In this document: piece by piece, positions 1 through 64,000 of the stretch
Layout: the number at the start of each line of letters is the position of its first letter
How positions within the stretch are numbered: the stretch's first letter is position 1
Source of the DNA: Deltaproteobacteria bacterium
GTDB taxonomy: Bacteria > Desulfobacterota > Desulfobacteria > Desulfobacterales > B30-G6
Direction of reading: 5' to 3'
DNA length: 64,000 nt
Assembly (NCBI GenBank): GCA_022340465.1
Contig: JAJDNW010000044.1
Coordinates: forward strand, 1-64,000
The notes under the pieces: model-generated
The model's input: the letters and a program-made list of their open reading frames with translations, nothing else
Told to the model about the DNA's origin: nothing
Database searches by the model: none
Made by a program: the position numbers and the translations under genes

Positions 1-1
1 G

Positions 2-211
2 AGAAACGATTTCAAGATCACCCGGGCCAGCCGTCTGCGCTATCGCACGCGCTATTTCACGGACTCGGGCATCATCGGATCCAGGGAGTTCGTCACCAGA
101 CACTACCAGCAGTTCAAGCATCATTTTCAGTCGAAAAACGAAAAAGTACCCAAACCGATTCAGGGCCTTTCGGGGATCTACTCCCTGAAACGGCTTTCTG
201 AATTGATCTGA
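2..211 (+). CDS. REP-associated tyrosine transposase (RAYT), C-terminal end only
   Basis: The window opens inside a reading frame that runs about 69 codons to a TGA at 209-211. The visible residues include RLRYRTRYFTDSGIIGSREF and, near the end, LSGIYSLKRL. These match the tail of Y1/HUH-type REP-associated tyrosine transposases, whose C-termini typically read 'RYFTDG..GSREFV' followed by 'LYSLR.L'. The family moves or maintains short palindromic REP sequences through single-stranded DNA cleavage with a catalytic tyrosine. The HUH motif and tyrosine lie outside the window, so activity cannot be judged. Two REPIN-like elements elsewhere in the window (10424-10511 and 46261-46328) carry the GTAG signature expected of RAYT substrates. 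Assignment rests on remembered family pattern. Confidence 0.6.
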   Translation, partial: RNDFKITRASRLRYRTRYFTDSGIIGSREFVTRHYQQFKHHFQSKNEKVPKPIQGLSGIYSLKRLSELI

Positions 212-413
212 TCAGACAACCTCCCCTATTACAGTGTTTTCAGCCGGTTTAAAGGGCCGGCGTGCGCCCGCACGATAACTCCCCCCCTTAAAGCATCCGC
301 CCATCACTATGTTTCCGGCGATTATCTTGCCGGGTTTGACGCACATGAAGGCTGGAAAGCTCTTTTTAGAGCGGATATTATTGAAAGTTTTATTAAGTGC
401 CTGTCCCTTTCAA

Positions 414-725
414 TTATCGTATCCGAGTATGCCTGTCTTGAATTTTCGCCGACAGTTCCTGAAGAATGAAAAAGCAGTCTATTATCGGTATCGTGTTGTT
501 ATCCAGGCGGGAAACATCCTGTTTTGTTTTTTCCGCACTAAGCTTAAAATCCTTCCTTGGTATCATGCGGTATGGGTCGGCATGGATTTCATCAATATAG
601 CCCTGATATATACCGATATCTTTGACAAGTGCTTTTTTTGATACCTCCCTACAGCCAAAACAAAGAAACAGAAACAAAGGCAATACCAACGCAAGCAAGT
701 GCTTGTTTGAATATCTGGTCATCAT
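414..725 (-). pseudogene. S41-peptidase-like lipoprotein, N-terminal fragment
   Basis: The frame begins with a lipoprotein-type signal: a charged start, a leucine-rich core and the lipobox LCFGC, so export and lipidation at Cys are plausible. Two adjacent Met codons (about 725 and 722) are candidate starts. The mature part contains IDEIHADPYRMI and LQELSAKIQDRHTRIR. The second resembles the N-terminal cap of S41 (C-terminal processing) peptidases, where 'L.EL.A.I.DGHT' precedes the catalytic core. The frame then stops at once (TAA), leaving no PDZ or Ser/Lys catalytic domain, and the usual DGHT is DRHT here. I read it as a truncated relic. It could instead be a small functional lipoprotein, which sequence alone cannot exclude. 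Confidence 0.4.
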
Positions 726-1013
726 ACGTTCACCGATATGGCTGGTTGACAATTTGCAGATAGCTTGCCAGTTTCTGTAAATTAAAGATACGAGGATGTG
801 ATCTTAAAATTCAAGGCATTTTAAATCAAGGCATTTGGTACCATAAAAATAAATTCCGCTCGGTGGTGATAGTAAGAGACCATCGTGCCTTTTCGGACGA
901 AAAAATAGCTGTTGCCGATGGATGTTATCAACACCAGCGTTTGACATTGCAACATACTGATACCATAACCAACGTCAGCATATCAACACCATGCAAAATT
1001 AATCACCCCACCC

Positions 1014-1549
1014 GCCCTCCTTTATGCCGACTTCTGGGAAGGCAAGGTCGTTGGCGTCTCCGATGGTGACACCATCAAGGTCCTCAAGGACGGCAAGCAG
1101 GTAAAAATTCGCCTTGCAGCTATCGACTGCCCAGAAAAAGGCCAGCCCTATGACCAGAAGGCCAAACAGTTCACGGAAAATCTGGTCGCCGGTAAGATCG
1201 TCAAAGTCTGGGAGACCGATACCGACCGGTATGGTCGTATCGTCGGTTTCGTATTTGCTGGCGACAAGAACCGAACAAGGAACTCCTGTCTGCGGGTCTG
1301 GCGTGGCACTATAAGAAATATAGCCGTGATCCTGAGCTTGCTAAGCTGGAATTTGAGGCACGATCGGCTAAACGAGGGCTATGGGTTGATCCTGATCCTG
1401 TGCCGCTGTGGGAGTGGCTGAGGAAGAAACGGTCATGGTGGAAATCGGGCTACGCGAACCGCTGTTGCCATTATCTTGCCGTCAATGCGCTGAAAATCGT
1501 TATATACGTCGATTGGGGTAAGATTGAGATGACACCTAAACCATGGTGA
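1014..1549 (+). pseudogene. Thermonuclease (SNase/TNase family), frameshifted
   Basis: Translation from about 1026 gives a staphylococcal-nuclease fold: VVGVSDGDTIKVL, then RLAAIDCPEKGQPY (the RLxxIDxPE signature with catalytic Arg and Glu), then TDTDRYGRIVG (the second catalytic Arg). Near 1270-1282 the frame is lost. It resumes one frame over as NKELLSAGLAWHYKKYS, then RGLWVDPDPVPLWEW, the usual C-terminal half, ending at TGA 1547-1549. No ATG, GTG or TTG opens the first half in frame: the upstream stop is at 966-968, and the codons between read LLYADFWEG, like the end of a signal peptide. The gene is therefore broken at least twice. The residues needed for catalysis are still recognisable, so decay looks recent. 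A sequencing error could mimic the internal frameshift but not the missing start. Confidence 0.75.
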
Positions 1550-1630
1550 GGGTTAAATGAGATCTTGAACGAAACCGCTGATTAGAAAACCTGTGTCCCG
1601 TGTTATTAAAAACGGCCGACAACCACATCA

Positions 1631-1670
1631 GAAACCCGATTTCCGGAAACGGATTTCGGGTTTCTTTCGT
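1631..1670. terminator. Hairpin terminator between nuclease relic and membrane protein
   Basis: GAAACCCGA at 1631-1639 pairs with TCGGGTTTC at 1656-1664. A small internal loop and TCCG/CGGA lie inside. A short T-rich tract follows on the plus strand. It sits between two genes that converge here, so it may stop transcripts from both sides. Confidence 0.5.
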
Positions 1671-1696
1671 TTGCGCGGTATGGAGGCTCCTAATTT

Positions 1697-2977
1697 TTAG
1701 TACCGAACCTGTGCCACGGGTGTCGTGGTCTGCCCCACCGGGAGATGTTTTGCATTTGTCCAATTCAAAAATATACGAATGATGTAAGCTGATACCAAGC
1801 TGGCCAGGGTTAAACTAATGCCTCCGATCAGATAGCCCGGAACTCCCAATACGAATGCGAGAAAACCGCTTATGAGGACTATCACCATATAGACACCATG
1901 GCCGGTAAGTACCGCCATAGGCTTTTTCTCCCATGCTGCGAGACCCTCGCTATACGCACGCAATGCCACTGCAAAAGGGAAGGTGATGAGGGATATAGCG
2001 ATGATACGAATCAAGGCTAACTCGTTTAGGTCTATTTTTTGGAGAGCAACATAATAGAACTCAATTAATCCTGGAATAATAAAAAGCAGCGGTAAAAGGC
2101 CCAGAATTAGACCCGCGACAATGGTAAAACGGATAATCGGTGTTTCAGTATGTTGTGAGGGCGGAAAAGCAAGAACCACCGCCTGAATACGAGTTGCAGC
2201 ATAGGCAACCGGATTTGCCAATCCGATGGCCAGAAAAAAGATCGGAAGAATCCGTTCAGGCTCCGGGGCACGCGCAATAAAGGCACTCAGGATCAGGATT
2301 GACAAGGCCAAGAATATTCCCCCTGTCGCAAGCGGCAGGTTGAAAAAAAAGATTTCCCGGGCTTTGGGCGCGGGTTTGACAGCAGATGACAGTCGGCGAA
2401 GGAAGTCCCTGGCTAACAGCATGGAAATAACGACCTCAAGTAATACCGGGATAGTCAAACATACTATGGCCCAGATTGGCCCGACTAAACCTATGAAGCA
2501 AAAAAGCCAAGAGAGCAGTGCAGTCAAAATGATTCGACCGATAGTTGCAAAACTGGCACGTCCGGTGGCAAGTGCATTATATAATGCAACCTGATAAGGG
2601 ATTCGCAAAAAAAAGAAAAACTGTAGAGGCACGGCTGCCAATAGAGTGATTTGGGCTGGTTGCTCGATAGATAGGGGCAGACCGATAATACGTCCGAAAA
2701 TTAGATGCGAAACCGAAGGGATGCACAGCATGCTTTGAATCAAGCATATGTATATCCCGGACCAGACACAAACCCGCCAAAAGGTTTTATAGCCTTCACG
2801 GGTTCTCGCAAACACCATACCCGTGGTCATGTAATAAATAGCAAAAATGCCTAAAAAAAACATGACTGTGCCAGATTGGACTATGCCCGCGAGATTTAAT
2901 GGCCCACCTTCTCCGCGTGATGCCACCATAGCCACCAAAGGATGGGAAAAAGCCTGTGCCATTGCCTGGAGAGCCAA
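1697..2977 (-). CDS. Multi-pass membrane protein, MOP-flippase/ANKH-like
   Basis: A very hydrophobic protein of at least 426 residues with about 11-12 predicted membrane segments and short polar loops. The overall look is that of the MOP (MATE/polysaccharide flippase) superfamily. Passages such as VALRAYSEGLAAWEKKP and the GVPGYLIGGISLTLASL region resemble the C-terminal half of the ANKH (progressive ankylosis) branch. The substrate is unknown. The annotated first codon is TTG at 2977, but the open frame continues upstream to 3082 and encodes KPPTGYRDITRFFVPLALQA, a natural N-terminus for this superfamily, without any ATG, GTG or TTG. The gene may use an unusual start or have lost its start by mutation. 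A hairpin terminator lies beyond its 3' end. Confidence 0.6.
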   Translation of the reverse strand: MALQAMAQAFSHPLVAMVASRGEGGPLNLAGIVQSGTVMFFLGIFAIYYMTTGMVFARTREGYKTFWRVCVWSGIYICLIQSMLCIPSVSHLIFGRIIGLPLSIEQPAQITLLAAVPLQFFFFLRIPYQVALYNALATGRASFATIGRIILTALLSWLFCFIGLVGPIWAIVCLTIPVLLEVVISMLLARDFLRRLSSAVKPAPKAREIFFFNLPLATGGIFLALSILILSAFIARAPEPERILPIFFLAIGLANPVAYAATRIQAVVLAFPPSQHTETPIIRFTIVAGLILGLLPLLFIIPGLIEFYYVALQKIDLNELALIRIIAISLITFPFAVALRAYSEGLAAWEKKPMAVLTGHGVYMVIVLISGFLAFVLGVPGYLIGGISLTLASLVSAYIIRIFLNWTNAKHLPVGQTTTPVAQVRY

Positions 2978-3121
2978 TGGAACGAAGAATCGCGTAATAT
3001 CCCTGTAGCCGGTAGGTGGCTTTAAATCTATTTTGTCAAATTTATCGCTGATTTTATTTTCCCCGCCCTTCCATAAACAACCTTATAAAAAGCACTTGGT
3101 GCACAATAGGGACACAAAATT

Positions 3122-3154
3122 AAAAAAGGGTCACAAGCTTTCGCCTGTAACCCC
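3122..3154 (-). terminator. Terminator of the initiator tRNA
   Basis: Read on the minus strand, GGGTTACAGGC, loop GAAA, GCTTGTGACCC forms a stem with two G-U pairs, followed by TTTTTT. It begins about ten bases after the encoded CCA of the tRNA. Confidence 0.75.
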
Positions 3155-3164
3155 TTGATATATT

Positions 3165-3241
<77 letters not shown>

Positions 3242-3296
3242 TCATTGCTTGCAAATGTGATAAGTTAGCAGACCATTGGCGGTTTGTCAAGGGGAA

Positions 3297-3321
3297 ATAA
3301 AATCATTTTACGATTTTATTC
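3297..3321 (-). terminator. AT-rich hairpin after yggU
   Basis: AATAAAATC (3297-3305) and GATTTTATT (3313-3321) form a 9-bp inverted repeat about 23 bases beyond the yggU stop. It is low in GC, so it may be only a weak terminator or an mRNA 3'-end hairpin. A similar ATAAAATCGTG hairpin follows hemW at 16892. Confidence 0.4.
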
Positions 3322-3343
3322 ATTTCCAATCTGCCGACCAGTG

Positions 3344-3658
3344 TTACTTCATCCACGACTGAATCAATGCGTCCAGCCGCCGGCGCTCTTTTTCCCGGTC
3401 GCTTCCCTCCCTGGGCGTTGCCAGCAGCAGCTTGGTCCTGCTGGAGTGCCCGGATTTGATCTCCACCTTGGATTTCGGCAGGCCAAGGCATTCGGCCAGG
3501 AACCGGACGCACATCTTGTTGGCCGCGCCTTCGACCGGCGGGGCCTTGAGTTTGATCTTCAGTGCATCCCCGTGGCGTCCCACGATCTGATTTTTCGACG
3601 CCCGCGGTTGTACGTAGACCTTGAATGCCAATCCGCGGTCGGGACCGCCCGGCCTCAC
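3344..3658 (-). CDS. DUF167 / YggU family protein
   Basis: 104 residues, the normal size for the UPF0235/YggU family. The hallmarks are present: VQPRASKNQIVG near the N-terminus, then KIKLKAPPVEGAANKM, then KVEIKSGHSSRTKLL. The family is a small alpha/beta fold of unknown biochemical role, often found beside housekeeping genes. The start overlaps the end of the ybgC-type thioesterase by four bases (3655-3658), so the two are translationally coupled. It is the last gene of a thrH-ybgC-yggU run. A weak AT-rich hairpin follows. Nothing in the sequence reveals a substrate. Confidence 0.85.
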   Translation of the reverse strand: MRPGGPDRGLAFKVYVQPRASKNQIVGRHGDALKIKLKAPPVEGAANKMCVRFLAECLGLPKSKVEIKSGHSSRTKLLLATPREGSDREKERRRLDALIQSWMK

Positions 3659-4065
3659 CCGGCCACCTCCCTTTCCAGGACCGCTTTTATGAAACCAGGC
3701 GGCCGGACGATGCGGCCGTCGGCATTCACAAAGGCGTGCTTTGTGAATCCCTTGACCAGGTTCTCCCCGGACTCGGCCCTGAAGATGCGGTACTCGAACT
3801 TCATGCCGGCCCGGAAGGAGGTGTCCACCGAGGTTTCGATGGTGATAACGTCATCGTACGCCGCGGACGCCAAATACTTGCAGTAGGCTTCCGAAACCGG
3901 CATGATATACCCTTTCTCCTCGATGGCCTTGTAACTCAGGCCATAGGACCTGAACATTTCAGTCCGACCGACCTCGAACCATTTCAGGTAGTTGGCGTGG
4001 TAGGCAACCCCCATGTTGTCGGTGTCGGCGTAAATGACGCGGTAATTGGTCTGGTGAAATTTCAT
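3655..4065 (-). CDS. YbgC-type acyl-CoA thioesterase (hotdog fold)
   Basis: 136 residues, one hotdog domain. The 4HBT signature is clear at the N-terminus: YADTDNMGVAYHANYLKWFE, with the catalytic Asp in the D-NMGV-H-NY pattern. Enzymes of this family hydrolyse short-chain or hydroxybenzoyl-type acyl-CoA thioesters in the cytoplasm; YbgC itself is linked to the Tol-Pal region, which is not present here. The start overlaps the stop of thrH by four bases and the end overlaps yggU, giving a tight three-gene operon. The acyl specificity cannot be read from the sequence. Confidence 0.85.
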   Translation of the reverse strand: MKFHQTNYRVIYADTDNMGVAYHANYLKWFEVGRTEMFRSYGLSYKAIEEKGYIMPVSEAYCKYLASAAYDDVITIETSVDTSFRAGMKFEYRIFRAESGENLVKGFTKHAFVNADGRIVRPPGFIKAVLEREVAG

Positions 4066-4667
4066 GGGTTCAGCATCTCTTCCATCACGGCTTGCAGTTC
4101 ATCGTAGCTGTAGGTGGCCGGCAGCTCCGGGTACTCGTCGCGGACACTATCCGGCGGGTTGAACAGAATGCCCTGTTCGGCCTCCTTGAGCATGGTGATG
4201 TCGTTGTAGGAATCGCCCACGGCGATAATTTCGTATTCGAGCTGCTTGAGGCTCAGGACGGTTTGGCGCTTTCCATCCTTCTGGCGCAGGTTGTAATCGA
4301 CGACTGCGCCTTCCCGGTCCACCGTCAGGGAGTTGCAGAACAGTGTCGGCCACCCCAGCTTCTTCATCAGGGGCTTGGCGAACTCCACGTAGGTGTCGGA
4401 AACGACGATCACCTGCGTTCGTGAACGCATCCACTCCAGGAATTCGAAGGCGCCCGGCAGCGGTTCCATGGTTTGAATCACGTCGGTGATGTCTTTGAGC
4501 TTCAAGCCGTTCGCCTTGAGAATGCCCAGGCGCTTTTGCATTAAAACGTCGTAGTCGGAAATATCCCGCGTCGTCAGCCGCAGGTCCTCGATACCGGTTT
4601 TTTCAGCCACCTTGATCCAGATCTCGGGGGTGAAGATGCCTTCCATGTCGCAGCAGATGATTTCCAT
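4062..4667 (-). CDS. thrH: ThrH-type phosphoserine phosphatase / homoserine phosphotransferase
   Basis: A HAD-superfamily protein of about 201 residues. HAD motif I reads DMEGIFTPEIW, the form typical of ThrH rather than SerB. Motif II is VVSDTYVEF, and motif IV is AVGDSYNDITML with the paired acidic residues. In characterised ThrH the enzyme dephosphorylates phosphoserine and can pass the phosphate to homoserine, replacing homoserine kinase. I chose the ATG at 4667 because AAGGA lies just upstream; an in-frame ATG at 4685 has no such site. Homoserine dehydrogenase lies directly upstream on the same strand, which supports a role in the threonine branch. No thrB is visible in the window. Confidence 0.85.
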   Translation of the reverse strand: MEIICCDMEGIFTPEIWIKVAEKTGIEDLRLTTRDISDYDVLMQKRLGILKANGLKLKDITDVIQTMEPLPGAFEFLEWMRSRTQVIVVSDTYVEFAKPLMKKLGWPTLFCNSLTVDREGAVVDYNLRQKDGKRQTVLSLKQLEYEIIAVGDSYNDITMLKEAEQGILFNPPDSVRDEYPELPATYSYDELQAVMEEMLNP

Positions 4668-4745
4668 GTGGTTCCTTATAATCATGGCTTTGGAAAAAGT
4701 TGTATAAAATTGCTTCGGGCATCAAGTCTATGGTTATAGGTATCT

Positions 4746-4864
4746 GACAGGATTAACAGGAGTTACATGATAGTTATGGGTAAAGGGAAAACGGAACGAA
4801 GCGACTATTTACAAATAGACGACATAGGGCTTCGTTGAATTCATAAGAGCCTGTTAATCCTGTC
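4746..4864. repeat. Nested inverted-repeat element
   Basis: GACAGGATTAACAGG (4746-4760) and its perfect complement CCTGTTAATCCTGTC (4850-4864) bracket a 119-bp block. An inner pair AACGAAGC (4795-4802) and GCTTCGTT (4829-4836) nests inside. No ORF lies within it. It resembles a small palindromic or MITE-like element, or a long hairpin in the hom-thrH transcript. Confidence 0.6.
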
Positions 4865-4885
4865 TCATAATTCTTCCGGCCGCTT

Positions 4886-6202
4886 TCACGTCCCTTCCCT
4901 TTCGTCTTCTATGCGGATCAACACCGGCTTTTCCCCGACCACGTCCAGACGCTCTATTTCCTCAAGGGCCCTTTTCACATCGGCCTCCAACGCGCTGTGG
5001 GTAAGCATCACCAACGGCACCGAGCCGCTTGTCTTTCTGCCTTTCTGGTGCACCGATTTCAGGCTGATCTCATATTTTCCCAGGATTCCCGATATATTGG
5101 AAAGCACGCCGGGTTTGTCGAGTGCGGAAAATCGGAAATAGTAGTGGGTCCGCAGGTCCTCCACCGGTATGATCGGAATCCGGCCGACCCGCTCCGCCAG
5201 GCATCCCAGCAACGGGACCCTGCCGGAAATACCTGCCATCAGGTTGCGGGCCAGGTCCACGACGTCGCTGATTACGGCGCTGGCCGTGGGCATCATCCCC
5301 GCGCCGTGGCCGGAAAGGAGGATATCGCCCACCGCGTCCCCTGAAACCGCCACCGCGTTCAGGGTGCCGTTCACGTTCGACAGGATGTTGTCGAACGGAA
5401 TCATGGTGGGGTGAATTCTGGCCTCGACCATCCCCTCCTTGAGCTTGCTGATGGCCAACAGCTTGATCCGGTATCCGAACTGAGCGGCAAATTCGATGTC
5501 CAGGGGGGTGATCTTGGAAATCCCTTCGATGTAGATGTCGTCGTAATTGATGGCCATGCCGTACCCCAGGGCCGCCATGATGGCCAGTTTGTGGGCCGTG
5601 TCGAAACCGTCTACGTCCAGGGAGGGGTCGGCCTCGGCATACCCGTTGGCCTGGGCATCCGCCAGGGTGTCTTCAAACGTTCCGCCCTCGTCGGTGATCT
5701 TCGACAGAATATAGTTACAGGTGCCGTTTAGGATTCCGCTAATGGACTGGATGCGGTTGCCGACCAGTGACTCCCGCACGGTTTTGATAATGGGCATGCA
5801 GCCGCCCACGCTGGCCTCGTAGGCCACGTCCACGCCCTTTTTCGCGGCTTTTTTGAATATGTAGTTGCCGTGTTTGGCCAAGAGCGCCTTGTTGGCGGTG
5901 ACGATCTGTTTGCCGTTATCGATGGCCCGCAACATGAGCTCTTTCGCAATACCCTCCCCGCCGATCATCTCGATGACGATGTCGATTCCGGGGTCGTCGA
6001 CGACCCTGGCGGCGTCCGTTGTCAGAATCCGCCTGTCGATGGCGATCCCCCGGTCTTTCTCGATGTCGATGTCGGCAATGGATTTCAAAACCAGCGGAAC
6101 CCCCACGCGCGCCTCGAGCACGTCCATATTTTCCGTGAGCATGCGGGCGACACCCGTCCCCACGGTTCCGAGACCGAGCAGACCAATTTGAATCGTTTTC
6201 AT
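4886..6202 (-). CDS. hom: Homoserine dehydrogenase
   Basis: 438 residues, full length for the bacterial enzyme with a regulatory tail. The N-terminal Rossmann motif is GLLGLGTVGTGVARML. The catalytic domain includes TANKALLAKHG and SVGGCMPIIKT, then LNGTCNYIL and the DVDGFDTAHKLAIM motif. The C-terminal 90 residues form an ACT domain (YYFRFSALDKPGVLSNISG), the usual site of threonine feedback. The enzyme reduces aspartate semialdehyde to homoserine in the cytoplasm. It lies between the aminotransferase gene and thrH on the same strand, separated from thrH by a 119-bp inverted-repeat element. With thrH and lysC it makes up much of the aspartate-family route in this window. Confidence 0.95.
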   Translation of the reverse strand: MKTIQIGLLGLGTVGTGVARMLTENMDVLEARVGVPLVLKSIADIDIEKDRGIAIDRRILTTDAARVVDDPGIDIVIEMIGGEGIAKELMLRAIDNGKQIVTANKALLAKHGNYIFKKAAKKGVDVAYEASVGGCMPIIKTVRESLVGNRIQSISGILNGTCNYILSKITDEGGTFEDTLADAQANGYAEADPSLDVDGFDTAHKLAIMAALGYGMAINYDDIYIEGISKITPLDIEFAAQFGYRIKLLAISKLKEGMVEARIHPTMIPFDNILSNVNGTLNAVAVSGDAVGDILLSGHGAGMMPTASAVISDVVDLARNLMAGISGRVPLLGCLAERVGRIPIIPVEDLRTHYYFRFSALDKPGVLSNISGILGKYEISLKSVHQKGRKTSGSVPLVMLTHSALEADVKRALEEIERLDVVGEKPVLIRIEDEREGT

Positions 6203-6319
6203 GAAACGAAATCCTTCATTTTTTTATTTCAGGCAAAAACAGCACCTTTTATCACGAAAGAACGCAATAAATAAAACAAAATAATCGCACGGCAGGGCCT
6301 TTCGTGGGAATATTTTGTA

Positions 6320-7486
6320 TTACATTATCTTTCGAATGCCCCTCACGGCCTGGTTGATGCGCATGTTGTTCTCTATCAGGGCAAAACGGACATAGTCGTC
6401 CCCATACTCTCCAAATCCCAGTCCCGGCGACACGGCCACCTGGGCCTCCCTGATCAGGAATTTGGAAAACTCCACGGATCCCATGTGCAGGTACTGGTCC
6501 GGAATTTTCCCCCAGACGAACATCGTGCCTTTGGGGCTCTTGATATCCCATCCCACGCGCTCCAACCCGCTGATCAGGGCGTCACGCCTGTCCCGATAGG
6601 TGTCGCAAATCTCCCGGACACAATCCTGGGGGCCTTTCAAGGCGATGATGGACGCGATCTGAATGGGTTGAAAAATGCCGTAGTCCAGATAGCTTTTGAT
6701 CCGGCGCAGGGCGGCCACGGTCTCCCTGTTGCCCACGCAGAAACCCACCCGCCAGCCGGGCATGCTGTAACTCTTCGACAGCGAAAAGAACTCCACGCCG
6801 ACCTCTTTGGCGCCTTTGGCCTGCATGAAACTGGGGGCCTTGTAGCCATCGAAAACGATGTCCGCATAAGCAAAATCGTGAATCACCATCATGTCGTGGT
6901 CCTTGGCGAAATCCACGATCTTCTGGAAAAACGTCAAGTCGACCACCTCGGTCGTGGGGTTGTGGGGGTAGCTGATCACCAGAATTTTAGGGCGGGGCCA
7001 GGTTTGCCGGGTGGCGGCTATCAGATTCTCGAAAAAATCGCTTTCCGGCCCCACCGGTATGCCCCGTACATCGCCACCGGCAATGATGGTCGAATAGGGA
7101 TGAATGGGATAGGTCGGATTGGGCGTAAAAACCACGTCACCCGGCCTGATGGTCACCAGGATCAGGTGGGACATTCCCTCCTTCACCCCGATGGTCACGA
7201 TGGCCTCCGTTTCCGGGTCGATATCCACGTCGAACCTGTGCTTGTACCAGTCGGCAATGGCCATGCGTAGCTTGGTAATCCCCATGGAGGCCGAATAACG
7301 GTGGTTGTGGGGCTTTCCCGACGCCTCCACCAGTTTGTCGACGATGTGTTGCGGCGTTCCCAGGTCCGGGTTTCCCATCCCCAGATCGATGATGTCCTCC
7401 CCGTTGCGCCTTGCATCCATCTTTATCTGGTTGACGGTGGCAAATACATAGGGTGGAAGACGGTCCAATCTGGCAAACTTCGTCAT
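6320..7486 (-). CDS. alaC: AlaC-type class I/II aminotransferase
   Basis: 388 residues, a complete fold-type I PLP aminotransferase. The PLP lysine is in [26 protein letters not shown] and [11 protein letters not shown] carry the substrate- and cofactor-contacting Asn and Asp, and [13 protein letters not shown] near the end carries the carboxylate-binding Arg. The pattern fits the AlaC/YfdZ glutamate-pyruvate transaminase group, which often sits next to homoserine dehydrogenase; LL-diaminopimelate aminotransferase is the main alternative. The 117-bp gap to hom and shared strand suggest one transcript. The exact amino donor cannot be settled from the sequence. Confidence 0.8.
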
Positions 7487-7656
7487 GCTGACACTCCTTC
7501 CGTGGCCGTCTGCACCCGATCACGCTCGCGGCCCGCTACCTGGAAACCGGCCGGCGGGCCGCTGGCACGGAGGTTGACGGAAACGTTCGAATGCTTGTGA
7601 CTGATAAAATAACATAATTATTTACAGGACTTCGGCGCTTATGTCAAAAATTTGTT

Positions 7657-7685
7657 TTGACTTTTAAAGCGAATACGATTAATTT
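7657..7685 (+). promoter_or_regulatory. Putative sigma-70 promoter of purM
   Basis: TTGACT at 7657-7662 and TAATTT at 7680-7685 are separated by 17 bases and end 30 bases before the purM ATG, in AT-rich DNA. The boxes are close to consensus. Assignment is by pattern only. Confidence 0.4.
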
Positions 7686-7715
7686 TTCGTTAAACATTAA
7701 ACGGCGGGAATAGAA

Positions 7716-8759
7716 ATGGACAAATCGCTCACCTATGCGGATGCCGGTGTGGACATCGAAAAAGCCAATCTGCTGGTTAAAGGAATAAAAGAAATTGCCA
7801 AAGCGACCTACAAGGCCGGCGTGATGGGTGATATCGGCGGCTTCGGCAGCCTCTTTTCGTTGAACACCGCCCACTATGAAAGGCCGGTTCTGGTCAGCTC
7901 CACCGACGGTGTCGGCACCAAGCTCAAACTGGCGTTCATGAGTGGAAAACACGACACCATCGGCATCGACCTGGTTGCCATGTGCGTCAACGACATCGCC
8001 GTGCAAGGGGCCCTGCCGCTCTTTTTTCTCGATTACATCTCCATGGGCAAGTTAGACAACGACGTGGCCATGAGCATCATTGCCGGCATCGGCGAAGGGT
8101 GCAAATTGGCCCAGTGCGCCCTCATTGGCGGTGAAACCGCGGAAATGCCGGGTCTCTACGCAGAGAACGAATATGATCTTGCCGGCTTCACGGTGGGCAT
8201 CGTGGACAACGACAAGATCATCGACGGATCTGAAATCCACGTGGGCAACCAACTGATCGGCGTCGCCTCCAGCGGACTGCACAGCAACGGCTTTTCCCTG
8301 GTCCGGAAAATCTGTTTCGAACGACTGAAGCTGAGTCTCGACGCGCACGTGCCGGAATTGGGAAAAACCCTCGGAGAGGAATTGCTGACGCCGACCAAAA
8401 TATACGTCAACTCCATCCAGAGCATGATTAAAAACCTGCCGGTGCTGAGCCTGGCCCACATCACCGGCGGCGGTTTCGAGGACAACATCACCCGTGTCAT
8501 CCCAAATGCCTGCAGCATTGTCATGCACAAAAGAAGCTGGGACGTACCTCCCATTTTCGCCTTCCTCCAAAAAGCCGGCAAAATCAAAGACCACGAAATG
8601 ATGCGAACGTTCAACAACGGGCTGGGCCTGGTTGCCGTCGTCCCCGAAAAGGCGGTGCAGGATGTCCTGGAGCGCTTGAACGTTCTCGGCGAAAAAGCAT
8701 TCGTAATCGGCGAAATCGTTGAAAGGAAGGACCGGAAGGAACGGATTGAATGGGTGTGA
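7716..8759 (+). CDS. purM: Phosphoribosylformylglycinamidine cyclo-ligase (AIR synthetase)
   Basis: 347 residues, full length. The PurM signature runs from LTYADAGVDIEKAN through VSSTDGVGTKLKLA and GIDLVAMCVNDI to GGETAEMPG, then VASSGLHSNGFSLVRK and LAHITGGGFEDNI. The enzyme closes the imidazole ring of AIR using ATP in purine synthesis. The ATG is preceded by GGCGGGAA. It stands alone on the plus strand, divergent from the aminotransferase gene, with a possible promoter 30 bases upstream. Confidence 0.96.
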   Translation: MDKSLTYADAGVDIEKANLLVKGIKEIAKATYKAGVMGDIGGFGSLFSLNTAHYERPVLVSSTDGVGTKLKLAFMSGKHDTIGIDLVAMCVNDIAVQGALPLFFLDYISMGKLDNDVAMSIIAGIGEGCKLAQCALIGGETAEMPGLYAENEYDLAGFTVGIVDNDKIIDGSEIHVGNQLIGVASSGLHSNGFSLVRKICFERLKLSLDAHVPELGKTLGEELLTPTKIYVNSIQSMIKNLPVLSLAHITGGGFEDNITRVIPNACSIVMHKRSWDVPPIFAFLQKAGKIKDHEMMRTFNNGLGLVAVVPEKAVQDVLERLNVLGEKAFVIGEIVERKDRKERIEWV

Positions 8760-9240
8760 TCCAAACCGGCTGATGCCCGCCCGGAAATGGGCGCATTGAC
8801 CGTTTATGGATGGGCAGCGGCTGTCGAAAGCGTACACGATCGCACCCGGCCCCCGTGTCCCGTAATAACACGTTGTATTCCCTGATAAAATGGCTGTCAT
8901 CAAACACACATGTCGTCGACTCGGTTCGCTGTTGTCCAAATTCTTGAAGTGGATCGAAAAAGGACAGAACGGGTCGTCCGCCTGCAAGACCTGAGGGGTA
9001 TCTGCAAGCCGCCCCGGGCGGGGCGACCGGCGCTGACGCGCGGCATCGATGGTCATTCGCTTCGCTGTTATTTGGCCTCCGGCCGTAATTTGCGCTGACG
9101 CGCGTAATTCATAGTATTTGAAAGCTTATTGCTAAAAGTGACAATAAATGACGCACGAAGTGCAAATAACACCCGAAGGGCGAATGACGGCCCAAGGCCT
9201 AATCACGAACGAAGGGTAAATGACGGCCCCAGGGCAGATG
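8760..9240. repeat. Gene-free spacer with short degenerate repeats
   Basis: This 480-bp stretch holds no convincing gene. GCGCTGACGCGCG occurs at 9030-9042 and 9092-9104, and again downstream at 11689. From about 9140 to 9237 the DNA is a chain of imperfect 17-19 bp units built on CGAAGGG and AATGACGGCCC (for example 9173-9193 and 9209-9229). The last unit runs into the tsaD start. Spacing and identity are too irregular for a CRISPR array. Confidence 0.5.
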
Positions 9241-10236
9241 ATGCTGATACTCGGTATAGAAACATCCTGCGATGAAACCGCCGCTGCGGTCGTTCAAAAC
9301 GGACATCTGATTCGCTCATCGATCGTCGCCTCTCAAATCGACGTACACCACCCGTACGGCGGTGTGGTGCCCGAGCTGGCCTCGCGCAAACACATCGAGG
9401 CCATCGTCCCCGTCGTTAAGGAAGCCCTGGACGCTGCCGGGGTCGGAGCCGGCGATATTCAAGGGGTGGCCGCAACCCGGGGGCCCGGCCTGGTCGGCTC
9501 GCTGCTGGTGGGTTTCTCCTTTGCCAAAGCCTTTGCCTTTGCCATGGGGTTGCCCTGGATCGGCGTAGATCATCTGGAAGGCCACATCAATTCGGTCTTT
9601 CTCGGCCCCGAGCCGCCGCCCTTCCCCTTTGTCGCCCTGCTCGTATCCGGCGGGCACACCGCCATCTACCATGTCACGGCCCACACCGACCCGCAGCTGC
9701 TGGGACAGACGCGCGACGACGCGGTCGGTGAAGCGTTCGACAAAGTCTCCAAAATGCTGGGGCTGGGTTATCCAGGCGGCCGGATCGTGGGTGAAATGGC
9801 CGCTCAGGGAAATCCGTCCCATGTCGTCTTAAAAAGGCCCTACCTCGACAAAGAAGCCTACGACTTCAGCTTCAGCGGCATAAAAACCGGGGTGAACCGG
9901 ATCATTCAGGCCAGGGGGCCGCTGGACCAACACCTCATCCGGGACATTGCCGCCGGCTTCCAGGAAGCCGTCGTGGACGTCCTGTCATACAAACTGCTCA
10001 ATGCCGCCCGTCGCAAAGGGTGCGATCACATGGCCATCGTGGGAGGCGTCGCCGCCAACGACCGTCTGCGCGAAAGGGTCGTGGAGGAAGCCGCCCGCAA
10101 GGGCCTCGCCGTCCACATACCGCCCCCGGACCTGTGCGGCGACAATGCCGCCATGATCGCAGCCGTCGGTTATCACTATCTTCGCCGCGGCGAGACATCG
10201 GATTTGGATTGTGACGTGTACTCTCGTAAGGTGTAA
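9241..10236 (+). CDS. tsaD: tRNA N6-threonylcarbamoyladenosine transferase
   Basis: About 332 residues, full length for TsaD/Gcp/Kae1. The N-terminus LGIETSCDETAAAVV is the family signature. HPYGGVVPELASRKH follows, and the metal-binding histidines are in DHLEGHINSV. The ASKHA phosphate loop VSGGHTAIY and FDKVSKMLGLGYPGG are present. The enzyme, with TsaB and TsaE, adds the threonylcarbamoyl group to A37 of ANN-decoding tRNAs. Two adjacent ATG codons (9238 and 9241) are possible starts, and an in-frame ATG at 9220 lies inside the upstream repeat block. I chose 9241 because the conserved fold begins there. Confidence 0.95.
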   Translation: MLILGIETSCDETAAAVVQNGHLIRSSIVASQIDVHHPYGGVVPELASRKHIEAIVPVVKEALDAAGVGAGDIQGVAATRGPGLVGSLLVGFSFAKAFAFAMGLPWIGVDHLEGHINSVFLGPEPPPFPFVALLVSGGHTAIYHVTAHTDPQLLGQTRDDAVGEAFDKVSKMLGLGYPGGRIVGEMAAQGNPSHVVLKRPYLDKEAYDFSFSGIKTGVNRIIQARGPLDQHLIRDIAAGFQEAVVDVLSYKLLNAARRKGCDHMAIVGGVAANDRLRERVVEEAARKGLAVHIPPPDLCGDNAAMIAAVGYHYLRRGETSDLDCDVYSRKV

Positions 10237-10390
10237 AGCGTGAGAGGTGAGATGTAAAACGTATGGCGCAAGGCAATATCAAAGCATCTGGCCTCTGATC
10301 CTTGGCTCCTGGTTCCTTGAACCGTATACCGTGCACAGAGAAAGCGGTCGGAGATCAGAAGTCAGAATTTTAACTTATAACCCCCGTCAT

Positions 10391-10567
10391 CCCTGCGCAG
10401 GAGGCTGTGTCGCAATCCGCTTTGGCAGGTTTAAAACCCTGCGCTACATGATCGGGCAAACAGATAGACAGAACCAAACTGTTATCAATGTAGGTCAGAT
10501 CTTTAGCCCTGAAAAATTTTCCTGGTAGCACTATTTGGTGAATAATGAAACAGCCTCCTGCGCGGGG
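10391..10567. repeat. REPIN-like element inside a larger inverted repeat
   Basis: The outer arms 10391-10408 and 10550-10567 are complementary at 17 of 18 bases (CCCTGCGCAGGAGGCTGT). Inside lie two short palindromes in opposite orientation at 10424-10447 and 10490-10511, each with GTAG at its outer 5' side when read in its own orientation. The left one pairs CAGGTTT with AAACCCTG; the right one is partly degraded. A better-preserved copy of the inner pair is at 46261-46328. The block lies in the spacer before nagZ. Confidence 0.65.
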
Positions 10568-10663
10568 ATCTATTCCTGCCGTAAGCGGGATGCTGGATCC
10601 TCGATGCTGGATGCATTGCGCAACCGGCATACAGATCCAAGCGTTGAAAAATCCGTCGATGAT

Positions 10664-11695
10664 ATGAACACAATACGAAACAACACCCCCCGCATGCCAT
10701 ACAAGGACTTCACCCCCTCTCAAAAAGCGGGTCAGCGCCTCATGGTGGGATTCGAGGGAACCCGCTTCGGCCCGGAACTGAAACACCTCATCAGCACGCT
10801 GAAGGTCGGCGGTATCATCCTCTTTGCCGAAAACATCGCCGACCCGGAACAGGTTCGAAACCTGTGCACCGCGGCCCAGCAATGCGCCGCATCCTGCGGT
10901 CAGCCGCCGCTCTTTATCGCCGTCGACCAGGAAGGCGGCAAGGTCGCCCGCCTCAGACCGCCCTTCACCGAATTTCCGGGCAACCCCCACATGAAAACCC
11001 GCAGGGACGCGGTCCATTTTGCCGACGTCACCGCCCGGGAACTGAGCTCCGTCGGCTTCAACATGAATATGGCGCCGGTTCTGGACGTGGCCCTGCCGGG
11101 CCCGGAGGGCGTTATGAAAGACCGGTCTTTCGGAGATGACCCCATCCGGGTGACCGAACTCGGCATGGCCGTCATCCGGGGGCTTCAGGCCGGAGGCGTC
11201 ATGGCCGTGGCCAAGCATTTTCCCGGCATTGGAAGAACCCGCCTGGATTCACATCTCGACCTTCCCTTTTTGGAGGCAACGCCCCGTCAACTGGAAGCAT
11301 GCGACATGCCGCCCTTCGAAGCCGCTATCCGCGAAGGAACGGCGGGCATCATGCTGTCGCACATCTGTTACCGCCGGTTGGACGAGGTATGGCCGGCCAG
11401 CCTTTCCAGAAAAATATGCGCGGAACTGCTGCGGAAAAAAATGGGCTACCGGGGCGTGGTGATGACCGACGACCTTGACATGGGGGCCGTGGCCGCCCAT
11501 TTCGACACCCCCACCACGGTTCACCGTGTGCTGCAAGCCGAGGTCGATATCGCCCTGATCTGCCACAAGGGGCCTGCCATCGAAACAGCCTTCGAGGAAA
11601 TTCTGCGCATCCACGAAGACAACCCGGACCTCGCCGCCAAAGGGATGGATGCCCTGACGCGCATAATGAAATTAAAAGATCTATACCTGCGCTGA
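10664..11695 (+). CDS. nagZ: Beta-N-acetylhexosaminidase, GH3 family (NagZ-like)
   Basis: About 343 residues from the ATG at 10664. An open frame extends upstream to 10535 but lies in repeat DNA; an ATG at 10694 is another option. GH3 landmarks: FIAVDQEGGKVARL, then AVAKHFPGIGRTRLDSHLDL with the KHFPG-G...DSH motif that supplies the catalytic His of NagZ, then VVMTDDLDMGAV with the nucleophile Asp. NagZ cleaves GlcNAc from anhydromuropeptides in cytoplasmic peptidoglycan recycling. A secreted glucosidase role is unlikely because no signal peptide is seen. MltG, another cell-wall enzyme, is the convergent neighbour. Confidence 0.88.
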   Translation: MNTIRNNTPRMPYKDFTPSQKAGQRLMVGFEGTRFGPELKHLISTLKVGGIILFAENIADPEQVRNLCTAAQQCAASCGQPPLFIAVDQEGGKVARLRPPFTEFPGNPHMKTRRDAVHFADVTARELSSVGFNMNMAPVLDVALPGPEGVMKDRSFGDDPIRVTELGMAVIRGLQAGGVMAVAKHFPGIGRTRLDSHLDLPFLEATPRQLEACDMPPFEAAIREGTAGIMLSHICYRRLDEVWPASLSRKICAELLRKKMGYRGVVMTDDLDMGAVAAHFDTPTTVHRVLQAEVDIALICHKGPAIETAFEEILRIHEDNPDLAAKGMDALTRIMKLKDLYLR

Positions 11696-11727
11696 CGCGC
11701 GGTATTTGTAGTCATTCGCTCGCGCTG

Positions 11728-12732
11728 TCAACGCCGCAATTGATACTTCCGCACCGCCTTTTCGTGCGCCGCATAGGTTTTGGAAAACTGGTGCGTGCCG
11801 TCCTTTTTGGAAACAAAGTAAAGATAGTCCGTGTCTGCGGGGTACAAAGCGGCCTCCAGGGCCCCGGCACCCGGATTGGAAATGGGCCCCAGGGGCAGGC
11901 CTTTGATTTTATACGTGTTGTAAGGGGTCCGGGTCTTGAGATCCCTGCGGGTCAGGTTGCCGTTGAAATCCTTTATGCCGTAAATCACCGTGGGGTCGCT
12001 GGCCAGGCGCATGCCCCTTCGCAGCCGGTTGTGGAAAACGGAAGAAATGAGCGGGCGCTCCGCAGGCTCGCCGGTCTCCTTTTCGATGATGGAAGCCAGA
12101 ATCACCACCTGATGAACGCTCATGTCGATTTCCCGGGCGCGCGCTTCCCACGCCGGCTTGAACACCTGCCGGAACCGCTGCACCATGGTCTGGATTATCT
12201 TTTGGGCCGAAACGCCCCTGGGGAAATGATACGTGTCCGGAAAAAGATAGCCCTCGAAGGAGCTTGCGGGAATGTCCAGCCTGTGGGCGAATTCCTCATC
12301 ATTGGCGGCCGCCGTAAAGCGCTTTTCCGATCCCAAACCGGCGGCCGGCATCATCCGGGCGATTTGCACCAGGTTCAAGCCTTCGGGGATGGTAATCCTG
12401 TAGAGCCGCACCTTTCCGCTGACAATGATGCCCAGGATCTTTTTGGGGCTATACGAAGACGACAGCCGGTATTCTCCCGCCTTGATGCGCTTGTCATCCC
12501 CCTTCAGGCGTGCGTACAGGTTGAATTTAAACGCGTCGGTGACAATGCCGCGGGCGTGCAGATCGGCGGCCGTGGCCTTCAGTCCCCGGCCCGGCGGGAT
12601 CACTACGTCTTGTTCGACACCCTCCACGCTCCCCGGCCTGGCGGCGAAATTAAGCAGGTTCAGCAAGGCGCCGCCGGCCAGTGCCACGAGGATGAGCAAT
12701 ACCACCGCGACAATGATGATCTTCTTCTGCAT
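11728..12732 (-). CDS. mltG: Endolytic murein transglycosylase
   Basis: About 334 residues. One N-terminal membrane anchor (about residues 5-25) is followed by a LysM-like region and the YceG domain. The catalytic Glu is in ASIIEKETGEPAERP. SVFHNRLRRGMRLASDPTVI and TPYNTYKIKGLPLGPISNPG are family hallmarks. MltG cuts nascent glycan strands at the outer face of the inner membrane and sets their length. The ATG at 12732 has AGGAAAGG directly upstream and is preferred over a TTG at 12744. The gene converges with nagZ across a 32-bp gap that contains part of a GCGCTGACGCGCG repeat. Confidence 0.94.
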   Translation of the reverse strand: MQKKIIIVAVVLLILVALAGGALLNLLNFAARPGSVEGVEQDVVIPPGRGLKATAADLHARGIVTDAFKFNLYARLKGDDKRIKAGEYRLSSSYSPKKILGIIVSGKVRLYRITIPEGLNLVQIARMMPAAGLGSEKRFTAAANDEEFAHRLDIPASSFEGYLFPDTYHFPRGVSAQKIIQTMVQRFRQVFKPAWEARAREIDMSVHQVVILASIIEKETGEPAERPLISSVFHNRLRRGMRLASDPTVIYGIKDFNGNLTRRDLKTRTPYNTYKIKGLPLGPISNPGAGALEAALYPADTDYLYFVSKKDGTHQFSKTYAAHEKAVRKYQLRR

Positions 12733-12970
12733 GCCTTTCCTCAAGCCCGGGCGTTTCGATGGTTACGTGTAAACCAGGATCCGAGGAGTCATATATATTG
12801 ACATTCAACGGTAAAATCAATAAGCAACGAACTGTAGACCGGTTGCCGTCGATGATCACGCACCGACGCGTGCCACAAAGCGAGAAACAGCGATTGTTTT
12901 CTTCCACGGCTCAGGACCGTACTTGCCGTTTTTAAAAGTGGTTGACCGTTTCTAACGTAAGGATTACCCC

Positions 12971-13195
12971 ATGGCGAAACCGAAACTGAAGGAACACCTC
13001 ATCAACAGGGAATGGTGCAAGGGCTGCGGTATATGCGTGCACTTCTGCCCCAAAGCGGTGCTCGAACTGGACGACCAGGACAAGGTGGTTGCCGCGAGGC
13101 CCGAAGACTGCATCTGCTGCAGACTCTGCGAGCTCAGATGCCCGGACCTGGCTATCGAAATCGTCACCGAAGAAACAACACGACCCGAGGCTTGA
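12971..13195 (+). CDS. korD: 2-oxoacid:ferredoxin oxidoreductase, delta (ferredoxin) subunit
   Basis: 74 residues with two 4Fe-4S motifs: CKGCGICVHFCP at the N-terminus and CICCRLCELRCP in the C-terminal half. It fits the small ferredoxin-like subunit of four-subunit 2-oxoacid oxidoreductases, which passes electrons from the TPP site to free ferredoxin. AAGGA precedes the ATG. The next gene, encoding the alpha subunit, starts three bases after the stop, so the four genes form a compact korDABC operon. Confidence 0.9.
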   Translation: MAKPKLKEHLINREWCKGCGICVHFCPKAVLELDDQDKVVAARPEDCICCRLCELRCPDLAIEIVTEETTRPEA

Positions 13196-13198
13196 CGC

Positions 13199-14347
13199 AT
13201 GGATAAAAACATCAGATTCATTCAGGGCAACGAGGCGTGCGTGGAGGGTGCGCTCTACGCCGGACTGGACTTTTTCGCCGGCTACCCCATCACCCCCTCC
13301 ACCGAAATAGCCGAGCATCTGTCCAGCCGGCTTCCCCGAAAGGGGGGCAAGTTTGTCCAGATGGAGGACGAAATCGCCTCCATGTGCGCCATCATCGGCG
13401 CTTCGCTGACCGGAAAAAAGGTGATGACCGCCACCAGCGGGCCCGGGTTCTCCCTCAAACAGGAGGCCCTGGGCTACGCCATCATGACGGAAATCCCCTG
13501 CATCATCGTCAACGTGCAGCGCGGCGGCCCTTCGACCGGCCTGCCCACCAGCGTGGCCCAGGGCGACGTCATGCAGGCCCGCTGGGGAACCCACGGCGAC
13601 CACGCCATCATTGCGCTCACAGCCTCCAACCACCAGGACGTGTTCGCCGTCACCGTGCAGGCCTTCAACCTGGCCGAAACCTACAGGACGCCGGTGGTGC
13701 TCCTGTTCGACGAGGTGGTCGGCCACATGCGTGAAAAGCTCGTTATCCCCGAACCCGGAGCGATTCCCCTGGTGGACAGGCTGCGGACCTCCGTGAAGGA
13801 GGGGGTGGATTACCACCCTTACCTGCCCCGGGAGGACGGCCGCCTGCCCATGTCCGATTTCGGCAGCGTCCACCGCTACAACGTGACCGGCCTGTATCAC
13901 GACATGTGGGGGTTCCCCACCACCAAGCCGGAAATTGTGCAGGGCCTCCACCGGCATCTGGTGGACAAAATCAGAAACCACGTCAACCAGATCGCCATGT
14001 TCAAAGAGTACTACCTGGAAGACGCCGAGTGTGTCCTGATCTCCTACGGGTCGTCTGCCAGGTCAGCGCTGCACGTGGTCGAATCCAGGCGCCCCAGGGG
14101 TGAACGCCTGGGGCTTCTGGAACTCCAAACCCTGTGGCCCTTCCCCTACCAGTTGATCAAAGAAAAGTGCAAAAGCGCCAAGTACATCCTGGTGGTGGAG
14201 ATGAACGCCGGCCAGATACTGCGGGCCGTGAAAAGGGCTGTCAGAAATCCCGAACGCGTGTTCCTGGCCAACCGGGTCGACGGGGTCTTCATCACCCCCA
14301 CCGACATCAGAAACATCCTCAGGATCATCATGGGAAAAGGGGCGTAA
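13199..14347 (+). CDS. korA: 2-oxoacid:ferredoxin oxidoreductase, alpha subunit
   Basis: 382 residues. GNEACVEGALYAGLDFFAGY and PITPSTEIAEHL mark the pyrimidine-binding domain of the KorA/VorB type. SGPGFSLKQEALGYA and QRGGPSTGLPTSVAQGD follow, and the C-terminal transketolase-like domain ends in GVFITPTDI. The complex oxidatively decarboxylates a 2-oxoacid to acyl-CoA, reducing ferredoxin, and is reversible in anaerobes. Subunit order and size fit 2-oxoglutarate oxidoreductase (KorDABC). Branched-chain 2-oxoacids (Vor) are an alternative, because specificity is not visible in the sequence. Confidence 0.9.
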   Translation: MDKNIRFIQGNEACVEGALYAGLDFFAGYPITPSTEIAEHLSSRLPRKGGKFVQMEDEIASMCAIIGASLTGKKVMTATSGPGFSLKQEALGYAIMTEIPCIIVNVQRGGPSTGLPTSVAQGDVMQARWGTHGDHAIIALTASNHQDVFAVTVQAFNLAETYRTPVVLLFDEVVGHMREKLVIPEPGAIPLVDRLRTSVKEGVDYHPYLPREDGRLPMSDFGSVHRYNVTGLYHDMWGFPTTKPEIVQGLHRHLVDKIRNHVNQIAMFKEYYLEDAECVLISYGSSARSALHVVESRRPRGERLGLLELQTLWPFPYQLIKEKCKSAKYILVVEMNAGQILRAVKRAVRNPERVFLANRVDGVFITPTDIRNILRIIMGKGA

Positions 14348-14351
14348 CGTT

Positions 14352-15155
14352 ATGGCCATCAAAGATTACATCCGGGAAAGATTCTTTCCGCATATGTGGT
14401 GCCCGGGCTGCGGACACGGCATCGTCATGAACAGCATGCTGCACGCCGTCGAAAAACTGGGTTTCAGTAAAAACGAAATCGTCATGGTGTCCGGCATCGG
14501 CTGTTCGTCGCGCATTTCCGGCTATGTGGATTTTCACACCCTGCACACCATTCACGGTCGGGCGCTGGCCTTTGCCACCGGAGTCAAGCTGGGGCTGCCC
14601 GAGCTCAACGTCATCGTTCCCATGGGCGACGGCGACGCCCTGGCCATCGGCGGCAACCATTTCATCCACGCCGCCCGGCGCAATATCGACATTACCGCCA
14701 TCGTCATGAACAACCGTGTTTACGGCATGACCGGCGGCCAGTTTTCGCCCCTGTCCGGCTACGGCACCAAAGCCACCACGGCCCCCCTGGGCAACATCGA
14801 CCACGGGTTCGACGTCGCTCAGCTGGCCACCGCGGCCGGGGCCTCCTTCGTGGCACGCTCCACCACCTACCACGTGCAACAGCTGTCCGACATCATCCGC
14901 AAAGCCATCCTGCACGAAGGGTTTTCGGTGGTCGAGGTGCTGACCCAGTGCCCGACCTACTTCGGCCGCAAGAACAAAATGGGCGATGCGGCGGAAATGA
15001 TGGAGTGGTTCAAAGACAACACCACCTCCATCGGCTCCAAGGCCAAAAAGGAAAACGACGCCTTGATCGAACGCGGCATCTTCGTCCAGAAGAACATCCC
15101 CGAGTACTGCGAGGAATACGATAAAATCATCGCCCACGCCATGGAGGGAAGCTGA
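14352..15155 (+). CDS. korB: 2-oxoacid:ferredoxin oxidoreductase, beta (TPP) subunit
   Basis: 267 residues. The TPP-binding motif starts at MGDGDALAIGG and ends at MNNRVYGMTGGQFSP, the GDG-NN pattern. WCPGCGHGIV near the N-terminus is the conserved Cys-rich loop of KorB/VorA, and GIGCSSR follows. The start lies four bases after korA. With korA it forms the catalytic core. The C-terminal about 70 residues (from YFGRKNKMGDAAEM) fit the KorB length and the usual tail. Confidence 0.92.
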   Translation: MAIKDYIRERFFPHMWCPGCGHGIVMNSMLHAVEKLGFSKNEIVMVSGIGCSSRISGYVDFHTLHTIHGRALAFATGVKLGLPELNVIVPMGDGDALAIGGNHFIHAARRNIDITAIVMNNRVYGMTGGQFSPLSGYGTKATTAPLGNIDHGFDVAQLATAAGASFVARSTTYHVQQLSDIIRKAILHEGFSVVEVLTQCPTYFGRKNKMGDAAEMMEWFKDNTTSIGSKAKKENDALIERGIFVQKNIPEYCEEYDKIIAHAMEGS

Positions 15156-15157
15156 TC

Positions 15158-15700
15158 ATGGAACGATGCAGACTGGTGTTTTCAGGATCCGGAGGACAAG
15201 GGGTCATCACCGCGGCCATCGTGCTCGCCGAAGCCGCCGTGCTTCATGAAGGCCTCATGGCGGTCCAGTCCCAGGCATACGGACCGGAAGCCCGGGGCGG
15301 TGCCACCCGCAGCGACATCATCATCGCCGACGAACCCATCAACTACCCCAAGGTCATTCAGCCCAACATCCTGGTGTGCCTGACCCAGGAAGCCTACAAC
15401 AAATTCTACGCCATCGTGCGCCCGGGGGGAATTCTGATCACGGACAGGCGGTACGTCAAGACGCGGCACAAGGCAGACGCCCGCCAGAAAGAGATACCCA
15501 TGTATGAGTCGGTCATGGAAAAGATCGGCAAACCGATCGTTTTTAACATCTGCATGCTGGGCACGCTGCTTTCCATTACCGAGCTGATCAAGCCTGAATC
15601 GATCATGAAGGTTCTCGAAACCCGCATACCGGCGGGCTTTCTGGACCTGAACCGGGATGCCCTGGAACTCGGTATGCAACTGGGCGAGGAATACCGGTAA
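15158..15700 (+). CDS. korC: 2-oxoacid:ferredoxin oxidoreductase, gamma subunit
   Basis: 180 residues. The N-terminal FSGSGGQGVITAAIVLAEAA is the gamma-subunit hallmark, and SYGPE-like SQAYGPEARGGATRSD binds the CoA/TPP interface in relatives. It begins two bases after korB and closes the korDABC operon. The subunit completes the alpha-beta-gamma-delta protomer and is thought to help bind CoA. The following hemW gene starts 13 bases downstream and may be co-transcribed. Confidence 0.92.
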   Translation: MERCRLVFSGSGGQGVITAAIVLAEAAVLHEGLMAVQSQAYGPEARGGATRSDIIIADEPINYPKVIQPNILVCLTQEAYNKFYAIVRPGGILITDRRYVKTRHKADARQKEIPMYESVMEKIGKPIVFNICMLGTLLSITELIKPESIMKVLETRIPAGFLDLNRDALELGMQLGEEYR

Positions 15701-15713
15701 GCGGTCCGAATCG

Positions 15714-16895
15714 ATGAATGCAGCCACTACTGCAGATGCCGGCCTCTACATCCACGTTCCTTTCTGCGTGAAAAAGTGCACCTACTGCGACTTCTATTCG
15801 GTAACCGACCTTTCGGACGTGGATGTCTTCGTGGAAGCTGTCGTGCACGAGATGCAGCTTTTGGTGGGGGAACCGCCCCTGGTTTTCGACACCCTCTATT
15901 TGGGCGGCGGAACGCCCTCTGTTCTGCCCCCCGACCAAATCGGCCACCTGGTCGAAAGGGCTCGCTATCATTTCAACTTCCGGGATGACGTCGAAATCAC
16001 CATCGAAGTCAATCCCGGTACGGCCAACCTCTCCCACCTGCGCGCGTACCGGCAGATCGGCATCAACCGCATTAACATCGGCGTCCAATCCTTTTCCGCA
16101 GACACGCTGCGTTTCCTGGGCAGGATCCACACGGCGGACGAAGCTGCCGCAGCCATAACCGCAGCGCGCCGGGCGGGCTTCGCCAATCTGGGCGTCGACC
16201 TGATCTACGGCATCCCGGCACAGACCCCGGAAGCCTGGCAAAAAGACCTCGAGCGGGCCGCCGCTTTTACCCCCGAGCACCTCTCCTGCTACACCCTGAC
16301 CTACGAAGAGGGAACGCCCCTGTGGCACCGCAAAGCGAGGGGGGAAGTCGATCCCCTCGACGAGAACATGGTCGGCGATCTTTTCGCGGCCACCCAGGCG
16401 TTTCTGGATAGACACGGCTACGAGCAGTACGAAGTTTCCAATTTTGCCAAGCGGATGCCGGCGCCGCATCAACCCGGGAGTCGGGTTTCCCGGCGTTCGC
16501 GGCACAACATGAAATACTGGTCGGGAGCACCCTACATCGGCCTGGGCCCCTCGGCCCATTCGTTCACCCCCCCTTGCAGGCGTTGGAACGTCACCGATCT
16601 TAAGGACTACATCGCCCGCCTCAGGAACGGCGAACCACCCGTCGAAGCAAGCGAAACCCTGACCCGTGAGCAGCGCCTCACGGAAACCTTGTACCTGTCG
16701 CTGCGAACGGTCGAAGGCATCGACGTGCCCTTCCTGGAGCAAACCTTTGGACTGGATTTTCACGACCTTTACGGTAAGATTGTCGATGATCTGACGGAAC
16801 AGGGGATGATTGCGTTGACAGGCGCACGCTGTGCGCTCACACCAAAGGGCCTGCGTTTTCTGGACGGGATCGCCGCCCTGTTTGTCGGCCAATAA
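15714..16895 (+). CDS. hemW: Heme chaperone HemW (radical SAM, HemN-like)
   Basis: About 393 residues. The radical-SAM cluster motif is CVKKCTYCDF, and the next glycine-rich segment is YLGGGTPSVLP. GVQSFSADTLRFLGRIH and VDLIYGIPAQTPE are typical of the HemW branch, which lacks the extra Cys of true HemN coproporphyrinogen oxidases. HemW binds heme and delivers it to respiratory enzymes. The ATG at 15714 is preferred because upstream in-frame sequence overlaps the end of korC. The last codons run into a perfect 11-bp hairpin (16892-16916). Confidence 0.88.
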   Translation: MNAATTADAGLYIHVPFCVKKCTYCDFYSVTDLSDVDVFVEAVVHEMQLLVGEPPLVFDTLYLGGGTPSVLPPDQIGHLVERARYHFNFRDDVEITIEVNPGTANLSHLRAYRQIGINRINIGVQSFSADTLRFLGRIHTADEAAAAITAARRAGFANLGVDLIYGIPAQTPEAWQKDLERAAAFTPEHLSCYTLTYEEGTPLWHRKARGEVDPLDENMVGDLFAATQAFLDRHGYEQYEVSNFAKRMPAPHQPGSRVSRRSRHNMKYWSGAPYIGLGPSAHSFTPPCRRWNVTDLKDYIARLRNGEPPVEASETLTREQRLTETLYLSLRTVEGIDVPFLEQTFGLDFHDLYGKIVDDLTEQGMIALTGARCALTPKGLRFLDGIAALFVGQ

Positions 16896-16916
16896 AATCG
16901 TGTACCACGATTTTAT
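16892..16916 (+). terminator. Hairpin overlapping the hemW stop codon
   Basis: ATAAAATCGTG, loop TAC, CACGATTTTAT: a perfect 11-bp stem that includes the TAA stop at 16893-16895. No long T tract follows, so it may protect the mRNA 3' end or act as a weak terminator. Confidence 0.5.
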
Positions 16917-16960
16917 GAAACGCGACTACGTCGCTCCTATGTGAAAAACCAAAAGATCCA

Positions 16961-17093
16961 GAGATCAGAGGCCAGAGATCAGAGGTCAGAGATCGGAGAT
17001 CGGAGATCAGGGTCGGAAGCCTGAAGCAAGGGCAATCTAACCACCCCGGTGAAACTAAAGAAACGTCAGATTTCACTGGGCAAACAAAAAACG
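16961..17093 (+). repeat. Composite intergenic repeat, copy 1
   Basis: A tandem of GATCAGAGGTCAGA-like units is followed by GGAAGCCTGAAGCAAGGGCA, ATCTAACC and a GTGAAAC/TTTCAC hairpin. Related copies are at 33069-33129, 53091-53200, 61236-61318 and 61466-61530. It lies in the 402-bp spacer between the convergent hemW and gspB, which holds no gene. The rest of the spacer (about 17210-17297) has GTGAGA/GTGAAA repeats. Confidence 0.6.
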
Positions 17094-17297
17094 TTCACCC
17101 CGTTAAATAAGATTTGATCCGCCTTTGTAGATACATTCTACCACGAAAGGTCTTCTATTGTTGGTTGCGTCCACCTTCCCTTTTTTATGCTGATCAAATC
17201 TTTGCTTGAGATCGCCTTGCGCCTTATGCCCTGGGCCATACGTCTCACGTCTCACTTTTCACGGTTCAAGGTGTACGTTTCACTTCTCACGCACGGT

Positions 17298-18098
17298 TCA
17301 AGGCCCTCCGGCCGAGCGGAAATCGAGCCGGTAGGCCTTGCCGCCCCGCTGCAGCACGATATCGTCCGGGTTGATGCGGCTGACTGCGTACCCCTCGATA
17401 TCGTCCCCCTCCCGCAGCACCTGGCTGTTGACGACCGCCAGACGTTTTCCCGGAGTTTCACTCCAGGATATGGCCTGTACCTTCATAGCGACGCCTTCGA
17501 GCCGGTCCATCGGCACGGGTTCCTCCTGCGAAGGCTTCTTTTCGGGCGCTGCATCCTGGAAATCGGCCGCCCCTTTTTCCGCAACGGCCGGCGGCGGTGC
17601 AAGTTCCCGGGCAACCATGGCCATGGGCCGCTTTTCTTCCGGCGGTTTATTTACCACCGCCGCCGTTTCGGTTTCGACATCACGCCCGGCAGCGGTTTCC
17701 TCCGATAGTGTCCGTTTTGCGACGGGGTCGTTCCCCGCGGCTTCCGCTGTGGATATGCCTGCGGGACCTGCCGCCGGGCGTCCGCTTGCCGAGGGCGGAA
17801 TGGATTCCGCGGGATTGTCCCGGCGGGCGGTCTGCGCCGTTTTCCGGTCACCTGTTGTCGGCACGGGCCTTTGTTCGGAAGCGGTGCCCACAGGCTGCGG
17901 GCCGGGGGTTTTCGCCGGTGCGGCCCGGTAATACACCACCAGCCCGATGGCCCCGAAGCCCAGGCAAATCCCCCCGATGACGGCCAGGACGTATTTTGGA
18001 ATCGAAACGCCTCCGCCGGCGTGAACCCGTGTTGGCAGGGGCCCCTGCCGCGAGGTTTCCCTTTCCAGTTTCTTCAGTGAATCGAGAATCGAGCTCAA
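17298..18098 (-). CDS. GspB-like general secretion accessory protein
   Basis: 266 residues. The N-terminus MSSILDSLKKLERE is followed by one membrane segment at about residues 33-56, then a long Pro/Ala/Glu-rich periplasmic linker. The C-terminal domain (about 205-262) reads VQAISWSETPGKRLAVVNSQ and IEGYAVSRINPDDIVLQRGG, the T2SSB/GspB fold. In Aeromonas, ExeB works with ExeA to place the secretin through the peptidoglycan. An ExeA-like ATPase is encoded just upstream on the same strand, giving the expected pair. No type II secretion core genes are in the window. Confidence 0.75.
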   Translation of the reverse strand: MSSILDSLKKLERETSRQGPLPTRVHAGGGVSIPKYVLAVIGGICLGFGAIGLVVYYRAAPAKTPGPQPVGTASEQRPVPTTGDRKTAQTARRDNPAESIPPSASGRPAAGPAGISTAEAAGNDPVAKRTLSEETAAGRDVETETAAVVNKPPEEKRPMAMVARELAPPPAVAEKGAADFQDAAPEKKPSQEEPVPMDRLEGVAMKVQAISWSETPGKRLAVVNSQVLREGDDIEGYAVSRINPDDIVLQRGGKAYRLDFRSAGGP

Positions 18099-18280
18099 AT
18101 GCCGTCATCCTTACAGTAGATACCCGGGTCCGTAGGACCCGGCACTGGTTTCACCCTGGAAGGGTGTTGTTTCAATACCGCTGAAGCAAGAAAATTCTAA
18201 ATCCCAATATCCAAATTCTAAACAAATCCAAATATCAAATGACCTAACCCGCATACACCCAAAAAGATAAAGATCATTTA

Positions 18281-20011
18281 TCACGATGCTTCCCTTAAAA
18301 GCGGCTCATAGACCACCAGCCGCGGCGCCGGGTAGTCCTCCTTTTCGTTGTAAAGCGCGATCTTGGTCAACGGCCCCACAAACCCGTCTGCTTTGAGACC
18401 GTGCCGTCGCTGGATCTCCTTGATGATCGCCCGGGTCGAAAGGTCATATACCGGTGTCAAGGCCACGTCTTCGTATCCGATATCGCGCAGCATCATCTTG
18501 AGCATAATCACGGCCCCCTTGGGGTAACTGAAGGGCAGCGTGCCTTCGAAGCCCAGGTGATTCTTCCACGCAATCAGGGCCCGCCCCTTGAATTGAGCCA
18601 CCAGGGCCTCATAGGGAACCGCGACGCCGGCATCCGCTCCCTGCGCCCGGAAAACAGCCTGATGCGCCTGAATCTTTTCCAGCGCCAGGTATACGGGCAA
18701 TTTGCCGCCGGAAGACTCGAACCTGAAAATTGCCGGCAGATTCAGTCTCCTGACCAGGTCCGGATCGCCGTCGATCGCCTCTATTTCCAGCCCGTGCTGC
18801 TTCGCCACCAGGTTGAAAAAGGCGTCGTCGTCTGCGATGCTCAACAGATAGGGTTGTATCCGCCCTTCGACCGACCACAGGGAGAGCAGATTCGACATGG
18901 CGCTGTAGCGCGTTTCCGCCGCATCGACCTGTTCGATATACGTCTTGAGCGCCACCGGCTCCGCCCGCTTCTCGGGTGCGGGTGTCTTTGGTGCGGGTTC
19001 CACCGGCTCCGGCGCCGCCGGTGAAAGGACGACGGCCGGTTCCTTCCCGGGATCCGGCGCCGGTCGCGACAGGGCCCCGAGCGGCGCCCACCCGATCTCC
19101 CGGTGCACGATCCCCGGCAGCAGCAACACGGCCACCACCGCAGCGGCGGCAATCAATCCCATGGTTACGGTTCTGCGTTTCAGGGGAAACCGTTTCCGAT
19201 GGTCGCCGCGGCTCCACAATTCGCGGATCGCCATGCGCACCATGCTGCCCGACACCCGCTTTTGGTTCCGGCTGAAAGCGATCAGCAGCGACCGGTCACA
19301 GATGATATTGATCAGACGGGGGATGCCGTTGGCGTGTTTGAAAATCTCCTTCAGGGCGGATTTCGAAAAAAGGTGCGCCGGTTTGGTGAGGGCGATTTGC
19401 AGGCGGTGCCCGATGTAGGCACAGGTCTCTTTAAAGCTGAGCGGCGCCAGATGGCAGCTCAGGGTCACCCGTTGACCGAGTTGCCTCAGTTCATGAGAAT
19501 CCAGCATTTCCGCCAGTTCGGGCTGCCCCACCAGAATGATCTGAATGAGCTTGCTGCGCGTCGTTTCGAGGTTCGACAAAAGCCTCAGCTGTTCGAGAAC
19601 CTCGACGCTCAGATTCTGGGCTTCGTCGATGATCAATATCACCTTCCTGCCGTCCGCCTTCATCTGCATGAGGTAGGCATTCAGGGCATCGACCAGCGCC
19701 TTGGCGTCGTTCGCGGATGCGGTAATGTGCAGCTCATCGTTGATGGCTTTGAGCAGTTGAACTTCATCGAGCCTGGGATTGAATATATAGGCGGCTTCGG
19801 TATCGTCGGTCAAGCGGTCCAGGAAAACCCGGCACAGGGTTGTTTTGCCCGTGCCGACTTCACCGGTGATTTCCACGAATCCGTCCCCGTGCGCCGCGGC
19901 ATATTCCAGATGCGCCAGGGCTTCTTCATAGCTTTTGCTCAAGAACAGGTAGGTCGGATCCGGAAGCAGCTTGAAAGGCCGTTCTTTGAAGCCGAAAAAA
20001 CCGCTGTACAT
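18281..20011 (-). CDS. ExeA-like AAA ATPase with peptidoglycan-binding domain
   Basis: 576 residues. The N-terminus FGFKERPFKLLPDPTYLFLS is the ExeA/GspA signature. Walker A is GEVGTGKTTL (about residue 50) and Walker B is ILIIDEAQNL. A membrane segment follows near residues 280-300, then a linker rich in Pro/Ala/Glu. A C-terminal peptidoglycan-binding repeat (RAIIKEIQRRHGLKADGFVG) ends the protein. The family couples cytoplasmic ATP hydrolysis to peptidoglycan remodelling for assembly of secretion or pilus machines. It is followed downstream by the GspB-like gene. Confidence 0.85.
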   Translation of the reverse strand: MYSGFFGFKERPFKLLPDPTYLFLSKSYEEALAHLEYAAAHGDGFVEITGEVGTGKTTLCRVFLDRLTDDTEAAYIFNPRLDEVQLLKAINDELHITASANDAKALVDALNAYLMQMKADGRKVILIIDEAQNLSVEVLEQLRLLSNLETTRSKLIQIILVGQPELAEMLDSHELRQLGQRVTLSCHLAPLSFKETCAYIGHRLQIALTKPAHLFSKSALKEIFKHANGIPRLINIICDRSLLIAFSRNQKRVSGSMVRMAIRELWSRGDHRKRFPLKRRTVTMGLIAAAAVVAVLLLPGIVHREIGWAPLGALSRPAPDPGKEPAVVLSPAAPEPVEPAPKTPAPEKRAEPVALKTYIEQVDAAETRYSAMSNLLSLWSVEGRIQPYLLSIADDDAFFNLVAKQHGLEIEAIDGDPDLVRRLNLPAIFRFESSGGKLPVYLALEKIQAHQAVFRAQGADAGVAVPYEALVAQFKGRALIAWKNHLGFEGTLPFSYPKGAVIMLKMMLRDIGYEDVALTPVYDLSTRAIIKEIQRRHGLKADGFVGPLTKIALYNEKEDYPAPRLVVYEPLLREAS

Positions 20012-20127
20012 ATCGTTTCTCCCTTACGCTTCGGAGGCCGTCCGGATGATCCTGCCGCCATGCCTGCAGGTGTGCCCGGGGCGATACCCCATCGGCACCC
20101 GCCCGGACGGGAGGCGCCGTCCCCTGC

Positions 20128-20904
20128 CTATGGACGGGGCTGGGCGCCGCCGGAAGCCGTCGCTCTCTTCGCGCTGATTTCAAACTCGCAGATGAGCGGC
20201 ACGTGATCGGAAAATTTCACCTGGGGAATCTCGAACGAGACGATGTGAATGTCGCGGCTGTGGAAAATGTAGTCCAGCTGCCTGCGGGGGGCACGGCTGG
20301 GGTGCGACGGCTCCCCGTTGCTGTTGGCATTTTTCAACCCGGTCGCGGCCAGAAAAAGCTGCAGTTCACGATCACCCCACAAAACGTTGAAGTCACCGGC
20401 CACGATGACCGGCTTGTTCCGCTTTCTCACTATTTTATGCAGCGTCTCGAGCTGGTATTGGCGGTGCCGGAACTTGATGGACAGGTGCACCAGAAAGACG
20501 ACGCACTCTGCAAGCTCCAGCTCTATCACCAGACGCTTGACCCCTTCGCGGAAGTAGTGAAACCGCCGGGAGACGATCTCCTGGTTGGTGATGATGGCAT
20601 TGCCCTGCTTGTTGAGCACCGGCACCCGTTGAGCGACGGAGGTCGCCGCATACTTGGACCGGTAGATATGGTTGTGCTGAAGCTCCCAGGCAATGGACTC
20701 GGCCTGGTTGCTTTTGCTGGCACGAAACGAACCGGCATCCACTTCGATCAGGCCCATGATGTCCGGGTTGACGGACACGATGAAATCGATGATCTTCTTG
20801 AGGTTGCCATCCGTGTGCTTTAAATAGCCACTGTAGGGCACCGGCAGGTGAAAAAACCTGCCGATCCCCGCGGCATACCTTATATTGTACAGTAAAAACT
20901 TCAA
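20128..20904 (-). CDS. Endonuclease/exonuclease/phosphatase-family protein
   Basis: 258 residues with the EEP fold: FLLYNIRYAAG at the start, GLIEVDAGS with the metal-binding Glu, VVFLVHLSIKFRHRQYQLE, VAGDFNVLWGDRELQ with the Asp-Asn pair, RRQLDYIFHS, and SDHVPLICEFEI with the catalytic Asp-His. Such proteins cleave phosphodiester or phosphomonoester bonds (DNA, phosphoinositides, nucleotides). No signal peptide is evident and the substrate is unknown. It lies between the exeA and DUF2333 genes on the same strand. The last 15 residues are low-complexity. Confidence 0.8.
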   Translation of the reverse strand: MKFLLYNIRYAAGIGRFFHLPVPYSGYLKHTDGNLKKIIDFIVSVNPDIMGLIEVDAGSFRASKSNQAESIAWELQHNHIYRSKYAATSVAQRVPVLNKQGNAIITNQEIVSRRFHYFREGVKRLVIELELAECVVFLVHLSIKFRHRQYQLETLHKIVRKRNKPVIVAGDFNVLWGDRELQLFLAATGLKNANSNGEPSHPSRAPRRQLDYIFHSRDIHIVSFEIPQVKFSDHVPLICEFEISAKRATASGGAQPRP

Positions 20905-20975
20905 CTTTCCTGTTCTTTTGACCGCGGCGGCTTGTCCGGCGTAGCTCGAAGAGCGAAGACGGAAGCCGCATTCAT

Positions 20976-21021
20976 TAAACGATTCGCCCGGTCTTTTTAA
21001 AAAGACCGGGCGAATCGTTTA
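20976..21021 (-). terminator. Perfect 46-nt palindrome after the DUF2333 gene
   Basis: Bases 20976-21021 are exactly self-complementary, with core GCCCGGTCTTTTTAAAAAGA. The arm on the 21021 side contains the TAA stop of the upstream minus-strand gene. A 23-bp stem without unpaired loop bases is unusually long. It should act as a strong terminator or transcript-end hairpin. Confidence 0.7.
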
Positions 21022-22290
21022 GGTGGAGAGAGCCTTGATCAGCACCCCCAGGTAAAACCGTGCGTGGCTGATGGGTGCGGCCATATTGCTTCTGTGGTTA
21101 GCGAAAATACTGCTGTAATCGCTGTTCAGGATAATCCAGGGATCGATTTCGATGGCGTGGTGGCACGACTCGATGGCGTTTTGCAGTACCTCCAGCCCTC
21201 CTTCCCGGCTGACCATGATGTTGAAGTCGGCCTCGATGGCCTGCAATATGGTGTACAGAGCGCTGGCCACCCCCTTGGCATAAAAGAAATAGTCGTCGGC
21301 CGCGAAAAAGCCGACCTCGCTTCCGTCGGGTTCATGCCTCTTGACCAGGTTCTCGTCACAGCTCCCCAAAAGGTCCTCATAGGCTTCCAAAAGGGGAATC
21401 AGGTTGTCCGTGCGCGTGTAGAACTCCGCCTCGCCCTGCGCCAGCTTGTCATAGTAGTGGCGCAACTCCTTCAAACCGTCCTGGTATTTGGATTCGGCCG
21501 ACGGGAACCAGTACCGGTCGGCCTTGATCATGAACCAGTTCATGGCATTTTCCAGATTGGGGTCGAAGCGGGCCGTGCTGCCTGTCCGCGAAATGCGTTC
21601 GGCCAGAATGCGCGACGTTCTCCGGGTCACCTCGAGAACGCCCAACTGAAAATTGTTCACGTTGTCCGTCCACTCGACAATGTCATTGGGCCGCCAACCG
21701 TAACGCCGTTGGTTCAGTTCGTAATCCATGGGTTGAATCACGGCATCCACGAAAGCCATTCCCGCCACCGGGTATGTTTTCGCCGGCGCTCCGCCGTGTC
21801 CGCCGGCTTCGTCCGCATCCTTCTGTGCCGCGCCGCCGTGGCCGGTCGCCGCCGTTTCCCCCGCCGGTTTGCGGGCCGGCTCGCCAGCAGCCGCGGGCGC
21901 ATGCCCTCCGGAAACCGATACCTTTCGGCTTGTCGCTGATTCATGGGACTCAGCAGCCGCGTGGGTGACGGCAACCTGCGGCTGCATGGGTGACGTCGCA
22001 ACCGGCGCCGCCTCCTGTGTCCCGGCAGGTTGCGTACCGTGACCGGATCCCGCAGCATCCCCACCGGCGGTGTGGGCATCGACCGCCTGCTCATCCCCGG
22101 CGGGTTGCGCGTCATGCTGCCGTACGGTCGATGCTTTGTCCGGCAAGACCTCTTCCGGCACTTCAAAATATTGAATCACGACCCACAGAGCCGCCAGGGC
22201 AACCACCACGACCGCGAGGACGGGCAGCATGTGCTTGATGACGAATCTACCAAAACCTGCGGCGCCGGAAGTGCTCTTTTTATCTACCAT
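21019..22290 (-). CDS. DUF2333-family single-pass membrane protein
   Basis: 423 residues. One membrane segment at about residues 20-42 is followed by a His/Ala/Gly-rich low-complexity linker (about 55-170). The folded C-terminal domain starts with AGMAFVDAVIQPMDYELNQR and contains WRPNDIVEWTDNVNNFQLGV and FAADDYFFYAKGVASALY. I recognise this as DUF2333, a proteobacterial family of unknown function; that match is from memory. The linker has many His residues, which could bind metal, but this is speculative. The stop codon lies inside a perfect 46-nt palindrome. Confidence 0.7.
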   Translation of the reverse strand: MVDKKSTSGAAGFGRFVIKHMLPVLAVVVVALAALWVVIQYFEVPEEVLPDKASTVRQHDAQPAGDEQAVDAHTAGGDAAGSGHGTQPAGTQEAAPVATSPMQPQVAVTHAAAESHESATSRKVSVSGGHAPAAAGEPARKPAGETAATGHGGAAQKDADEAGGHGGAPAKTYPVAGMAFVDAVIQPMDYELNQRRYGWRPNDIVEWTDNVNNFQLGVLEVTRRTSRILAERISRTGSTARFDPNLENAMNWFMIKADRYWFPSAESKYQDGLKELRHYYDKLAQGEAEFYTRTDNLIPLLEAYEDLLGSCDENLVKRHEPDGSEVGFFAADDYFFYAKGVASALYTILQAIEADFNIMVSREGGLEVLQNAIESCHHAIEIDPWIILNSDYSSIFANHRSNMAAPISHARFYLGVLIKALST

Positions 22291-22395
22291 GAGTTTGTAT
22301 TCCTTTCCTCAGTTTAGGCCTCTCCCTATGCAAACCAAATTACCTGTTTTCCCATACCGCTTCGGCAAACGCATCGCCCGCGGCGCAGGAAGCCC

Positions 22396-24309
22396 TCACT
22401 GTCCTTTTCTCAGTTTCCGGCTGTCCCCCACCCGGAGGGTCACGTTTTTGGCGTCGAAATACTCCAGCAGGGGAATGATATACTTGCGCGAAGCGCCCGT
22501 CATCTCTTTGAACTGGGGTGTGGTAATCTCCCCGTTGGCCTTCAGGAAGTCCACGAGGCGCTTTTTGAGCTCCTCATAAGGCTCCCCGTGAAAAAACAGG
22601 TCCTCCTTGGCCTTGATCATGGTGCCTTCGTTCACCAGCAACATGAGGACGTCCTTGGCGACGACCGGATCGACACCCAGCGTCTTGGTGACCTCCTTGA
22701 AATAGGGCGGTGTGAGCCCGCTTTCCAGGTAGATCTCCAACACCTTTTTCTTGATGTCAGCCTGATCCATGCCCAGTGAAACCTTGTGACTCGCCAGCCG
22801 CACGGCTTCGCCCTCCTGGGCGATCTTGCCGGCCTTCAGCATCTGGTTCATCACCACGCTGAACAACTTGTCCGCGGCATTCACCGGGAACTTCGATTTC
22901 AGTTCTCCCTTGGACATACCGGTTTTCAAGGGATTGGCCCGATGGTACCTGTCGAGATTTACCACCATCTGTTCCTGCAGGGCATCGAACACGTCCCGGT
23001 GGACGAACAGCCTGCTCTCCTTGTCGATCTGTATGATCTCCCTGGTCGACGAGAGCGCCTGAGTGATGGACGTCAACCGCTTTTCAGGCAAGTTGGTCAT
23101 GATGACCAGATCCGCAAACGTCACCCCGGAAACCCCGGCATCTTTCACATGAAAAGAGGCGATCGCTTCCGCCGGGCTGTCGATAAGCCCTTTCAGGCCC
23201 TCGATGACATCCACCTGAAACTGCTTGTGCTTCTGTGCCACCGGGTTCAGGACCCTGCCCCCGCCTATGGTTCGTACAGGCGAATAGCTCCGGATAACGA
23301 AGCGGTCGTCCCGGACCAGCGTCACGGGCGTGTCCAGCCGTATCTGGGCCACAATGTCCTCACCGGGATTCAGTTCCTCTCTGTCCAGCAGCACCAGATA
23401 GCCGAAGACCTCACTGGTCCCCGTGTGGAAACGCACCTTGGTCCGGTTTTTCGCCGGCTTCCGATTGCTGTCTAGGAAATGCAGGCTCACGTCCACCATG
23501 TAACTCGGCCGCAGGGCGCCCGGTGTGGAAAGCACCTCGCCGCGGTTCACCGAGGCCTTTTCCAGCCCCTGGAAATTGATGGCCGTGCGCATGCCCGGGC
23601 CGGCTTGCTCCACGCTCTCGTTGTGCACCTGTATGCCCCTCACCTTGGAGGTGGTCATGGAAGGAAAAATGGTGACGGTGTCTCCCACCTTTATGCTGCC
23701 GGAAACCAGCGAGCCGGTGATCACCGTTCCAAAACCCTTCATGGTGAAAACCCGGTCGACGGGCAGTCTGAACAGGTTGGTCAACGGTCTGTCCGGGACC
23801 TTGGCACTCAGTTCCTCCAGGGCGGCAATGAATTCCCGAACCCCCTCGCCCGTTGCGGAGGACAGCGGAACGATGGCGCAGTCTTCCAGAAAGGTCCCCC
23901 TGGCGAAATCCCGGATATCCTCGGTGACCAGTTCCATCCACTCCTCGTCCACGAGATCTGTCTTGGTCAGAGCGATCAGGCCGTGTTCGATGCCCAGAAG
24001 GGTGCAGATCTCCATGTGCTCGCGGGTCTGCGGCATGACCCCCTCGTCGGCGGCGATGACCATGGCTACCATGTCGATGCCCGTGGCGCCGGCAACCATG
24101 TTTTTCACGAACTTTTCATGACCCGGCACATCGACAATGCCCAGGTGCCACCCGCCGGGCAGGTCGATCGAGGCAAACCCCAGTTCGATGGTGATGCCCC
24201 GCGCCTGTTCCTCTTTCAGCCGGTCGGTATTGACGCCGGTGACGGCTTTGATGAGGCTGGTTTTACCGTGGTCGATGTGTCCGGCGGTTCCGAGTATAAT
24301 CTGTTTCAT
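22396..24309 (-). CDS. selB: Selenocysteine-specific translation elongation factor
   Basis: 637 residues, the normal SelB size. The G-domain motifs are [13 protein letters not shown] (P-loop), [12 protein letters not shown], and [11 protein letters not shown] in place of NKxD. Three beta-barrel domains follow, then four winged-helix repeats at the C-terminus (for example [20 protein letters not shown]), which bind the SECIS hairpin. SelB brings Sec-tRNA to in-frame UGA codons, so this genome must encode selenoproteins. selA and selC are not in the window. The start overlaps a small membrane-protein gene by four bases. One candidate target is the thiolase at 46845-48017. Confidence 0.96.
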
Positions 24310-24491
24310 TTATTGTGCTTCCGGTTTCGAAAGAATTCCGTCACATAGGACATGCCAATCAGGAAAACCGCCAGACCGGCCACCCACGCCGGGTTGACAC
24401 TTCCGTAGAAAAACCGGGTGAGCATGACGGCAAAAAACACCCCCAAAATTACCCGCATGACCATTATGTTGAAATTCTTCAATCGCTTCAC
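24306..24491 (-). CDS. Small two-helix membrane protein, unknown
   Basis: 61 residues with two hydrophobic stretches (about residues 10-25 and 33-50) and a basic tail ending FFRNRKHNK. The stop codon overlaps the selB start by four bases, so the two are probably translated together. I do not recognise a family. The hydrophobicity pattern and exact coupling argue for a real gene; the short length is the main reason for doubt. Confidence 0.6.
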
Positions 24492-24740
24492 CCAGCATTG
24501 GGAACGCTTGCCGGACCGGTGTTTTACCGTATGCCCTTTATATTTTTATGAATAAATCCAGGGCAGTGCCATGATCTCAGCATCCATTCGCATGCAATAG
24601 TGCCCATCGTTGTCAATCAGGAAATTGTATAGCAGAAGCCCTGGCCGGTCAATAAATTTAAAAATGCAGATTGTATTATTTTGCTTGAAATGTTCATTTC
24701 ATTCTGTTAATTTTTGTGTTTCTGAATGCAATCGTATTAT

Positions 24741-24817
24741 GGTGGGTGTAGCTCAGTTGGTAGAGCACTTGGTTGTGGCCCAAGTGGCCGTGGGTTCAAG
24801 TCCCATCACTCACCCCA
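24741..24817 (+). tRNA. tRNA-His (GTG)
   Basis: A 77-nt cloverleaf with anticodon GTG in TTGTGGC. The extra 5' G (position -1, base 24741) faces C73, the identity element of tRNA-His. The acceptor stem GTGGGTG pairs with CACTCAC, the T-loop is GGTTCAAGTCC, and CCA is encoded. A 17-bp terminator begins four bases downstream. Confidence 0.95.
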
Positions 24818-24820
24818 TAT

Positions 24821-24867
24821 AAAAGAAACCGCCGGCAACCTTACCGGGTGCCGGCGGTTTCTTTTGC
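24821..24867 (+). terminator. Terminator of tRNA-His
   Basis: AAAAGAAACCGCCGGCA (24821-24837) and its perfect complement TGCCGGCGGTTTCTTTT (24849-24865) form a 17-bp stem with an 11-nt loop and an A/T-bordered base. This is a strong intrinsic terminator, possibly active in both directions. Confidence 0.85.
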
Positions 24868-25090
24868 GGTTTCTGGCTAGCGGCAGCGCACGGCTCGACA
24901 TCTATTGTAAAAGCAGTGCTTCCATCTTGCACCTAAATTGAGTTTAGGTTGCAATATTCCACCCATTCCTGTATCAGAAAGGCTTCAGGTTGAACCGGGA
25001 TAGCGAGGACATTCCATGCCGCTTGACGCGGGGAATCTTCGATCATTTCCCATCCGGTTCGGCTGTTACCTATACAGAACCCGATATCGT

Positions 25091-25167
<77 letters not shown>

Positions 25168-25175
25168 ATTATTTC

Positions 25176-25210
25176 AAGGGGTTACAGCTTCAGCTGTTTC
25201 CCCTTTTTTT
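25176..25210 (+). terminator. Terminator of tRNA-Arg
   Basis: AAGGGG and CCCCTT close a hairpin whose inner stem is CAGC/GCTG with loop TTCA. Seven T residues follow (25204-25210). It begins nine bases after the tRNA. Confidence 0.85.
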
Positions 25211-25211
25211 G

Positions 25212-25233
25212 TTTCGTAACCATTTCGTAACCA
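25212..25233 (+). repeat. Exact 11-bp tandem duplication
   Basis: TTTCGTAACCA occurs twice head to tail, right after the tRNA-Arg terminator and before the LssY_C relic. It could be a footprint of an old integration at the tRNA 3' end, but no integrase is present. The rest of 25234-25556 holds no recognisable gene. Confidence 0.5.
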
Positions 25234-25556
25234 CGCAACCGCCTTTAGAGGCCTACATATACAAATTTTAAACGATGTGTTTCTTAGTGATACGGCTACA
25301 TACAATCCATCTCCCGGCACTATCCCCAGTCGTCTGTGATGGTTTGCCAGGCAGCTACTGACCCATAAATTTGCCCCGCAGTTTAGAAATATGCCCGTAT
25401 TTTCTGATGGAAGCAAGGCAGAAGGCTGAGGCCGATAAAATACTCGGTGTTGATAGGCAGGCGTTGGTTATGGTATCAGTATGGTGCGATTTCCAATATT
25501 GGTGTTGATAACATCCACCGAAAAATTTTATTTCCGTGTGCGAAAAGGCACGATGA

Positions 25557-25911
25557 TCTCCATGCAGTGCGCTCTATGTGTTTGGAAGCTCGCAGGATCT
25601 CGGTCTTCAAAAAGCACGAAGTTCCATCAATTTACGCAATCACATGCGCCTCTGGCTCACTCCCTACAGGTACAAGAAACATCCGATATGGCTTGGACAG
25701 ATCAGCCGTGTCATAGGTGTCAATTATTCGAGACGGACCTTAATAACCCATGCCATTGATCCGGATGTCGATGAAACGCGCAATGGGCTCGTTGGAGATC
25801 TCGCCTGCTCCCAGGCACTCGGTGCGGTTGGTTTTGTCAAAGGATCACAACGCTCCTCTCTCGATGAAACCCATTTCAATCAAACCCCTGATCCATTAAA
25901 GGAGTGTCCCT
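25557..25911 (+). pseudogene. LssY_C-domain protein, C-terminal fragment
   Basis: The frame reads ALYVFGSSQDLGLQKARSS, then NHMRLWLTPYRYKKHPIWLG, QISRVIGVNYS, THAIDPDVDETRNGLVGDL and GAVGFVKGS. This series is the core of the LssY C-terminal domain (PF14067 as I remember it). No start is available: a TGA lies at 25554-25556, and only scattered remnants are seen before it. The open frame runs on into lysC as far as 25973, but family resemblance ends near 25890. I read it as the surviving 3' part of a decayed membrane-protein gene. Confidence 0.6.
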
Positions 25912-27129
25912 ATGACCTGTATTGTTCAGAAATATGGTGGCAGCAGTGTAGCGGATTTGGGGCGGCTGCATAAAATCGCCCACGTAATTGCCGATCTCAA
26001 AGGCAGGAATATTGATATCGCCGTTGTGGTTTCGGCAATGGGAAAAACAACGGATGAACTGGTGGCTATGAGTCGCGAAGTGTCTGCCAACCCCCCCCGA
26101 CGGGAAATGGACATGCTGCTTTCCACCGGTGAGCGTATTACCATGGCGATGCTCTGCATGGCGTTGCATGAGCAAGGGCTCGATGCCGTATCGTTGACCG
26201 GCTCCCAGGCTGGCATCATCACCAATGACCGCCACAATGATGCCCAGGTCATCGAGGTCAGACCATATCGGGTGCAGGATGAAATGGCTAAAGGTAAAGT
26301 TGTCATCATCGGCGGTTTCCAGGGCGTCAGCTATAAGCGGGACATTACGACGCTTGGCCGCGGCGGATCTGATACAACGGCCGTGGCGCTGGCGGCGGCC
26401 TTGAATGCCGAGCGGTGTGAGATTTATTCGGATGTGGACGGGGTCTATTCCGCCGACCCCTCCGTGACGTCCGATGCCCGGCACTTGCCTGAGGTTTCCT
26501 TTCCGGTCATGCAGGAGATGAGCACGGCTGGGGCCAAGGTGCTGCATGCGTCGGCAGTGCAGTTCGCCAAGGAAAAAAACATCGCTATATACGCTCGAGC
26601 TGCATTTTCGGAGGGCCGTGAAACCATTATACGACGTCTTTCCCCAGGCTCTGTCGTGGGTGTACAGGCGGTGGTTAGCGAAGAACAGGTCCAACGAGTC
26701 CACCTCCACGGGGCCGGCACGCACGCCCGCTTCAAAACGGCCTTGGATTACCTTGAAAGCGAACAGATCCCCATCAAAGAAGTCAATCTTGCCAACATGT
26801 CCCCTAACACAGAGCGATCATCCGCTTCTTTCGTCGTTTCCACAAATAACATCTATGGATGGGAGCACGTCAAATCCGTATTACGGAAAAAACTGGAAAA
26901 AAAGGTCGATTTCGACACCGACTTGGCGGCCCTGTCGCTGATCGGCGAAGGGTTGAACCGCAACAACCTGACACTGTTGCAAACGATCGACTTGCTGGCC
27001 AACAATGATATACCCGTGCTTGGCGTTACGACAACCTCGTTCCGTATTTCCTTGCTGGTACCGAGAAGCCAGATTGAAAAAAGTGTAGTAATTTGTCACA
27101 CCCGCTGGGTGGCCAACAATGGCGAATAG
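25912..27129 (+). CDS. lysC: Aspartate kinase
   Basis: 405 residues. The kinase N-terminus is [55 protein letters not shown], and [14 protein letters not shown] complete the catalytic domain. The C-terminal about 140 residues form the paired ACT domains that bind lysine or threonine ([31 protein letters not shown]). The enzyme phosphorylates aspartate, the first step toward Lys, Thr and Met. It stands apart from hom and thrH (about 20 kb away), behind tRNA-Arg and a gene relic and before a toxin-antitoxin pair. That setting, and a lower GC feel than its neighbours, hint at later acquisition. Confidence 0.94.
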
Positions 27130-27182
27130 ACAAACGGAGGCAAGAAACCTCACCATGTGCATCTGGCCCCAAATAATTCCGT

Positions 27183-27249
27183 TTGACAGACAAAACATAT
27201 GTGATAATTATATGACCATAATTCAGGTCAACTAAAATAGAGGTCATAT
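27183..27249 (+). promoter_or_regulatory. Promoter and operator-like repeat of the Phd/RelE operon
   Basis: TTGACA (27183-27188) and AATTAT (27206-27211) with a 17-bp spacer form a likely promoter. ATATGACC (27210-27217) and GGTCATAT (27242-27249) are inverted arms that flank the presumed start site; a third half-site, AGGTCA, lies between them. Type II antitoxins commonly repress their own operon by binding such arms. Confidence 0.55.
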
Positions 27250-27250
27250 C

Positions 27251-27508
27251 ATGGAGACGCTATCGCTGTCAGAGGCAAAAATGAAACTCAGTGAGCTGAT
27301 CGACCGGGTTCAGTCCACCGATGCGGAGGTTGTCATCACCAAGAACGGAAGGCCGGCTGCGGTGCTGGTGAGTCCGGACGAATTCGACGGCTGGAAAGAA
27401 ACCCTTTCGATTCAATCGGATCCTGATTTGATGATCGAGATCAAAAAAGGCCTTTCCGCGCTGAAGAAAAATGCCGAGGTATATACTCTGGAAGAACTTT
27501 TTGAATAG
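27251..27508 (+). CDS. Phd/YefM-family antitoxin
   Basis: 85 residues. The N-terminus METLSLSEAKMKLSELIDRV and VVITKNGRPAAVLVSPDEF is the Phd/YefM fold, which binds DNA as a dimer. The acidic, probably flexible C-terminal part (SALKKNAEVYTLEELFE) should wrap the toxin. The toxin gene starts three bases after the stop. Antitoxins of this type repress their own operon, and inverted arms lie directly upstream. Confidence 0.9.
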   Translation: METLSLSEAKMKLSELIDRVQSTDAEVVITKNGRPAAVLVSPDEFDGWKETLSIQSDPDLMIEIKKGLSALKKNAEVYTLEELFE

Positions 27509-27511
27509 ACG

Positions 27512-27826
27512 ATGCCATCCAAGGAACGAATTCAAATAAAGTTCAGGGCTCCAGAAGAGATCGTTACGCTGATTCGAGGCTGTCACCCTCAGTTGAAAAG
27601 AAAAATCCGGGCTGGTTTGCGACATATTATGGATGAGCCGGAATCCGGTAAATGGTTAAAAGATGAATTGGAGGGAATGCAAAGCTATCGTATCAGCAGA
27701 TTTCGGATCATTTACCGCAGATCTTCTCCATGGATCATCGACATCGCTGCCATCGGCCCCAGGAGAACCATTTACGAAGAAACCTACCGAATCATAAAAA
27801 AAGAATCAGATCATCCACCGCGATGA
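27512..27826 (+). CDS. RelE/ParE-family toxin
   Basis: 104 residues. The RelE fold pattern is visible: a basic helix HPQLKRKIRAGLRHIM, then GKWLKDELEGMQSYRISRFR and IIYRRSSPWIIDIAAIGPRR, ending YEETYRIIK. The Arg-rich strand (RISRFRIIYR) supplies the catalytic or ribosome-binding charge in RelE relatives; ParE-type gyrase poisons share the fold. It directly follows the antitoxin gene, giving a complete type II pair. Which of the two activities applies is not decided here. Confidence 0.85.
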   Translation: MPSKERIQIKFRAPEEIVTLIRGCHPQLKRKIRAGLRHIMDEPESGKWLKDELEGMQSYRISRFRIIYRRSSPWIIDIAAIGPRRTIYEETYRIIKKESDHPPR

Positions 27827-28047
27827 CGTGTGCCCAAATTGTGCCCCTCAAGGTTAAATTTTCTCAACTGTTTCCAAACGAAAGCAAAAATAGCCTTTCG
27901 ATACTATTTGCCTTTTTGCAATCATCCGGTTTAAAAACCTTTTGGTTTCGGTTGAAATCGTAATCTTTCCGAAATGCAGTTGATTTTTCATATTAATCAT
28001 TCTTAATATTTGAACCGCTCAACATAGGTGATACAAAGGAGTAAAGT

Positions 28048-29214
28048 TTGAAACGCAAGCTGATTCCAATCGTTTTTGTCGTCTTGCTTGTCGGTGCGGG
28101 CATCCTGGTCTACTGGGGGCAATACCAAGAGCACACCGCCGAACGCTATTACTCGGGCGTCATCGAGGCGTCCCAGGCCGACATCGCCTTTCAGGTCGGC
28201 GGCCGGGTGCAGGAAATTCCGGTGGACGAGGGCCGGCTGGTCAAGAAGGGAGATGTGCTGGCCGTTCTTTTCTCCTACGAGTTTGTGGCTGCCAGGAATC
28301 AGGTCCGATCCAAGCTGGCGCAACAGCAAAAAAACCTCGCACAAGTGGAAACCGCTTTGGAGGTAAGCCGAAAGGTTCTGCCGGCGGAAGTCGAGCGGGC
28401 CGAGGCCGGCGAAAAGGCCCTGGCCGCCCAGCTGAACCAGGCAAAAAGCGGCTATCGACCCCAGGAGCTTAAAAGCGCCCAGCTGGCTGTCGACGAGGCC
28501 CGGGCCGCTTTAGAGGACGCCCGGCGCAACAAAACGCGTTACGATCAGCTTTACAGCAGAAATGTGGTCGCCGAGAGAGACCAGAACACCGCTCAGCTTC
28601 GATACGACACCGCGCTGAAGGAGTACGGGCAAGCCCGGCAACAGCTGGCCATGTTGAAGGAAGGCTATCGTCGCGAAGATGTGGAAACCGCCGCAGCCCG
28701 TCTCAAAGAGGCTCAAGCCGCCGTCAGGCTGGCCCGCAGCAACCTGAAGAAAATCGAGGTGGCGGAATGGGAGGTGGAGGCCGCCCGAGCCGCGGTCGAA
28801 GCTGCGGAGGCGGCGCTGGACATGGCTGAAATCCAACTGGGCTACACCGAACTGCGGGCCCCCTTCGACGGGGTGATCGTCAGCCGCAACATCGAACCCG
28901 GCGAGGTGGTCTCAGCCGGCCAGGAGGTCATTTCCATCTCCGATCTGTCCGAAGTCGATTTGAAAGTGTTTGTTCCGGAAAACGAAATCGGCAAGGTCAA
29001 ACCCGGCCAGGACGTCTCCGTCAACATCGACACCTTCCCGGACAAGACCTACCATGGATGGGTTGCGTTCATTTCGCCTGAGGGCGAATTCACCCCCAAA
29101 TTCATTCAAACGCACGAAGAGCGCGTCAAGCTGGTCTTTCTGGTCAAAATTACCCTGCCCAATCCACAACTGGAACTCAAAACAGGAATGCCTGCCGATG
29201 CCTGGTTTCGCTGA
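28048..29214 (+). CDS. HlyD-family periplasmic adaptor (YbhG-like)
   Basis: 388 residues. The start is TTG with AAAGGAG upstream. One N-terminal membrane segment is followed by a biotinyl-lipoyl half (VGGRVQEIPVDEGRLVKKGD), a long alpha-hairpin rich in Ala/Glu/Arg (about 85-250), the second lipoyl half (LRAPFDGVIVSRNIEPGEVV) and a beta-barrel. Such adaptors bridge inner-membrane transporters to an outer-membrane channel. The next gene starts inside its 3' end. The order adaptor, ATPase, ATPase, permease, permease matches the E. coli ybhGFSR exporter. No TolC gene is in the window. Confidence 0.88.
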   Translation: MKRKLIPIVFVVLLVGAGILVYWGQYQEHTAERYYSGVIEASQADIAFQVGGRVQEIPVDEGRLVKKGDVLAVLFSYEFVAARNQVRSKLAQQQKNLAQVETALEVSRKVLPAEVERAEAGEKALAAQLNQAKSGYRPQELKSAQLAVDEARAALEDARRNKTRYDQLYSRNVVAERDQNTAQLRYDTALKEYGQARQQLAMLKEGYRREDVETAAARLKEAQAAVRLARSNLKKIEVAEWEVEAARAAVEAAEAALDMAEIQLGYTELRAPFDGVIVSRNIEPGEVVSAGQEVISISDLSEVDLKVFVPENEIGKVKPGQDVSVNIDTFPDKTYHGWVAFISPEGEFTPKFIQTHEERVKLVFLVKITLPNPQLELKTGMPADAWFR

Positions 29215-30001
29215 CAAGCAACACAGCGCGCCTGCATCGGATATTGGTGAACCGCCGATCATCCAGGTCAGCAAGGTAACCAAGCAATTTGGCAGCCTGG
29301 TTGCGGTTTCCGAGACCTCTTTCGATATCCGGCGGGGCGGGATCGTCGGGCTGGTCGGTTCCGACGGCGCCGGTAAAACCACTTTGTTGCGCATGATTGC
29401 CACCATGACGGCACCCAGCAGCGGCGAGATCCTGATTGACGGCTTCGATGTTGTCCGGCAGAGAAATGCCGTCAAAAAACGGATCGGATACATGCCCCAG
29501 CGCTTCGGACTCTACCAGGATCTCACGGTAGCCGAGAATCTCAATTTCTTTATGGATATATTCGGTATCCACGGCCGTGAAAGGGTAAAGCGGCGGGAAC
29601 GCTATCTCGGGTTTTCAAATCTCCTGCCGTTTTTGAACCGCAGGGCCGGGGACCTGTCCGGCGGAATGAAGCAAAAGCTCGGACTGGCATGTGTCCTGAT
29701 TCATCAGCCCGGGATTCTCATTCTGGATGAGCCTACCAATGGTGTCGACCCGCTGTCACGCCAGGAATTCTGGGAAATTCTGTCCGAAATGCGCGGTCAA
29801 AACATGACCATTCTAGTCGCAACCGCCTACCTGGATGAAGGCGAAAAATGCGACCGGCTGCTGTTGCTGCATGCCTCCCGTTTGCTGGAGGAAGCGACGC
29901 CAGCCGAACTGAAGTCGGGGTTCGGCGACATGGAAGAGGCCATTATTCATCGAATACTGCAGGCTGACGCATCCCTCAGGGAGGATAATTTTGTTGTCTG
30001 A
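29198..30001 (+). CDS. ABC exporter ATPase 1 (YbhF N-half-like)
   Basis: About 267 residues from the ATG at 29198, which lies 17 bases inside the adaptor gene. Walker A is GSDGAGKTTLLRM, the signature is LSGGMKQKLGLA, and Walker B is ILILDEPTNGVDP. The switch histidine, normally in a THYMDEA-type motif, is missing: the sequence is ATAYLDEGEKC. The next gene encodes a second ATPase with the complementary defect, so the two probably form a heterodimer with one active site. In E. coli these halves are fused in one protein, YbhF. Confidence 0.9.
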   Translation: MPGFADKQHSAPASDIGEPPIIQVSKVTKQFGSLVAVSETSFDIRRGGIVGLVGSDGAGKTTLLRMIATMTAPSSGEILIDGFDVVRQRNAVKKRIGYMPQRFGLYQDLTVAENLNFFMDIFGIHGRERVKRRERYLGFSNLLPFLNRRAGDLSGGMKQKLGLACVLIHQPGILILDEPTNGVDPLSRQEFWEILSEMRGQNMTILVATAYLDEGEKCDRLLLLHASRLLEEATPAELKSGFGDMEEAIIHRILQADASLREDNFVV

Positions 30002-30737
30002 AGCGGTACGTGTGCAAAACCTGGAAAAGCGGTTCGACAATTTCGTGGCAGTCGATCACATTTCGTTTCAGGTGGCCAACGGTGAAATCTTCGGGTTGCT
30101 GGGCCCCAATGGCGCCGGTAAATCGACCACCATTCGAATGCTGTGCGGAATTATCACCCCGACAGGCGGAACCGGCCATGTGGGCGGGCTGGACATCCTC
30201 ACCCAGGCCGAGGAGATCAAACAGAGCATCGGTTACATGTCCCAGAAATTTTCGCTATATCAGGACCTGACCCCCTTGGAAAATATCCGCTTCTATCTGG
30301 GAATCTACAATGTGCCGGTGCGAATGTGGCGGGAACGCATGGAATGGGTGCTGCAAACGACGCGTCTGCAAGCGGTCAAAAACCGGCTGACCCGGGACCT
30401 GCCGCCGGGATGGCGCCAGCGCCTGGCCCTGGGCTGTGCCCTGCTGCATCGTCCGAAAATTATTTTTCTGGACGAGCCTACCTCCGGCGTGGATCCCATT
30501 ACGCGCAGGCATTTCTGGAGCTTCATTCAGGAATTGACCGCGCAGCAGGTAACGGTGTTCGTGACTACCCACTACATGGATGAAGCCCGCCACTGCAACC
30601 GGGTCGTCATCATCAACGCAGGCCGAATCGTGGCCTCCGGTTCGCCGGACGCTATCGTGCAAGAGCTGTTTCCCGACCGCACCGGGGCCGATCTAAGCGA
30701 CGCCTTCGTCAAACTGGTCGGCCGGGGGACCCCATGA
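29991..30737 (+). CDS. ABC exporter ATPase 2 (YbhF C-half-like)
   Basis: 248 residues from a TTG start with GGGAGG upstream, overlapping ATPase 1 by 11 bases. Walker A is GPNGAGKSTTIRM, Walker B is IIFLDEPTSGVDP, and the switch His is in TTHYMDEARHC. The signature is degenerate: LPPGWRQRLALG replaces LSGGQ. Paired with ATPase 1, the site built from this Walker motif and the other subunit's LSGGM is complete, while the second site is impaired on both sides. Confidence 0.9.
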   Translation: MLSEAVRVQNLEKRFDNFVAVDHISFQVANGEIFGLLGPNGAGKSTTIRMLCGIITPTGGTGHVGGLDILTQAEEIKQSIGYMSQKFSLYQDLTPLENIRFYLGIYNVPVRMWRERMEWVLQTTRLQAVKNRLTRDLPPGWRQRLALGCALLHRPKIIFLDEPTSGVDPITRRHFWSFIQELTAQQVTVFVTTHYMDEARHCNRVVIINAGRIVASGSPDAIVQELFPDRTGADLSDAFVKLVGRGTP

Positions 30738-31867
30738 ACCTTCGCAGCATCCGGGCGGTGGCCAGAAAAGAGTATTATCACCTGGTCCGAGACTTTCGCA
30801 GTCTCTATCTGGCGCTGGTTATCCCCCTCCTTTTGGTTCTGCTGTTCGGTTATGCCCTCAGTCTGGATGTGGAACATATTCCCATGCTTGTGGTGGACCA
30901 CGACCATACCGTCCAAAGCAGGGAATTTATCCGCAAACTGGACGCTACCATCTATTTCGATGTCGCGGCCAACCTGCCGAACGTTGAAGCGCTGATCGAC
31001 CATCTCGACCGCAATCTGGGCCTGGTGGGCGTCGTAATCCCCCCGGGCTGGAGTGCCGATCTCAAAGCCGATCGCGAAAGTCCGCTGCAGATCGTCATCG
31101 ACGGCAGCGACCCCAATTACGCCGGCAACACCCGGGCTTTCATCACGGCTTACACGGCGGCTGCCAACCAGGAACAGTTGCTGGCCTTTTTAAACCGCCA
31201 TGGCCGGACCCGCATCCACGTGCCCGTGGAAGGCCGCATCAGGGTCTGGTTTAACGAAGACCTGGAAAGCCGTAATTTCATCATCCCCGGCATCATCGCG
31301 GTCATCATCATGATCGTGGCGGCCCTGCTGACGTCCCTGGTTATTGCCAGGGAATATGAAAACGGCACCATGGAGACCATCCGATCGCTGCCGTTGGGGG
31401 CGGTCGATTTTTTGGTGGGCAAATCGATCCCCTACTTTTTTATCGCTCTGACCGATGTGCTGGTGGCGATTCTGATGGGGCAGTTGCTGTTCGGTGTGGT
31501 GATGAAGTCCAACTTCTGGTTGATGATACTGGCTTCAACCGTTTACATCGGCGTGGCCTTGGGTATCGGCCTGCTGATATCCACGGGTGTAAAATCCCAG
31601 CTGGTGGCCAATCAAATGGCGATCATGCTGACCTATCTGCCCTCGCTGCTGCTTTCCGACTTTGTCTTTCCCCAGGAAAATATGCCGGTTGTTTTGAAAC
31701 TCATTTCACACATTGTGCCGGCCACCTATTTTATCGACATCCTCAACGGCCTTTACCTTCGCAATCTGGGTCTTACTCAACTCTGGCCGAACTACCTCGT
31801 GCTGACCGCCATGTTCGCCCTGATGCTGCTGCTCAATGTCGCCATGTTGAAAAAGGAGGGACTTTAG
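30734..31867 (+). CDS. ABC-2 type permease 1 (YbhS/YbhR-like)
   Basis: 377 residues. One N-terminal helix (LYLALVIPLLLVLLFGYALS) precedes a large periplasmic domain of about 150 residues. Five helices follow, including IIPGIIAVIIMIVAALLTSL and the conserved REYENGTMETIRSLPLG turn before the final helices. This is the ABC-2 layout of drug or lipid exporters. The start overlaps the ATPase 2 stop by four bases. The substrate is unknown. Confidence 0.9.
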   Translation: MNLRSIRAVARKEYYHLVRDFRSLYLALVIPLLLVLLFGYALSLDVEHIPMLVVDHDHTVQSREFIRKLDATIYFDVAANLPNVEALIDHLDRNLGLVGVVIPPGWSADLKADRESPLQIVIDGSDPNYAGNTRAFITAYTAAANQEQLLAFLNRHGRTRIHVPVEGRIRVWFNEDLESRNFIIPGIIAVIIMIVAALLTSLVIAREYENGTMETIRSLPLGAVDFLVGKSIPYFFIALTDVLVAILMGQLLFGVVMKSNFWLMILASTVYIGVALGIGLLISTGVKSQLVANQMAIMLTYLPSLLLSDFVFPQENMPVVLKLISHIVPATYFIDILNGLYLRNLGLTQLWPNYLVLTAMFALMLLLNVAMLKKEGL

Positions 31868-31868
31868 A

Positions 31869-32990
31869 ATGAACTGGATCAGGGTTCGTGAAATGGTTCG
31901 CAAGGAATTTATTCAACTCTTGCGGGACCCCAAAAACCGGCCGCTGCTGATTCTGGCACCCCTCATTCAACTCATCGTATTCGGTTACGTGGTCACCACC
32001 GATGTGCGCGACATTCGCGTGGGGCTGCTGGACCAATCGCACACTTCGGAGAGTCGACGCCTGATCGAGGCCATTGACGGCAACCGCACCTTTCGCATCA
32101 CCCACTTCGTCGAGCACCCGGGGCAACTGGAGCGGCTCCTCATCGATCGAAAGGTGAATATGGCCCTGCGGATCCCGCCGGACTTCAGCAGCCGCATCCG
32201 CAAAAAGAAAACCGCCCCCCTTCAAATTCTCGTGGACGGCAGTATGAGCAATATGGCGGCGGTAAGGATATCCTACATAAGCGCCGTGATCGAGCGCTTC
32301 AATACGCAGATGATGCACGAGCTCTATCCCCTGCGTCTGGACTACGGTGAAATAGACGCCCGTATCCGCACCTGGTACAATCCCAACCTGGACAGCCGCT
32401 ATTTTTATGTTCCCGGAATCGTGGCGTTTCTGGTTATGCTGCTTTCGCTGTTGCTGACCTCGATGGCCATCGTGCGCGAAAAGGAGGTCGGCACCATGGA
32501 GCAATTGATTGTCACACCGCTGAAGTCCTACGAACTGATTCTGGGCAAGACAATTCCCTTCATCATCGTGGCCCAGGCCCAGATGATCATGGTGATCGCA
32601 TTTGCCGTATTGTGGTTTCGAATCCCTCTGGTCGGCAGCATCCCTCTGCTGTTGGGGGCCACCGCCCTGTTTCTACTCAGCACGCTGGGGATCGGACTGT
32701 TTATTTCTTCCGTCTCCAAAACCCAGCAGCAGGCCATGATGACCAACTTTTTTTTCATCCTGCCTTTTTTTATGCTGAGCGGTTTCGTGTTTCCCATTGC
32801 CAACATGCCGCGGGTGGTCCAATGGCTGACCTTTCTGAATCCCCTCAAGCATTTTTTAATTATCATTCGGGGTATATTCCTGAAAGGAACCGGGTTTGCC
32901 GTGCTTTGGCCCCAGTTTCTCAGCCTGGCCGTGCTGGGCGTCGCTGTCTTTATCGGGGCCCTCAGCCGTTTTCAAAAACGGATCGAATAG
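31869..32990 (+). CDS. ABC-2 type permease 2 (YbhR/YbhS-like)
   Basis: 373 residues with the same layout as its neighbour: an N-terminal helix after RKEFIQLLRDPKNRPLLILA, a periplasmic domain, and five C-terminal helices with REKEVGTMEQLIVTPLKSYE between them. It starts two bases after permease 1 and is the last gene of the five-gene operon. The two permeases probably form the heterodimeric channel. Relatives export xenobiotics, bile salts or alkali cations, but specificity cannot be read here. Confidence 0.9.
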   Translation: MNWIRVREMVRKEFIQLLRDPKNRPLLILAPLIQLIVFGYVVTTDVRDIRVGLLDQSHTSESRRLIEAIDGNRTFRITHFVEHPGQLERLLIDRKVNMALRIPPDFSSRIRKKKTAPLQILVDGSMSNMAAVRISYISAVIERFNTQMMHELYPLRLDYGEIDARIRTWYNPNLDSRYFYVPGIVAFLVMLLSLLLTSMAIVREKEVGTMEQLIVTPLKSYELILGKTIPFIIVAQAQMIMVIAFAVLWFRIPLVGSIPLLLGATALFLLSTLGIGLFISSVSKTQQQAMMTNFFFILPFFMLSGFVFPIANMPRVVQWLTFLNPLKHFLIIIRGIFLKGTGFAVLWPQFLSLAVLGVAVFIGALSRFQKRIE

Positions 32991-33068
32991 GGCAAGGGCT
33001 ATTGAAGCGCCCGCTGCGCTCGAGACACGGAAATCGCAGAGAATAATTTAATCCTGCGGGGCTTGCGA

Positions 33069-33129
33069 GGGGTCGGAAGCTTAAAGCAAGCGCAATTGAA
33101 CCACAAAGACACAAAGGACACAAAGAAAC
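33069..33129 (+). repeat. Composite intergenic repeat, copy 2 (partial)
   Basis: GGGTCGGAAGCTTAAAGCAA continues into GCGCAATTGAACC and then CACAAAG-type low-complexity DNA. The first part matches the 16961 copy; the GTGAAAC hairpin is replaced. It lies in the 230-bp gene-free spacer after the exporter operon. Confidence 0.55.
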
Positions 33130-33219
33130 ATATAAATTTTTTCTGCGGGGAATGCCAAAGGCTAATTTACAACCACTTGACCCCTTGAACCCTCGGATCC
33201 TTGGCCCCTGGAACTCTAT

Positions 33220-33420
33220 TTAAACGGTGGGGTGTAGTTTAACAGCTTGTTTACCCTTGGGCGTTTCCTTGAGTTCAAACGATACGGCATCACCCTTTTG
33301 CAACCCGAAATAACCGTATTGGCTGATACCGGATTTATGAAAAAAAACAACGCCATGTTGTTCGGTATCGATAAACCCATAGCCTTTTTTTTCACTATAA
33401 GATTTTATATACCCGTCCAT
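33220..33420 (-). CDS. Divergent cold-shock-domain protein
   Basis: 66 residues. RNP1 is GYGFID and RNP2 is VVFFHKS, in the expected order of a cold-shock domain. The N-terminus MDGYIKSYSEKKGYGFIDTE lacks the usual GTVKWFN. It is much more diverged than the canonical protein upstream and may have different RNA targets. AAAGGGA precedes the ATG. An intrinsic terminator separates it from the upstream csp gene, so it needs read-through or its own promoter, which I cannot point to. Confidence 0.85.
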   Translation of the reverse strand: MDGYIKSYSEKKGYGFIDTEQHGVVFFHKSGISQYGYFGLQKGDAVSFELKETPKGKQAVKLHPTV

Positions 33421-33452
33421 ATAATTCCCTTTGTTTTCGACTTAACGGCCAA

Positions 33453-33489
33453 ATAAAAAAGGCATCCCCTCTGTTTTTGAAGGGATGCC
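33453..33489 (-). terminator. Terminator between the two cold-shock genes
   Basis: On the minus strand GGCATCCC (33489-33482) pairs with GGGATGCC (33468-33461), followed by TTTTTTATTT. This is a standard intrinsic terminator for the upstream csp gene. Confidence 0.85.
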
Positions 33490-33548
33490 CAATGATTCAC
33501 CTCAACGTTGCAAAAGCCTGAGGGCTTCAGAGTCAAGGCGCCTGAGGG

Positions 33549-33749
33549 TTAAACCACGGTTACGTTGGCAGCGGCAGGGCCCTTGGGACCTTGCTCAACG
33601 TCAAAGGTAACGCGATCACCCTCATCAAGCGTTTTGAAACCGACAGCATTGATGCCCGAATGATGAACAAATACATCCGGACCGTCTTCCTGTTCGATGA
33701 ATCCAAAGCCTTTGCTGGCATTAAACCACTTAACAATTCCGTTAGACAT
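33549..33749 (-). CDS. CspA-family cold-shock protein
   Basis: 66 residues, canonical. It begins [20 protein letters not shown] with RNP1 GFGFI, has VFVHHSGI as RNP2, and ends [14 protein letters not shown]. CspA proteins bind single-stranded nucleic acid and melt mRNA structure. A strong AAAGGAGG site lies upstream of the ATG. The leader of about 117 nt and its hairpin recall csp mRNA leaders, where structure controls translation with temperature. Confidence 0.95.
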
Positions 33750-33901
33750 GTTAGCATCCTCCTTTCAAATTATTTTCAAAATCTTAAACTGGAGGATGTA
33801 TCATCTTAGTATGGACTGTCCTGCAGAAAAAAATCGCCTCACACATCGATGTGTGGCCGAGTTGAATGACAATATAGTAACACACACTTTGGCAAATGCA
33901 A
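33750..33901 (-). promoter_or_regulatory. csp promoter and long 5' leader
   Basis: On the minus strand TTGCAT (33901-33896) and TACTAT (33879-33874) are separated by 16 bases. The leader to the ATG is about 117 nt and contains the perfect palindrome CACACATCGATGTGTG (33842-33857). Long structured leaders are usual for cold-inducible csp genes. The remaining spacer to livM (33902-34105) holds nothing I recognise except a GCCTGAGGGG repeat at 34081-34103. Confidence 0.5.
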
Positions 33902-34105
33902 ATTAAATGTTTGAATATTTTGAAAATATCTTTTTTATATGACTAAAAGTCCATTAAATCGAATGGTTATGCAGATACATATCGAATCGACGGGTTGGCC
34001 CATTACAGCGCAAAGGTATGTTGGCAACCTGACATTGATGCGTGGCAGCGTTATTTGAAACGCTCAAATTACCCCAGCAGCGTAAACGCCTGAGGGGTTC
34101 AGGTA

Positions 34106-35209
34106 TCACTCCGATATATAAGGCAGCGGCCAGATTTTGAAGTAGTCCCGGATCCTGATCCACACCCCCACCAGGCCCTCCGGCTCCAGGATGATAAACA
34201 GGATGATGAGGCCGCCGAAGACGAATTCCTTCATTGGCCCCAAATATATGGTGAAATTGGGGTCGTAGACGCGGGCGATGTAGCTGACGAGAAGATCCAG
34301 CAGGACAGGCACCAGCGTGATAAAAATCACGCCGAATATCGTGCCGACGAGCCTTCCCAGTCCGCCCACCAACACCATGGCCAGAAAGATGATCGAGTGG
34401 GTAAAAAGGTAGTCGCCCGGGATGGCGGTCCGCAACAGCCCGGCAAAAAGGGCACCGGCGATACCGGCGTAAAAAGCGCTGATGGCGAACGACAAGAGTT
34501 TGTAGGGGAATATGGGGATGCCGATGATTTCGGCGGAAACATCATTGTCCCGAATGGCCACTAGGGCACGGCCGATTTTGGATCGCATCATATTTTTCGC
34601 TCCCCACATGAGAAAAGCCGCCAGCACAAAAAGCAAGACGAAGTAAGACTGATTTTTACTCAGAGAAAGGCCGAACACATGGGGTACGGGAAGCTCGATC
34701 CCGCGAATGCCGCGGGTTACGCTGTCCCAGTGGATAATCGTGTATTCGATGGCGAACTGAAAAGCCAGCGTCGCGACCATGAGATAAAAGCCCTTGATGC
34801 GCAACGAAGGGACGCCCACGACCAGGCCCAGGACGGCGGCCCCCAGACCGGCAAGCAGAATGGAAAGGATGAACGGACAGTTCCAGTTGGTAATCAAAAG
34901 GGCCGATATATAGGCGCCCACGCCCATGAAGGCGGCATGCCCGAGGGAAAGCAGGCCCGTAAATCCGACCAGGAGCTGCAACCCCAGGGCGGCGATGAGG
35001 TTGATCAGTATCAGGTTCATGATGAAGTAGTGGTACTCATTCGCTCCCACCCCGAAAAGGGACCCGATCAGCATGGCGGCGACCAGGACGATTAAGACTG
35101 CAAACCAGATCCTCATGAACCGGGTACGGAAAATCCTTTCGTCCTCCCGATAACTGAACACCGCCGTCGAAGCGAAATAGTTATTGTAGATCTTTGAAAA
35201 TGAGGTCAC
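34106..35209 (-). CDS. livM: Branched-chain amino acid-type ABC permease LivM
   Basis: 367 residues with about ten membrane helices. LGLQLLVGFTGLLSLGHAAF and the preceding NLILINLIAALG are the LivM signature, and the EAA-like loop GRALVAIRDNDVSAEIIGIP is intact. It starts at a GTG that overlaps the CoA-ligase stop by four bases. It is the last gene of the operon. The imported substrate may not be an amino acid: the operon contains an acyl-CoA ligase, which suggests a carboxylic acid. Confidence 0.92.
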   Translation of the reverse strand: MTSFSKIYNNYFASTAVFSYREDERIFRTRFMRIWFAVLIVLVAAMLIGSLFGVGANEYHYFIMNLILINLIAALGLQLLVGFTGLLSLGHAAFMGVGAYISALLITNWNCPFILSILLAGLGAAVLGLVVGVPSLRIKGFYLMVATLAFQFAIEYTIIHWDSVTRGIRGIELPVPHVFGLSLSKNQSYFVLLFVLAAFLMWGAKNMMRSKIGRALVAIRDNDVSAEIIGIPIFPYKLLSFAISAFYAGIAGALFAGLLRTAIPGDYLFTHSIIFLAMVLVGGLGRLVGTIFGVIFITLVPVLLDLLVSYIARVYDPNFTIYLGPMKEFVFGGLIILFIILEPEGLVGVWIRIRDYFKIWPLPYISE

Positions 35210-37113
35210 GAAAGGATCTCCTCTAAGGCTACCGTTCCTTTTAGTGTCGATTTGCGACCGTCTTCGTAGTGTATCTCGAGGTCCAGCGCATGAACCTTTT
35301 TTAACTGGTACAGGTCTTCGATGAGTGCCTTGTACCGCTCGGAAACGAATTTTCGCCTCACTTTCCTTGTCCGGGTCAGCTCCCCGTCATCGGGGTGCAG
35401 CTGTTTGAGAAGGATGGCAAACCGCTTGATGCGGATGTTCTTGGGGAAGCGCTCATTGATCCGGCTTATCTCTTCCCTAACAAGTTGGTACACCTCGCTT
35501 CGCTGGGACAGATCCTGAAAGGTGGTGTAGGAAATACCCCGCTTTTTGGCCCAGTTGCCGACGTTTTCCAGGTCGATGCTGACGATGGCGGTAACATAGG
35601 GCCGCTCGCCGCCGCAAACCATGGCTTCATTGATGTAGGCGCTGAATTTCAGGCGGGTCTCGATATCCTGGGGGGCAAAGCGCGTGCCGTCGTCTATGGT
35701 CATGATGTCCTTGGCCCGATCGAACACGTACAGATGCCCGTCTTCGCCGAAATAGCCGGCGTCACCAGTTCGAAGGAAACCGTCCTCGGTGTAGCATTCA
35801 CGGGTGGCATCCTCGTTTTTATAATACCCAAGGTGCGTGTTTCTGCCGCAGACCAGAATTTCGCCATCATCCGAGAGCTTGACCTCGACATCGGGCACGG
35901 GAACGCCCACGGTTTCCGGCCTGACATCGTCCTCCCGATGGGTGGTGGCGATACCGCCGCACTCCGACTGTCCGAAGACCTGTCGGAGATCGAGTCCCAG
36001 TGCCTTGAAATATTTAAACACTTCCGGCGAAATGGCCCCGCCGCCGGTTATGGCCACCTTGACACGGCCCAGGCCCACTTTGTTCTTGAGGGGGCGCAGC
36101 ACGAAGAAGTTGAGAAAGGGCTGCAGCATGCGACTGCCGAGACCTGGATCTTCACCGGTCAAGTCGGCTTCGCTGCACTTCATGGCGGTTTTGATAGCCA
36201 GGTTGTAGAAATAGCGCTTGGCAAAATCGGCATTGTCCATGGCGGCCTGGATGGTGGAAATCAGGAACTCCCAAACCACCGGCGTTCCTCCAAAATAGTA
36301 CGGCTGCAGTTCCAGAAGGTCTTTGCGAAGCGTTTCGGTTTCTTCGGGAAAGTTGTAGTGGGCGCAAATTTTCAGAAAGCGGGTCACGTTGAACATCTGT
36401 TCCCCTATCCAGGAAAGGGGGGCGGCCGAAAGGATTTCATCCCCTTTTTCCATTTTCACAACCTGTCCGAAACTGTCGCAGGCAAAAATGAGGTTGTCAT
36501 GGCTGAGGATCGAAAGCTTGGGCAAGGCGGTCGTTCCGGACGTGGTCAGCATCATCGCCGGTTCGGACGGATCGATCTCTTTGGCTCTGTTCATCAGAAA
36601 GTCCACCTTGCGGGTTTCCTCATCGACCCCCATGGCGACCACATCTTCAAAGCGGCGCATGAAAGGGTATTCGCCATAATAGTGATTCATGCCCCTCGAA
36701 TCCCACACGATGACCGTTTTGACCTTGGAATCGATCCGTTTCCAGATCGACAGGATTTTGTCGGCCTGTTCCTGATCCCGCACCACCAGAAAAACGGCAT
36801 CGGAGTAACCGATCAGGTACTCCAGTTCTTCCGTAAGGCTGTCCGGGTAGGCGCCGGTGGGAACGCCGCCGGCAGCCATACAGGCAAATTCGGCGATGAT
36901 CCATTCCGGTTTGTTGTCGCCGATGATCATCAAATGGTTGCCGTTCTCGAATCCCAACGCCCGCAACCCCAGAGCGAAGCGCTGGATGTTGTCATGCAGT
37001 GCCTGCCAGGTCATCGGACGCCAAATGCCGAAGCGTTTTTCCCGCATGGCAACGTCCCGCGGCCTTTCGATGGCATTGTTGACGATCAGACCGATTAAAT
37101 TGTCTTCGAGCAT
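35206..37113 (-). CDS. AMP-forming acyl-CoA ligase embedded in the liv operon
   Basis: 635 residues, long-chain-acyl-CoA-synthetase type. The P-loop-like motif is MMLTTSGTTALPKL. The adenylate motif is FGQSECGG, and YTEDGFLRTGDAGYFGEDGH leads to DRAKDIMTIDDGTRFAPQDI. The late lysine region is KVRRKFV. Such enzymes form acyl-AMP and then acyl-CoA. The gene lies between livG and livM, overlapping livM, so activation is probably coupled to import. The acyl substrate is unknown; it could be a long-chain or aromatic acid. Confidence 0.9.
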   Translation of the reverse strand: MLEDNLIGLIVNNAIERPRDVAMREKRFGIWRPMTWQALHDNIQRFALGLRALGFENGNHLMIIGDNKPEWIIAEFACMAAGGVPTGAYPDSLTEELEYLIGYSDAVFLVVRDQEQADKILSIWKRIDSKVKTVIVWDSRGMNHYYGEYPFMRRFEDVVAMGVDEETRKVDFLMNRAKEIDPSEPAMMLTTSGTTALPKLSILSHDNLIFACDSFGQVVKMEKGDEILSAAPLSWIGEQMFNVTRFLKICAHYNFPEETETLRKDLLELQPYYFGGTPVVWEFLISTIQAAMDNADFAKRYFYNLAIKTAMKCSEADLTGEDPGLGSRMLQPFLNFFVLRPLKNKVGLGRVKVAITGGGAISPEVFKYFKALGLDLRQVFGQSECGGIATTHREDDVRPETVGVPVPDVEVKLSDDGEILVCGRNTHLGYYKNEDATRECYTEDGFLRTGDAGYFGEDGHLYVFDRAKDIMTIDDGTRFAPQDIETRLKFSAYINEAMVCGGERPYVTAIVSIDLENVGNWAKKRGISYTTFQDLSQRSEVYQLVREEISRINERFPKNIRIKRFAILLKQLHPDDGELTRTRKVRRKFVSERYKALIEDLYQLKKVHALDLEIHYEDGRKSTLKGTVALEEILS

Positions 37114-37129
37114 GTCCTTGCCTTCATCA

Positions 37130-38715
<1,586 letters not shown>

Positions 38716-38717
38716 AC

Positions 38718-39785
38718 CTAAACCCTCTCAATACGCACCGTTCCGAAAAGGCCGTACGGCCTGATCAGCAGCACCACCAGAAGCAGCAGATAGGGGGCCA
38801 CCTCCTTAAAGCCTTCGAGGCCCAGTGGTTCGATATAGGTGCCGGCCACGGCCTCGCACACCCCCACGAGGATTCCACCCACCAACGCTCCGCCGACACT
38901 GTCCATTCCGCCGATGAGCACCACCGGCAGGGCCCTCAAGCCCACAAACCCCATGCCCACCGAAAGCGCACCGAAGTTGGAGATCATGATTCCGGCGATA
39001 CTGATGCTCAGCGCACTGATCGCCCAGACCATCAGGAGCACGAAGCGGGCATTGATCCCGAAGGCCATGGCCTTGGCCTGGTCCTCGGAGGTGGCGCGAA
39101 TGGCCAAGCCCCAGCGGGTGCGGAAGAGAAAAAAGACAATCAGGCCGAAGGTCAACAGGGAGAGGATGCCGGCCCAGATGGGGTCCGACAAAAAAAAGAA
39201 TTCGTCGAACTCGAAGGTAATGTCCGGCAGGTCGAGAAAAAAGGAATAGGAATGCGACCCCCAGATCAGTTGTGCGCAGGCCCTTAAAAAAAAGGCCAGA
39301 CCGAGGGTCACGATGGTCATCGAAATGGGCGACCTCCCCAGCAAGGGTTTGATGGTGACCCTTTCCACGATGGCGCCGACAACGCCCGCACAAAGCAGCC
39401 CCAGGGGAAGGGCGACCATGAAGCGCAGGAGGGGGCTGCTGATGAAGGAGGGGAGCTTCAGTCCGGAATAAAAGAAAAAGAAGGTCAATATACCGGCCGC
39501 GAGCCCCGAAGGGATGGCCAGGCTCGGGCGAAGGTTGTTGTCCCTGATCAGGACATACGCAAAAAAGACAAACATCAGCAGGCCCAGAGGCAACGCCCGG
39601 TGCCAGGGGACGGTTTCGTTGAAAAAAAGGATGTAGAAGAGAAAGGAACCGATTACGAGGAACTCGCCGATGGCAAAGTTGAACGCTTCCGACGCCTTGA
39701 AAATGATGACGATGCACAGTCCCAACAAGGCATACACTAGCCCCACAAGCACACCGGAACCCAGGGTCTGAAGAAGATCGATCAT
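38718..39785 (-). CDS. livH: Branched-chain amino acid-type ABC permease LivH
   Basis: 355 residues, longer than E. coli LivH because of extra helices at about residues 50-130. SGVLVGLVYALLGLCIVIIF and EAFNFAIGEFLVIGSFLFY open the protein. GLAIRATSEDQAKAMAFGIN is the EAA loop, and GLRALPVVLIGGMDSVGGAL is the family signature. It is encoded first of the membrane/ATPase genes, 254 bases after the binding-protein gene. That spacer holds no convincing gene. Confidence 0.92.
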   Translation of the reverse strand: MIDLLQTLGSGVLVGLVYALLGLCIVIIFKASEAFNFAIGEFLVIGSFLFYILFFNETVPWHRALPLGLLMFVFFAYVLIRDNNLRPSLAIPSGLAAGILTFFFFYSGLKLPSFISSPLLRFMVALPLGLLCAGVVGAIVERVTIKPLLGRSPISMTIVTLGLAFFLRACAQLIWGSHSYSFFLDLPDITFEFDEFFFLSDPIWAGILSLLTFGLIVFFLFRTRWGLAIRATSEDQAKAMAFGINARFVLLMVWAISALSISIAGIMISNFGALSVGMGFVGLRALPVVLIGGMDSVGGALVGGILVGVCEAVAGTYIEPLGLEGFKEVAPYLLLLVVLLIRPYGLFGTVRIERV

Positions 39786-40038
39786 GAGCGCCTCGCTATG
39801 GCCGGTACAGATGATGCGGCCGGCAAAAAAGCCTTTGCCGGCAGGGAAAACGCCTCTGCTTTCCCCATCGACAAAGACGCATCTGCCGGCCGCAGGTACG
39901 GTCCCGACGGTGTCACGGCGGTTGAACCGGGATGCGCTGTTTGTGTCAGAGATTCAGTGCCATCGGCGCCGTGCTGCATAAACGCCGCAATAAAATCGTT
40001 ACAGGATCTCATTACCTGAATCTTGTGCGCGCCGGGCA

Positions 40039-41334
40039 CTACCATTCGATCTCGTCGGTGTTGATCCAGTCGCTGGCCGGGGTCAGTCCTCCGGTTGGCA
40101 CCATCTTGCCCCCCATTTCAACCATTTTGACATGCGCTTTAAAGATTCGCAGCATGGGGATGGTGTGGGATTTGTATTCAAAAGTCCTGCCGTCGAACAT
40201 GCCCTTGAAGTCCCACGTCAGGTTGTCGAGGGCTTTTTTGACACCCTCCCGGGTAAGGTCGTATTTGCTGTCCGCTTCCGTCAGCACCTTCTGAATCATC
40301 AAGGCATAGGTCAACCCCTCCTGATAAAGGAAGATGTCTTTGATGCCTCCGGCCTGGAGTCCCTTTTCATATTCCTCGGGCCGGTATTTTTTGGCGAAAT
40401 CATGAATGAACTTTACAAAAGTGTTGTCCATCGGGGTTTGCGACCGCGGCACCGTGTCGTAAAAGGGCCGGGTGGCGACGCCCACGTAGCCGTCATAAGC
40501 CTCCTGGCAGACCAAAATGGGAAACCTTCCGGTTGTGTAATGAGTTCCCATTAGTTGGACGTCCTTGAGAACTTTTTTAGCGGTTTTAAAAAAAATGGCC
40601 GTATGCCCGGTGGCGCCGGAATACCCGTGATAGATCACGTACTGGGCCTTTTTCTTGCGAAGCTGCATGCATTCGTTGGTGGCGGCGGTGGCGGTATAAG
40701 GGTACTCGATCTCGGCGACCACCTCGAATCCGAGCTGCTTGGCATAGGCAATGCCCTCGGGCGTGCCGTCCCGTCCCCAGGCGGTGGGACTGTATACGAA
40801 ACCGATCCTGGGCGGACCTTTCTTCTTGTGGTTTTCCTTGATCCACTTCACGAGTATTTTAACCTGGCTGCCGTAGGTCGCCCCCAGAGAGTAGTAGTAG
40901 GGATATTTGGAAGGGCCGCCCTCTTCGCCGAAGATCTCCGTGGAGTACGATCCGTCCAGCCATGGGATCTTTTCCTCCACATTCACCTTTTCAATGAGCG
41001 GTTTGAGGCCTCCGGTAATGTAGCCGGTCGCCATGATGAACTCGTCTTTGCTGTGCTCTGCGGCATACTTGTTGAAATTGGCCACTTCCACGGTTGGATT
41101 GTAACGGAAGTCTTCCAGGAACCAGGTGATCTTTTTTCCGTTGATCCCCCCGCCCTCGTTGTTGACCCAGTTCATGCCGTCTATGTAGCCCCAGCCGAAC
41201 TCGGGCAGCGAGCCGACCGGCCCGCTCATGGGAAACTGAGAAAGAACTTTTATCTCCTTGGCGACACCGGAACACGGCCCGCCGACCAGAAACGCCAGAA
41301 CCAAGCAGGTGATGAAAATCGTTCTCTTTTTCAT
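40039..41334 (-). CDS. Periplasmic substrate-binding protein of the liv operon
   Basis: About 431 residues from the ATG at 41334, which has GGAGGAG directly upstream. A signal peptide (KKRTIFITCLVLAFLVGG) precedes the mature start near EIKVLSQFPMSGPVGSLPEF. The rest is a type I periplasmic fold (DUF/LivK-like) with GWGYIDGMNWVNNEGGGING and a C-terminal GGKMVPTGGLTPASDWI. Binding proteins of this branch often take aromatic or other carboxylic acids instead of leucine. It is the first gene of the operon and sets its specificity. Confidence 0.88.
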   Translation of the reverse strand: MKKRTIFITCLVLAFLVGGPCSGVAKEIKVLSQFPMSGPVGSLPEFGWGYIDGMNWVNNEGGGINGKKITWFLEDFRYNPTVEVANFNKYAAEHSKDEFIMATGYITGGLKPLIEKVNVEEKIPWLDGSYSTEIFGEEGGPSKYPYYYSLGATYGSQVKILVKWIKENHKKKGPPRIGFVYSPTAWGRDGTPEGIAYAKQLGFEVVAEIEYPYTATAATNECMQLRKKKAQYVIYHGYSGATGHTAIFFKTAKKVLKDVQLMGTHYTTGRFPILVCQEAYDGYVGVATRPFYDTVPRSQTPMDNTFVKFIHDFAKKYRPEEYEKGLQAGGIKDIFLYQEGLTYALMIQKVLTEADSKYDLTREGVKKALDNLTWDFKGMFDGRTFEYKSHTIPMLRIFKAHVKMVEMGGKMVPTGGLTPASDWINTDEIEW

Positions 41335-41379
41335 GTCTCCTCCTCCATGTTGTCCGATGCGGCCATCACCCGCCGACAA

Positions 41380-41974
41380 AGAGAATACGCGCCTTTTTTT
41401 CGAGACCCTTCACGTCTTCGATGGCCTCATCGCCTGGAACGGTTGTCTGTAGTGCATGTAAACCTCAAGATTGCAACCTCGAGGTAAAGATCATTCGGCA
41501 AAAGTGAAGCCGATGACCGCCTATCTTAAGAAGACATATATAGCTGAGTTGAGCGATGTAGTGAGCAGAAATTGACCCCGGCGTTGCAAAAGCCTGAAGG
41601 GTTAAGTGGTGAGGGAGTAAGCATCATTTGGAAGTCAACTGGTCAGAAGAAGAAGGATCCCTCAACACAACGGATGGCAATAATCAAGAATAGGAAACGG
41701 GTCATTTCTTGTCAAGAAAAATGTGGGCGGGCCCGCGACCGGTTGGGGATGTTTCGACGGCGGAGCCACGGGGGGAGAGGGATGCTTCCCCTTTTGCATT
41801 CTCACGGGAAAGATGATATCTGTAGCCGCACCAAGAGGCATCGGCGATGCCGGTGTGGCATGCATTCGCCGGTGACCGGCATATCGCCAAAACATGACAC
41901 GCCGCCGCAGGCAGCGGGGGATGCGCCCGCTGGTGGGTTTCAAAGCAGCCGGCAGGTTCGAGGAGGCCCATAGA
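41380..41974. other. Spacer between divergent liv and MFS/AOR-ADH transcripts
   Basis: Nearly 600 bp without a supported gene. It should contain the promoters of both divergent units. CGTTGCAAAAGCCTGAAGGG at 41582-41601 is a copy of a short repeat also found at 33506 and 54021. No clear sigma-54 or sigma-70 pair stands out to me. Confidence 0.4.
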
Positions 41975-43294
41975 TTGAGCGACCCGCCCTCACGATTTTC
42001 AGCAAAAAAACGCCGGCCTTTCTTCTATGGCTGGATCGTCATCGCCGTGGGCTTCGTTACCCTGAGCATCGCCTTCGGCATCTGGTACTCCTATTCCGTC
42101 TTTTTCCTCTCCATCGTGAGCGAATTCGGCTGGGACCGGGCGGCGGCATCCAGCATCTTCTCCATATTTCTCGTCTGCCATGCCTTGATGGGGCTGTTAA
42201 CCGGATTTCTGCAGGACCGCTACGGCCCCAGGCTGGTCATTCCCGTGGGCGCCTTTATTCTGGGAGGGGCTTTGATATTGACCAGCCGCGCCCACAACCT
42301 CTGGCAGTTTTACCTGACTTACGGCGTATTGGCCGGCGCCAGCGTCAGTCTGTTGGGGTTTACCTCCCACTCGGCCTTTCTGCCCAACTGGTTCGAGCGC
42401 AAAAGGGGGCTGGCGGTCGGCATCGCCACCGCCGGCATCGGCTTCGGCATGCTGGTGATCGTGCCCCTGGTCGAAAAGGCGATTGGGAGGTTCGGCTGGC
42501 GCAGCACCTACATCCTGCTAGCCGCCCTGGTAATTCTCGTTGCGGCGCCCCTGAACGCGCTGCTTTCACGGCGCAACCCGGCCGACCTCGATCTGAAGCC
42601 CGATGGCGATCCTGCGGGAAAACGGGTCGATCAGCCCCACCATTTCATGGTGATGAAAATCATCGATGCCGATTGGGCCAACCGGGAGTGGACATGGCTA
42701 AAGGCCCTGCAAACCAGGCGGTTCTGGTTCATGGTCTTAGCGTTTTTCTGCCTCTCCTATGCCTATCAGGGAACGCTGCTGCATTCGGTCTCCTCCATGG
42801 TGGACGCCGGGTTGACCAGGCAAAAAGCGGCCGCCTGTTTCGGGGTTCTGGGTATTTTGGGATCCATCGGAAAAATATTGTTCGGATCGCTGTCCGACCG
42901 CTTCGGCCGTGAGCGCGCCAACACGGTCGGCATCACCGCCGCCGCCGTCGGCATTGTTTGCCTGATCAATACCACCACCCCCGACAGCGTGCTGCCCCTG
43001 GTATTTGCGACGCTGTTCGGACTCGGTTACGGTGCGGCGGCTCCAATGATGCCTTCTGTGAGTGCGGACATCTTCCTGGGAAGATCGTTCGGACTGATCT
43101 TCGGTATGATCAGTATGGGCAGCGGTGCCGGCGGCGCCCTGGGATCCTTCCTGACCGGCGCCCTGCGGGATGCAAGCGGCGACTACACCCTGCCCCTGTC
43201 CCTGTGCACCCTGAGCCTGGCATGCTCCTGCCTGTTCGTGTGGCTGGCCGGGCCCCGCAAGGTCAGGCGGATGGTAAAAAACGACAAGCATTGA
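41975..43294 (+). CDS. MFS transporter, oxalate/formate antiporter-like
   Basis: About 439 residues from a TTG at 41975 with GAGGAGG upstream; the open frame reaches 41894 but that part is low-complexity. Twelve helices are expected. FYGWIVIAVGFVTLSIAFGI and SYSVFFLSIVSEFGWDRAA are typical of the OFA/monocarboxylate branch, with GFLQDRYGPR as the loop 2-3 motif and GSLSDRFGRERANTVGI repeating it in the second half. The AOR-ADH fusion gene starts 28 bases downstream, so this carrier probably imports or exports the acid or alcohol handled by that enzyme. Confidence 0.85.
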   Translation: MSDPPSRFSAKKRRPFFYGWIVIAVGFVTLSIAFGIWYSYSVFFLSIVSEFGWDRAAASSIFSIFLVCHALMGLLTGFLQDRYGPRLVIPVGAFILGGALILTSRAHNLWQFYLTYGVLAGASVSLLGFTSHSAFLPNWFERKRGLAVGIATAGIGFGMLVIVPLVEKAIGRFGWRSTYILLAALVILVAAPLNALLSRRNPADLDLKPDGDPAGKRVDQPHHFMVMKIIDADWANREWTWLKALQTRRFWFMVLAFFCLSYAYQGTLLHSVSSMVDAGLTRQKAAACFGVLGILGSIGKILFGSLSDRFGRERANTVGITAAAVGIVCLINTTTPDSVLPLVFATLFGLGYGAAAPMMPSVSADIFLGRSFGLIFGMISMGSGAGGALGSFLTGALRDASGDYTLPLSLCTLSLACSCLFVWLAGPRKVRRMVKNDKH

Positions 43295-43322
43295 ACACCT
43301 GTAACCATCGATAGGGGGAAAA

Positions 43323-46181
43323 ATGACTATGCAGTTGCTACGTGTCGACATGCAGCGTGAACGTACCGCCACAACCAGGCTCTCTGAAAAATGGCTTGCC
43401 GTCGGCGGCAGCGGGTTGATTGCAAAAATCTTGAATGACGAGGTGCCTCCCCTGACGGACCCCATGGGACCCGGCAACAAATTGATCATCGCCTGCGGCC
43501 CGCTGGCCGGAACCCGGGCGCCGCAGCTGGGGCGCATTTCGGTCGGCGCCAAGAGCCCCCTGACCCTGGGAATCAAGGAGGCCAACGCCGGCGGGCCGGC
43601 GGGGCAGCACTTGGATCAGTTGGGCTACAGGGCCATCGTCGTTGAAAACGCCGCCGATGAGGGAAAAAGTTTTTATCTCAGGCTGACCAAAAAGGGAGCC
43701 GATCTTGTTCGCGACGACACGCTGAAGGGCCTGAAAAACTACGCACTGGTGCAGCGGCTGCACGCAATCTATGGGAAGCGGGTGTCCATTGTCTGCACGG
43801 GGCCCGCCGGGGAGAAAAAATACCGCGGCGCATCCGTATCCTTCACCGATGTTCTGGGCGATCCTTCCCGCAATGCCGCCAGGGGCGGGCTGGGTGCTGT
43901 CATGGGGGCCAAGGGGCTCAAGGCGATCGTGCTGGACGCGTCCGCAACGCCTCCGCCCGCCATGGCCGACCCCGTCCGGTTCAGGGACACGGTGAAATCC
44001 TGGATCGACACCATGGCGCACGACATCAGCTGCGCCCTCTATTCGAAATACGGCACCCCCTTTGCGGTGGCCAATTCCGCCAATCAGGGCACCCTGCCCA
44101 CCAACAATTACCGCTCGGGAACTCCCCGGGACTTTTATCGCCTCAGCGGCGAGGCCATTCAGGAAATTCTTTTCGAACGCGGGGGCCGAATGCACGGCTG
44201 CATGCCGGGCTGCGCGGTCAAATGCTCCATCATTTATCCGGACGCCGCGGGAAACCGGCTCGCCTCGGCCTATGAGTACGAAACCATTGCCCTTTTGGGG
44301 GCCAATCTGGGCATTTTGGACCTGGATGCCATCGGCAGGTTGAAATTCATCTGCGACGACCTGGGACTGGATGCCATCGAAACCGGCGCCAGCCTGGGAG
44401 TGGCCGCCGACGCCGGCCGGATGGAGCTGGGAGACGCGGAGGCCGCGGAAAAACTTCTGCTGGAGATAGAGCGGGGCACCGAGTTCGGTCAAGCGTTGGC
44501 CAACGGGGTTGTCGCCACGGCCGAGGCCCTGAATGTCAAACGCGTTCCCGCCTATAAGGGGCAGGCGCTGCCCGGTCACGATCCCAGGGCCGTGAAGGGC
44601 ACCGGCGTGACCTACGTCACCAGTCCCATGGGCGCCGATCACACGGCCGGCCTCACCTATCGCATTCCCAAAAAGAAAGAAAACCAGGCCGCAAACTCGC
44701 TCCGCTCCCAGGTGGAGGCGGCGGTCTGCGACACCTTCGGATACTGTCTGAACGCGGTCCCCGGGGGGCAGGCTTCCCTGTACGACTTCCTGGCCACCTT
44801 GATGAACGCCCGCTTTGGCACGGAACTGACCCGGGATGATATCGTGGAATGCGGCAAGCAGACCTTGAAGGATCAGCTGCACTTCAATCAGCAGGCCGAA
44901 TTCGCCCGCGCGGAAGATCTATCGACAACCTTTTTCAGGTCCGAAGCCCTCGCGCCGACAGAGCAGGTCTTCGACGTGCCGGATCAGGATCTCGATGGTT
45001 TCTGGGAGCGGCTGGACGGTTTCAAGGTCAGGGAAAAGCAGTGGGAAGTCCGTATACCGCCCATGCCTGAAACCATGATCGGCGCAGGCGTTGTTAAAAA
45101 AATGGGCAAAGCGGCCGCCGGGCTCAAGATGCAAAAGGCGCTGGTGGTTTCGGACCGGGTGATGCAGCGCACGGGACGTGTCGACGACGTGTGCGCCATC
45201 CTCGACAGGGCCGGCATCGCCGCCCACGCTTTTCTGGATATCGAGCCCGACCCCCCGGTGGAGCTGATCGAAACCGCCGGCGATGTGTACAGGGCCAAGG
45301 GGTGCGACGGCATCGTGGGACTGGGCGGGGGGAGCAGCCTGGATGCCGCCAAGGCCATCGCCCTGCGGGTTACCCATCCCGGGGCATTGACCGAATATGA
45401 AAGCATCGTGGGCGGAACGGCGAAAGTGAAGCCCATCCTACCCCCCGTTATCTGCATCCCCACGACCTCGGGAACCGGCAGCGAAATGAATCCCTATGCG
45501 GTCATTACCAACAAGCGGCGCAACGTCAAATTCATGCTCATGAGCAACCACCTGATCCCCAAACTGGCCGTCATCGATCCGCAGTACTGCATGAGCATGC
45601 CGCCAGGATTGACGCGGGAATCGGGCATAGACGCCCTGGCCCACTGCGTCGAGGGCTATGTCGCCCTGGCGGCGCCCTACCACCCCTACTTCGAATCGCT
45701 GGCCCTGTATGCCACCAAGATGATCGGCCGCAGCCTGGTTACGGCTTACAAACAGCCGCATAACCTGGACGCCCGCACCGACATGTGCATGGCGGCCGCC
45801 TATGGCGGGATCGCCTTCAGCAAGGGGCTCGGGCTGGGCCATGCCGTCACGCATGTTCTTGGGGCCCACTACCACCTGCCCCACGGAAGAGCCGCCACCA
45901 TCGGTCTGCTTTGCTTCGTAAAAGCCAACAAAGATGTGTGTGCAAGGGAGTTCGGGGAGCTCGCCTTCATGCTGAACGGCGCCACGGACCTGGAAGAAGG
46001 GCTGTCGAAGCTCTACCGGAGCCTGGAGATCACGCCGACGCTGAAAGAGAGCCGCATACCCGAAAAGGACCTGGAAAAAATCGCCTTCTACACCTACAGA
46101 GACGCGGTCAATATTGCAACCAACCCTTCCCGGTTGAGCGAGAAGAAGATACGCTCGCTGCTGGAAGAGGTCTACGACTGA
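43323..46181 (+). CDS. Fusion of aldehyde:ferredoxin oxidoreductase and iron-type alcohol dehydrogenase
   Basis: 952 residues in one uninterrupted frame; AGGGGGAAAA precedes the ATG. Residues 1 to about 560 are an AOR-family tungsten/molybdo-pterin enzyme: IIACGPLAGTRAPQLGR and GAKSPLTLGIKEANAGGPAG open it. The 4Fe-4S ligands are Cys293, Cys297, Cys301 (HGCMPGCAVKCS) and Cys475 (FGYC). After a linker, residues from about 580 form a group III Fe-alcohol dehydrogenase with VGLGGGSSLDAAKAIA for the dinucleotide. The metal ligands are Asp770, His774, His840 and His854 (GIDALAHC; GHAVTHVLGAHYHLPHG). All key residues are kept in both halves. The inferred reaction links acid, aldehyde and alcohol between ferredoxin and NAD(P)H, with the aldehyde passed internally. 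Direction is unknown. Confidence 0.93.
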   Translation: MTMQLLRVDMQRERTATTRLSEKWLAVGGSGLIAKILNDEVPPLTDPMGPGNKLIIACGPLAGTRAPQLGRISVGAKSPLTLGIKEANAGGPAGQHLDQLGYRAIVVENAADEGKSFYLRLTKKGADLVRDDTLKGLKNYALVQRLHAIYGKRVSIVCTGPAGEKKYRGASVSFTDVLGDPSRNAARGGLGAVMGAKGLKAIVLDASATPPPAMADPVRFRDTVKSWIDTMAHDISCALYSKYGTPFAVANSANQGTLPTNNYRSGTPRDFYRLSGEAIQEILFERGGRMHGCMPGCAVKCSIIYPDAAGNRLASAYEYETIALLGANLGILDLDAIGRLKFICDDLGLDAIETGASLGVAADAGRMELGDAEAAEKLLLEIERGTEFGQALANGVVATAEALNVKRVPAYKGQALPGHDPRAVKGTGVTYVTSPMGADHTAGLTYRIPKKKENQAANSLRSQVEAAVCDTFGYCLNAVPGGQASLYDFLATLMNARFGTELTRDDIVECGKQTLKDQLHFNQQAEFARAEDLSTTFFRSEALAPTEQVFDVPDQDLDGFWERLDGFKVREKQWEVRIPPMPETMIGAGVVKKMGKAAAGLKMQKALVVSDRVMQRTGRVDDVCAILDRAGIAAHAFLDIEPDPPVELIETAGDVYRAKGCDGIVGLGGGSSLDAAKAIALRVTHPGALTEYESIVGGTAKVKPILPPVICIPTTSGTGSEMNPYAVITNKRRNVKFMLMSNHLIPKLAVIDPQYCMSMPPGLTRESGIDALAHCVEGYVALAAPYHPYFESLALYATKMIGRSLVTAYKQPHNLDARTDMCMAAAYGGIAFSKGLGLGHAVTHVLGAHYHLPHGRAATIGLLCFVKANKDVCAREFGELAFMLNGATDLEEGLSKLYRSLEITPTLKESRIPEKDLEKIAFYTYRDAVNIATNPSRLSEKKIRSLLEEVYD

Positions 46182-46260
46182 CCCTCAGCCAAAAATCAGA
46201 GGTCGGAGGTCGGAGGTCAGGCGTCAGAGGTAATGGGTGATCGGTGAGTGGCTGGCGCAT

Positions 46261-46328
46261 GGCAGGGTTGAAACCCTGCGCTACATATCCGTAAGCTTTA
46301 TGCTATGTAGGCCAGGGCTTCAGCCCTG
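46261..46328. repeat. REPIN-like element (two opposed REPs with GTAG)
   Basis: Left unit 46261-46284 read on the minus strand is GTAG, then a CAGGGTTTCAACCCTG hairpin. Right unit 46307-46328 on the plus strand is GTAG, then a CAGGGCTTCAGCCCTG hairpin. Two REPs facing each other with a conserved GTAG define a REPIN. The related, more decayed copy is at 10424-10511. The rest of 46182-46424 holds GAGGTCGGAG tandem units and AATTCGCAATCC-type low-complexity DNA. Confidence 0.7.
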
Positions 46329-46424
46329 AAAATCGAATAGCCCTATGCCGAAAACCACTTAAAACTTAAAACTGTAAATTCGCAATCCACAATTCCCAAT
46401 CCGTCAATCCAGATGATTCCTTTT

Positions 46425-46838
46425 TCATGGTGCATCGAGCGGTCGGAATTTGGGAAGGCTGACCGCATCCGTGACATCCTCCCAGGCGACCGTTACGGGC
46501 ATGTCGCATGTAACCGCTTCGTGGGAGCAGCCGACGATATTGGTCAGCAAATGGGGCCCCTCCGTCAGGGCGACCACGGCAACGACGTAAGGCAGATCAT
46601 CCTTGAACGCCTGTTGGAAAGCCTGGTGATAGACCGTATAGGTGTAGACCCTTCCCCTGCCGCTCGACTCTATCCAGACGGTCTGCCGGGAATGGCATTG
46701 CGGGCAGATAATGGCAGGAGGCCAGCGGACATGCCCGCATGCCTCGCATTGCTGGAAACGGAGCCTGTGTTCCCGGCATCCCTCCCAAAACGGTTTCCTG
46801 TCTCCATCCGGTTCCGGCAACGGTTTGTGGTAGCCCAT
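46425..46838 (-). CDS. DUF35 OB-fold protein, thiolase partner
   Basis: 137 residues. A rubredoxin-like zinc ribbon supplies CEACGHVRWPPAIICPQC, followed by an OB-fold domain (GRGRVYTYTVYHQAFQQAF). DUF35 proteins form complexes with SCP2-type thiolases; in steroid side-chain degradation they bind the acyl-CoA for retro-aldol or thiolytic cleavage. The gene starts about six bases after the thiolase stop, a constant arrangement for this pair. A role in acyl-CoA chain shortening is inferred. Confidence 0.88.
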   Translation of the reverse strand: MGYHKPLPEPDGDRKPFWEGCREHRLRFQQCEACGHVRWPPAIICPQCHSRQTVWIESSGRGRVYTYTVYHQAFQQAFKDDLPYVVAVVALTEGPHLLTNIVGCSHEAVTCDMPVTVAWEDVTDAVSLPKFRPLDAP

Positions 46839-46844
46839 ATTCGG

Positions 46845-48017
46845 TTATGCCCTCCCTAGTATGCAGCAGGCATGGGACTGAAGAATGCCCCCATTGTCGC
46901 TGCAGAGAATTATTTGCGGCGCCTTCGTGTTTGTCTGCGGACCGAGCTGTCGTTTCCCGCACCTTCCCATCAGCTGCATGACCGCCTCCGACAAAGGTGT
47001 CAGCCCCATGAAATAGGCCTCTGAAAGCTGTCCGCCGGACGTGTTCACGGGCATCCTCCCCCCGGGTTCGATGGTGCCGTCCTCGAGCCACGCCTCCCCC
47101 TCCCCCGGCGCGAAAAAGCCGTATTCCTGAAGCGTAAGCTCCACGGTGTAGGTGAAGCAGTCGTATATCTGGCAGGCATCGACATCGCCGGGAGTGACGC
47201 CGGCCATGGCAAAGGCCTGCTCACCCGCCTGTTTGGCGCCCGTGGGGCCGGCCATGTACGTGGACTGGGCGATTTCGCTCGAAGGGTTGTGGTGCCCCAG
47301 ACCCATGATGTAAACGGGCGGGCGCTTCAGGTCACGGGCCCTTTCGGCGGTGGTCACCACCAGCGCCCGGCCGCCGTCCGAGATCTGGCATATGTCAAAC
47401 CGGCGGAAGGGTTCGACCACATAGTCGCAGTGGTAATAGTCCTCGAAAGACATGGGACTGGCATACATGGTCGCTTCCGGATTCAGGTTGGCCCATTTCC
47501 GCTGCCCGGCGGCAATGTGTTTCCAGGTTTCCGGCCCTGTGCCGAACACGTGCATGCCCCTCTGCGCGGCCAGGGCGTAATCCGCCGCGGCCCCCCAGTG
47601 GCCGAAAACGACATTGTCGCCGGCATGGGTCGCCATGTGCTCCATCGTTTGGGCCATGCCGCCTCCGGAAAGACCGCTGTGCCCGTAAGTTATGAGGACG
47701 TGGCGGCAGAGCCCCGCATTGAGCACGCCAACTGCGTGCTGCAGGTGGTTCCGCGATCAGTTGGCGTCCTGAGCGGCGTACAGGGGCGTTATGCCCAGAT
47801 GCTGGGCAATGACCTGCGGGGTCGCGTCCAGCTCACCCGGACAGGGAGGAAAGTGCCGGTAGCTGATAAGCCCGTCGATCTCCCCCTTGTCAAGGCCGGC
47901 ATCCTCGATGGCATTGGCACAGGCTTCCAAGTGAAAACTGAGCGATGTGCGCCCGGGAACCTTTCCCTGGGGCGTGTATCCCACGCCGGCAATGGCGCAC
48001 TTGTTTTTCAGGCCCAT
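46845..48017 (-). CDS. SCP2-type thiolase-like protein with an in-frame UGA at codon 87
   Basis: A single reading frame of 390 codons is interrupted only by TGA (47757-47759). The first 86 codons (AIAGVGYTPQGKVPGRTSL ... YAAQDAN) and the remainder (SRNHLQHAVGVLNAGLC ... HACCILGRA) together match one full-length thiolase of the lipid-transfer type, with VDACQIYDCFTYTVELTLQE and NTSGGQLSEAYFMG. The UGA falls in the loop before the helix where thiolases carry their nucleophile. A 7-bp hairpin with loop AGTTG begins 16 bases after it, which fits bacterial SECIS rules, and selB is in this genome. Selenocysteine read-through and a plain nonsense mutation are both possible. A DUF35 partner follows downstream. 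Confidence 0.7.
47722..47759 (-). promoter_or_regulatory. SECIS-like hairpin after the in-frame UGA
   Basis: On the minus strand the UGA (47759-47757) is followed after 16 bases by AGCACGC, loop AGTTG, GCGTGCT (47740-47722). The distance from UGA to loop is 23 bases and the second loop base is G, within the published bacterial SECIS model as I remember it. A competing 8-bp pairing (GCCAACTG with CAGTTGGC, 47758-47765 and 47727-47734) places the UGA at the base of a larger stem. Confidence 0.45.
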
Positions 48018-48097
48018 ATCCCTCCTCCTTTCAGGTCTTCATGCGTTTTTTGCTTTTCTATCACACGCCATCGCGCTTTTCAATTTCCATCTGCATC

Positions 48098-48176
48098 TTG
48101 ACAATTTGACGTTATACCCTAATTTTATCTTATGTCACATTGTGGCCACTCTATACTATTCGTGAATCGCCACAAT
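48098..48176 (+). promoter_or_regulatory. Promoter and operator-like repeat before the SnoaL-like gene
   Basis: TTGACA (48098-48103) and TAATTT (48120-48125) with a 16-bp spacer suit a sigma-70 promoter toward the SnoaL-like gene. ATTGTGGC (48139-48146) and GCCACAAT (48169-48176) are perfect 8-bp inverted arms just downstream and could bind a repressor. The thiolase gene is divergent, so both units may be controlled here. Confidence 0.45.
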
Positions 48177-48235
48177 TAAACCGAATTGAATAATGTCTTT
48201 TGCTATTATTTGACAGCAAATTTTGGGAGAGTAAA

Positions 48236-48661
48236 ATGAACGCATATGAACACACAGGAAGCGAAGTAGATCTGAAGGCTATCGATAGTGTTCGAGACGC
48301 GCACGTAGCCGCTGTCAATGGTGGTGACGCCCGGGCATGGGCGGCACAGTTCACCGACGACGGGGTGCAAATGCCTCCTAATATGCCGGCGAATGTCGGG
48401 CGACCGGCGATCGAAGCCTGGTCAAAGGGTTTCATGAATTTGTTTGGCCTGACGTTTGACCTCTCGGTGGAGGAGGTGCGGGTACTGGGCGAATGGGCGT
48501 TCGAGCAGGGTACATACACGATCGGCCTCAACCCTAAATCAGGAGGTCCGCCCATGCAGGACGCGGGCAAATATATCACGGTCTACCAGAGGAAATCCGG
48601 CGAGAGATGGCGGATGGCTCGCGACATATGGAACAGCAGCAACCCAGCGGCGGGGCAGTAG
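48236..48661 (+). CDS. SnoaL/NTF2-like fold protein
   Basis: About 141 residues from the ATG at 48236 (GGGAGAG upstream); an earlier in-frame start at 48200 lacks a ribosome site. The pattern IDSVRDAHVAAVNGGDARAW, then AAQFTDDGVQMPPN, GRPAIEAWSKGF and a C-terminal WRMARDIWNS is typical of the SgcJ/EcaC-like NTF2 superfamily cone fold. Members bind or isomerise small hydrophobic molecules. Function here is unknown. It is divergent from the thiolase/DUF35 pair, which hints at shared metabolism but does not prove it. Confidence 0.75.
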   Translation: MNAYEHTGSEVDLKAIDSVRDAHVAAVNGGDARAWAAQFTDDGVQMPPNMPANVGRPAIEAWSKGFMNLFGLTFDLSVEEVRVLGEWAFEQGTYTIGLNPKSGGPPMQDAGKYITVYQRKSGERWRMARDIWNSSNPAAGQ

Positions 48662-48987
48662 ATAAAGGCGCAAAAGACAAAAAGGGCAATGTTAGGCGTC
48701 GAGGGTTCAAGCAATCCGGTGTTAGTCTGTTCGGATCTTTTAAAGTTCGGTCATTTGATGTTGTCTAGGATTTCGGATTTGGTGCTTGGAATTTTATACC
48801 CCCTATTGCCGGCACTGGCACATAACTCCGACCTGACCCAAAAGGACCAGAATTTCAATACGTCACTTAAAAACATCTATCTCCTGTGACGCTTCTTTTG
48901 CATTATCCGGATAAGGTTGATATTTTAACCGGCGCATGCAAAGGTGCAAGGAGAGAATTTCCATACCCGGTACTAACGGAGGCAGGC

Positions 48988-49203
48988 ATGGTTACGCGGA
49001 AAACATGGATCATATGCAGTCATGTGATGAACGGTTCGGCTGAAAAGGTGACCCTCAGCCCGGACCGGCTTTGTTTGTGCGATCGGTGTATGGACACGGT
49101 CACCAATGTTCAAACTGCGGACGTTCAAATTGTGGAGGAGGATCGTCTGCTCGGAATGCTGGAGGATTTTAAAACGGTGGTCGGCAGAGAACATATCGGG
49201 TAA
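48988..49203 (+). CDS. Small Cys-containing hypothetical protein
   Basis: 71 residues from the ATG at 48988, which has GGAGG upstream; the open frame starts earlier at 48886 without such a site. WIICSHVMNGSAEKV and LCLCDRCMDTVTNVQ carry four Cys, three of them in a CLCDRC cluster that could bind Zn or an Fe-S cluster. I do not recognise a family. A similar-sized zinc-ribbon gene converges on it 53 bases away. The spacer before it (48662-48987) holds nothing I can name. Confidence 0.5.
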   Translation: MVTRKTWIICSHVMNGSAEKVTLSPDRLCLCDRCMDTVTNVQTADVQIVEEDRLLGMLEDFKTVVGREHIG

Positions 49204-49255
49204 ACCGGGGGTGAACGGCCGGCCTTCCCGGGTTGCCCAAAAGGCTTTCAGCGCG

Positions 49256-49429
49256 TCAGTCGTCTAGGTGGGTGTCTTTCCGGTATATCAAATCATCAAA
49301 CAATTCTTTGTAGCTTTCGAGTTCAATGGCGGTGCCGCACTCTCTGCAGACAACGACGGTTTTGTTGTTGGTGGCCATCAGCTCGACATTCCTTTTACAG
49401 TAGACGCAAATGATTTCATTCCGGTTCAT
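49256..49429 (-). CDS. Small zinc-ribbon protein
   Basis: 57 residues from an ATG with AGGAG upstream (an in-frame start at 49444 is less likely). CVYC at the N-terminus and CREC 19 residues on (VVVCRECGTAIELESYKELF) form a CxxC...CxxC zinc ribbon. The acidic C-terminal helix FDDLIYRKDTHLDD has no known match. Such small ribbons often bind nucleic acid or a protein partner. No operon partner is evident. Confidence 0.6.
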   Translation of the reverse strand: MNRNEIICVYCKRNVELMATNNKTVVVCRECGTAIELESYKELFDDLIYRKDTHLDD

Positions 49430-49645
49430 GCTATCTCCTGTCACGCGGCGAATTACGGCCCCGGTAAGGTGTGATACGGTATTCTCACAAAGATCGGTTG
49501 TAATGTCAACCTAGGGCGGCAAAGCTGAAACAACCTCCCTGCCGCGTTTACGGGCCGATGTTTTTTTACTGGACGGTTCGACCGTCTCTTATCACAGCCC
49601 AAACGGATTGGGTACAAACCAATCCAGCACGGAGTCTATACTATA

Positions 49646-49674
49646 TTGACAATAATAACAAATCATTGTCTAAT
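49646..49674 (+). promoter_or_regulatory. Promoter of the PilZ gene
   Basis: TTGACA (49646-49651), 17-bp spacer, TCTAAT (49669-49674), with the PilZ ATG 53 bases on. GACAAT and ATTGTC form a short inverted repeat across the spacer. The region from 49445 to 49645 otherwise holds no gene. Confidence 0.55.
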
Positions 49675-49727
49675 AGATAGTGGGCTGTTTACGCAATTTT
49701 AGGGTCGTTAACAGACAAGGGGGGGGA

Positions 49728-50387
49728 ATGGCGTCCGAAAAGAAACTCAAAAAAAACCAGAGTACCGACCTGAACATTAAACTGGCCACAGACCTGCTGC
49801 TGCAATTCAAAGACATCAAGGGGTTTTTTCCCAGTTACCTCATCGGGATGAAGCCCGGTGTGTTCCTGATCATTAAAACGCCCACCATCATCACCAAGGA
49901 AAAAATATTGTCCAGGGGGTCGTCCCTGATGGTACGCCATACGCACCTGGGTGATGTATACCGGTTCAAAACCAAGGTTATCGGCACCAATCAGAAACCG
50001 TTCAAGGTGACCTATCTGTCCTATCCCGACGTGGTCGAAAAGATAGAATTTCGCGATTCGCAGAGGGTCCATTGCTTTTTCCCGGCGACACTTGCGTATA
50101 ACGATATGCAGGTCAAGGGCATGGTCAGCGACATTAGCCTCGGGGGGTGTAAATTCAGAACCGATGACATCGAGCAGGTCGAAGGGCTCGTGTTAAAAAA
50201 GGAAGGCAGCGTCACCGTCCGATTTCCCCTGCTGGGCCTCGATGGAATCAGGGCCTTCGACGGAAAAATAAAAAAGATCGAATTCGATGTCAGCTTCTCG
50301 CTGGGAATCGGCTTTCGCGACCTCGATGAACCATCCTCCGGGGTGATCACTTCCTATATCGAGAGCGCCAGGGAATACCACATATAG
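49728..50387 (+). CDS. PilZ-domain (c-di-GMP receptor) protein with YcgR-like N-terminus
   Basis: About 219 residues from an ATG preceded by GGGGGGG. The N-terminal half (LLQFKDIKGFFPSYLIGMKP) resembles the YcgR/PilZN barrel. The PilZ domain follows with RDSQRVHCFFPA (the RxxxR c-di-GMP motif) and VSDISLGGCKFR (the D/NxSxxG motif). Both binding motifs are intact, so the protein should bind cyclic-di-GMP. Its output target (flagellum, pilus or exopolysaccharide) is unknown. No cyclase or phosphodiesterase gene is nearby. Confidence 0.85.
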   Translation: MASEKKLKKNQSTDLNIKLATDLLLQFKDIKGFFPSYLIGMKPGVFLIIKTPTIITKEKILSRGSSLMVRHTHLGDVYRFKTKVIGTNQKPFKVTYLSYPDVVEKIEFRDSQRVHCFFPATLAYNDMQVKGMVSDISLGGCKFRTDDIEQVEGLVLKKEGSVTVRFPLLGLDGIRAFDGKIKKIEFDVSFSLGIGFRDLDEPSSGVITSYIESAREYHI

Positions 50388-50476
50388 CAACATGACCCGG
50401 ATATACCGGAAATAATAATGGGTTTTGGCAGACAGGTACTATGTTGAAACGCCTAAATTAAGAGGCCTCGCCAGGC

Positions 50477-52219
50477 ATGACTATCAGCCGCCAGAACATC
50501 CTCGAATCGATTTCCCAGGGCATCGTCGCCACCGATACACAGGGCACCGTAGTCTTCATCAACGACGTCGCCCGGCTGCTTATGCATCTGACCGGCAGCC
50601 AACAGACCGGCAGCCACATAGCCTCCCTTTCCACCTATCTTGCCGAACGCCTGGCGGAATGCCGGAACCGAAAAAGAGGCATGCGCCTCATGGATTTCCA
50701 ATTGGACGGCAACCGCATGGAAGGGGAAATATCCACAATAATGCAACAAGGGGGCATCGCCGGCTTTGTCTGCAGCCTGAGGGAAAGACACGTCGTTACA
50801 ACCGGCGGCCGCCTGTCGACATCCGAGATGCTGCAGCTTCAACTGGATGCGGTCTTCAACTTCAGCGAACTGGGCATCTGGATCCTCGACGGGGAAGGCA
50901 CCGTGCTGAAACTCAACCGGGCCGCCGAAAAGCTGATCGAAATCAAGGCGGAGGAGATCCAGGGTAAAAACATCGAACGGCTGGCTGAAAAAGGGGTCAT
51001 CGACCAGGCCTTGACCCCGCACATCCTCAAGTCAAAGCGCCCGGTCACCAAACTGCTGCACGTGTTGAAAACCGATCGCTACGTCATGTCCACCGGCATG
51101 CCCGTCATGGACGAGGACGGCAACATCCTGCTGGTGGTGGTTCAGGAACTGGATATCACCACCTTGCGAAACCTGCAGGGGCAATTGGACGAGCTACGGG
51201 TGTTGGCCGAAAAGTACCAGGACGAGCTTTCCCACTTGAACCTGCTGGACATCAAAACCCACGGCATCGTCTCCGAAAGCAAGGAGATGAAACAGGTGCT
51301 CAACGCCGCTTTAAAACTGGCGCGCTTCGATGTTTCCAACATTCTGATTCAGGGGGAAAGCGGCACCGGCAAGGGATTGATCGCCCAGTTCATCCACAAG
51401 AGCGGCAAACGCAAAGACAAGCCCTTTATTCAGATCAACTGCGCGGCCCTGCCGGAAACGCTGCTCGAGGCGGAACTTTTCGGCTTCGACAAGGGCTCCT
51501 TTACCGGCGCCGGCACCAAGGGAAAAATCGGACTCTTCGAAATGGCCCAGCACGGGACGATCCTGCTGGATGAAATAGGAGAGCTGCCTCTGTCCCTGCA
51601 GTCCAAGCTTTTAAAATGCCTGGACGATCACGAAATCATGCACATCGGCGGGCTGAACCCCATCAAAATAGACTGCACGATCATCGCCGCCACCAACCGG
51701 GATCTGAAAGCAGGCGTCGCCGAAAAGAAGTTCAGGGAGGACCTCTATCACCGGCTGAACATCTTCGGCATCGAGCTGCCCCCCCTGCGCCGGAGGCCCG
51801 AGGACATCGTTGCCCTGGCCCATTTCTTTCTGGAGAGATACAACCGCAAATACGACATGCAGAAACGGCTGTCCCTCAAAGCGCTTCACCGCCTGCAGCG
51901 CTATGCATTCCCGGGCAACGTCAGGGAGCTGAAAAACTGCCTCAAACAGGCGGTGGTGATGCACGATGAAGCGGTGCTGGATGATATTCTGCCGGATGGC
52001 GGCGGGTCGCAAGGGGAATTCCCCTGGCCGTCCATCGAAGACGATGCCGGACTGGACCTGGCCGAACTGCTCGACAACTTCGAGAAAAGCATTCTGAATC
52101 ACACCATGGCGCACTGCGCGTCCACCCGCCAGGCGGCCGCCTATCTGAACACCAGCCAGTCCAAAATCGCCAGGCTGATGAAAAAACACGGGATTTCAAC
52201 CGGCCGCCGCACACCCTGA
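50477..52219 (+). CDS. Sigma-54-dependent transcription activator with PAS domains
   Basis: 580 residues. Two PAS domains cover about residues 1-110 (ILESISQGIVATDTQGTVVF) and 120-240 (FNFSELGIWILDGEGTVLKL). The AAA+ domain follows: Walker A GESGTGKGLIAQFIH, the sigma-54-contacting GAFTGA loop as KGSFTGAGT, Walker B GTILLDEIGELPLSLQSKLL, and the sensor GNVRELKNCL. The C-terminus is a Fis-type HTH (STRQAAAYLNTSQSKIARLM). No receiver domain is present, so the PAS domains sense directly. GSFTGA instead of GAFTGA is a conservative change. The target operon is not identified. Confidence 0.92.
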   Translation: MTISRQNILESISQGIVATDTQGTVVFINDVARLLMHLTGSQQTGSHIASLSTYLAERLAECRNRKRGMRLMDFQLDGNRMEGEISTIMQQGGIAGFVCSLRERHVVTTGGRLSTSEMLQLQLDAVFNFSELGIWILDGEGTVLKLNRAAEKLIEIKAEEIQGKNIERLAEKGVIDQALTPHILKSKRPVTKLLHVLKTDRYVMSTGMPVMDEDGNILLVVVQELDITTLRNLQGQLDELRVLAEKYQDELSHLNLLDIKTHGIVSESKEMKQVLNAALKLARFDVSNILIQGESGTGKGLIAQFIHKSGKRKDKPFIQINCAALPETLLEAELFGFDKGSFTGAGTKGKIGLFEMAQHGTILLDEIGELPLSLQSKLLKCLDDHEIMHIGGLNPIKIDCTIIAATNRDLKAGVAEKKFREDLYHRLNIFGIELPPLRRRPEDIVALAHFFLERYNRKYDMQKRLSLKALHRLQRYAFPGNVRELKNCLKQAVVMHDEAVLDDILPDGGGSQGEFPWPSIEDDAGLDLAELLDNFEKSILNHTMAHCASTRQAAAYLNTSQSKIARLMKKHGISTGRRTP

Positions 52220-52266
52220 AGCCGCGTGTGCTTCAGATTCCAGGGCGCGTCCCGGCGCCTGGGGAT

Positions 52267-52821
52267 TCACCGATCACGTTCCTCAGGCTCGATGCCATTC
52301 CGCGCATGACGCCCGGCTTCATGTTCGACTTCCGAATTCCGATGGGTGGCGTCATGGGCGGTGCCGCCTTCCAGCGTGCCGACCGTTTCCGTCTTCTGCG
52401 ACTGCCGCAGCATGGCCTTCAGGCGGATGTTCTCCTGCTCGACCTTCTTCGAGGTTTCCTCTGCACGGCGACACCTGCCGACCAAGTCGTTAGCCGCGAG
52501 CGCCAGCGTTGAAAATTCCCTGAAAAGGACCTCGTTTGCATCTATTTCAGCGGGTTTGTCGGCGGCTTTGTCGAAAAATAAAAGCAAGGCGTCGAGGCTC
52601 TTATCGATGCCCCCGGCTATCGACCTGACGATGAAAACCGTAATGCAAAGACAGCCTGCCAGCACCAGCAGGCTTTTGACGATAATGCCCGCCACGCCCC
52701 CACTCGGCCCGTATGCGTCCAGTACCCAGATGGCACAAACGCTCACCCCCGACAAAACAACGGCAAAGGCCATGCTCAGGAAAAATGCGCTGGTTAGGCT
52801 GCGATGGCGGCTTGCCGACAT
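52267..52821 (-). pseudogene. Truncated sensor histidine kinase
   Basis: 184 residues. Two N-terminal helices flank a short periplasmic loop, then a coiled coil leads to LKAMLRQSQKTETVGTLEGG and TAHD, which corresponds to the H-box region (normally LAGGIAHDFNN) of hybrid-type histidine kinases. The next residues (ATHRNSEVEHEAG...) no longer fit, and the frame ends 25 residues later with no HATPase domain. The phosphoacceptor His is retained. It is either the front half of a deleted kinase or a sensor remnant. It converges on the sigma-54 activator gene. Confidence 0.65.
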
Positions 52822-52939
52822 GGTCCGTCCTCATTGAACATCTTCATCATCCAAGCTCTCCGTTACCCCGAGGTGAACATGAAAACGGTTCTTTGTCAAA
52901 GAAAACTTGACCGGCGAAAAAGGATCCGAGATGTCGAAT

Positions 52940-53195
52940 TGGGGGTTGGAATTATGAATTGGGAATTGCGAATTGGGGATTGGGGATTGTGAATTTAGAG
53001 TTTTAAGTGTTACGCGAGCAATCGTGAAAGGTGAAACCTAAAACGTGTGGCGCAAGGCCTAACCCTGGATCACTTGAACAGGGTAAATGGTTTTGTTTAC
53101 CCAGTGAAACCTGGTGTTTCTTTTGTTTCATCGGGGTGCTTCAACAGGTCTTGCTTCAGGCCCTGACCTCTGATCGCCGACCTCTGACCTATCAC
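52940..53195. repeat. Intergenic repeat cluster, including composite repeat copy 3
   Basis: AATTGGGAATTGCGAATTGG-type low-complexity DNA (52953-52995) precedes GTGAAAGGTGAAACCTAAAA and CGTGTGGCGCAAGGCC (53026-53060), a motif also seen at 10240. From 53091 the composite repeat follows in the minus orientation: the GTGAAAC/GTTTCAC hairpin, CCTGAAGCAAGACC and GAGGTCAGA units. The 373-bp spacer between the kinase relic and the membrane protein holds no gene. Confidence 0.55.
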
Positions 53196-53942
53196 CTATG
53201 ACCCCCGCCGGCCGGCCGCGATGCTTTTTCCCAGCTTGGCCGCAAAATAGACGACCGAAAAGACAAACGCCGGCAGATAGAGCCACCAGGCAAAGGGGTT
53301 GGGAACGCCGGTGCGCTCCACCGGACCCGGAACCTGTATGATGTTTTTCCAGTCCCAGCAGAACGCCGTGATCATGACAAGGGCGCAGCAGAGCTCCACG
53401 GCCATCTCATGCCAGCGCCAGCGGACGTTGTACCCCTTTTCATCGAAATAGATGATCAGCGAACCGGCCGCCGCCATGGCCGCTGCGATCAGCACCGGGG
53501 TGACGACCGGCCCCACCCAGGGCAGGGGCACGTAAAACAGCAGGTCCCAGGTCATTACACTTTCGGGCCAGCCGATCATGACATACAGCCAGACGTAGTA
53601 GAAGATGTCCCAGACACCGAAGGCCAGCATGAAGTAGCAGAACTTCTGGAAGCGATTGCGGCCGGCAACCCACCCGACGCTTATCAGCATGACGATGGTG
53701 GCGATCTCCCGGCCGAACTCGATGCGTATCAACGGGTCGACCACGTGCCTGCCGCCTTCCCAGTTGACCACCAGCGGAAAGCTGAAGCCGTCCGGGAAAT
53801 ATATGTGACGGAGGTAGACCACCACGGCGCTCTCGACCCAGGCAAAGGCCACGGCGAAAACCACCACGCACAGCCAGGCGGCCAGGGCGCTCGGCGCCCT
53901 GACGCCGGTCGCGGTTTTCCGTTGGTTGCCCGTTGAATCCAT
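53196..53942 (-). CDS. Six-helix membrane protein of unknown function
   Basis: About 248 residues from the ATG at 53942; an earlier in-frame start (54020) precedes a stretch without family character. Six hydrophobic helices alternate with short loops, with paired aromatic motifs FGVWDIFYYVWLYVMIGWPE and LPWVGPVVTPVLIAAAMAAA. I do not recognise the family. Many Trp and Tyr residues lie near helix ends. The gene stands alone between repeat DNA and the divergent GalT-like gene. Confidence 0.6.
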   Translation of the reverse strand: MDSTGNQRKTATGVRAPSALAAWLCVVVFAVAFAWVESAVVVYLRHIYFPDGFSFPLVVNWEGGRHVVDPLIRIEFGREIATIVMLISVGWVAGRNRFQKFCYFMLAFGVWDIFYYVWLYVMIGWPESVMTWDLLFYVPLPWVGPVVTPVLIAAAMAAAGSLIIYFDEKGYNVRWRWHEMAVELCCALVMITAFCWDWKNIIQVPGPVERTGVPNPFAWWLYLPAFVFSVVYFAAKLGKSIAAGRRGS

Positions 53943-54253
53943 GCCGCCCAGTTTACCACATTTTGCATGGGCCGGCATCTCTTTTGTGCACAGGATCCCC
54001 TCCGCTGCGGTTTGCGGCAATAACCCTCAGGCTTTTGCAGCCGCAAGACAAACATCAACAAATCAAATTTGCTTTGTTTGCGCGAGTCGTGCATTTCTGG
54101 TATGGTTTGGAATCGCCGCTGCCCCCTAAAAAGGCGGTCTTTGCTGCGCCTCGACCAGCAGCGGGAGATGCTCCACCGTATGGCATTGCCTGGCGGAATC
54201 GTAAGGAATGTTACCCTACATCAATTCCCTCGCTGTTGCGGGCGAAGCATGTA

Positions 54254-55366
54254 ATGGTTGGTGACCGGATGGGGCCAGAAGATCGACTTCAATTCAAATC
54301 CAAAGAGATCGAGGCCCGCTTTGTGGATCCTGCGGGCAAAGCGGTGGTGAAACGGATCGAAATCCGAACGAATCCCATTACCCGCCGGTCCTGCCGCATC
54401 ACCTACAGCAGAAAGGACGAAAAGGAAGCCGGTACGGATACCCTGCCGCCGCCTCCTCCCGATGCCCTCGATTCGGAAAACTGCCCTTTTTGCCGACATC
54501 ATGTGTTGAGCCGCACACCACGGTTACCGGCAAACGGCTTTTCACAGGAGCGCCTGGTGCTGAACGAATCCATCCTGTTTCCAAATCTGTTCCCCTACGG
54601 CAGTCACTCGGCGGTCAGCATTTTTGGCGACCGACACTATGTGGAAATCGGAACCGCCCGGCCCTCCAGCTACAGGGACAGCTTTAAAAATGCCGTGCGA
54701 TATTTGCAACAGGTGCGGGGAATCGACCCCGCGGCCGTCTATACCTCCATCACCCAGAACCACCTCCCCTCTGCCGGGGGATCGCTGGTCCATCCGCACC
54801 TGCAGATAAATGCGGACAGGGAACCCGGCAACCATCAGCGTTTCCTGATGCACAAAAGCAGGCAGTACTACAATGACCATCGCGTCCTGATCTTCTCGGA
54901 TTATCTGCGGCACGAAAAAGCCGCCGGCAGCCGGTACATCGGCAAGAGCGGCGGCTGGGAGTGGCTGGCCGCTTTTGCCCCGGAAGGGTTTTACGAATTG
55001 TGGGCGATCCTTCCGGGGGTGACATCGTGGGCGGAACTGGATGACGGCCGCCTCATGCATCTTGCAACGGGAATCGTCAATGCCCAGAGGTTTTATCGAA
55101 GCCTCAACCGGAACGGCTACAACCTCGGACTGCTGTCCGTCGAAGTGCCGGAGAGCCGACTGGAATTGAGAGTGGTAATGGTTGTCCGCTCCAACTATGC
55201 GCCCTGGGTGCGCAACGACCACACCGGGTTCGAGCTGATGCTGGGCGATATGGCAACTTTCACCCCTCCCGAAGAGACCGCCGCCCTGGCTCGGCCTTTT
55301 TGGAATGCATCGACACGGCTTGCCATTTCGCCACATGAAGAAACACTGATGGCACGGCGCGAATGA
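54254..55366 (+). CDS. GalT-like HIT-superfamily nucleotidyltransferase
   Basis: About 370 residues from the ATG at 54254. A zinc-type CPFCRHH lies near residue 75, as in galactose-1-phosphate uridylyltransferase. GGSLVHPHLQINAD carries the catalytic HxHxQ, with the nucleophile His. GFYELWAILPGVTSWAELDD and the C-terminal NRNGYNLGLLSVE fit the fold's second half. GalT enzymes transfer UMP between hexose-1-phosphate and UDP-hexose. Adenylyl or other substrates are possible, since overall similarity to GalT looks moderate. The E1 pair follows 40 bases downstream. Confidence 0.7.
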   Translation: MVGDRMGPEDRLQFKSKEIEARFVDPAGKAVVKRIEIRTNPITRRSCRITYSRKDEKEAGTDTLPPPPPDALDSENCPFCRHHVLSRTPRLPANGFSQERLVLNESILFPNLFPYGSHSAVSIFGDRHYVEIGTARPSSYRDSFKNAVRYLQQVRGIDPAAVYTSITQNHLPSAGGSLVHPHLQINADREPGNHQRFLMHKSRQYYNDHRVLIFSDYLRHEKAAGSRYIGKSGGWEWLAAFAPEGFYELWAILPGVTSWAELDDGRLMHLATGIVNAQRFYRSLNRNGYNLGLLSVEVPESRLELRVVMVVRSNYAPWVRNDHTGFELMLGDMATFTPPEETAALARPFWNASTRLAISPHEETLMARRE

Positions 55367-55406
55367 CCAATTCCCCATATTCTCTTCGGAGTAAGAAAGG
55401 AGGTCC

Positions 55407-56393
55407 ATGAACGCAAAACAAATCACTCCAGACTTTCAAGTCCGTCTTTTCACCAGCATGATTTTGATCCGAACGTTCGAAGAAAAAATTGTTGCTCTCA
55501 GCCAGGAGCCCTACCGACTGCCAGGCATGCAGATCCTGGCCAACGGCCAGGAAGCGGTAGCCACGGGTATCGTTTCGGCCCTTGAGCCGGACGACGTCAT
55601 CGTCAGCAATCACCGCAGTCACGGCCACCTGTTAGCCAGGGACGCCGACCTCAATTCGTTGATGGCCGAGATCATGGCCAAAGCGGACGGCGTCAACCGT
55701 GGCAAGGCCGGCACGCTGCACCTGGCCGTGCCTGAGGTCAATGCCCTGATGACCTCAACGGTAGTTGGCGCCGGGCCGCTTCTGGCCCTGGGGGCTGCCT
55801 TTGCTCAGCAATATCAAGCGCTGAAAGGGGTGACGGTGGTGTTCTTCGGTGACGGCGCAGCAGCTGAAGGGAGCGTGCACGAAGCTATGAATTTGTCCGG
55901 CATCTGGAAACTGCCGGTCCTGTTCGTTTGCGAAAACAACGGGTGGGCGGGCGCCCAGCGCCCGGAAGAGCATTCCGCAACCCGCAAAATTCACGAGCGA
56001 GCCGAGGGCTATGGTATGCCCGGCAGGAGTGTGGACGGCAATGATGTAGAAGCGGTCTACCACCTGAGCCTTGAACTTCTCGACCACTGCCGCTCGGGAA
56101 AGGGGCCGGCTTTTATGGAACCCATGACCTACCGCATGCGAGGGCATGGAGAACAGGATCACCAGCACTATGTTGATCCATCGGAACTGGACGCATGGGC
56201 CCTAAAGTGCCCAGTAAAGAGGTATCGCCAGGCGCTCCTCGATGCCGGCGTTCTGGATGAAGCCCATATTCAAAAGATCGAGCAGGATGCCGAACGGCGC
56301 GTAGAAGGGGCTGTGGCCTTTGGTGACGCCAGTCCGTATCCTGAACCCGACACCGCCATGACCGATTTGTTCGTCCAGCCGCCCAGTGCCTGA
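55407..56393 (+). CDS. TPP-dependent dehydrogenase E1 alpha subunit (AcoA/PdhA-like)
   Basis: 328 residues. The TPP motif is FFGDGAAAEGSVHEAMNLSG with CENNGWAGAQRPEEH. NHRSHGHLLARDAD and GKAGTLHLAVPEVNAL are the substrate-facing motifs of the acetoin/pyruvate E1 alpha group. The enzyme decarboxylates a 2-oxoacid or acetoin and passes the acyl group to a lipoyl E2. AGGAGG lies upstream. The beta subunit gene starts 13 bases after the stop, but no E2 or E3 gene follows, so the partner must be elsewhere. Confidence 0.88.
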   Translation: MNAKQITPDFQVRLFTSMILIRTFEEKIVALSQEPYRLPGMQILANGQEAVATGIVSALEPDDVIVSNHRSHGHLLARDADLNSLMAEIMAKADGVNRGKAGTLHLAVPEVNALMTSTVVGAGPLLALGAAFAQQYQALKGVTVVFFGDGAAAEGSVHEAMNLSGIWKLPVLFVCENNGWAGAQRPEEHSATRKIHERAEGYGMPGRSVDGNDVEAVYHLSLELLDHCRSGKGPAFMEPMTYRMRGHGEQDHQHYVDPSELDAWALKCPVKRYRQALLDAGVLDEAHIQKIEQDAERRVEGAVAFGDASPYPEPDTAMTDLFVQPPSA

Positions 56394-56406
56394 AAGGAGC
56401 CACACC

Positions 56407-57390
56407 ATGAGTGAAAAAACATTCGGAAATGCCTTAAACGACGCGCTGTCCACTGCCATGGATATGGATGACACCGTATTTATTGCTGGCGAGGGAGTAG
56501 GGGTGTCCATTCACCAGGACCCCAACATGCCGACCTACGGTCTTTTGGACAAATTTGGTCGACGCCGGGTGAAAGACACGCCGGTCAGTGAGGCGGCCAT
56601 TGCCGGGCTCGCTGTGGGGTCTTCCTGCATGGGGCTTCGACCGGTGGTGGAGATTATGTTTTTCCCGTTCATTACCCTGGCCAGCGATATGCTGGTCAAC
56701 CATGCCGGAAAATTGCGCTACATGAGCAGCGGAAAATCCAGCTTTCCCCTGACTGTGCGGGTAAAAGCCGGTGTAGGATTCGGCGCCGGTAGTCAACATT
56801 CTCACAATCTGGAAGCATGGTTGGCCCACAGTCCAGGCCTGAAAATCGTTTGGCCGGCAACCGTCGAAGATGCCAAAGGGCTTCTTCTAAGCGCCATCTT
56901 TGATCCGGATCCGGTCATCGTGGTAGAAGACATGTTTCTTTATAGGATGCCGGGAGAGCTGCCGGAAGGAAACTTCCACACACCCTTGGGCAAGGCCCGG
57001 GTGGCCGTGCCGGGTACCGATTGTACCGTGATTGCATACGGCATGGCCCTTTACACCGCCATGAAAGCGCTTGAAACATTGAGTGAGAAAGACATCTCGT
57101 GTGAGGTAATCGACTTGCGGTCTCTGGTACCTTTGGACAAAACCTGTATCCTCGAATCGGTCCGCAAGACGGGGCGGCTAGTTGTGGTACATGAGGCCAA
57201 CCGTTTCTGCGGCTTCGGGGCAGAATTGGCTGCCATGGTGGCTGAGGAGGCATTCGAAGCCTTGAAGGGGCCCGTCAAACGCGTCGGTGCGCCACAGATT
57301 CCTGTGCCGGTCGCATCCAGCCTCGAAAAGATTTTCAAGCCTAGTCCGGAGGATGTTGTCGCGGCGGTTCTGGAAACGATGGGTAAGTAA
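56407..57390 (+). CDS. TPP-dependent dehydrogenase E1 beta subunit (AcoB/PdhB-like)
   Basis: About 327 residues from the ATG at 56407 (AAAGGAG upstream). GEGVGVSIHQDPNMPTYGLL, then RRVKDTPVSEAAIAGLAVGS and the transketolase C-terminal domain (CTVIAYGMALYTAMKAL ... EVIDLRSLVPLD) define the E1 beta fold. It pairs with the alpha subunit encoded just before it to form the TPP site. Acetoin, pyruvate or branched-chain 2-oxoacids are all possible substrates. Confidence 0.9.
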   Translation: MSEKTFGNALNDALSTAMDMDDTVFIAGEGVGVSIHQDPNMPTYGLLDKFGRRRVKDTPVSEAAIAGLAVGSSCMGLRPVVEIMFFPFITLASDMLVNHAGKLRYMSSGKSSFPLTVRVKAGVGFGAGSQHSHNLEAWLAHSPGLKIVWPATVEDAKGLLLSAIFDPDPVIVVEDMFLYRMPGELPEGNFHTPLGKARVAVPGTDCTVIAYGMALYTAMKALETLSEKDISCEVIDLRSLVPLDKTCILESVRKTGRLVVVHEANRFCGFGAELAAMVAEEAFEALKGPVKRVGAPQIPVPVASSLEKIFKPSPEDVVAAVLETMGK

Positions 57391-57434
57391 AAGGGCGATT
57401 ATCCGCAAAGCCGACCCGGCGGATCGGTTCATAC

Positions 57435-58529
57435 CTACGCGTGAACCGACAAGATCCTGGCCGGATTCCCCTTGGTTATCTTGTCGATGGTTGCATCGGG
57501 CACACCGATCTCCCTCAGCATGGGGACCGTGTATACCAGCAGCCGGCAGTACCCTTCGCCGCCGAAGCGCCGCAGCAGGAATTTGATGAAGGTGTCCGTG
57601 CCCACCACCAGCTGATTTTCATAGCCCGCATCAATCAGCTCCTTTAAAATGGCGATTCTCATCCAGTCGTTGATGTGGGTAAACCCCAGGGGTTCGGCGT
57701 CCCAGTAGTGGCCGAAGCAGTCGATGGAAAGGTTGGCGCCGCGGTCGAGCAGCCGCCGGGCATGCGTCAGGTCGATGCCCCGGGTGCCGGGGTCCAGGAT
57801 CAGGTCTTTCAGAATCCTTGAAGCGCACTTGGCATCGTTGTGGGCGATCACCACCCGGCCGAAATCCAACCCCTCCTCGGCAATGATGTCGGCAATCCAG
57901 GGGCCGTCCTCGGGTGCCAGCAGCATGCCCTGGTGGACGGTCATGGAATAACCGGTTTCCCCAGCCACCCTTGCGCCGGCCCGCAGGGCCCTGACCTCGT
58001 CCTGCGACGATTTGTCTTCTATGGCGATCTTGATGTGGCCCGGCATCACGTCCGTTGCGTCCATTCCGTTTTGGATCTCGTCGCGCATGAAGGCGGCCAT
58101 CGCTTCGATGGTCATGCCGGCGAACCGCTCGGGCCACGAATCCCTCGAATAAAAGCCTGTGGGCGCAACGATGTGCACGCCGCTCTTTTCTGAAATGCGG
58201 CGCAGCCCCAACGGATCCCCCCGCAGCCCCGGAGAACTCATGTCGACCAGGGCGGAGCCCCCCATGGTTTTGAAATCCGCCAGTTCGCCGCTCATAATCT
58301 CTTCGTCCTTGAGTTCCAGAAGGTCATTGGACAGAATGAAGCCGTGCTTCAAAGCCCCCAGATTTGCCAGGCTCAACGCCTCGTCCGGCTGCACCGGCGC
58401 ATCCTCGGGGATGAAGGCTTCGTAACGTTTACGCATGAACCTCGCATCCAGCAGGGTGTGGTCATGCATGGAGGTGAACCCCAATGCGTTGGCTTCAACA
58501 GGTCCTCGTACGGTCATCACGGTTGCCAT
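57435..58529 (-). CDS. Phosphotriesterase-family metal hydrolase (lactonase-like)
   Basis: 364 residues. The binuclear metal site is visible: MHDHTLLD (HxH), GHIKIAIE with the bridging Lys, TVHQGMLL, VIAHNDAK, and the Asp in VVGTDTFIKFLLRRFGG. All five ligand positions are present, so it should be active. Most relatives open lactones rather than phosphotriesters. The gene converges on E1 beta across 44 bases and has its own upstream region containing a REP-like inverted repeat. The substrate is unknown. Confidence 0.85.
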   Translation of the reverse strand: MATVMTVRGPVEANALGFTSMHDHTLLDARFMRKRYEAFIPEDAPVQPDEALSLANLGALKHGFILSNDLLELKDEEIMSGELADFKTMGGSALVDMSSPGLRGDPLGLRRISEKSGVHIVAPTGFYSRDSWPERFAGMTIEAMAAFMRDEIQNGMDATDVMPGHIKIAIEDKSSQDEVRALRAGARVAGETGYSMTVHQGMLLAPEDGPWIADIIAEEGLDFGRVVIAHNDAKCASRILKDLILDPGTRGIDLTHARRLLDRGANLSIDCFGHYWDAEPLGFTHINDWMRIAILKELIDAGYENQLVVGTDTFIKFLLRRFGGEGYCRLLVYTVPMLREIGVPDATIDKITKGNPARILSVHA

Positions 58530-58574
58530 GTTATCCTCCTTAAAATTAGATGCAATAAAGGGTCCAATGCCATC

Positions 58575-58634
58575 ATTCCCGCGGAGGCGTGAATCCAGGA
58601 CTCTCTGCCCGCTGCCTTCCGGCTCCGCGGGAAT
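58575..58634. repeat. Inverted repeat, 12-bp perfect arms
   Basis: ATTCCCGCGGAG (58575-58586) and CTCCGCGGGAAT (58623-58634) are exact complements 36 bases apart. The first arm continues into GCGTGAATCCAG, a common intergenic element in bacteria. The element lies between the divergent hydrolase and MFS genes and could be part of either leader. Confidence 0.6.
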
Positions 58635-58742
58635 AACGGAAGTTTACCGTTAAGCCGCTCATATCTTTAACATATGTTGACTTTAAAGGCCACATCGATA
58701 TAGGTTGGCCTGATTCGATGCATCCGACACAGGAAGGCAATA

Positions 58743-60053
58743 ATGAAAAGCACCCCCCCGCAAACCAATGACGCCGTTGCCCGGGAGCTGGATGTCAGCC
58801 CCTCGCAGGCAAGAAGCATTCTGATCGTCTGCTTCCTCCTCTACATGGTGAACTGCATGGACAGGCAGGTGCTGTCCGCCGTGCTGCAGCCGATGAAGCT
58901 CGACCTCGGGCTGAGCGACACCCAGGTCGGCCTGATCCAGACCGGGTTTCTGCTTTCCATTGCCATCCTGGCCTTTCCCATTTCCTACCTTGTGGACCGG
59001 TGGAGCCGGCGCAAGGCCATCGGCATCATGGCCATCATCTGGAGTGTTTTCACCTTTGTGACCGGCCTGGGGAAAAGCTTTTGGGGGGTGATCGTTCCCC
59101 GCTCTCTGGTGGGTGCCGGCGAGGCCGGATTCTCTGCCGGCGGAACGGCCATGATCGCCGCCGTTTACCCCCACGAGGCCCGGGCCAAGGCCATGGGCAT
59201 CTTCAACGCGGCCATTCCCCTGGGCGCCGGGTTGGGGGTCATGGTCGGCGGAACCATTTCCGTTCACTTCGGCGGATGGCGATCCCCGTTTTTCGTCTTC
59301 GCCCTCCCCGGTCTGGTGCTGGGCATTCTCGCGTTTTTTCTTAAGGACTACAAGACAGTGGAAAACATCGACGAACACGGTCAAATACGTGGCCTGTTCA
59401 AATCCGGCTTTTCCCTGTACAAAATCCCCACCATGCGTTGGGTATATCTCAGCAACGCCATGATGACGACCACGGCATATTCATTTCTGACCTGGGGGCC
59501 GGCTTACGTCATGCGCGTTCAGGGCATCGATGAGGAAAAGGCCGGACTGCTCATCGGCATCCTGAGCCTCATGGCCATCATCGGGGCGCCGCTGGGCGGC
59601 TGGCTGGCCGACACCTGGAACCGCAGCCATCCAAAGGGGCGCATTTACATGCCCCTGCTTTCCCTGGTCTGCATGTCCATCTTCTTTCTTTTGAGCATCT
59701 ATTTCGAGTTGAAAGGCATCGGCCTTGTGTTCGGTTTCATGCTGGGCGTCGCCCTGGTACTGCCCATACCGGCCTATGGCGCATTGACCCAGGACGTGGT
59801 GACCCCGGACCGCAAAGGCATGGCCTTTGGCATGAACACCTTCAGCATGTATGTGTTGGGGGGCGGCTGGGCGCCCATCGTCATCGGCTATGTCTCCGAC
59901 CTGTTCGGTGGTGGCGCCCGGGGGTTGAAATGGGCGCTGATGATCGCCTCCGTTGGCGGCATTTTGGCGGCACTGGCCCTTTTTGTCGCCTCTAAAACCT
60001 ATTTGGAGGACCTGAACAAGGTTCGCGGATACCGGCTGGAGGCAGACAACTGA
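58743..60053 (+). CDS. MFS transporter (ACS/sugar-phosphate-like branch)
   Basis: 436 residues with twelve expected helices. LYMVNCMDRQVLSAVLQPMK begins helix 1. YLVDRWSRRKAIGIMAIIWS is the loop 2-3 motif, and GAGEAGFSAGGTAMIAAVYP and GAPLGGWLADTWNRSHPKGR follow the two-fold repeat. The branch carries organic anions, including aromatic acids and hexuronates. The acyl-CoA dehydrogenase gene begins 35 bases downstream, so it probably imports a compound that this cluster degrades. Confidence 0.85.
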   Translation: MKSTPPQTNDAVARELDVSPSQARSILIVCFLLYMVNCMDRQVLSAVLQPMKLDLGLSDTQVGLIQTGFLLSIAILAFPISYLVDRWSRRKAIGIMAIIWSVFTFVTGLGKSFWGVIVPRSLVGAGEAGFSAGGTAMIAAVYPHEARAKAMGIFNAAIPLGAGLGVMVGGTISVHFGGWRSPFFVFALPGLVLGILAFFLKDYKTVENIDEHGQIRGLFKSGFSLYKIPTMRWVYLSNAMMTTTAYSFLTWGPAYVMRVQGIDEEKAGLLIGILSLMAIIGAPLGGWLADTWNRSHPKGRIYMPLLSLVCMSIFFLLSIYFELKGIGLVFGFMLGVALVLPIPAYGALTQDVVTPDRKGMAFGMNTFSMYVLGGGWAPIVIGYVSDLFGGGARGLKWALMIASVGGILAALALFVASKTYLEDLNKVRGYRLEADN

Positions 60054-60088
60054 GCCTGCAAGGTTAAAGTCAACAGAGGAACACGACA

Positions 60089-61234
60089 TTGGATTTCAAT
60101 CCCTGCATGAAACACCAGCTGATCCGCAAAACCGTGAGAGAATTTGCGGAAAGCGAAATCAAACCCCACGTGGCCCGGCTCGACAAGGAGTCGCGCTTTC
60201 CGTGGGAGATCGTCGAAAAAATGAAACCCTTGAACTTCTTCGGGCTGCAGGCGCCGCGGGAATACGGCGGAGCGAACCTCGACACCATCAGCTACGTCAT
60301 CGCCATCGAGGAACTCTCCAGGGTGTCGGCGGCCCTCGGCCTCTGCGTAACCGTGCACAACAGTGTGGGTCTCTACCCCATCCTCGCCTTCGGTACCCGC
60401 AAGCAAAAGGAGAGGTTCATCCCGGCCATGGCAAACGGCGACAGCATCGGCGCCTTTTGCCTCACCGAGGCCAATGCCGGCTCCGATGCCGGCGGCGTCG
60501 AGACCTGGGCGGTCGAGACGGAAGACGCCTTCGTGCTGAACGGCACCAAGATCTTCGTCACCAACGGCGGGGTGTGCGGCACCGTCCTGGTGTTCGCCGT
60601 GTCCGAAGGCGGCGGCAAAACCCGGACGGGTGTTTACATCGTCGAGAAGGGCTGCCCGGGCTTTTCGGTGGGTGAAATCGAGGACCTGTGCGGGATGCGC
60701 GCCAACCCGGTGTCATCCCTGTTTTTCGAGGATTGCAGTGTCCCCAAGGGTCATCTGCTGGGCAAAGCGGGGCAGGGCATCAAAATCGCTTTGACCGCTC
60801 TCGACACGGGACGCTTGGGAATTGCCGCCCAGGCCCTGGGAATCGCCCAGGCGGCTTTCGACGATTCCGTAACCTATGCCAAGGAACGCCAGCAGTTCAA
60901 CAAGCCGTTGGCCGGGTTTCAGACCATCCAGAACTATCTGGCGGACATGTCCACGGATGTCGAGGCCTCGCGGCTGCTCCTCTACAGGGCCGCGGCCCTA
61001 AAAGACGCGGGCACGCCCTTTTCGTCCGAAGCCGCCATGGCCAAACTGCACTGCAGCGCCACGGCCAGAAAGGTGACAGATCTGGCCGTGCAGATCCACG
61101 GCGGGTACGGCTACAGCAAGGAATACGACGTGGAGCGCTATTTCAGGGACGCCAAAGTCACCGAAATATATGAGGGCACCAGCGAAGTCCAGCGCATGGT
61201 GATCGCCCGCGCCATTTTGGCACGGCCCGCGTAG
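60089..61234 (+). CDS. Acyl-CoA dehydrogenase
   Basis: 381 residues from a TTG start. FCLTEANAGSDAGGVETWAV binds FAD and substrate, and FVTNGGVCGTVLVFAVSEGG follows. The C-terminal YGYSKEYDVERYFRDAKVTE leads to IYEGTSEVQRMVIARAIL with the catalytic Glu in YEG. The enzyme oxidises an acyl-CoA to enoyl-CoA and passes electrons to an Etf; etfBA lies 313 bases downstream. Chain-length preference cannot be read here. The short-chain and glutaryl/isovaleryl branches look alike. Confidence 0.92.
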   Translation: MDFNPCMKHQLIRKTVREFAESEIKPHVARLDKESRFPWEIVEKMKPLNFFGLQAPREYGGANLDTISYVIAIEELSRVSAALGLCVTVHNSVGLYPILAFGTRKQKERFIPAMANGDSIGAFCLTEANAGSDAGGVETWAVETEDAFVLNGTKIFVTNGGVCGTVLVFAVSEGGGKTRTGVYIVEKGCPGFSVGEIEDLCGMRANPVSSLFFEDCSVPKGHLLGKAGQGIKIALTALDTGRLGIAAQALGIAQAAFDDSVTYAKERQQFNKPLAGFQTIQNYLADMSTDVEASRLLLYRAAALKDAGTPFSSEAAMAKLHCSATARKVTDLAVQIHGGYGYSKEYDVERYFRDAKVTEIYEGTSEVQRMVIARAILARPA

Positions 61235-61235
61235 G

Positions 61236-61547
61236 GCGGAGATCGGGGCCGAAAGCGCAGGGCAAAGTCGATTGAGCCGCCCCGGTGAAACAAAAGAAGC
61301 ACCAGGTTTCACTGTGTAATGCGTGTCAATGACCAGTAGGGAGTCTGCTTTACGTATTTTTGAGGAATAGGAATTACGAATTGGGAATTTGCAGTTTTGT
61401 TTATGTGATGTTCCCCCAGAGTGGATGGTCTTCTCTGCGTCCTCCGCGCCTTGAGCGCAGCGGGCGGTTAAATAGATCTTGCTTAAGGCTCCCGGCCACT
61501 GACCTCTGCCTTCTGGCCTCTGACCTCTCAATTATACAGGAGTTGCC
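61236..61547. repeat. Intergenic repeats, composite copies 4 and 5
   Basis: Copy 4 (61236-61318, plus strand) has GGAGATCGGGGCCGAAAGC, GCCCCGGTGAAAC and a GTTTCAC arm. Copy 5 (61466-61530, minus strand) has GCCTTAAGCAAG and GAGGTCAGA units. Between them lie AATTGGGAATTT low-complexity DNA and a CGCAGAGAAG-type block. No gene is visible in this spacer between the acyl-CoA dehydrogenase and etfB. Confidence 0.6.
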
Positions 61548-62384
61548 GTGTTGAACATAATCGTTTGTATCAAGCAGGTCCCCATGGTGTCCGAGCTGCC
61601 GTGGGATTCCAAAACCGGAACATTGAAGCGCGAACTGGCCATGGGGATGATGGACCCCGCAAGCCGGCGGGCGCTGGAGGCGGCCCTGCGTTTGAAGGCG
61701 CGTCAGGCGGCGAGCATCCGCGCCGTGGCCATGGGGCCGCCCATGGCGGAGGAGATTCTGCACCAGGCCAAGGCGCTGGGCGCCGATGAAGGCTATCTGC
61801 TCACCGACAGACGCATGGCCGGCGCGGACACCTTTCTCACCAGCCACATCCTGGCCCGGTTCATCCGGCAGGAATGCCGCGACCTCGGCCTGGTGCTGTG
61901 CGGTGCCCAGACCAGCGACAGCGAAACCGCGCAAGTGGGTCCGCAGCTGGCCGAGGCGCTGGACATCCCGGCGATCACCTATGTCGAACACCTGGAAGTC
62001 AAAAAGAACACCCTGACGGCCCGACGCCATGTGGACGAGTATTTCGAAGTCATGCAGATGACGCTGCCAGGTCTCGTCACCATCGACCTTTCCGCCTACA
62101 GCCCCAGGCATCTGGCCCTCGAGGGGGTGGAGCGGGCCTTCGAAAACCCGAGCATCCATGTGCTGAATGCCGGCCAACTGGGGTTGGGCGAAGACTTCAG
62201 CGCCCTGAAGGATTCGCCCACGCGGATCATCGACGTGTACTCGCCCGCCGCGCACAAGGAAAACCGGGTCCTCAAAGGGTCGGTGAAACAGATCGTGGAC
62301 CGGTTGTTCGATGAATACGGCAAAGTCATCGGCGGGGCCATGGGAAAAGACATCCAGGCGCATGAGCACGGTGAGACGAGATGA
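61548..62384 (+). CDS. etfB: Electron transfer flavoprotein beta subunit
   Basis: About 278 residues, starting at GTG/TTG-type codon 61548 with AGGAG upstream. IIVCIKQVPMVSELPWDSKT opens the fold. The nucleotide-binding loop is LCGAQTSDSETAQVGPQLAE, and GADEGYLLTDRRMAGADTFL resembles EtfB of anaerobes in which a second FAD can sit in this subunit. That could allow flavin-based electron bifurcation, but sequence similarity alone does not show it. The stop overlaps the etfA start by four bases. Confidence 0.92.
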   Translation: MLNIIVCIKQVPMVSELPWDSKTGTLKRELAMGMMDPASRRALEAALRLKARQAASIRAVAMGPPMAEEILHQAKALGADEGYLLTDRRMAGADTFLTSHILARFIRQECRDLGLVLCGAQTSDSETAQVGPQLAEALDIPAITYVEHLEVKKNTLTARRHVDEYFEVMQMTLPGLVTIDLSAYSPRHLALEGVERAFENPSIHVLNAGQLGLGEDFSALKDSPTRIIDVYSPAAHKENRVLKGSVKQIVDRLFDEYGKVIGGAMGKDIQAHEHGETR

Positions 62385-63379
62385 AGCACGGCAGCGACAT
62401 CTGGGTATTCGGCGATTACCGCAACTATTTTCAGAACAGGGTAACCTTGCAGATCCTGTCCAAGGCCGTGGACCTGGCTTCCGTCACCAGCGGATCGGTG
62501 TGTGCCGTCGTGTTCGGCCACAACGTGGAGGAGTACACGGCCGAATACATTGCCCACGGCGCCCAAAAGGTGTACGTGGTGGACCATCGCTCCCTGGCCG
62601 CCTATGCCATGGAGACCTATGCCGGCCTTCTGTTCCGGCTGGTCAAAGAACACGAACCGGAAACACTGCTGGTGGGTGCCACCCGTTTCGGGCAGGAACT
62701 GGCCCCCCGGGTCGCCAAACGACTGGCCACCGGCCTCACCGCCGATTGCATCGATCTCGAAATCGACGCCAAAGGACGGCTGGTGCAGGTCGCACCGTCC
62801 TTCGGGGGCAACCTGATCGCCAAAATCATCACCCCCGTCCACCGCCCCCAGATGGCCACGGTACGCCCCGGTACCTTCCAGGAAAGGCCCCACGACTACC
62901 AGGCGACCGGCGAGGTCATTCCCCTGTCCCTGCCCGGGGATCTGCCCCCTGATAGGATCAAACGGGTGACCTCCGAGCTGAAGCCGTCCAAGAGACAGCG
63001 GATAGAAGACGCCGATATCGTGATCTGCGGCGGCCGCGGCATGGGCAGCAAGGGAAAATTCAGGAAGCTGTACGACCTGGCCGCACTCATGAACGCGGAA
63101 GTGGGCGCCACCAGGCCCGTGGTCTACTCGGAGTGGGCCCCTGCGGACGCTCTGGTGGGCCAGGCCGGCAAGAGCATCAGGCCCAAATTACTCCTCTCTT
63201 TCGGCGTCAGCGGCGCCATCCAGCACACGGCCGCACTGGCAGGGGCGGACTTCATCGTCGCCGTCAACAAAAACCCCAACGCCACCATGATGAAAATGGC
63301 CGATGTGGCCATTGTGGCCGACGCCAACCAGGCCTGCCTGGGGATTATCCGGGCGCTGAAAGAGAAGTTGAGGGAGTGA
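62381..63379 (+). CDS. etfA: Electron transfer flavoprotein alpha subunit
   Basis: 332 residues. The C-terminal FAD-binding region is complete: GGRGMGSKGKFRKLYDLAAL, VGATRPVVYSEWAPADALVG, QAGKSIRPKLLLSFGVSGAI and QHTAALAGADFIVAVNKNPN. The N-terminal domain has the usual alpha/beta fold (FGDYRNYFQNRVTLQILSKA). No extra ferredoxin domain is fused at the N-terminus. It overlaps etfB by four bases. With EtfB it takes electrons from acyl-CoA dehydrogenases and delivers them to the membrane or to ferredoxin. Confidence 0.93.
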   Translation: MKHGSDIWVFGDYRNYFQNRVTLQILSKAVDLASVTSGSVCAVVFGHNVEEYTAEYIAHGAQKVYVVDHRSLAAYAMETYAGLLFRLVKEHEPETLLVGATRFGQELAPRVAKRLATGLTADCIDLEIDAKGRLVQVAPSFGGNLIAKIITPVHRPQMATVRPGTFQERPHDYQATGEVIPLSLPGDLPPDRIKRVTSELKPSKRQRIEDADIVICGGRGMGSKGKFRKLYDLAALMNAEVGATRPVVYSEWAPADALVGQAGKSIRPKLLLSFGVSGAIQHTAALAGADFIVAVNKNPNATMMKMADVAIVADANQACLGIIRALKEKLRE

Positions 63380-63381
63380 CC

Positions 63382-63663
63382 GTGCAAAACTGCAAAACGT
63401 CTTTCATTGCCGAATTTTGTAAAATGGAGAGTGCCGGAGGTATGCTCCTGCTTTTGTCCTCACTGCTGGCGGTGATTTGCGCCAACTCGTTTTTGTCGCC
63501 GTGGTACGACCTCTTCCTCTCCACCCCCGTCGAGGTGCGTGTCGGCGGTCTGGAAATCGCCAAACCCCTTCTGCTCTGGATTAACGACGGCTTGATGACG
63601 GTATTCTTTTTCATGGTGGGGCTTGACAAGAATAGGATTTCACGTTGCTTTTCGAATGACTAA
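63382..63663 (+). pseudogene. nhaA: Na+/H+ antiporter NhaA, truncated after the first helices
   Basis: About 93 residues from a GTG start, two bases after etfA. AEFCKMESAGGMLLLLSSLL and LLLWINDGLMTVFFFMVGLD match the first 80 residues of NhaA, where the family continues VGLEIKRE. After MVGLD the sequence changes to KNRISRCFSND and stops. The remaining ten helices, including the Asp pair needed for transport, are missing. The stop is beside a minus-strand mrpG gene, so a deletion or rearrangement joined the two. Confidence 0.8.
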
Positions 63664-63995
63664 TTTTTTTTCTTCTTTTGGTTCTTGAGTTCATCGATCC
63701 ACGTGCGGTCTGACAACGCTTCGCCACTGCGGTAGAACGCACGACCGATGAGGTGGGCTGCCACCGGAGCGGTCAGAAAAACCAAGGCGATAACGGTGGC
63801 GGCCCGCAGGGAAGTGCCCAATTGGCCGTAGAAAAGTGCCTCGGCGATTACCAGCAGGCCTGTGCCGAGAGTGCCTGCTTTGGTGGCAGCGTGCATGCGG
63901 GTCAGCGCATCGGGCATGCGGACAATCCCCAGGGATGCCACCAGACAGAAAACACCACCAATTAACATGAGTAGTCCTGTCAGGTAGTCAACCAT
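63660..63995 (-). CDS. mrpG: Mrp/Mnh Na+/H+ antiporter subunit G
   Basis: 111 residues with three helices. GLLMLIGGVFCLVASLGIVR and MPDALTRMHAATKAGTLGTG are the MnhG/MrpG signature. The charged C-terminal tail ends KNQKKKKN. The subunit is part of a multi-subunit antiporter related to complex I. The other mrp genes should lie beyond the window on this strand. It meets the truncated nhaA tail to tail with a four-base overlap. Confidence 0.88.
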   Translation of the reverse strand: MVDYLTGLLMLIGGVFCLVASLGIVRMPDALTRMHAATKAGTLGTGLLVIAEALFYGQLGTSLRAATVIALVFLTAPVAAHLIGRAFYRSGEALSDRTWIDELKNQKKKKN

Positions 63996-64000
63996 TCTTA

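Follow-up and report, generated by a model that had tools for sequence, protein, structure and literature searches.

The fusion gene and its conserved residues

The window, by which we mean the whole 64,000-nt stretch of DNA that was analysed, contains a single 952-codon frame on the + strand (43323..46181) that begins with an ATG 3′ of an AGGGGG stretch and encodes a 952-aa protein without an internal stop. The first half of this protein is an aldehyde:ferredoxin oxidoreductase (AOR), made of an AFOR_N domain (43332..43937, + strand; residues 4-205; Pfam 4e-56, 190 bits against a cut-off of 30) and an AFOR_C domain (44022..44948, + strand; residues 234-542; Pfam 5e-52, 178 bits against 27). 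The second half is an iron-dependent alcohol dehydrogenase (Fe-ADH; 45069..46172, + strand; residues 583-950), which Pfam divides into Fe-ADH at residues 583-753 (1e-47) and ADH_Fe_C at residues 766-950 (3e-39). All four domains lie far over their cut-offs, and the ORF and Pfam results bear out the initial annotation, which had described one uninterrupted 952-codon frame joining an AOR to an Fe-ADH. The nearest solved structure to the first half is the Pyrococcus furiosus AOR, and those nearest to the second half are NAD(P)-dependent methanol dehydrogenases and other Fe-ADHs. The third-codon GC content does not shift where the two halves meet: it is 0.77 for the AOR and 0.79 for the ADH.

Using an alignment of 18 fusions, we found that the expected active-site residues of both halves are invariant. 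Within AFOR_C these are the FeS-cluster cysteines C293, C297, C301 and C475, the last one in a DxxGxC motif, together with E320 and H440, which align with E313 and H448 of the P. furiosus AOR, its catalytic Glu and His. The Fe-ADH half, which has the features of the group III iron-containing alcohol dehydrogenases, shows no variation at its metal ligands (D770, H774, H840, H854) or at D611, which we take to occupy the position of FucO D39, where an Asp favours NAD. The GGGSSLDAAK loop begins at residue 668; its GGGS core (668-671) is invariant across the 18 fusions, and some other loop positions vary. Every residue number that the initial annotation had given for the four cysteines, the four metal ligands and the loop proved correct. 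By these residues, both halves look active. The cysteine spacing, C-x3-C-x3-C, is one residue longer than the usual C-x2-C-x3-C and marks the AOR subfamily to which the fusion belongs, in its fused and unfused members; a Cys motif that appeared out of register in the pairwise alignment with the P. furiosus AOR is explained by a one-residue insertion, as the paralogues show. An AlphaFold2 model of the fusion protein, built from a two-row alignment, reached a pLDDT of 32, too low for the model to be used.

Distribution across genomes

The same frame occurs in 16 other full-length relatives, 53-72% identical, from independent genomes. These belong to about ten families within the window's phylum, and to a second phylum, Spirochaetota. 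One is a 950-aa homologue in the independent MAG Desulfobacteraceae HyVt-17, 72% identical over residues 3-952; 13 further full-length homologues, 58-65% identical, came from searches of the window's class (291 genomes), order (389) and phylum (395), and full-length fusions were present in two of 247 Spirochaetota genomes (53-54% identity). These counts are lower bounds, because scoring covered only a few top candidates in each genome. The viral contigs searched contained no relative of the fusion. Partial homologues include two interrupted by a contig end or a gap (L044, L046), one that is truncated (L045) and one that has decayed (L028, G192:C51), lacking its N-terminal ~118 residues and with its ADH metal-ligand region deleted, a decay in one lineage. 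The Spirochaetota MAG CP070841.1 has its own fusion gene cut by a scaffold gap: its two pieces (L026/L125 and L120) are separated by 1.45 Mb, both border a 100-N gap, and their overlap is almost identical. The public record thus probably contains a scaffold misjoin.

An assembly or annotation artefact could in principle have joined two adjacent genes. Tandem AOR–ADH gene pairs exist, as at locus L034, where the stop of the AOR gene lies 6 bp ahead of the Fe-ADH start codon, and therefore a lost stop could imitate a fusion. However, the 16 full-length relatives in independent genomes refute this explanation, a junction that is conserved and specific to the fusions also speaks against it, and we regard its probability as negligible. 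The initial annotation had itself listed a sequencing or assembly join among the findings that would refute it; independent assemblies carry the same fusion.

The junction and the origins of the fusion

The junction comprises residues 567-580 (45021..45062, + strand; FKVREKQWEVRIPP) and is conserved among fusions, including those of Spirochaetota, with a pattern of roughly F(K/R)E..K.WE(V/I)R(I/F)P. Unfused AOR relatives terminate close to the positions that match residues 563-569; Fe-ADHs that stand alone begin about 10 residues ahead of their first conserved strand. Consequently, there is practically no linker between the halves, and the conservation of a junction without a linker suggests that the two halves may be held in a defined geometry.

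The initial annotation had proposed looking for other single-chain proteins with AOR and Fe-ADH and mapping their phylogeny; such relatives were found and trees were built. In the AOR tree (48 rows), the main fusion clade stands together (100/100) and adjoins unfused AORs. Within this clade the AOR and ADH trees are broadly congruent, and the fusion has therefore been inherited as a unit. A second set of AOR–ADH fusions (L052, L053 and L056), which belongs to the same AOR subfamily and shares 34-35% identity with the window protein, groups with other unfused AORs. Forcing both sets into one clade was rejected on the AOR half (p-AU 1.6e-79) and weakly rejected on the ADH half (p-AU 0.033, with long branches in play). 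On this phylogenetic evidence, the second AOR–Fe-ADH fusion is of independent origin, giving at least two origins. Two unfused relatives of the second set (L141, L142) have an Fe-ADH gene upstream on the same strand, whose product is 46-48% identical to the second set's ADH half over the available part, and at several loci an unfused Fe-ADH lies no more than 1.5 kb from an AOR. The recurrence of the same join in many anaerobes, from at least two origins, points to a genuine two-step enzyme.

The halves might instead be fused without functional coupling, one domain serving a structural or regulatory role or each half acting on a different substrate. The top NCBIfam match of the ADH half is to ErcA, an alcohol-dehydrogenase-like regulatory protein, although at 268 of 550 bits it falls well below the cut-off, and the L028 lineage has a decayed ADH half. 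Against these two observations stand the invariance of the metal ligands and of the dinucleotide-loop core, the fact that the fusion evolved twice, and the adjacency of AOR and Fe-ADH partners where they are unfused, which together make an uncoupled fusion very unlikely.

Gene neighbourhoods

Upstream of the fusion, an MFS transporter gene (41894..43294, + strand) ends 28 bp before it on the same strand; its best match, below the cut-off, is to L-lactate/oxalate:formate-antiporter-like carriers. It is possible that the two genes are co-transcribed as an operon, and that the transporter is a monocarboxylate carrier. The fusion's other neighbours in the window are a ChsH2-type zinc-ribbon/OB protein and a thiolase-like gene (46845-48018, − strand), and no WorS/WorN-type gene lies beside it there. 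The thiolase-like frame is open apart from one in-frame TGA (47757-47759), either a nonsense change or a sequence error; a selenocysteine reading of this codon was checked and found no support. The window's genome carries dsrA over the cut-off. A search for tungstate transporters brought up ABC ATPases unspecifically, with no match that exceeded the cut-off, and is uninformative.

The loci of the main clade share no conserved partner gene, and most have no informative partner, so that substrate and direction rest on few loci, several of which belong to the other fusion clade or to unfused pairs. In the second clade, an AMP-forming acyl-CoA ligase adjoins the fusion at L079, and the same type of ligase together with an acyl-CoA dehydrogenase adjoins it at L078. 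In the main clade, the fusion at L062 is followed by an acyl-CoA dehydrogenase and an enoyl-CoA hydratase. Downstream of a tandem AOR–ADH pair (L074) comes an ADP-forming CoA ligase. These four contexts fit a path that starts from an alcohol and leads through the aldehyde and the acid to acyl-CoA. A CoA-transferase III is found in the context of L075.

A third fusion in the same genome

The window's own genome contains a third fusion, in which an AOR of the same subfamily is joined to a sphingosine-1-phosphate-lyase-like domain; among solved structures, sphingosine-1-phosphate lyases come nearest to this domain (603 bits). This protein of 1043-1045 aa is encoded on contig C18 (L013:1483-4614; also L076) and in a sister genome (L010), with an MFS gene directly upstream. 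It is nested among unfused AORs in the tree, and among the genomes of the phylum that were sampled, its full-length form occurs in the window's own family alone. Its AOR is 46% identical to that of the window fusion, and both have a C-terminal partner from an aldehyde-making family, PLP-dependent in the one case and an Fe-ADH in the other. In the literature searched, no paper was found with both enzyme names, sphingosine-1-phosphate lyase and AOR.

Proposed function and direction

We consider it likely that the window protein is a cytoplasmic, single-chain bifunctional enzyme that interconverts alcohol, aldehyde and acid using NAD(H) and ferredoxin, most probably running oxidatively in this organism. 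The C-terminal Fe-ADH would catalyse alcohol + NAD+ ⇌ aldehyde + NADH. The N-terminal AOR, with a bis-pterin tungsten or molybdenum site and one [4Fe-4S] cluster, would catalyse aldehyde + H2O + 2 Fd(ox) ⇌ acid + 2 Fd(red). Together, the two halves would carry out alcohol + NAD+ + 2 Fd(ox) + H2O ⇌ acid + NADH + 2 Fd(red). We infer the chemistry, the cofactors, the shared substrate and the direction alike, and for a substrate common to both sites in particular, conserved residues alone would be no proof.

By textbook potentials, the alcohol-to-aldehyde step is uphill, the aldehyde-to-acid step is downhill and their sum is near equilibrium. Because the uphill step precedes the downhill one, the two would benefit from drawing on one aldehyde pool; in a tethered pair, the AOR half could pull the first reaction forward while free aldehyde stays low. 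Channelling of the aldehyde between the two sites is plausible, given the conserved junction of near-zero length and the analogy to AdhE/BdhE, for which channelling is supported (PMC12454647).

The same bifunctional enzyme could run reductively, with reduced ferredoxin driving acid to aldehyde and NADH driving aldehyde to alcohol, as an electron sink. Acid reduction by AOR and ADH has been demonstrated for the Clostridium autoethanogenum AOR and proposed for Solidesulfovibrio fructosivorans in pyruvate fermentation (PMC12727526, PMC10084766), and an overall reaction near equilibrium would permit it. Three observations favour oxidation instead: the dsrA-positive genome, the fusion of the same AOR subfamily to a sphingosine-1-phosphate-lyase-like domain, and the acyl-CoA-activating and beta-oxidation neighbours (acyl-CoA ligase and acyl-CoA dehydrogenase) at several related loci. 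The acid-to-alcohol direction with which the initial annotation had led is accordingly the less likely one, and we judge a reductive role unlikely.

Alternatively, the enzyme may dismutate or detoxify a toxic aldehyde into acid and alcohol, with no role in a growth pathway. Both domain families accept aldehydes, the roles assigned to simple cytoplasmic tungsten-containing oxidoreductases (WORs) include aldehyde detoxification (PMC13328260), and conserved neighbours are absent. However, the beta-oxidation neighbours at several related loci and the MFS carrier upstream in the window speak against detoxification, which we find quite improbable beside the oxidative enzyme proposed here.

Relation to known enzymes

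Separate AOR and Fe-ADH enzymes are known to act in sequence. In a sulfate reducer, a separate ADH and AOR have been proposed for ethanol oxidation (PMC10084766), and in acetogens AOR and ADH carry acid to alcohol (PMC12727526). The reactions and electron carriers of this pathway (PMC10084766, PMC12727526, PMC10816221) are those proposed for the fusion, but its two proteins are separate and even differently regulated, whereas the window enzyme is one chain. AdhE/BdhE, like the window fusion, combine an aldehyde enzyme and an ADH that share an aldehyde in one chain, and both architectures represent independent fusions of neighbouring genes (PMC12454647). In contrast, AdhE/BdhE have as their aldehyde half an aldehyde dehydrogenase, which in AdhE depends on CoA and NAD, and the window protein has an AOR. 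Since the AOR would act on the free acid with ferredoxin, two electron carriers would be coupled and CoA would go unused. By Pfam, the N-terminal half holds AFOR domains only and no aldehyde dehydrogenase domain, and the window fusion is therefore not an AdhE/BdhE member. WOR Class I, a single WorL, resembles the fusion in having AFOR_N, AFOR_C and one [4Fe-4S] site and in a large subunit that stands without adjacent WorS/WorN genes (PMC13328260); unlike it, the fusion has an additional C-terminal Fe-ADH.

The main text of the 2026 WOR classification mentions no alcohol dehydrogenase or such fusion (PMC13328260). The initial annotation knew of no characterised enzyme with this architecture, and none is described in the literature searched, a body that takes in few subscription papers. 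The AOR–Fe-ADH fusion enzyme thus appears to be undescribed, though the architecture may already be annotated somewhere. Five of the 92 WOR clades have a member of defined role (PMC13328260). For the clades whose role is not known, which are the majority, the enzyme to which an AOR is fused can hint at the probable class of substrate, here alcohol, aldehyde and acid. The fusion also offers a one-gene route between acid and alcohol with ferredoxin and NADH, and its parallel to the AdhE/BdhE convergence, with other aldehyde chemistry, gives a way to test how repeatable fusion and channelling are. More tentatively, and with rather more doubt than confidence, the fusions may represent a new class of bifunctional metalloenzyme, in which one assembly would channel a free aldehyde between two sites, tungsten-pterin and Fe-ADH, the pools of ferredoxin and NADH would be coupled, and repeated origin would reflect an AOR subfamily prone to fuse with aldehyde-making partners.

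The window's own genome holds 21 AFOR_C matches, seemingly many paralogues for a 4.4-Mb genome. On its contig C149 (L110:1-3581, − strand), an AOR gene overlaps the start of a gene for a multi-[4Fe-4S] ferredoxin–Fe-ADH protein, another physical coupling of AOR and ADH.
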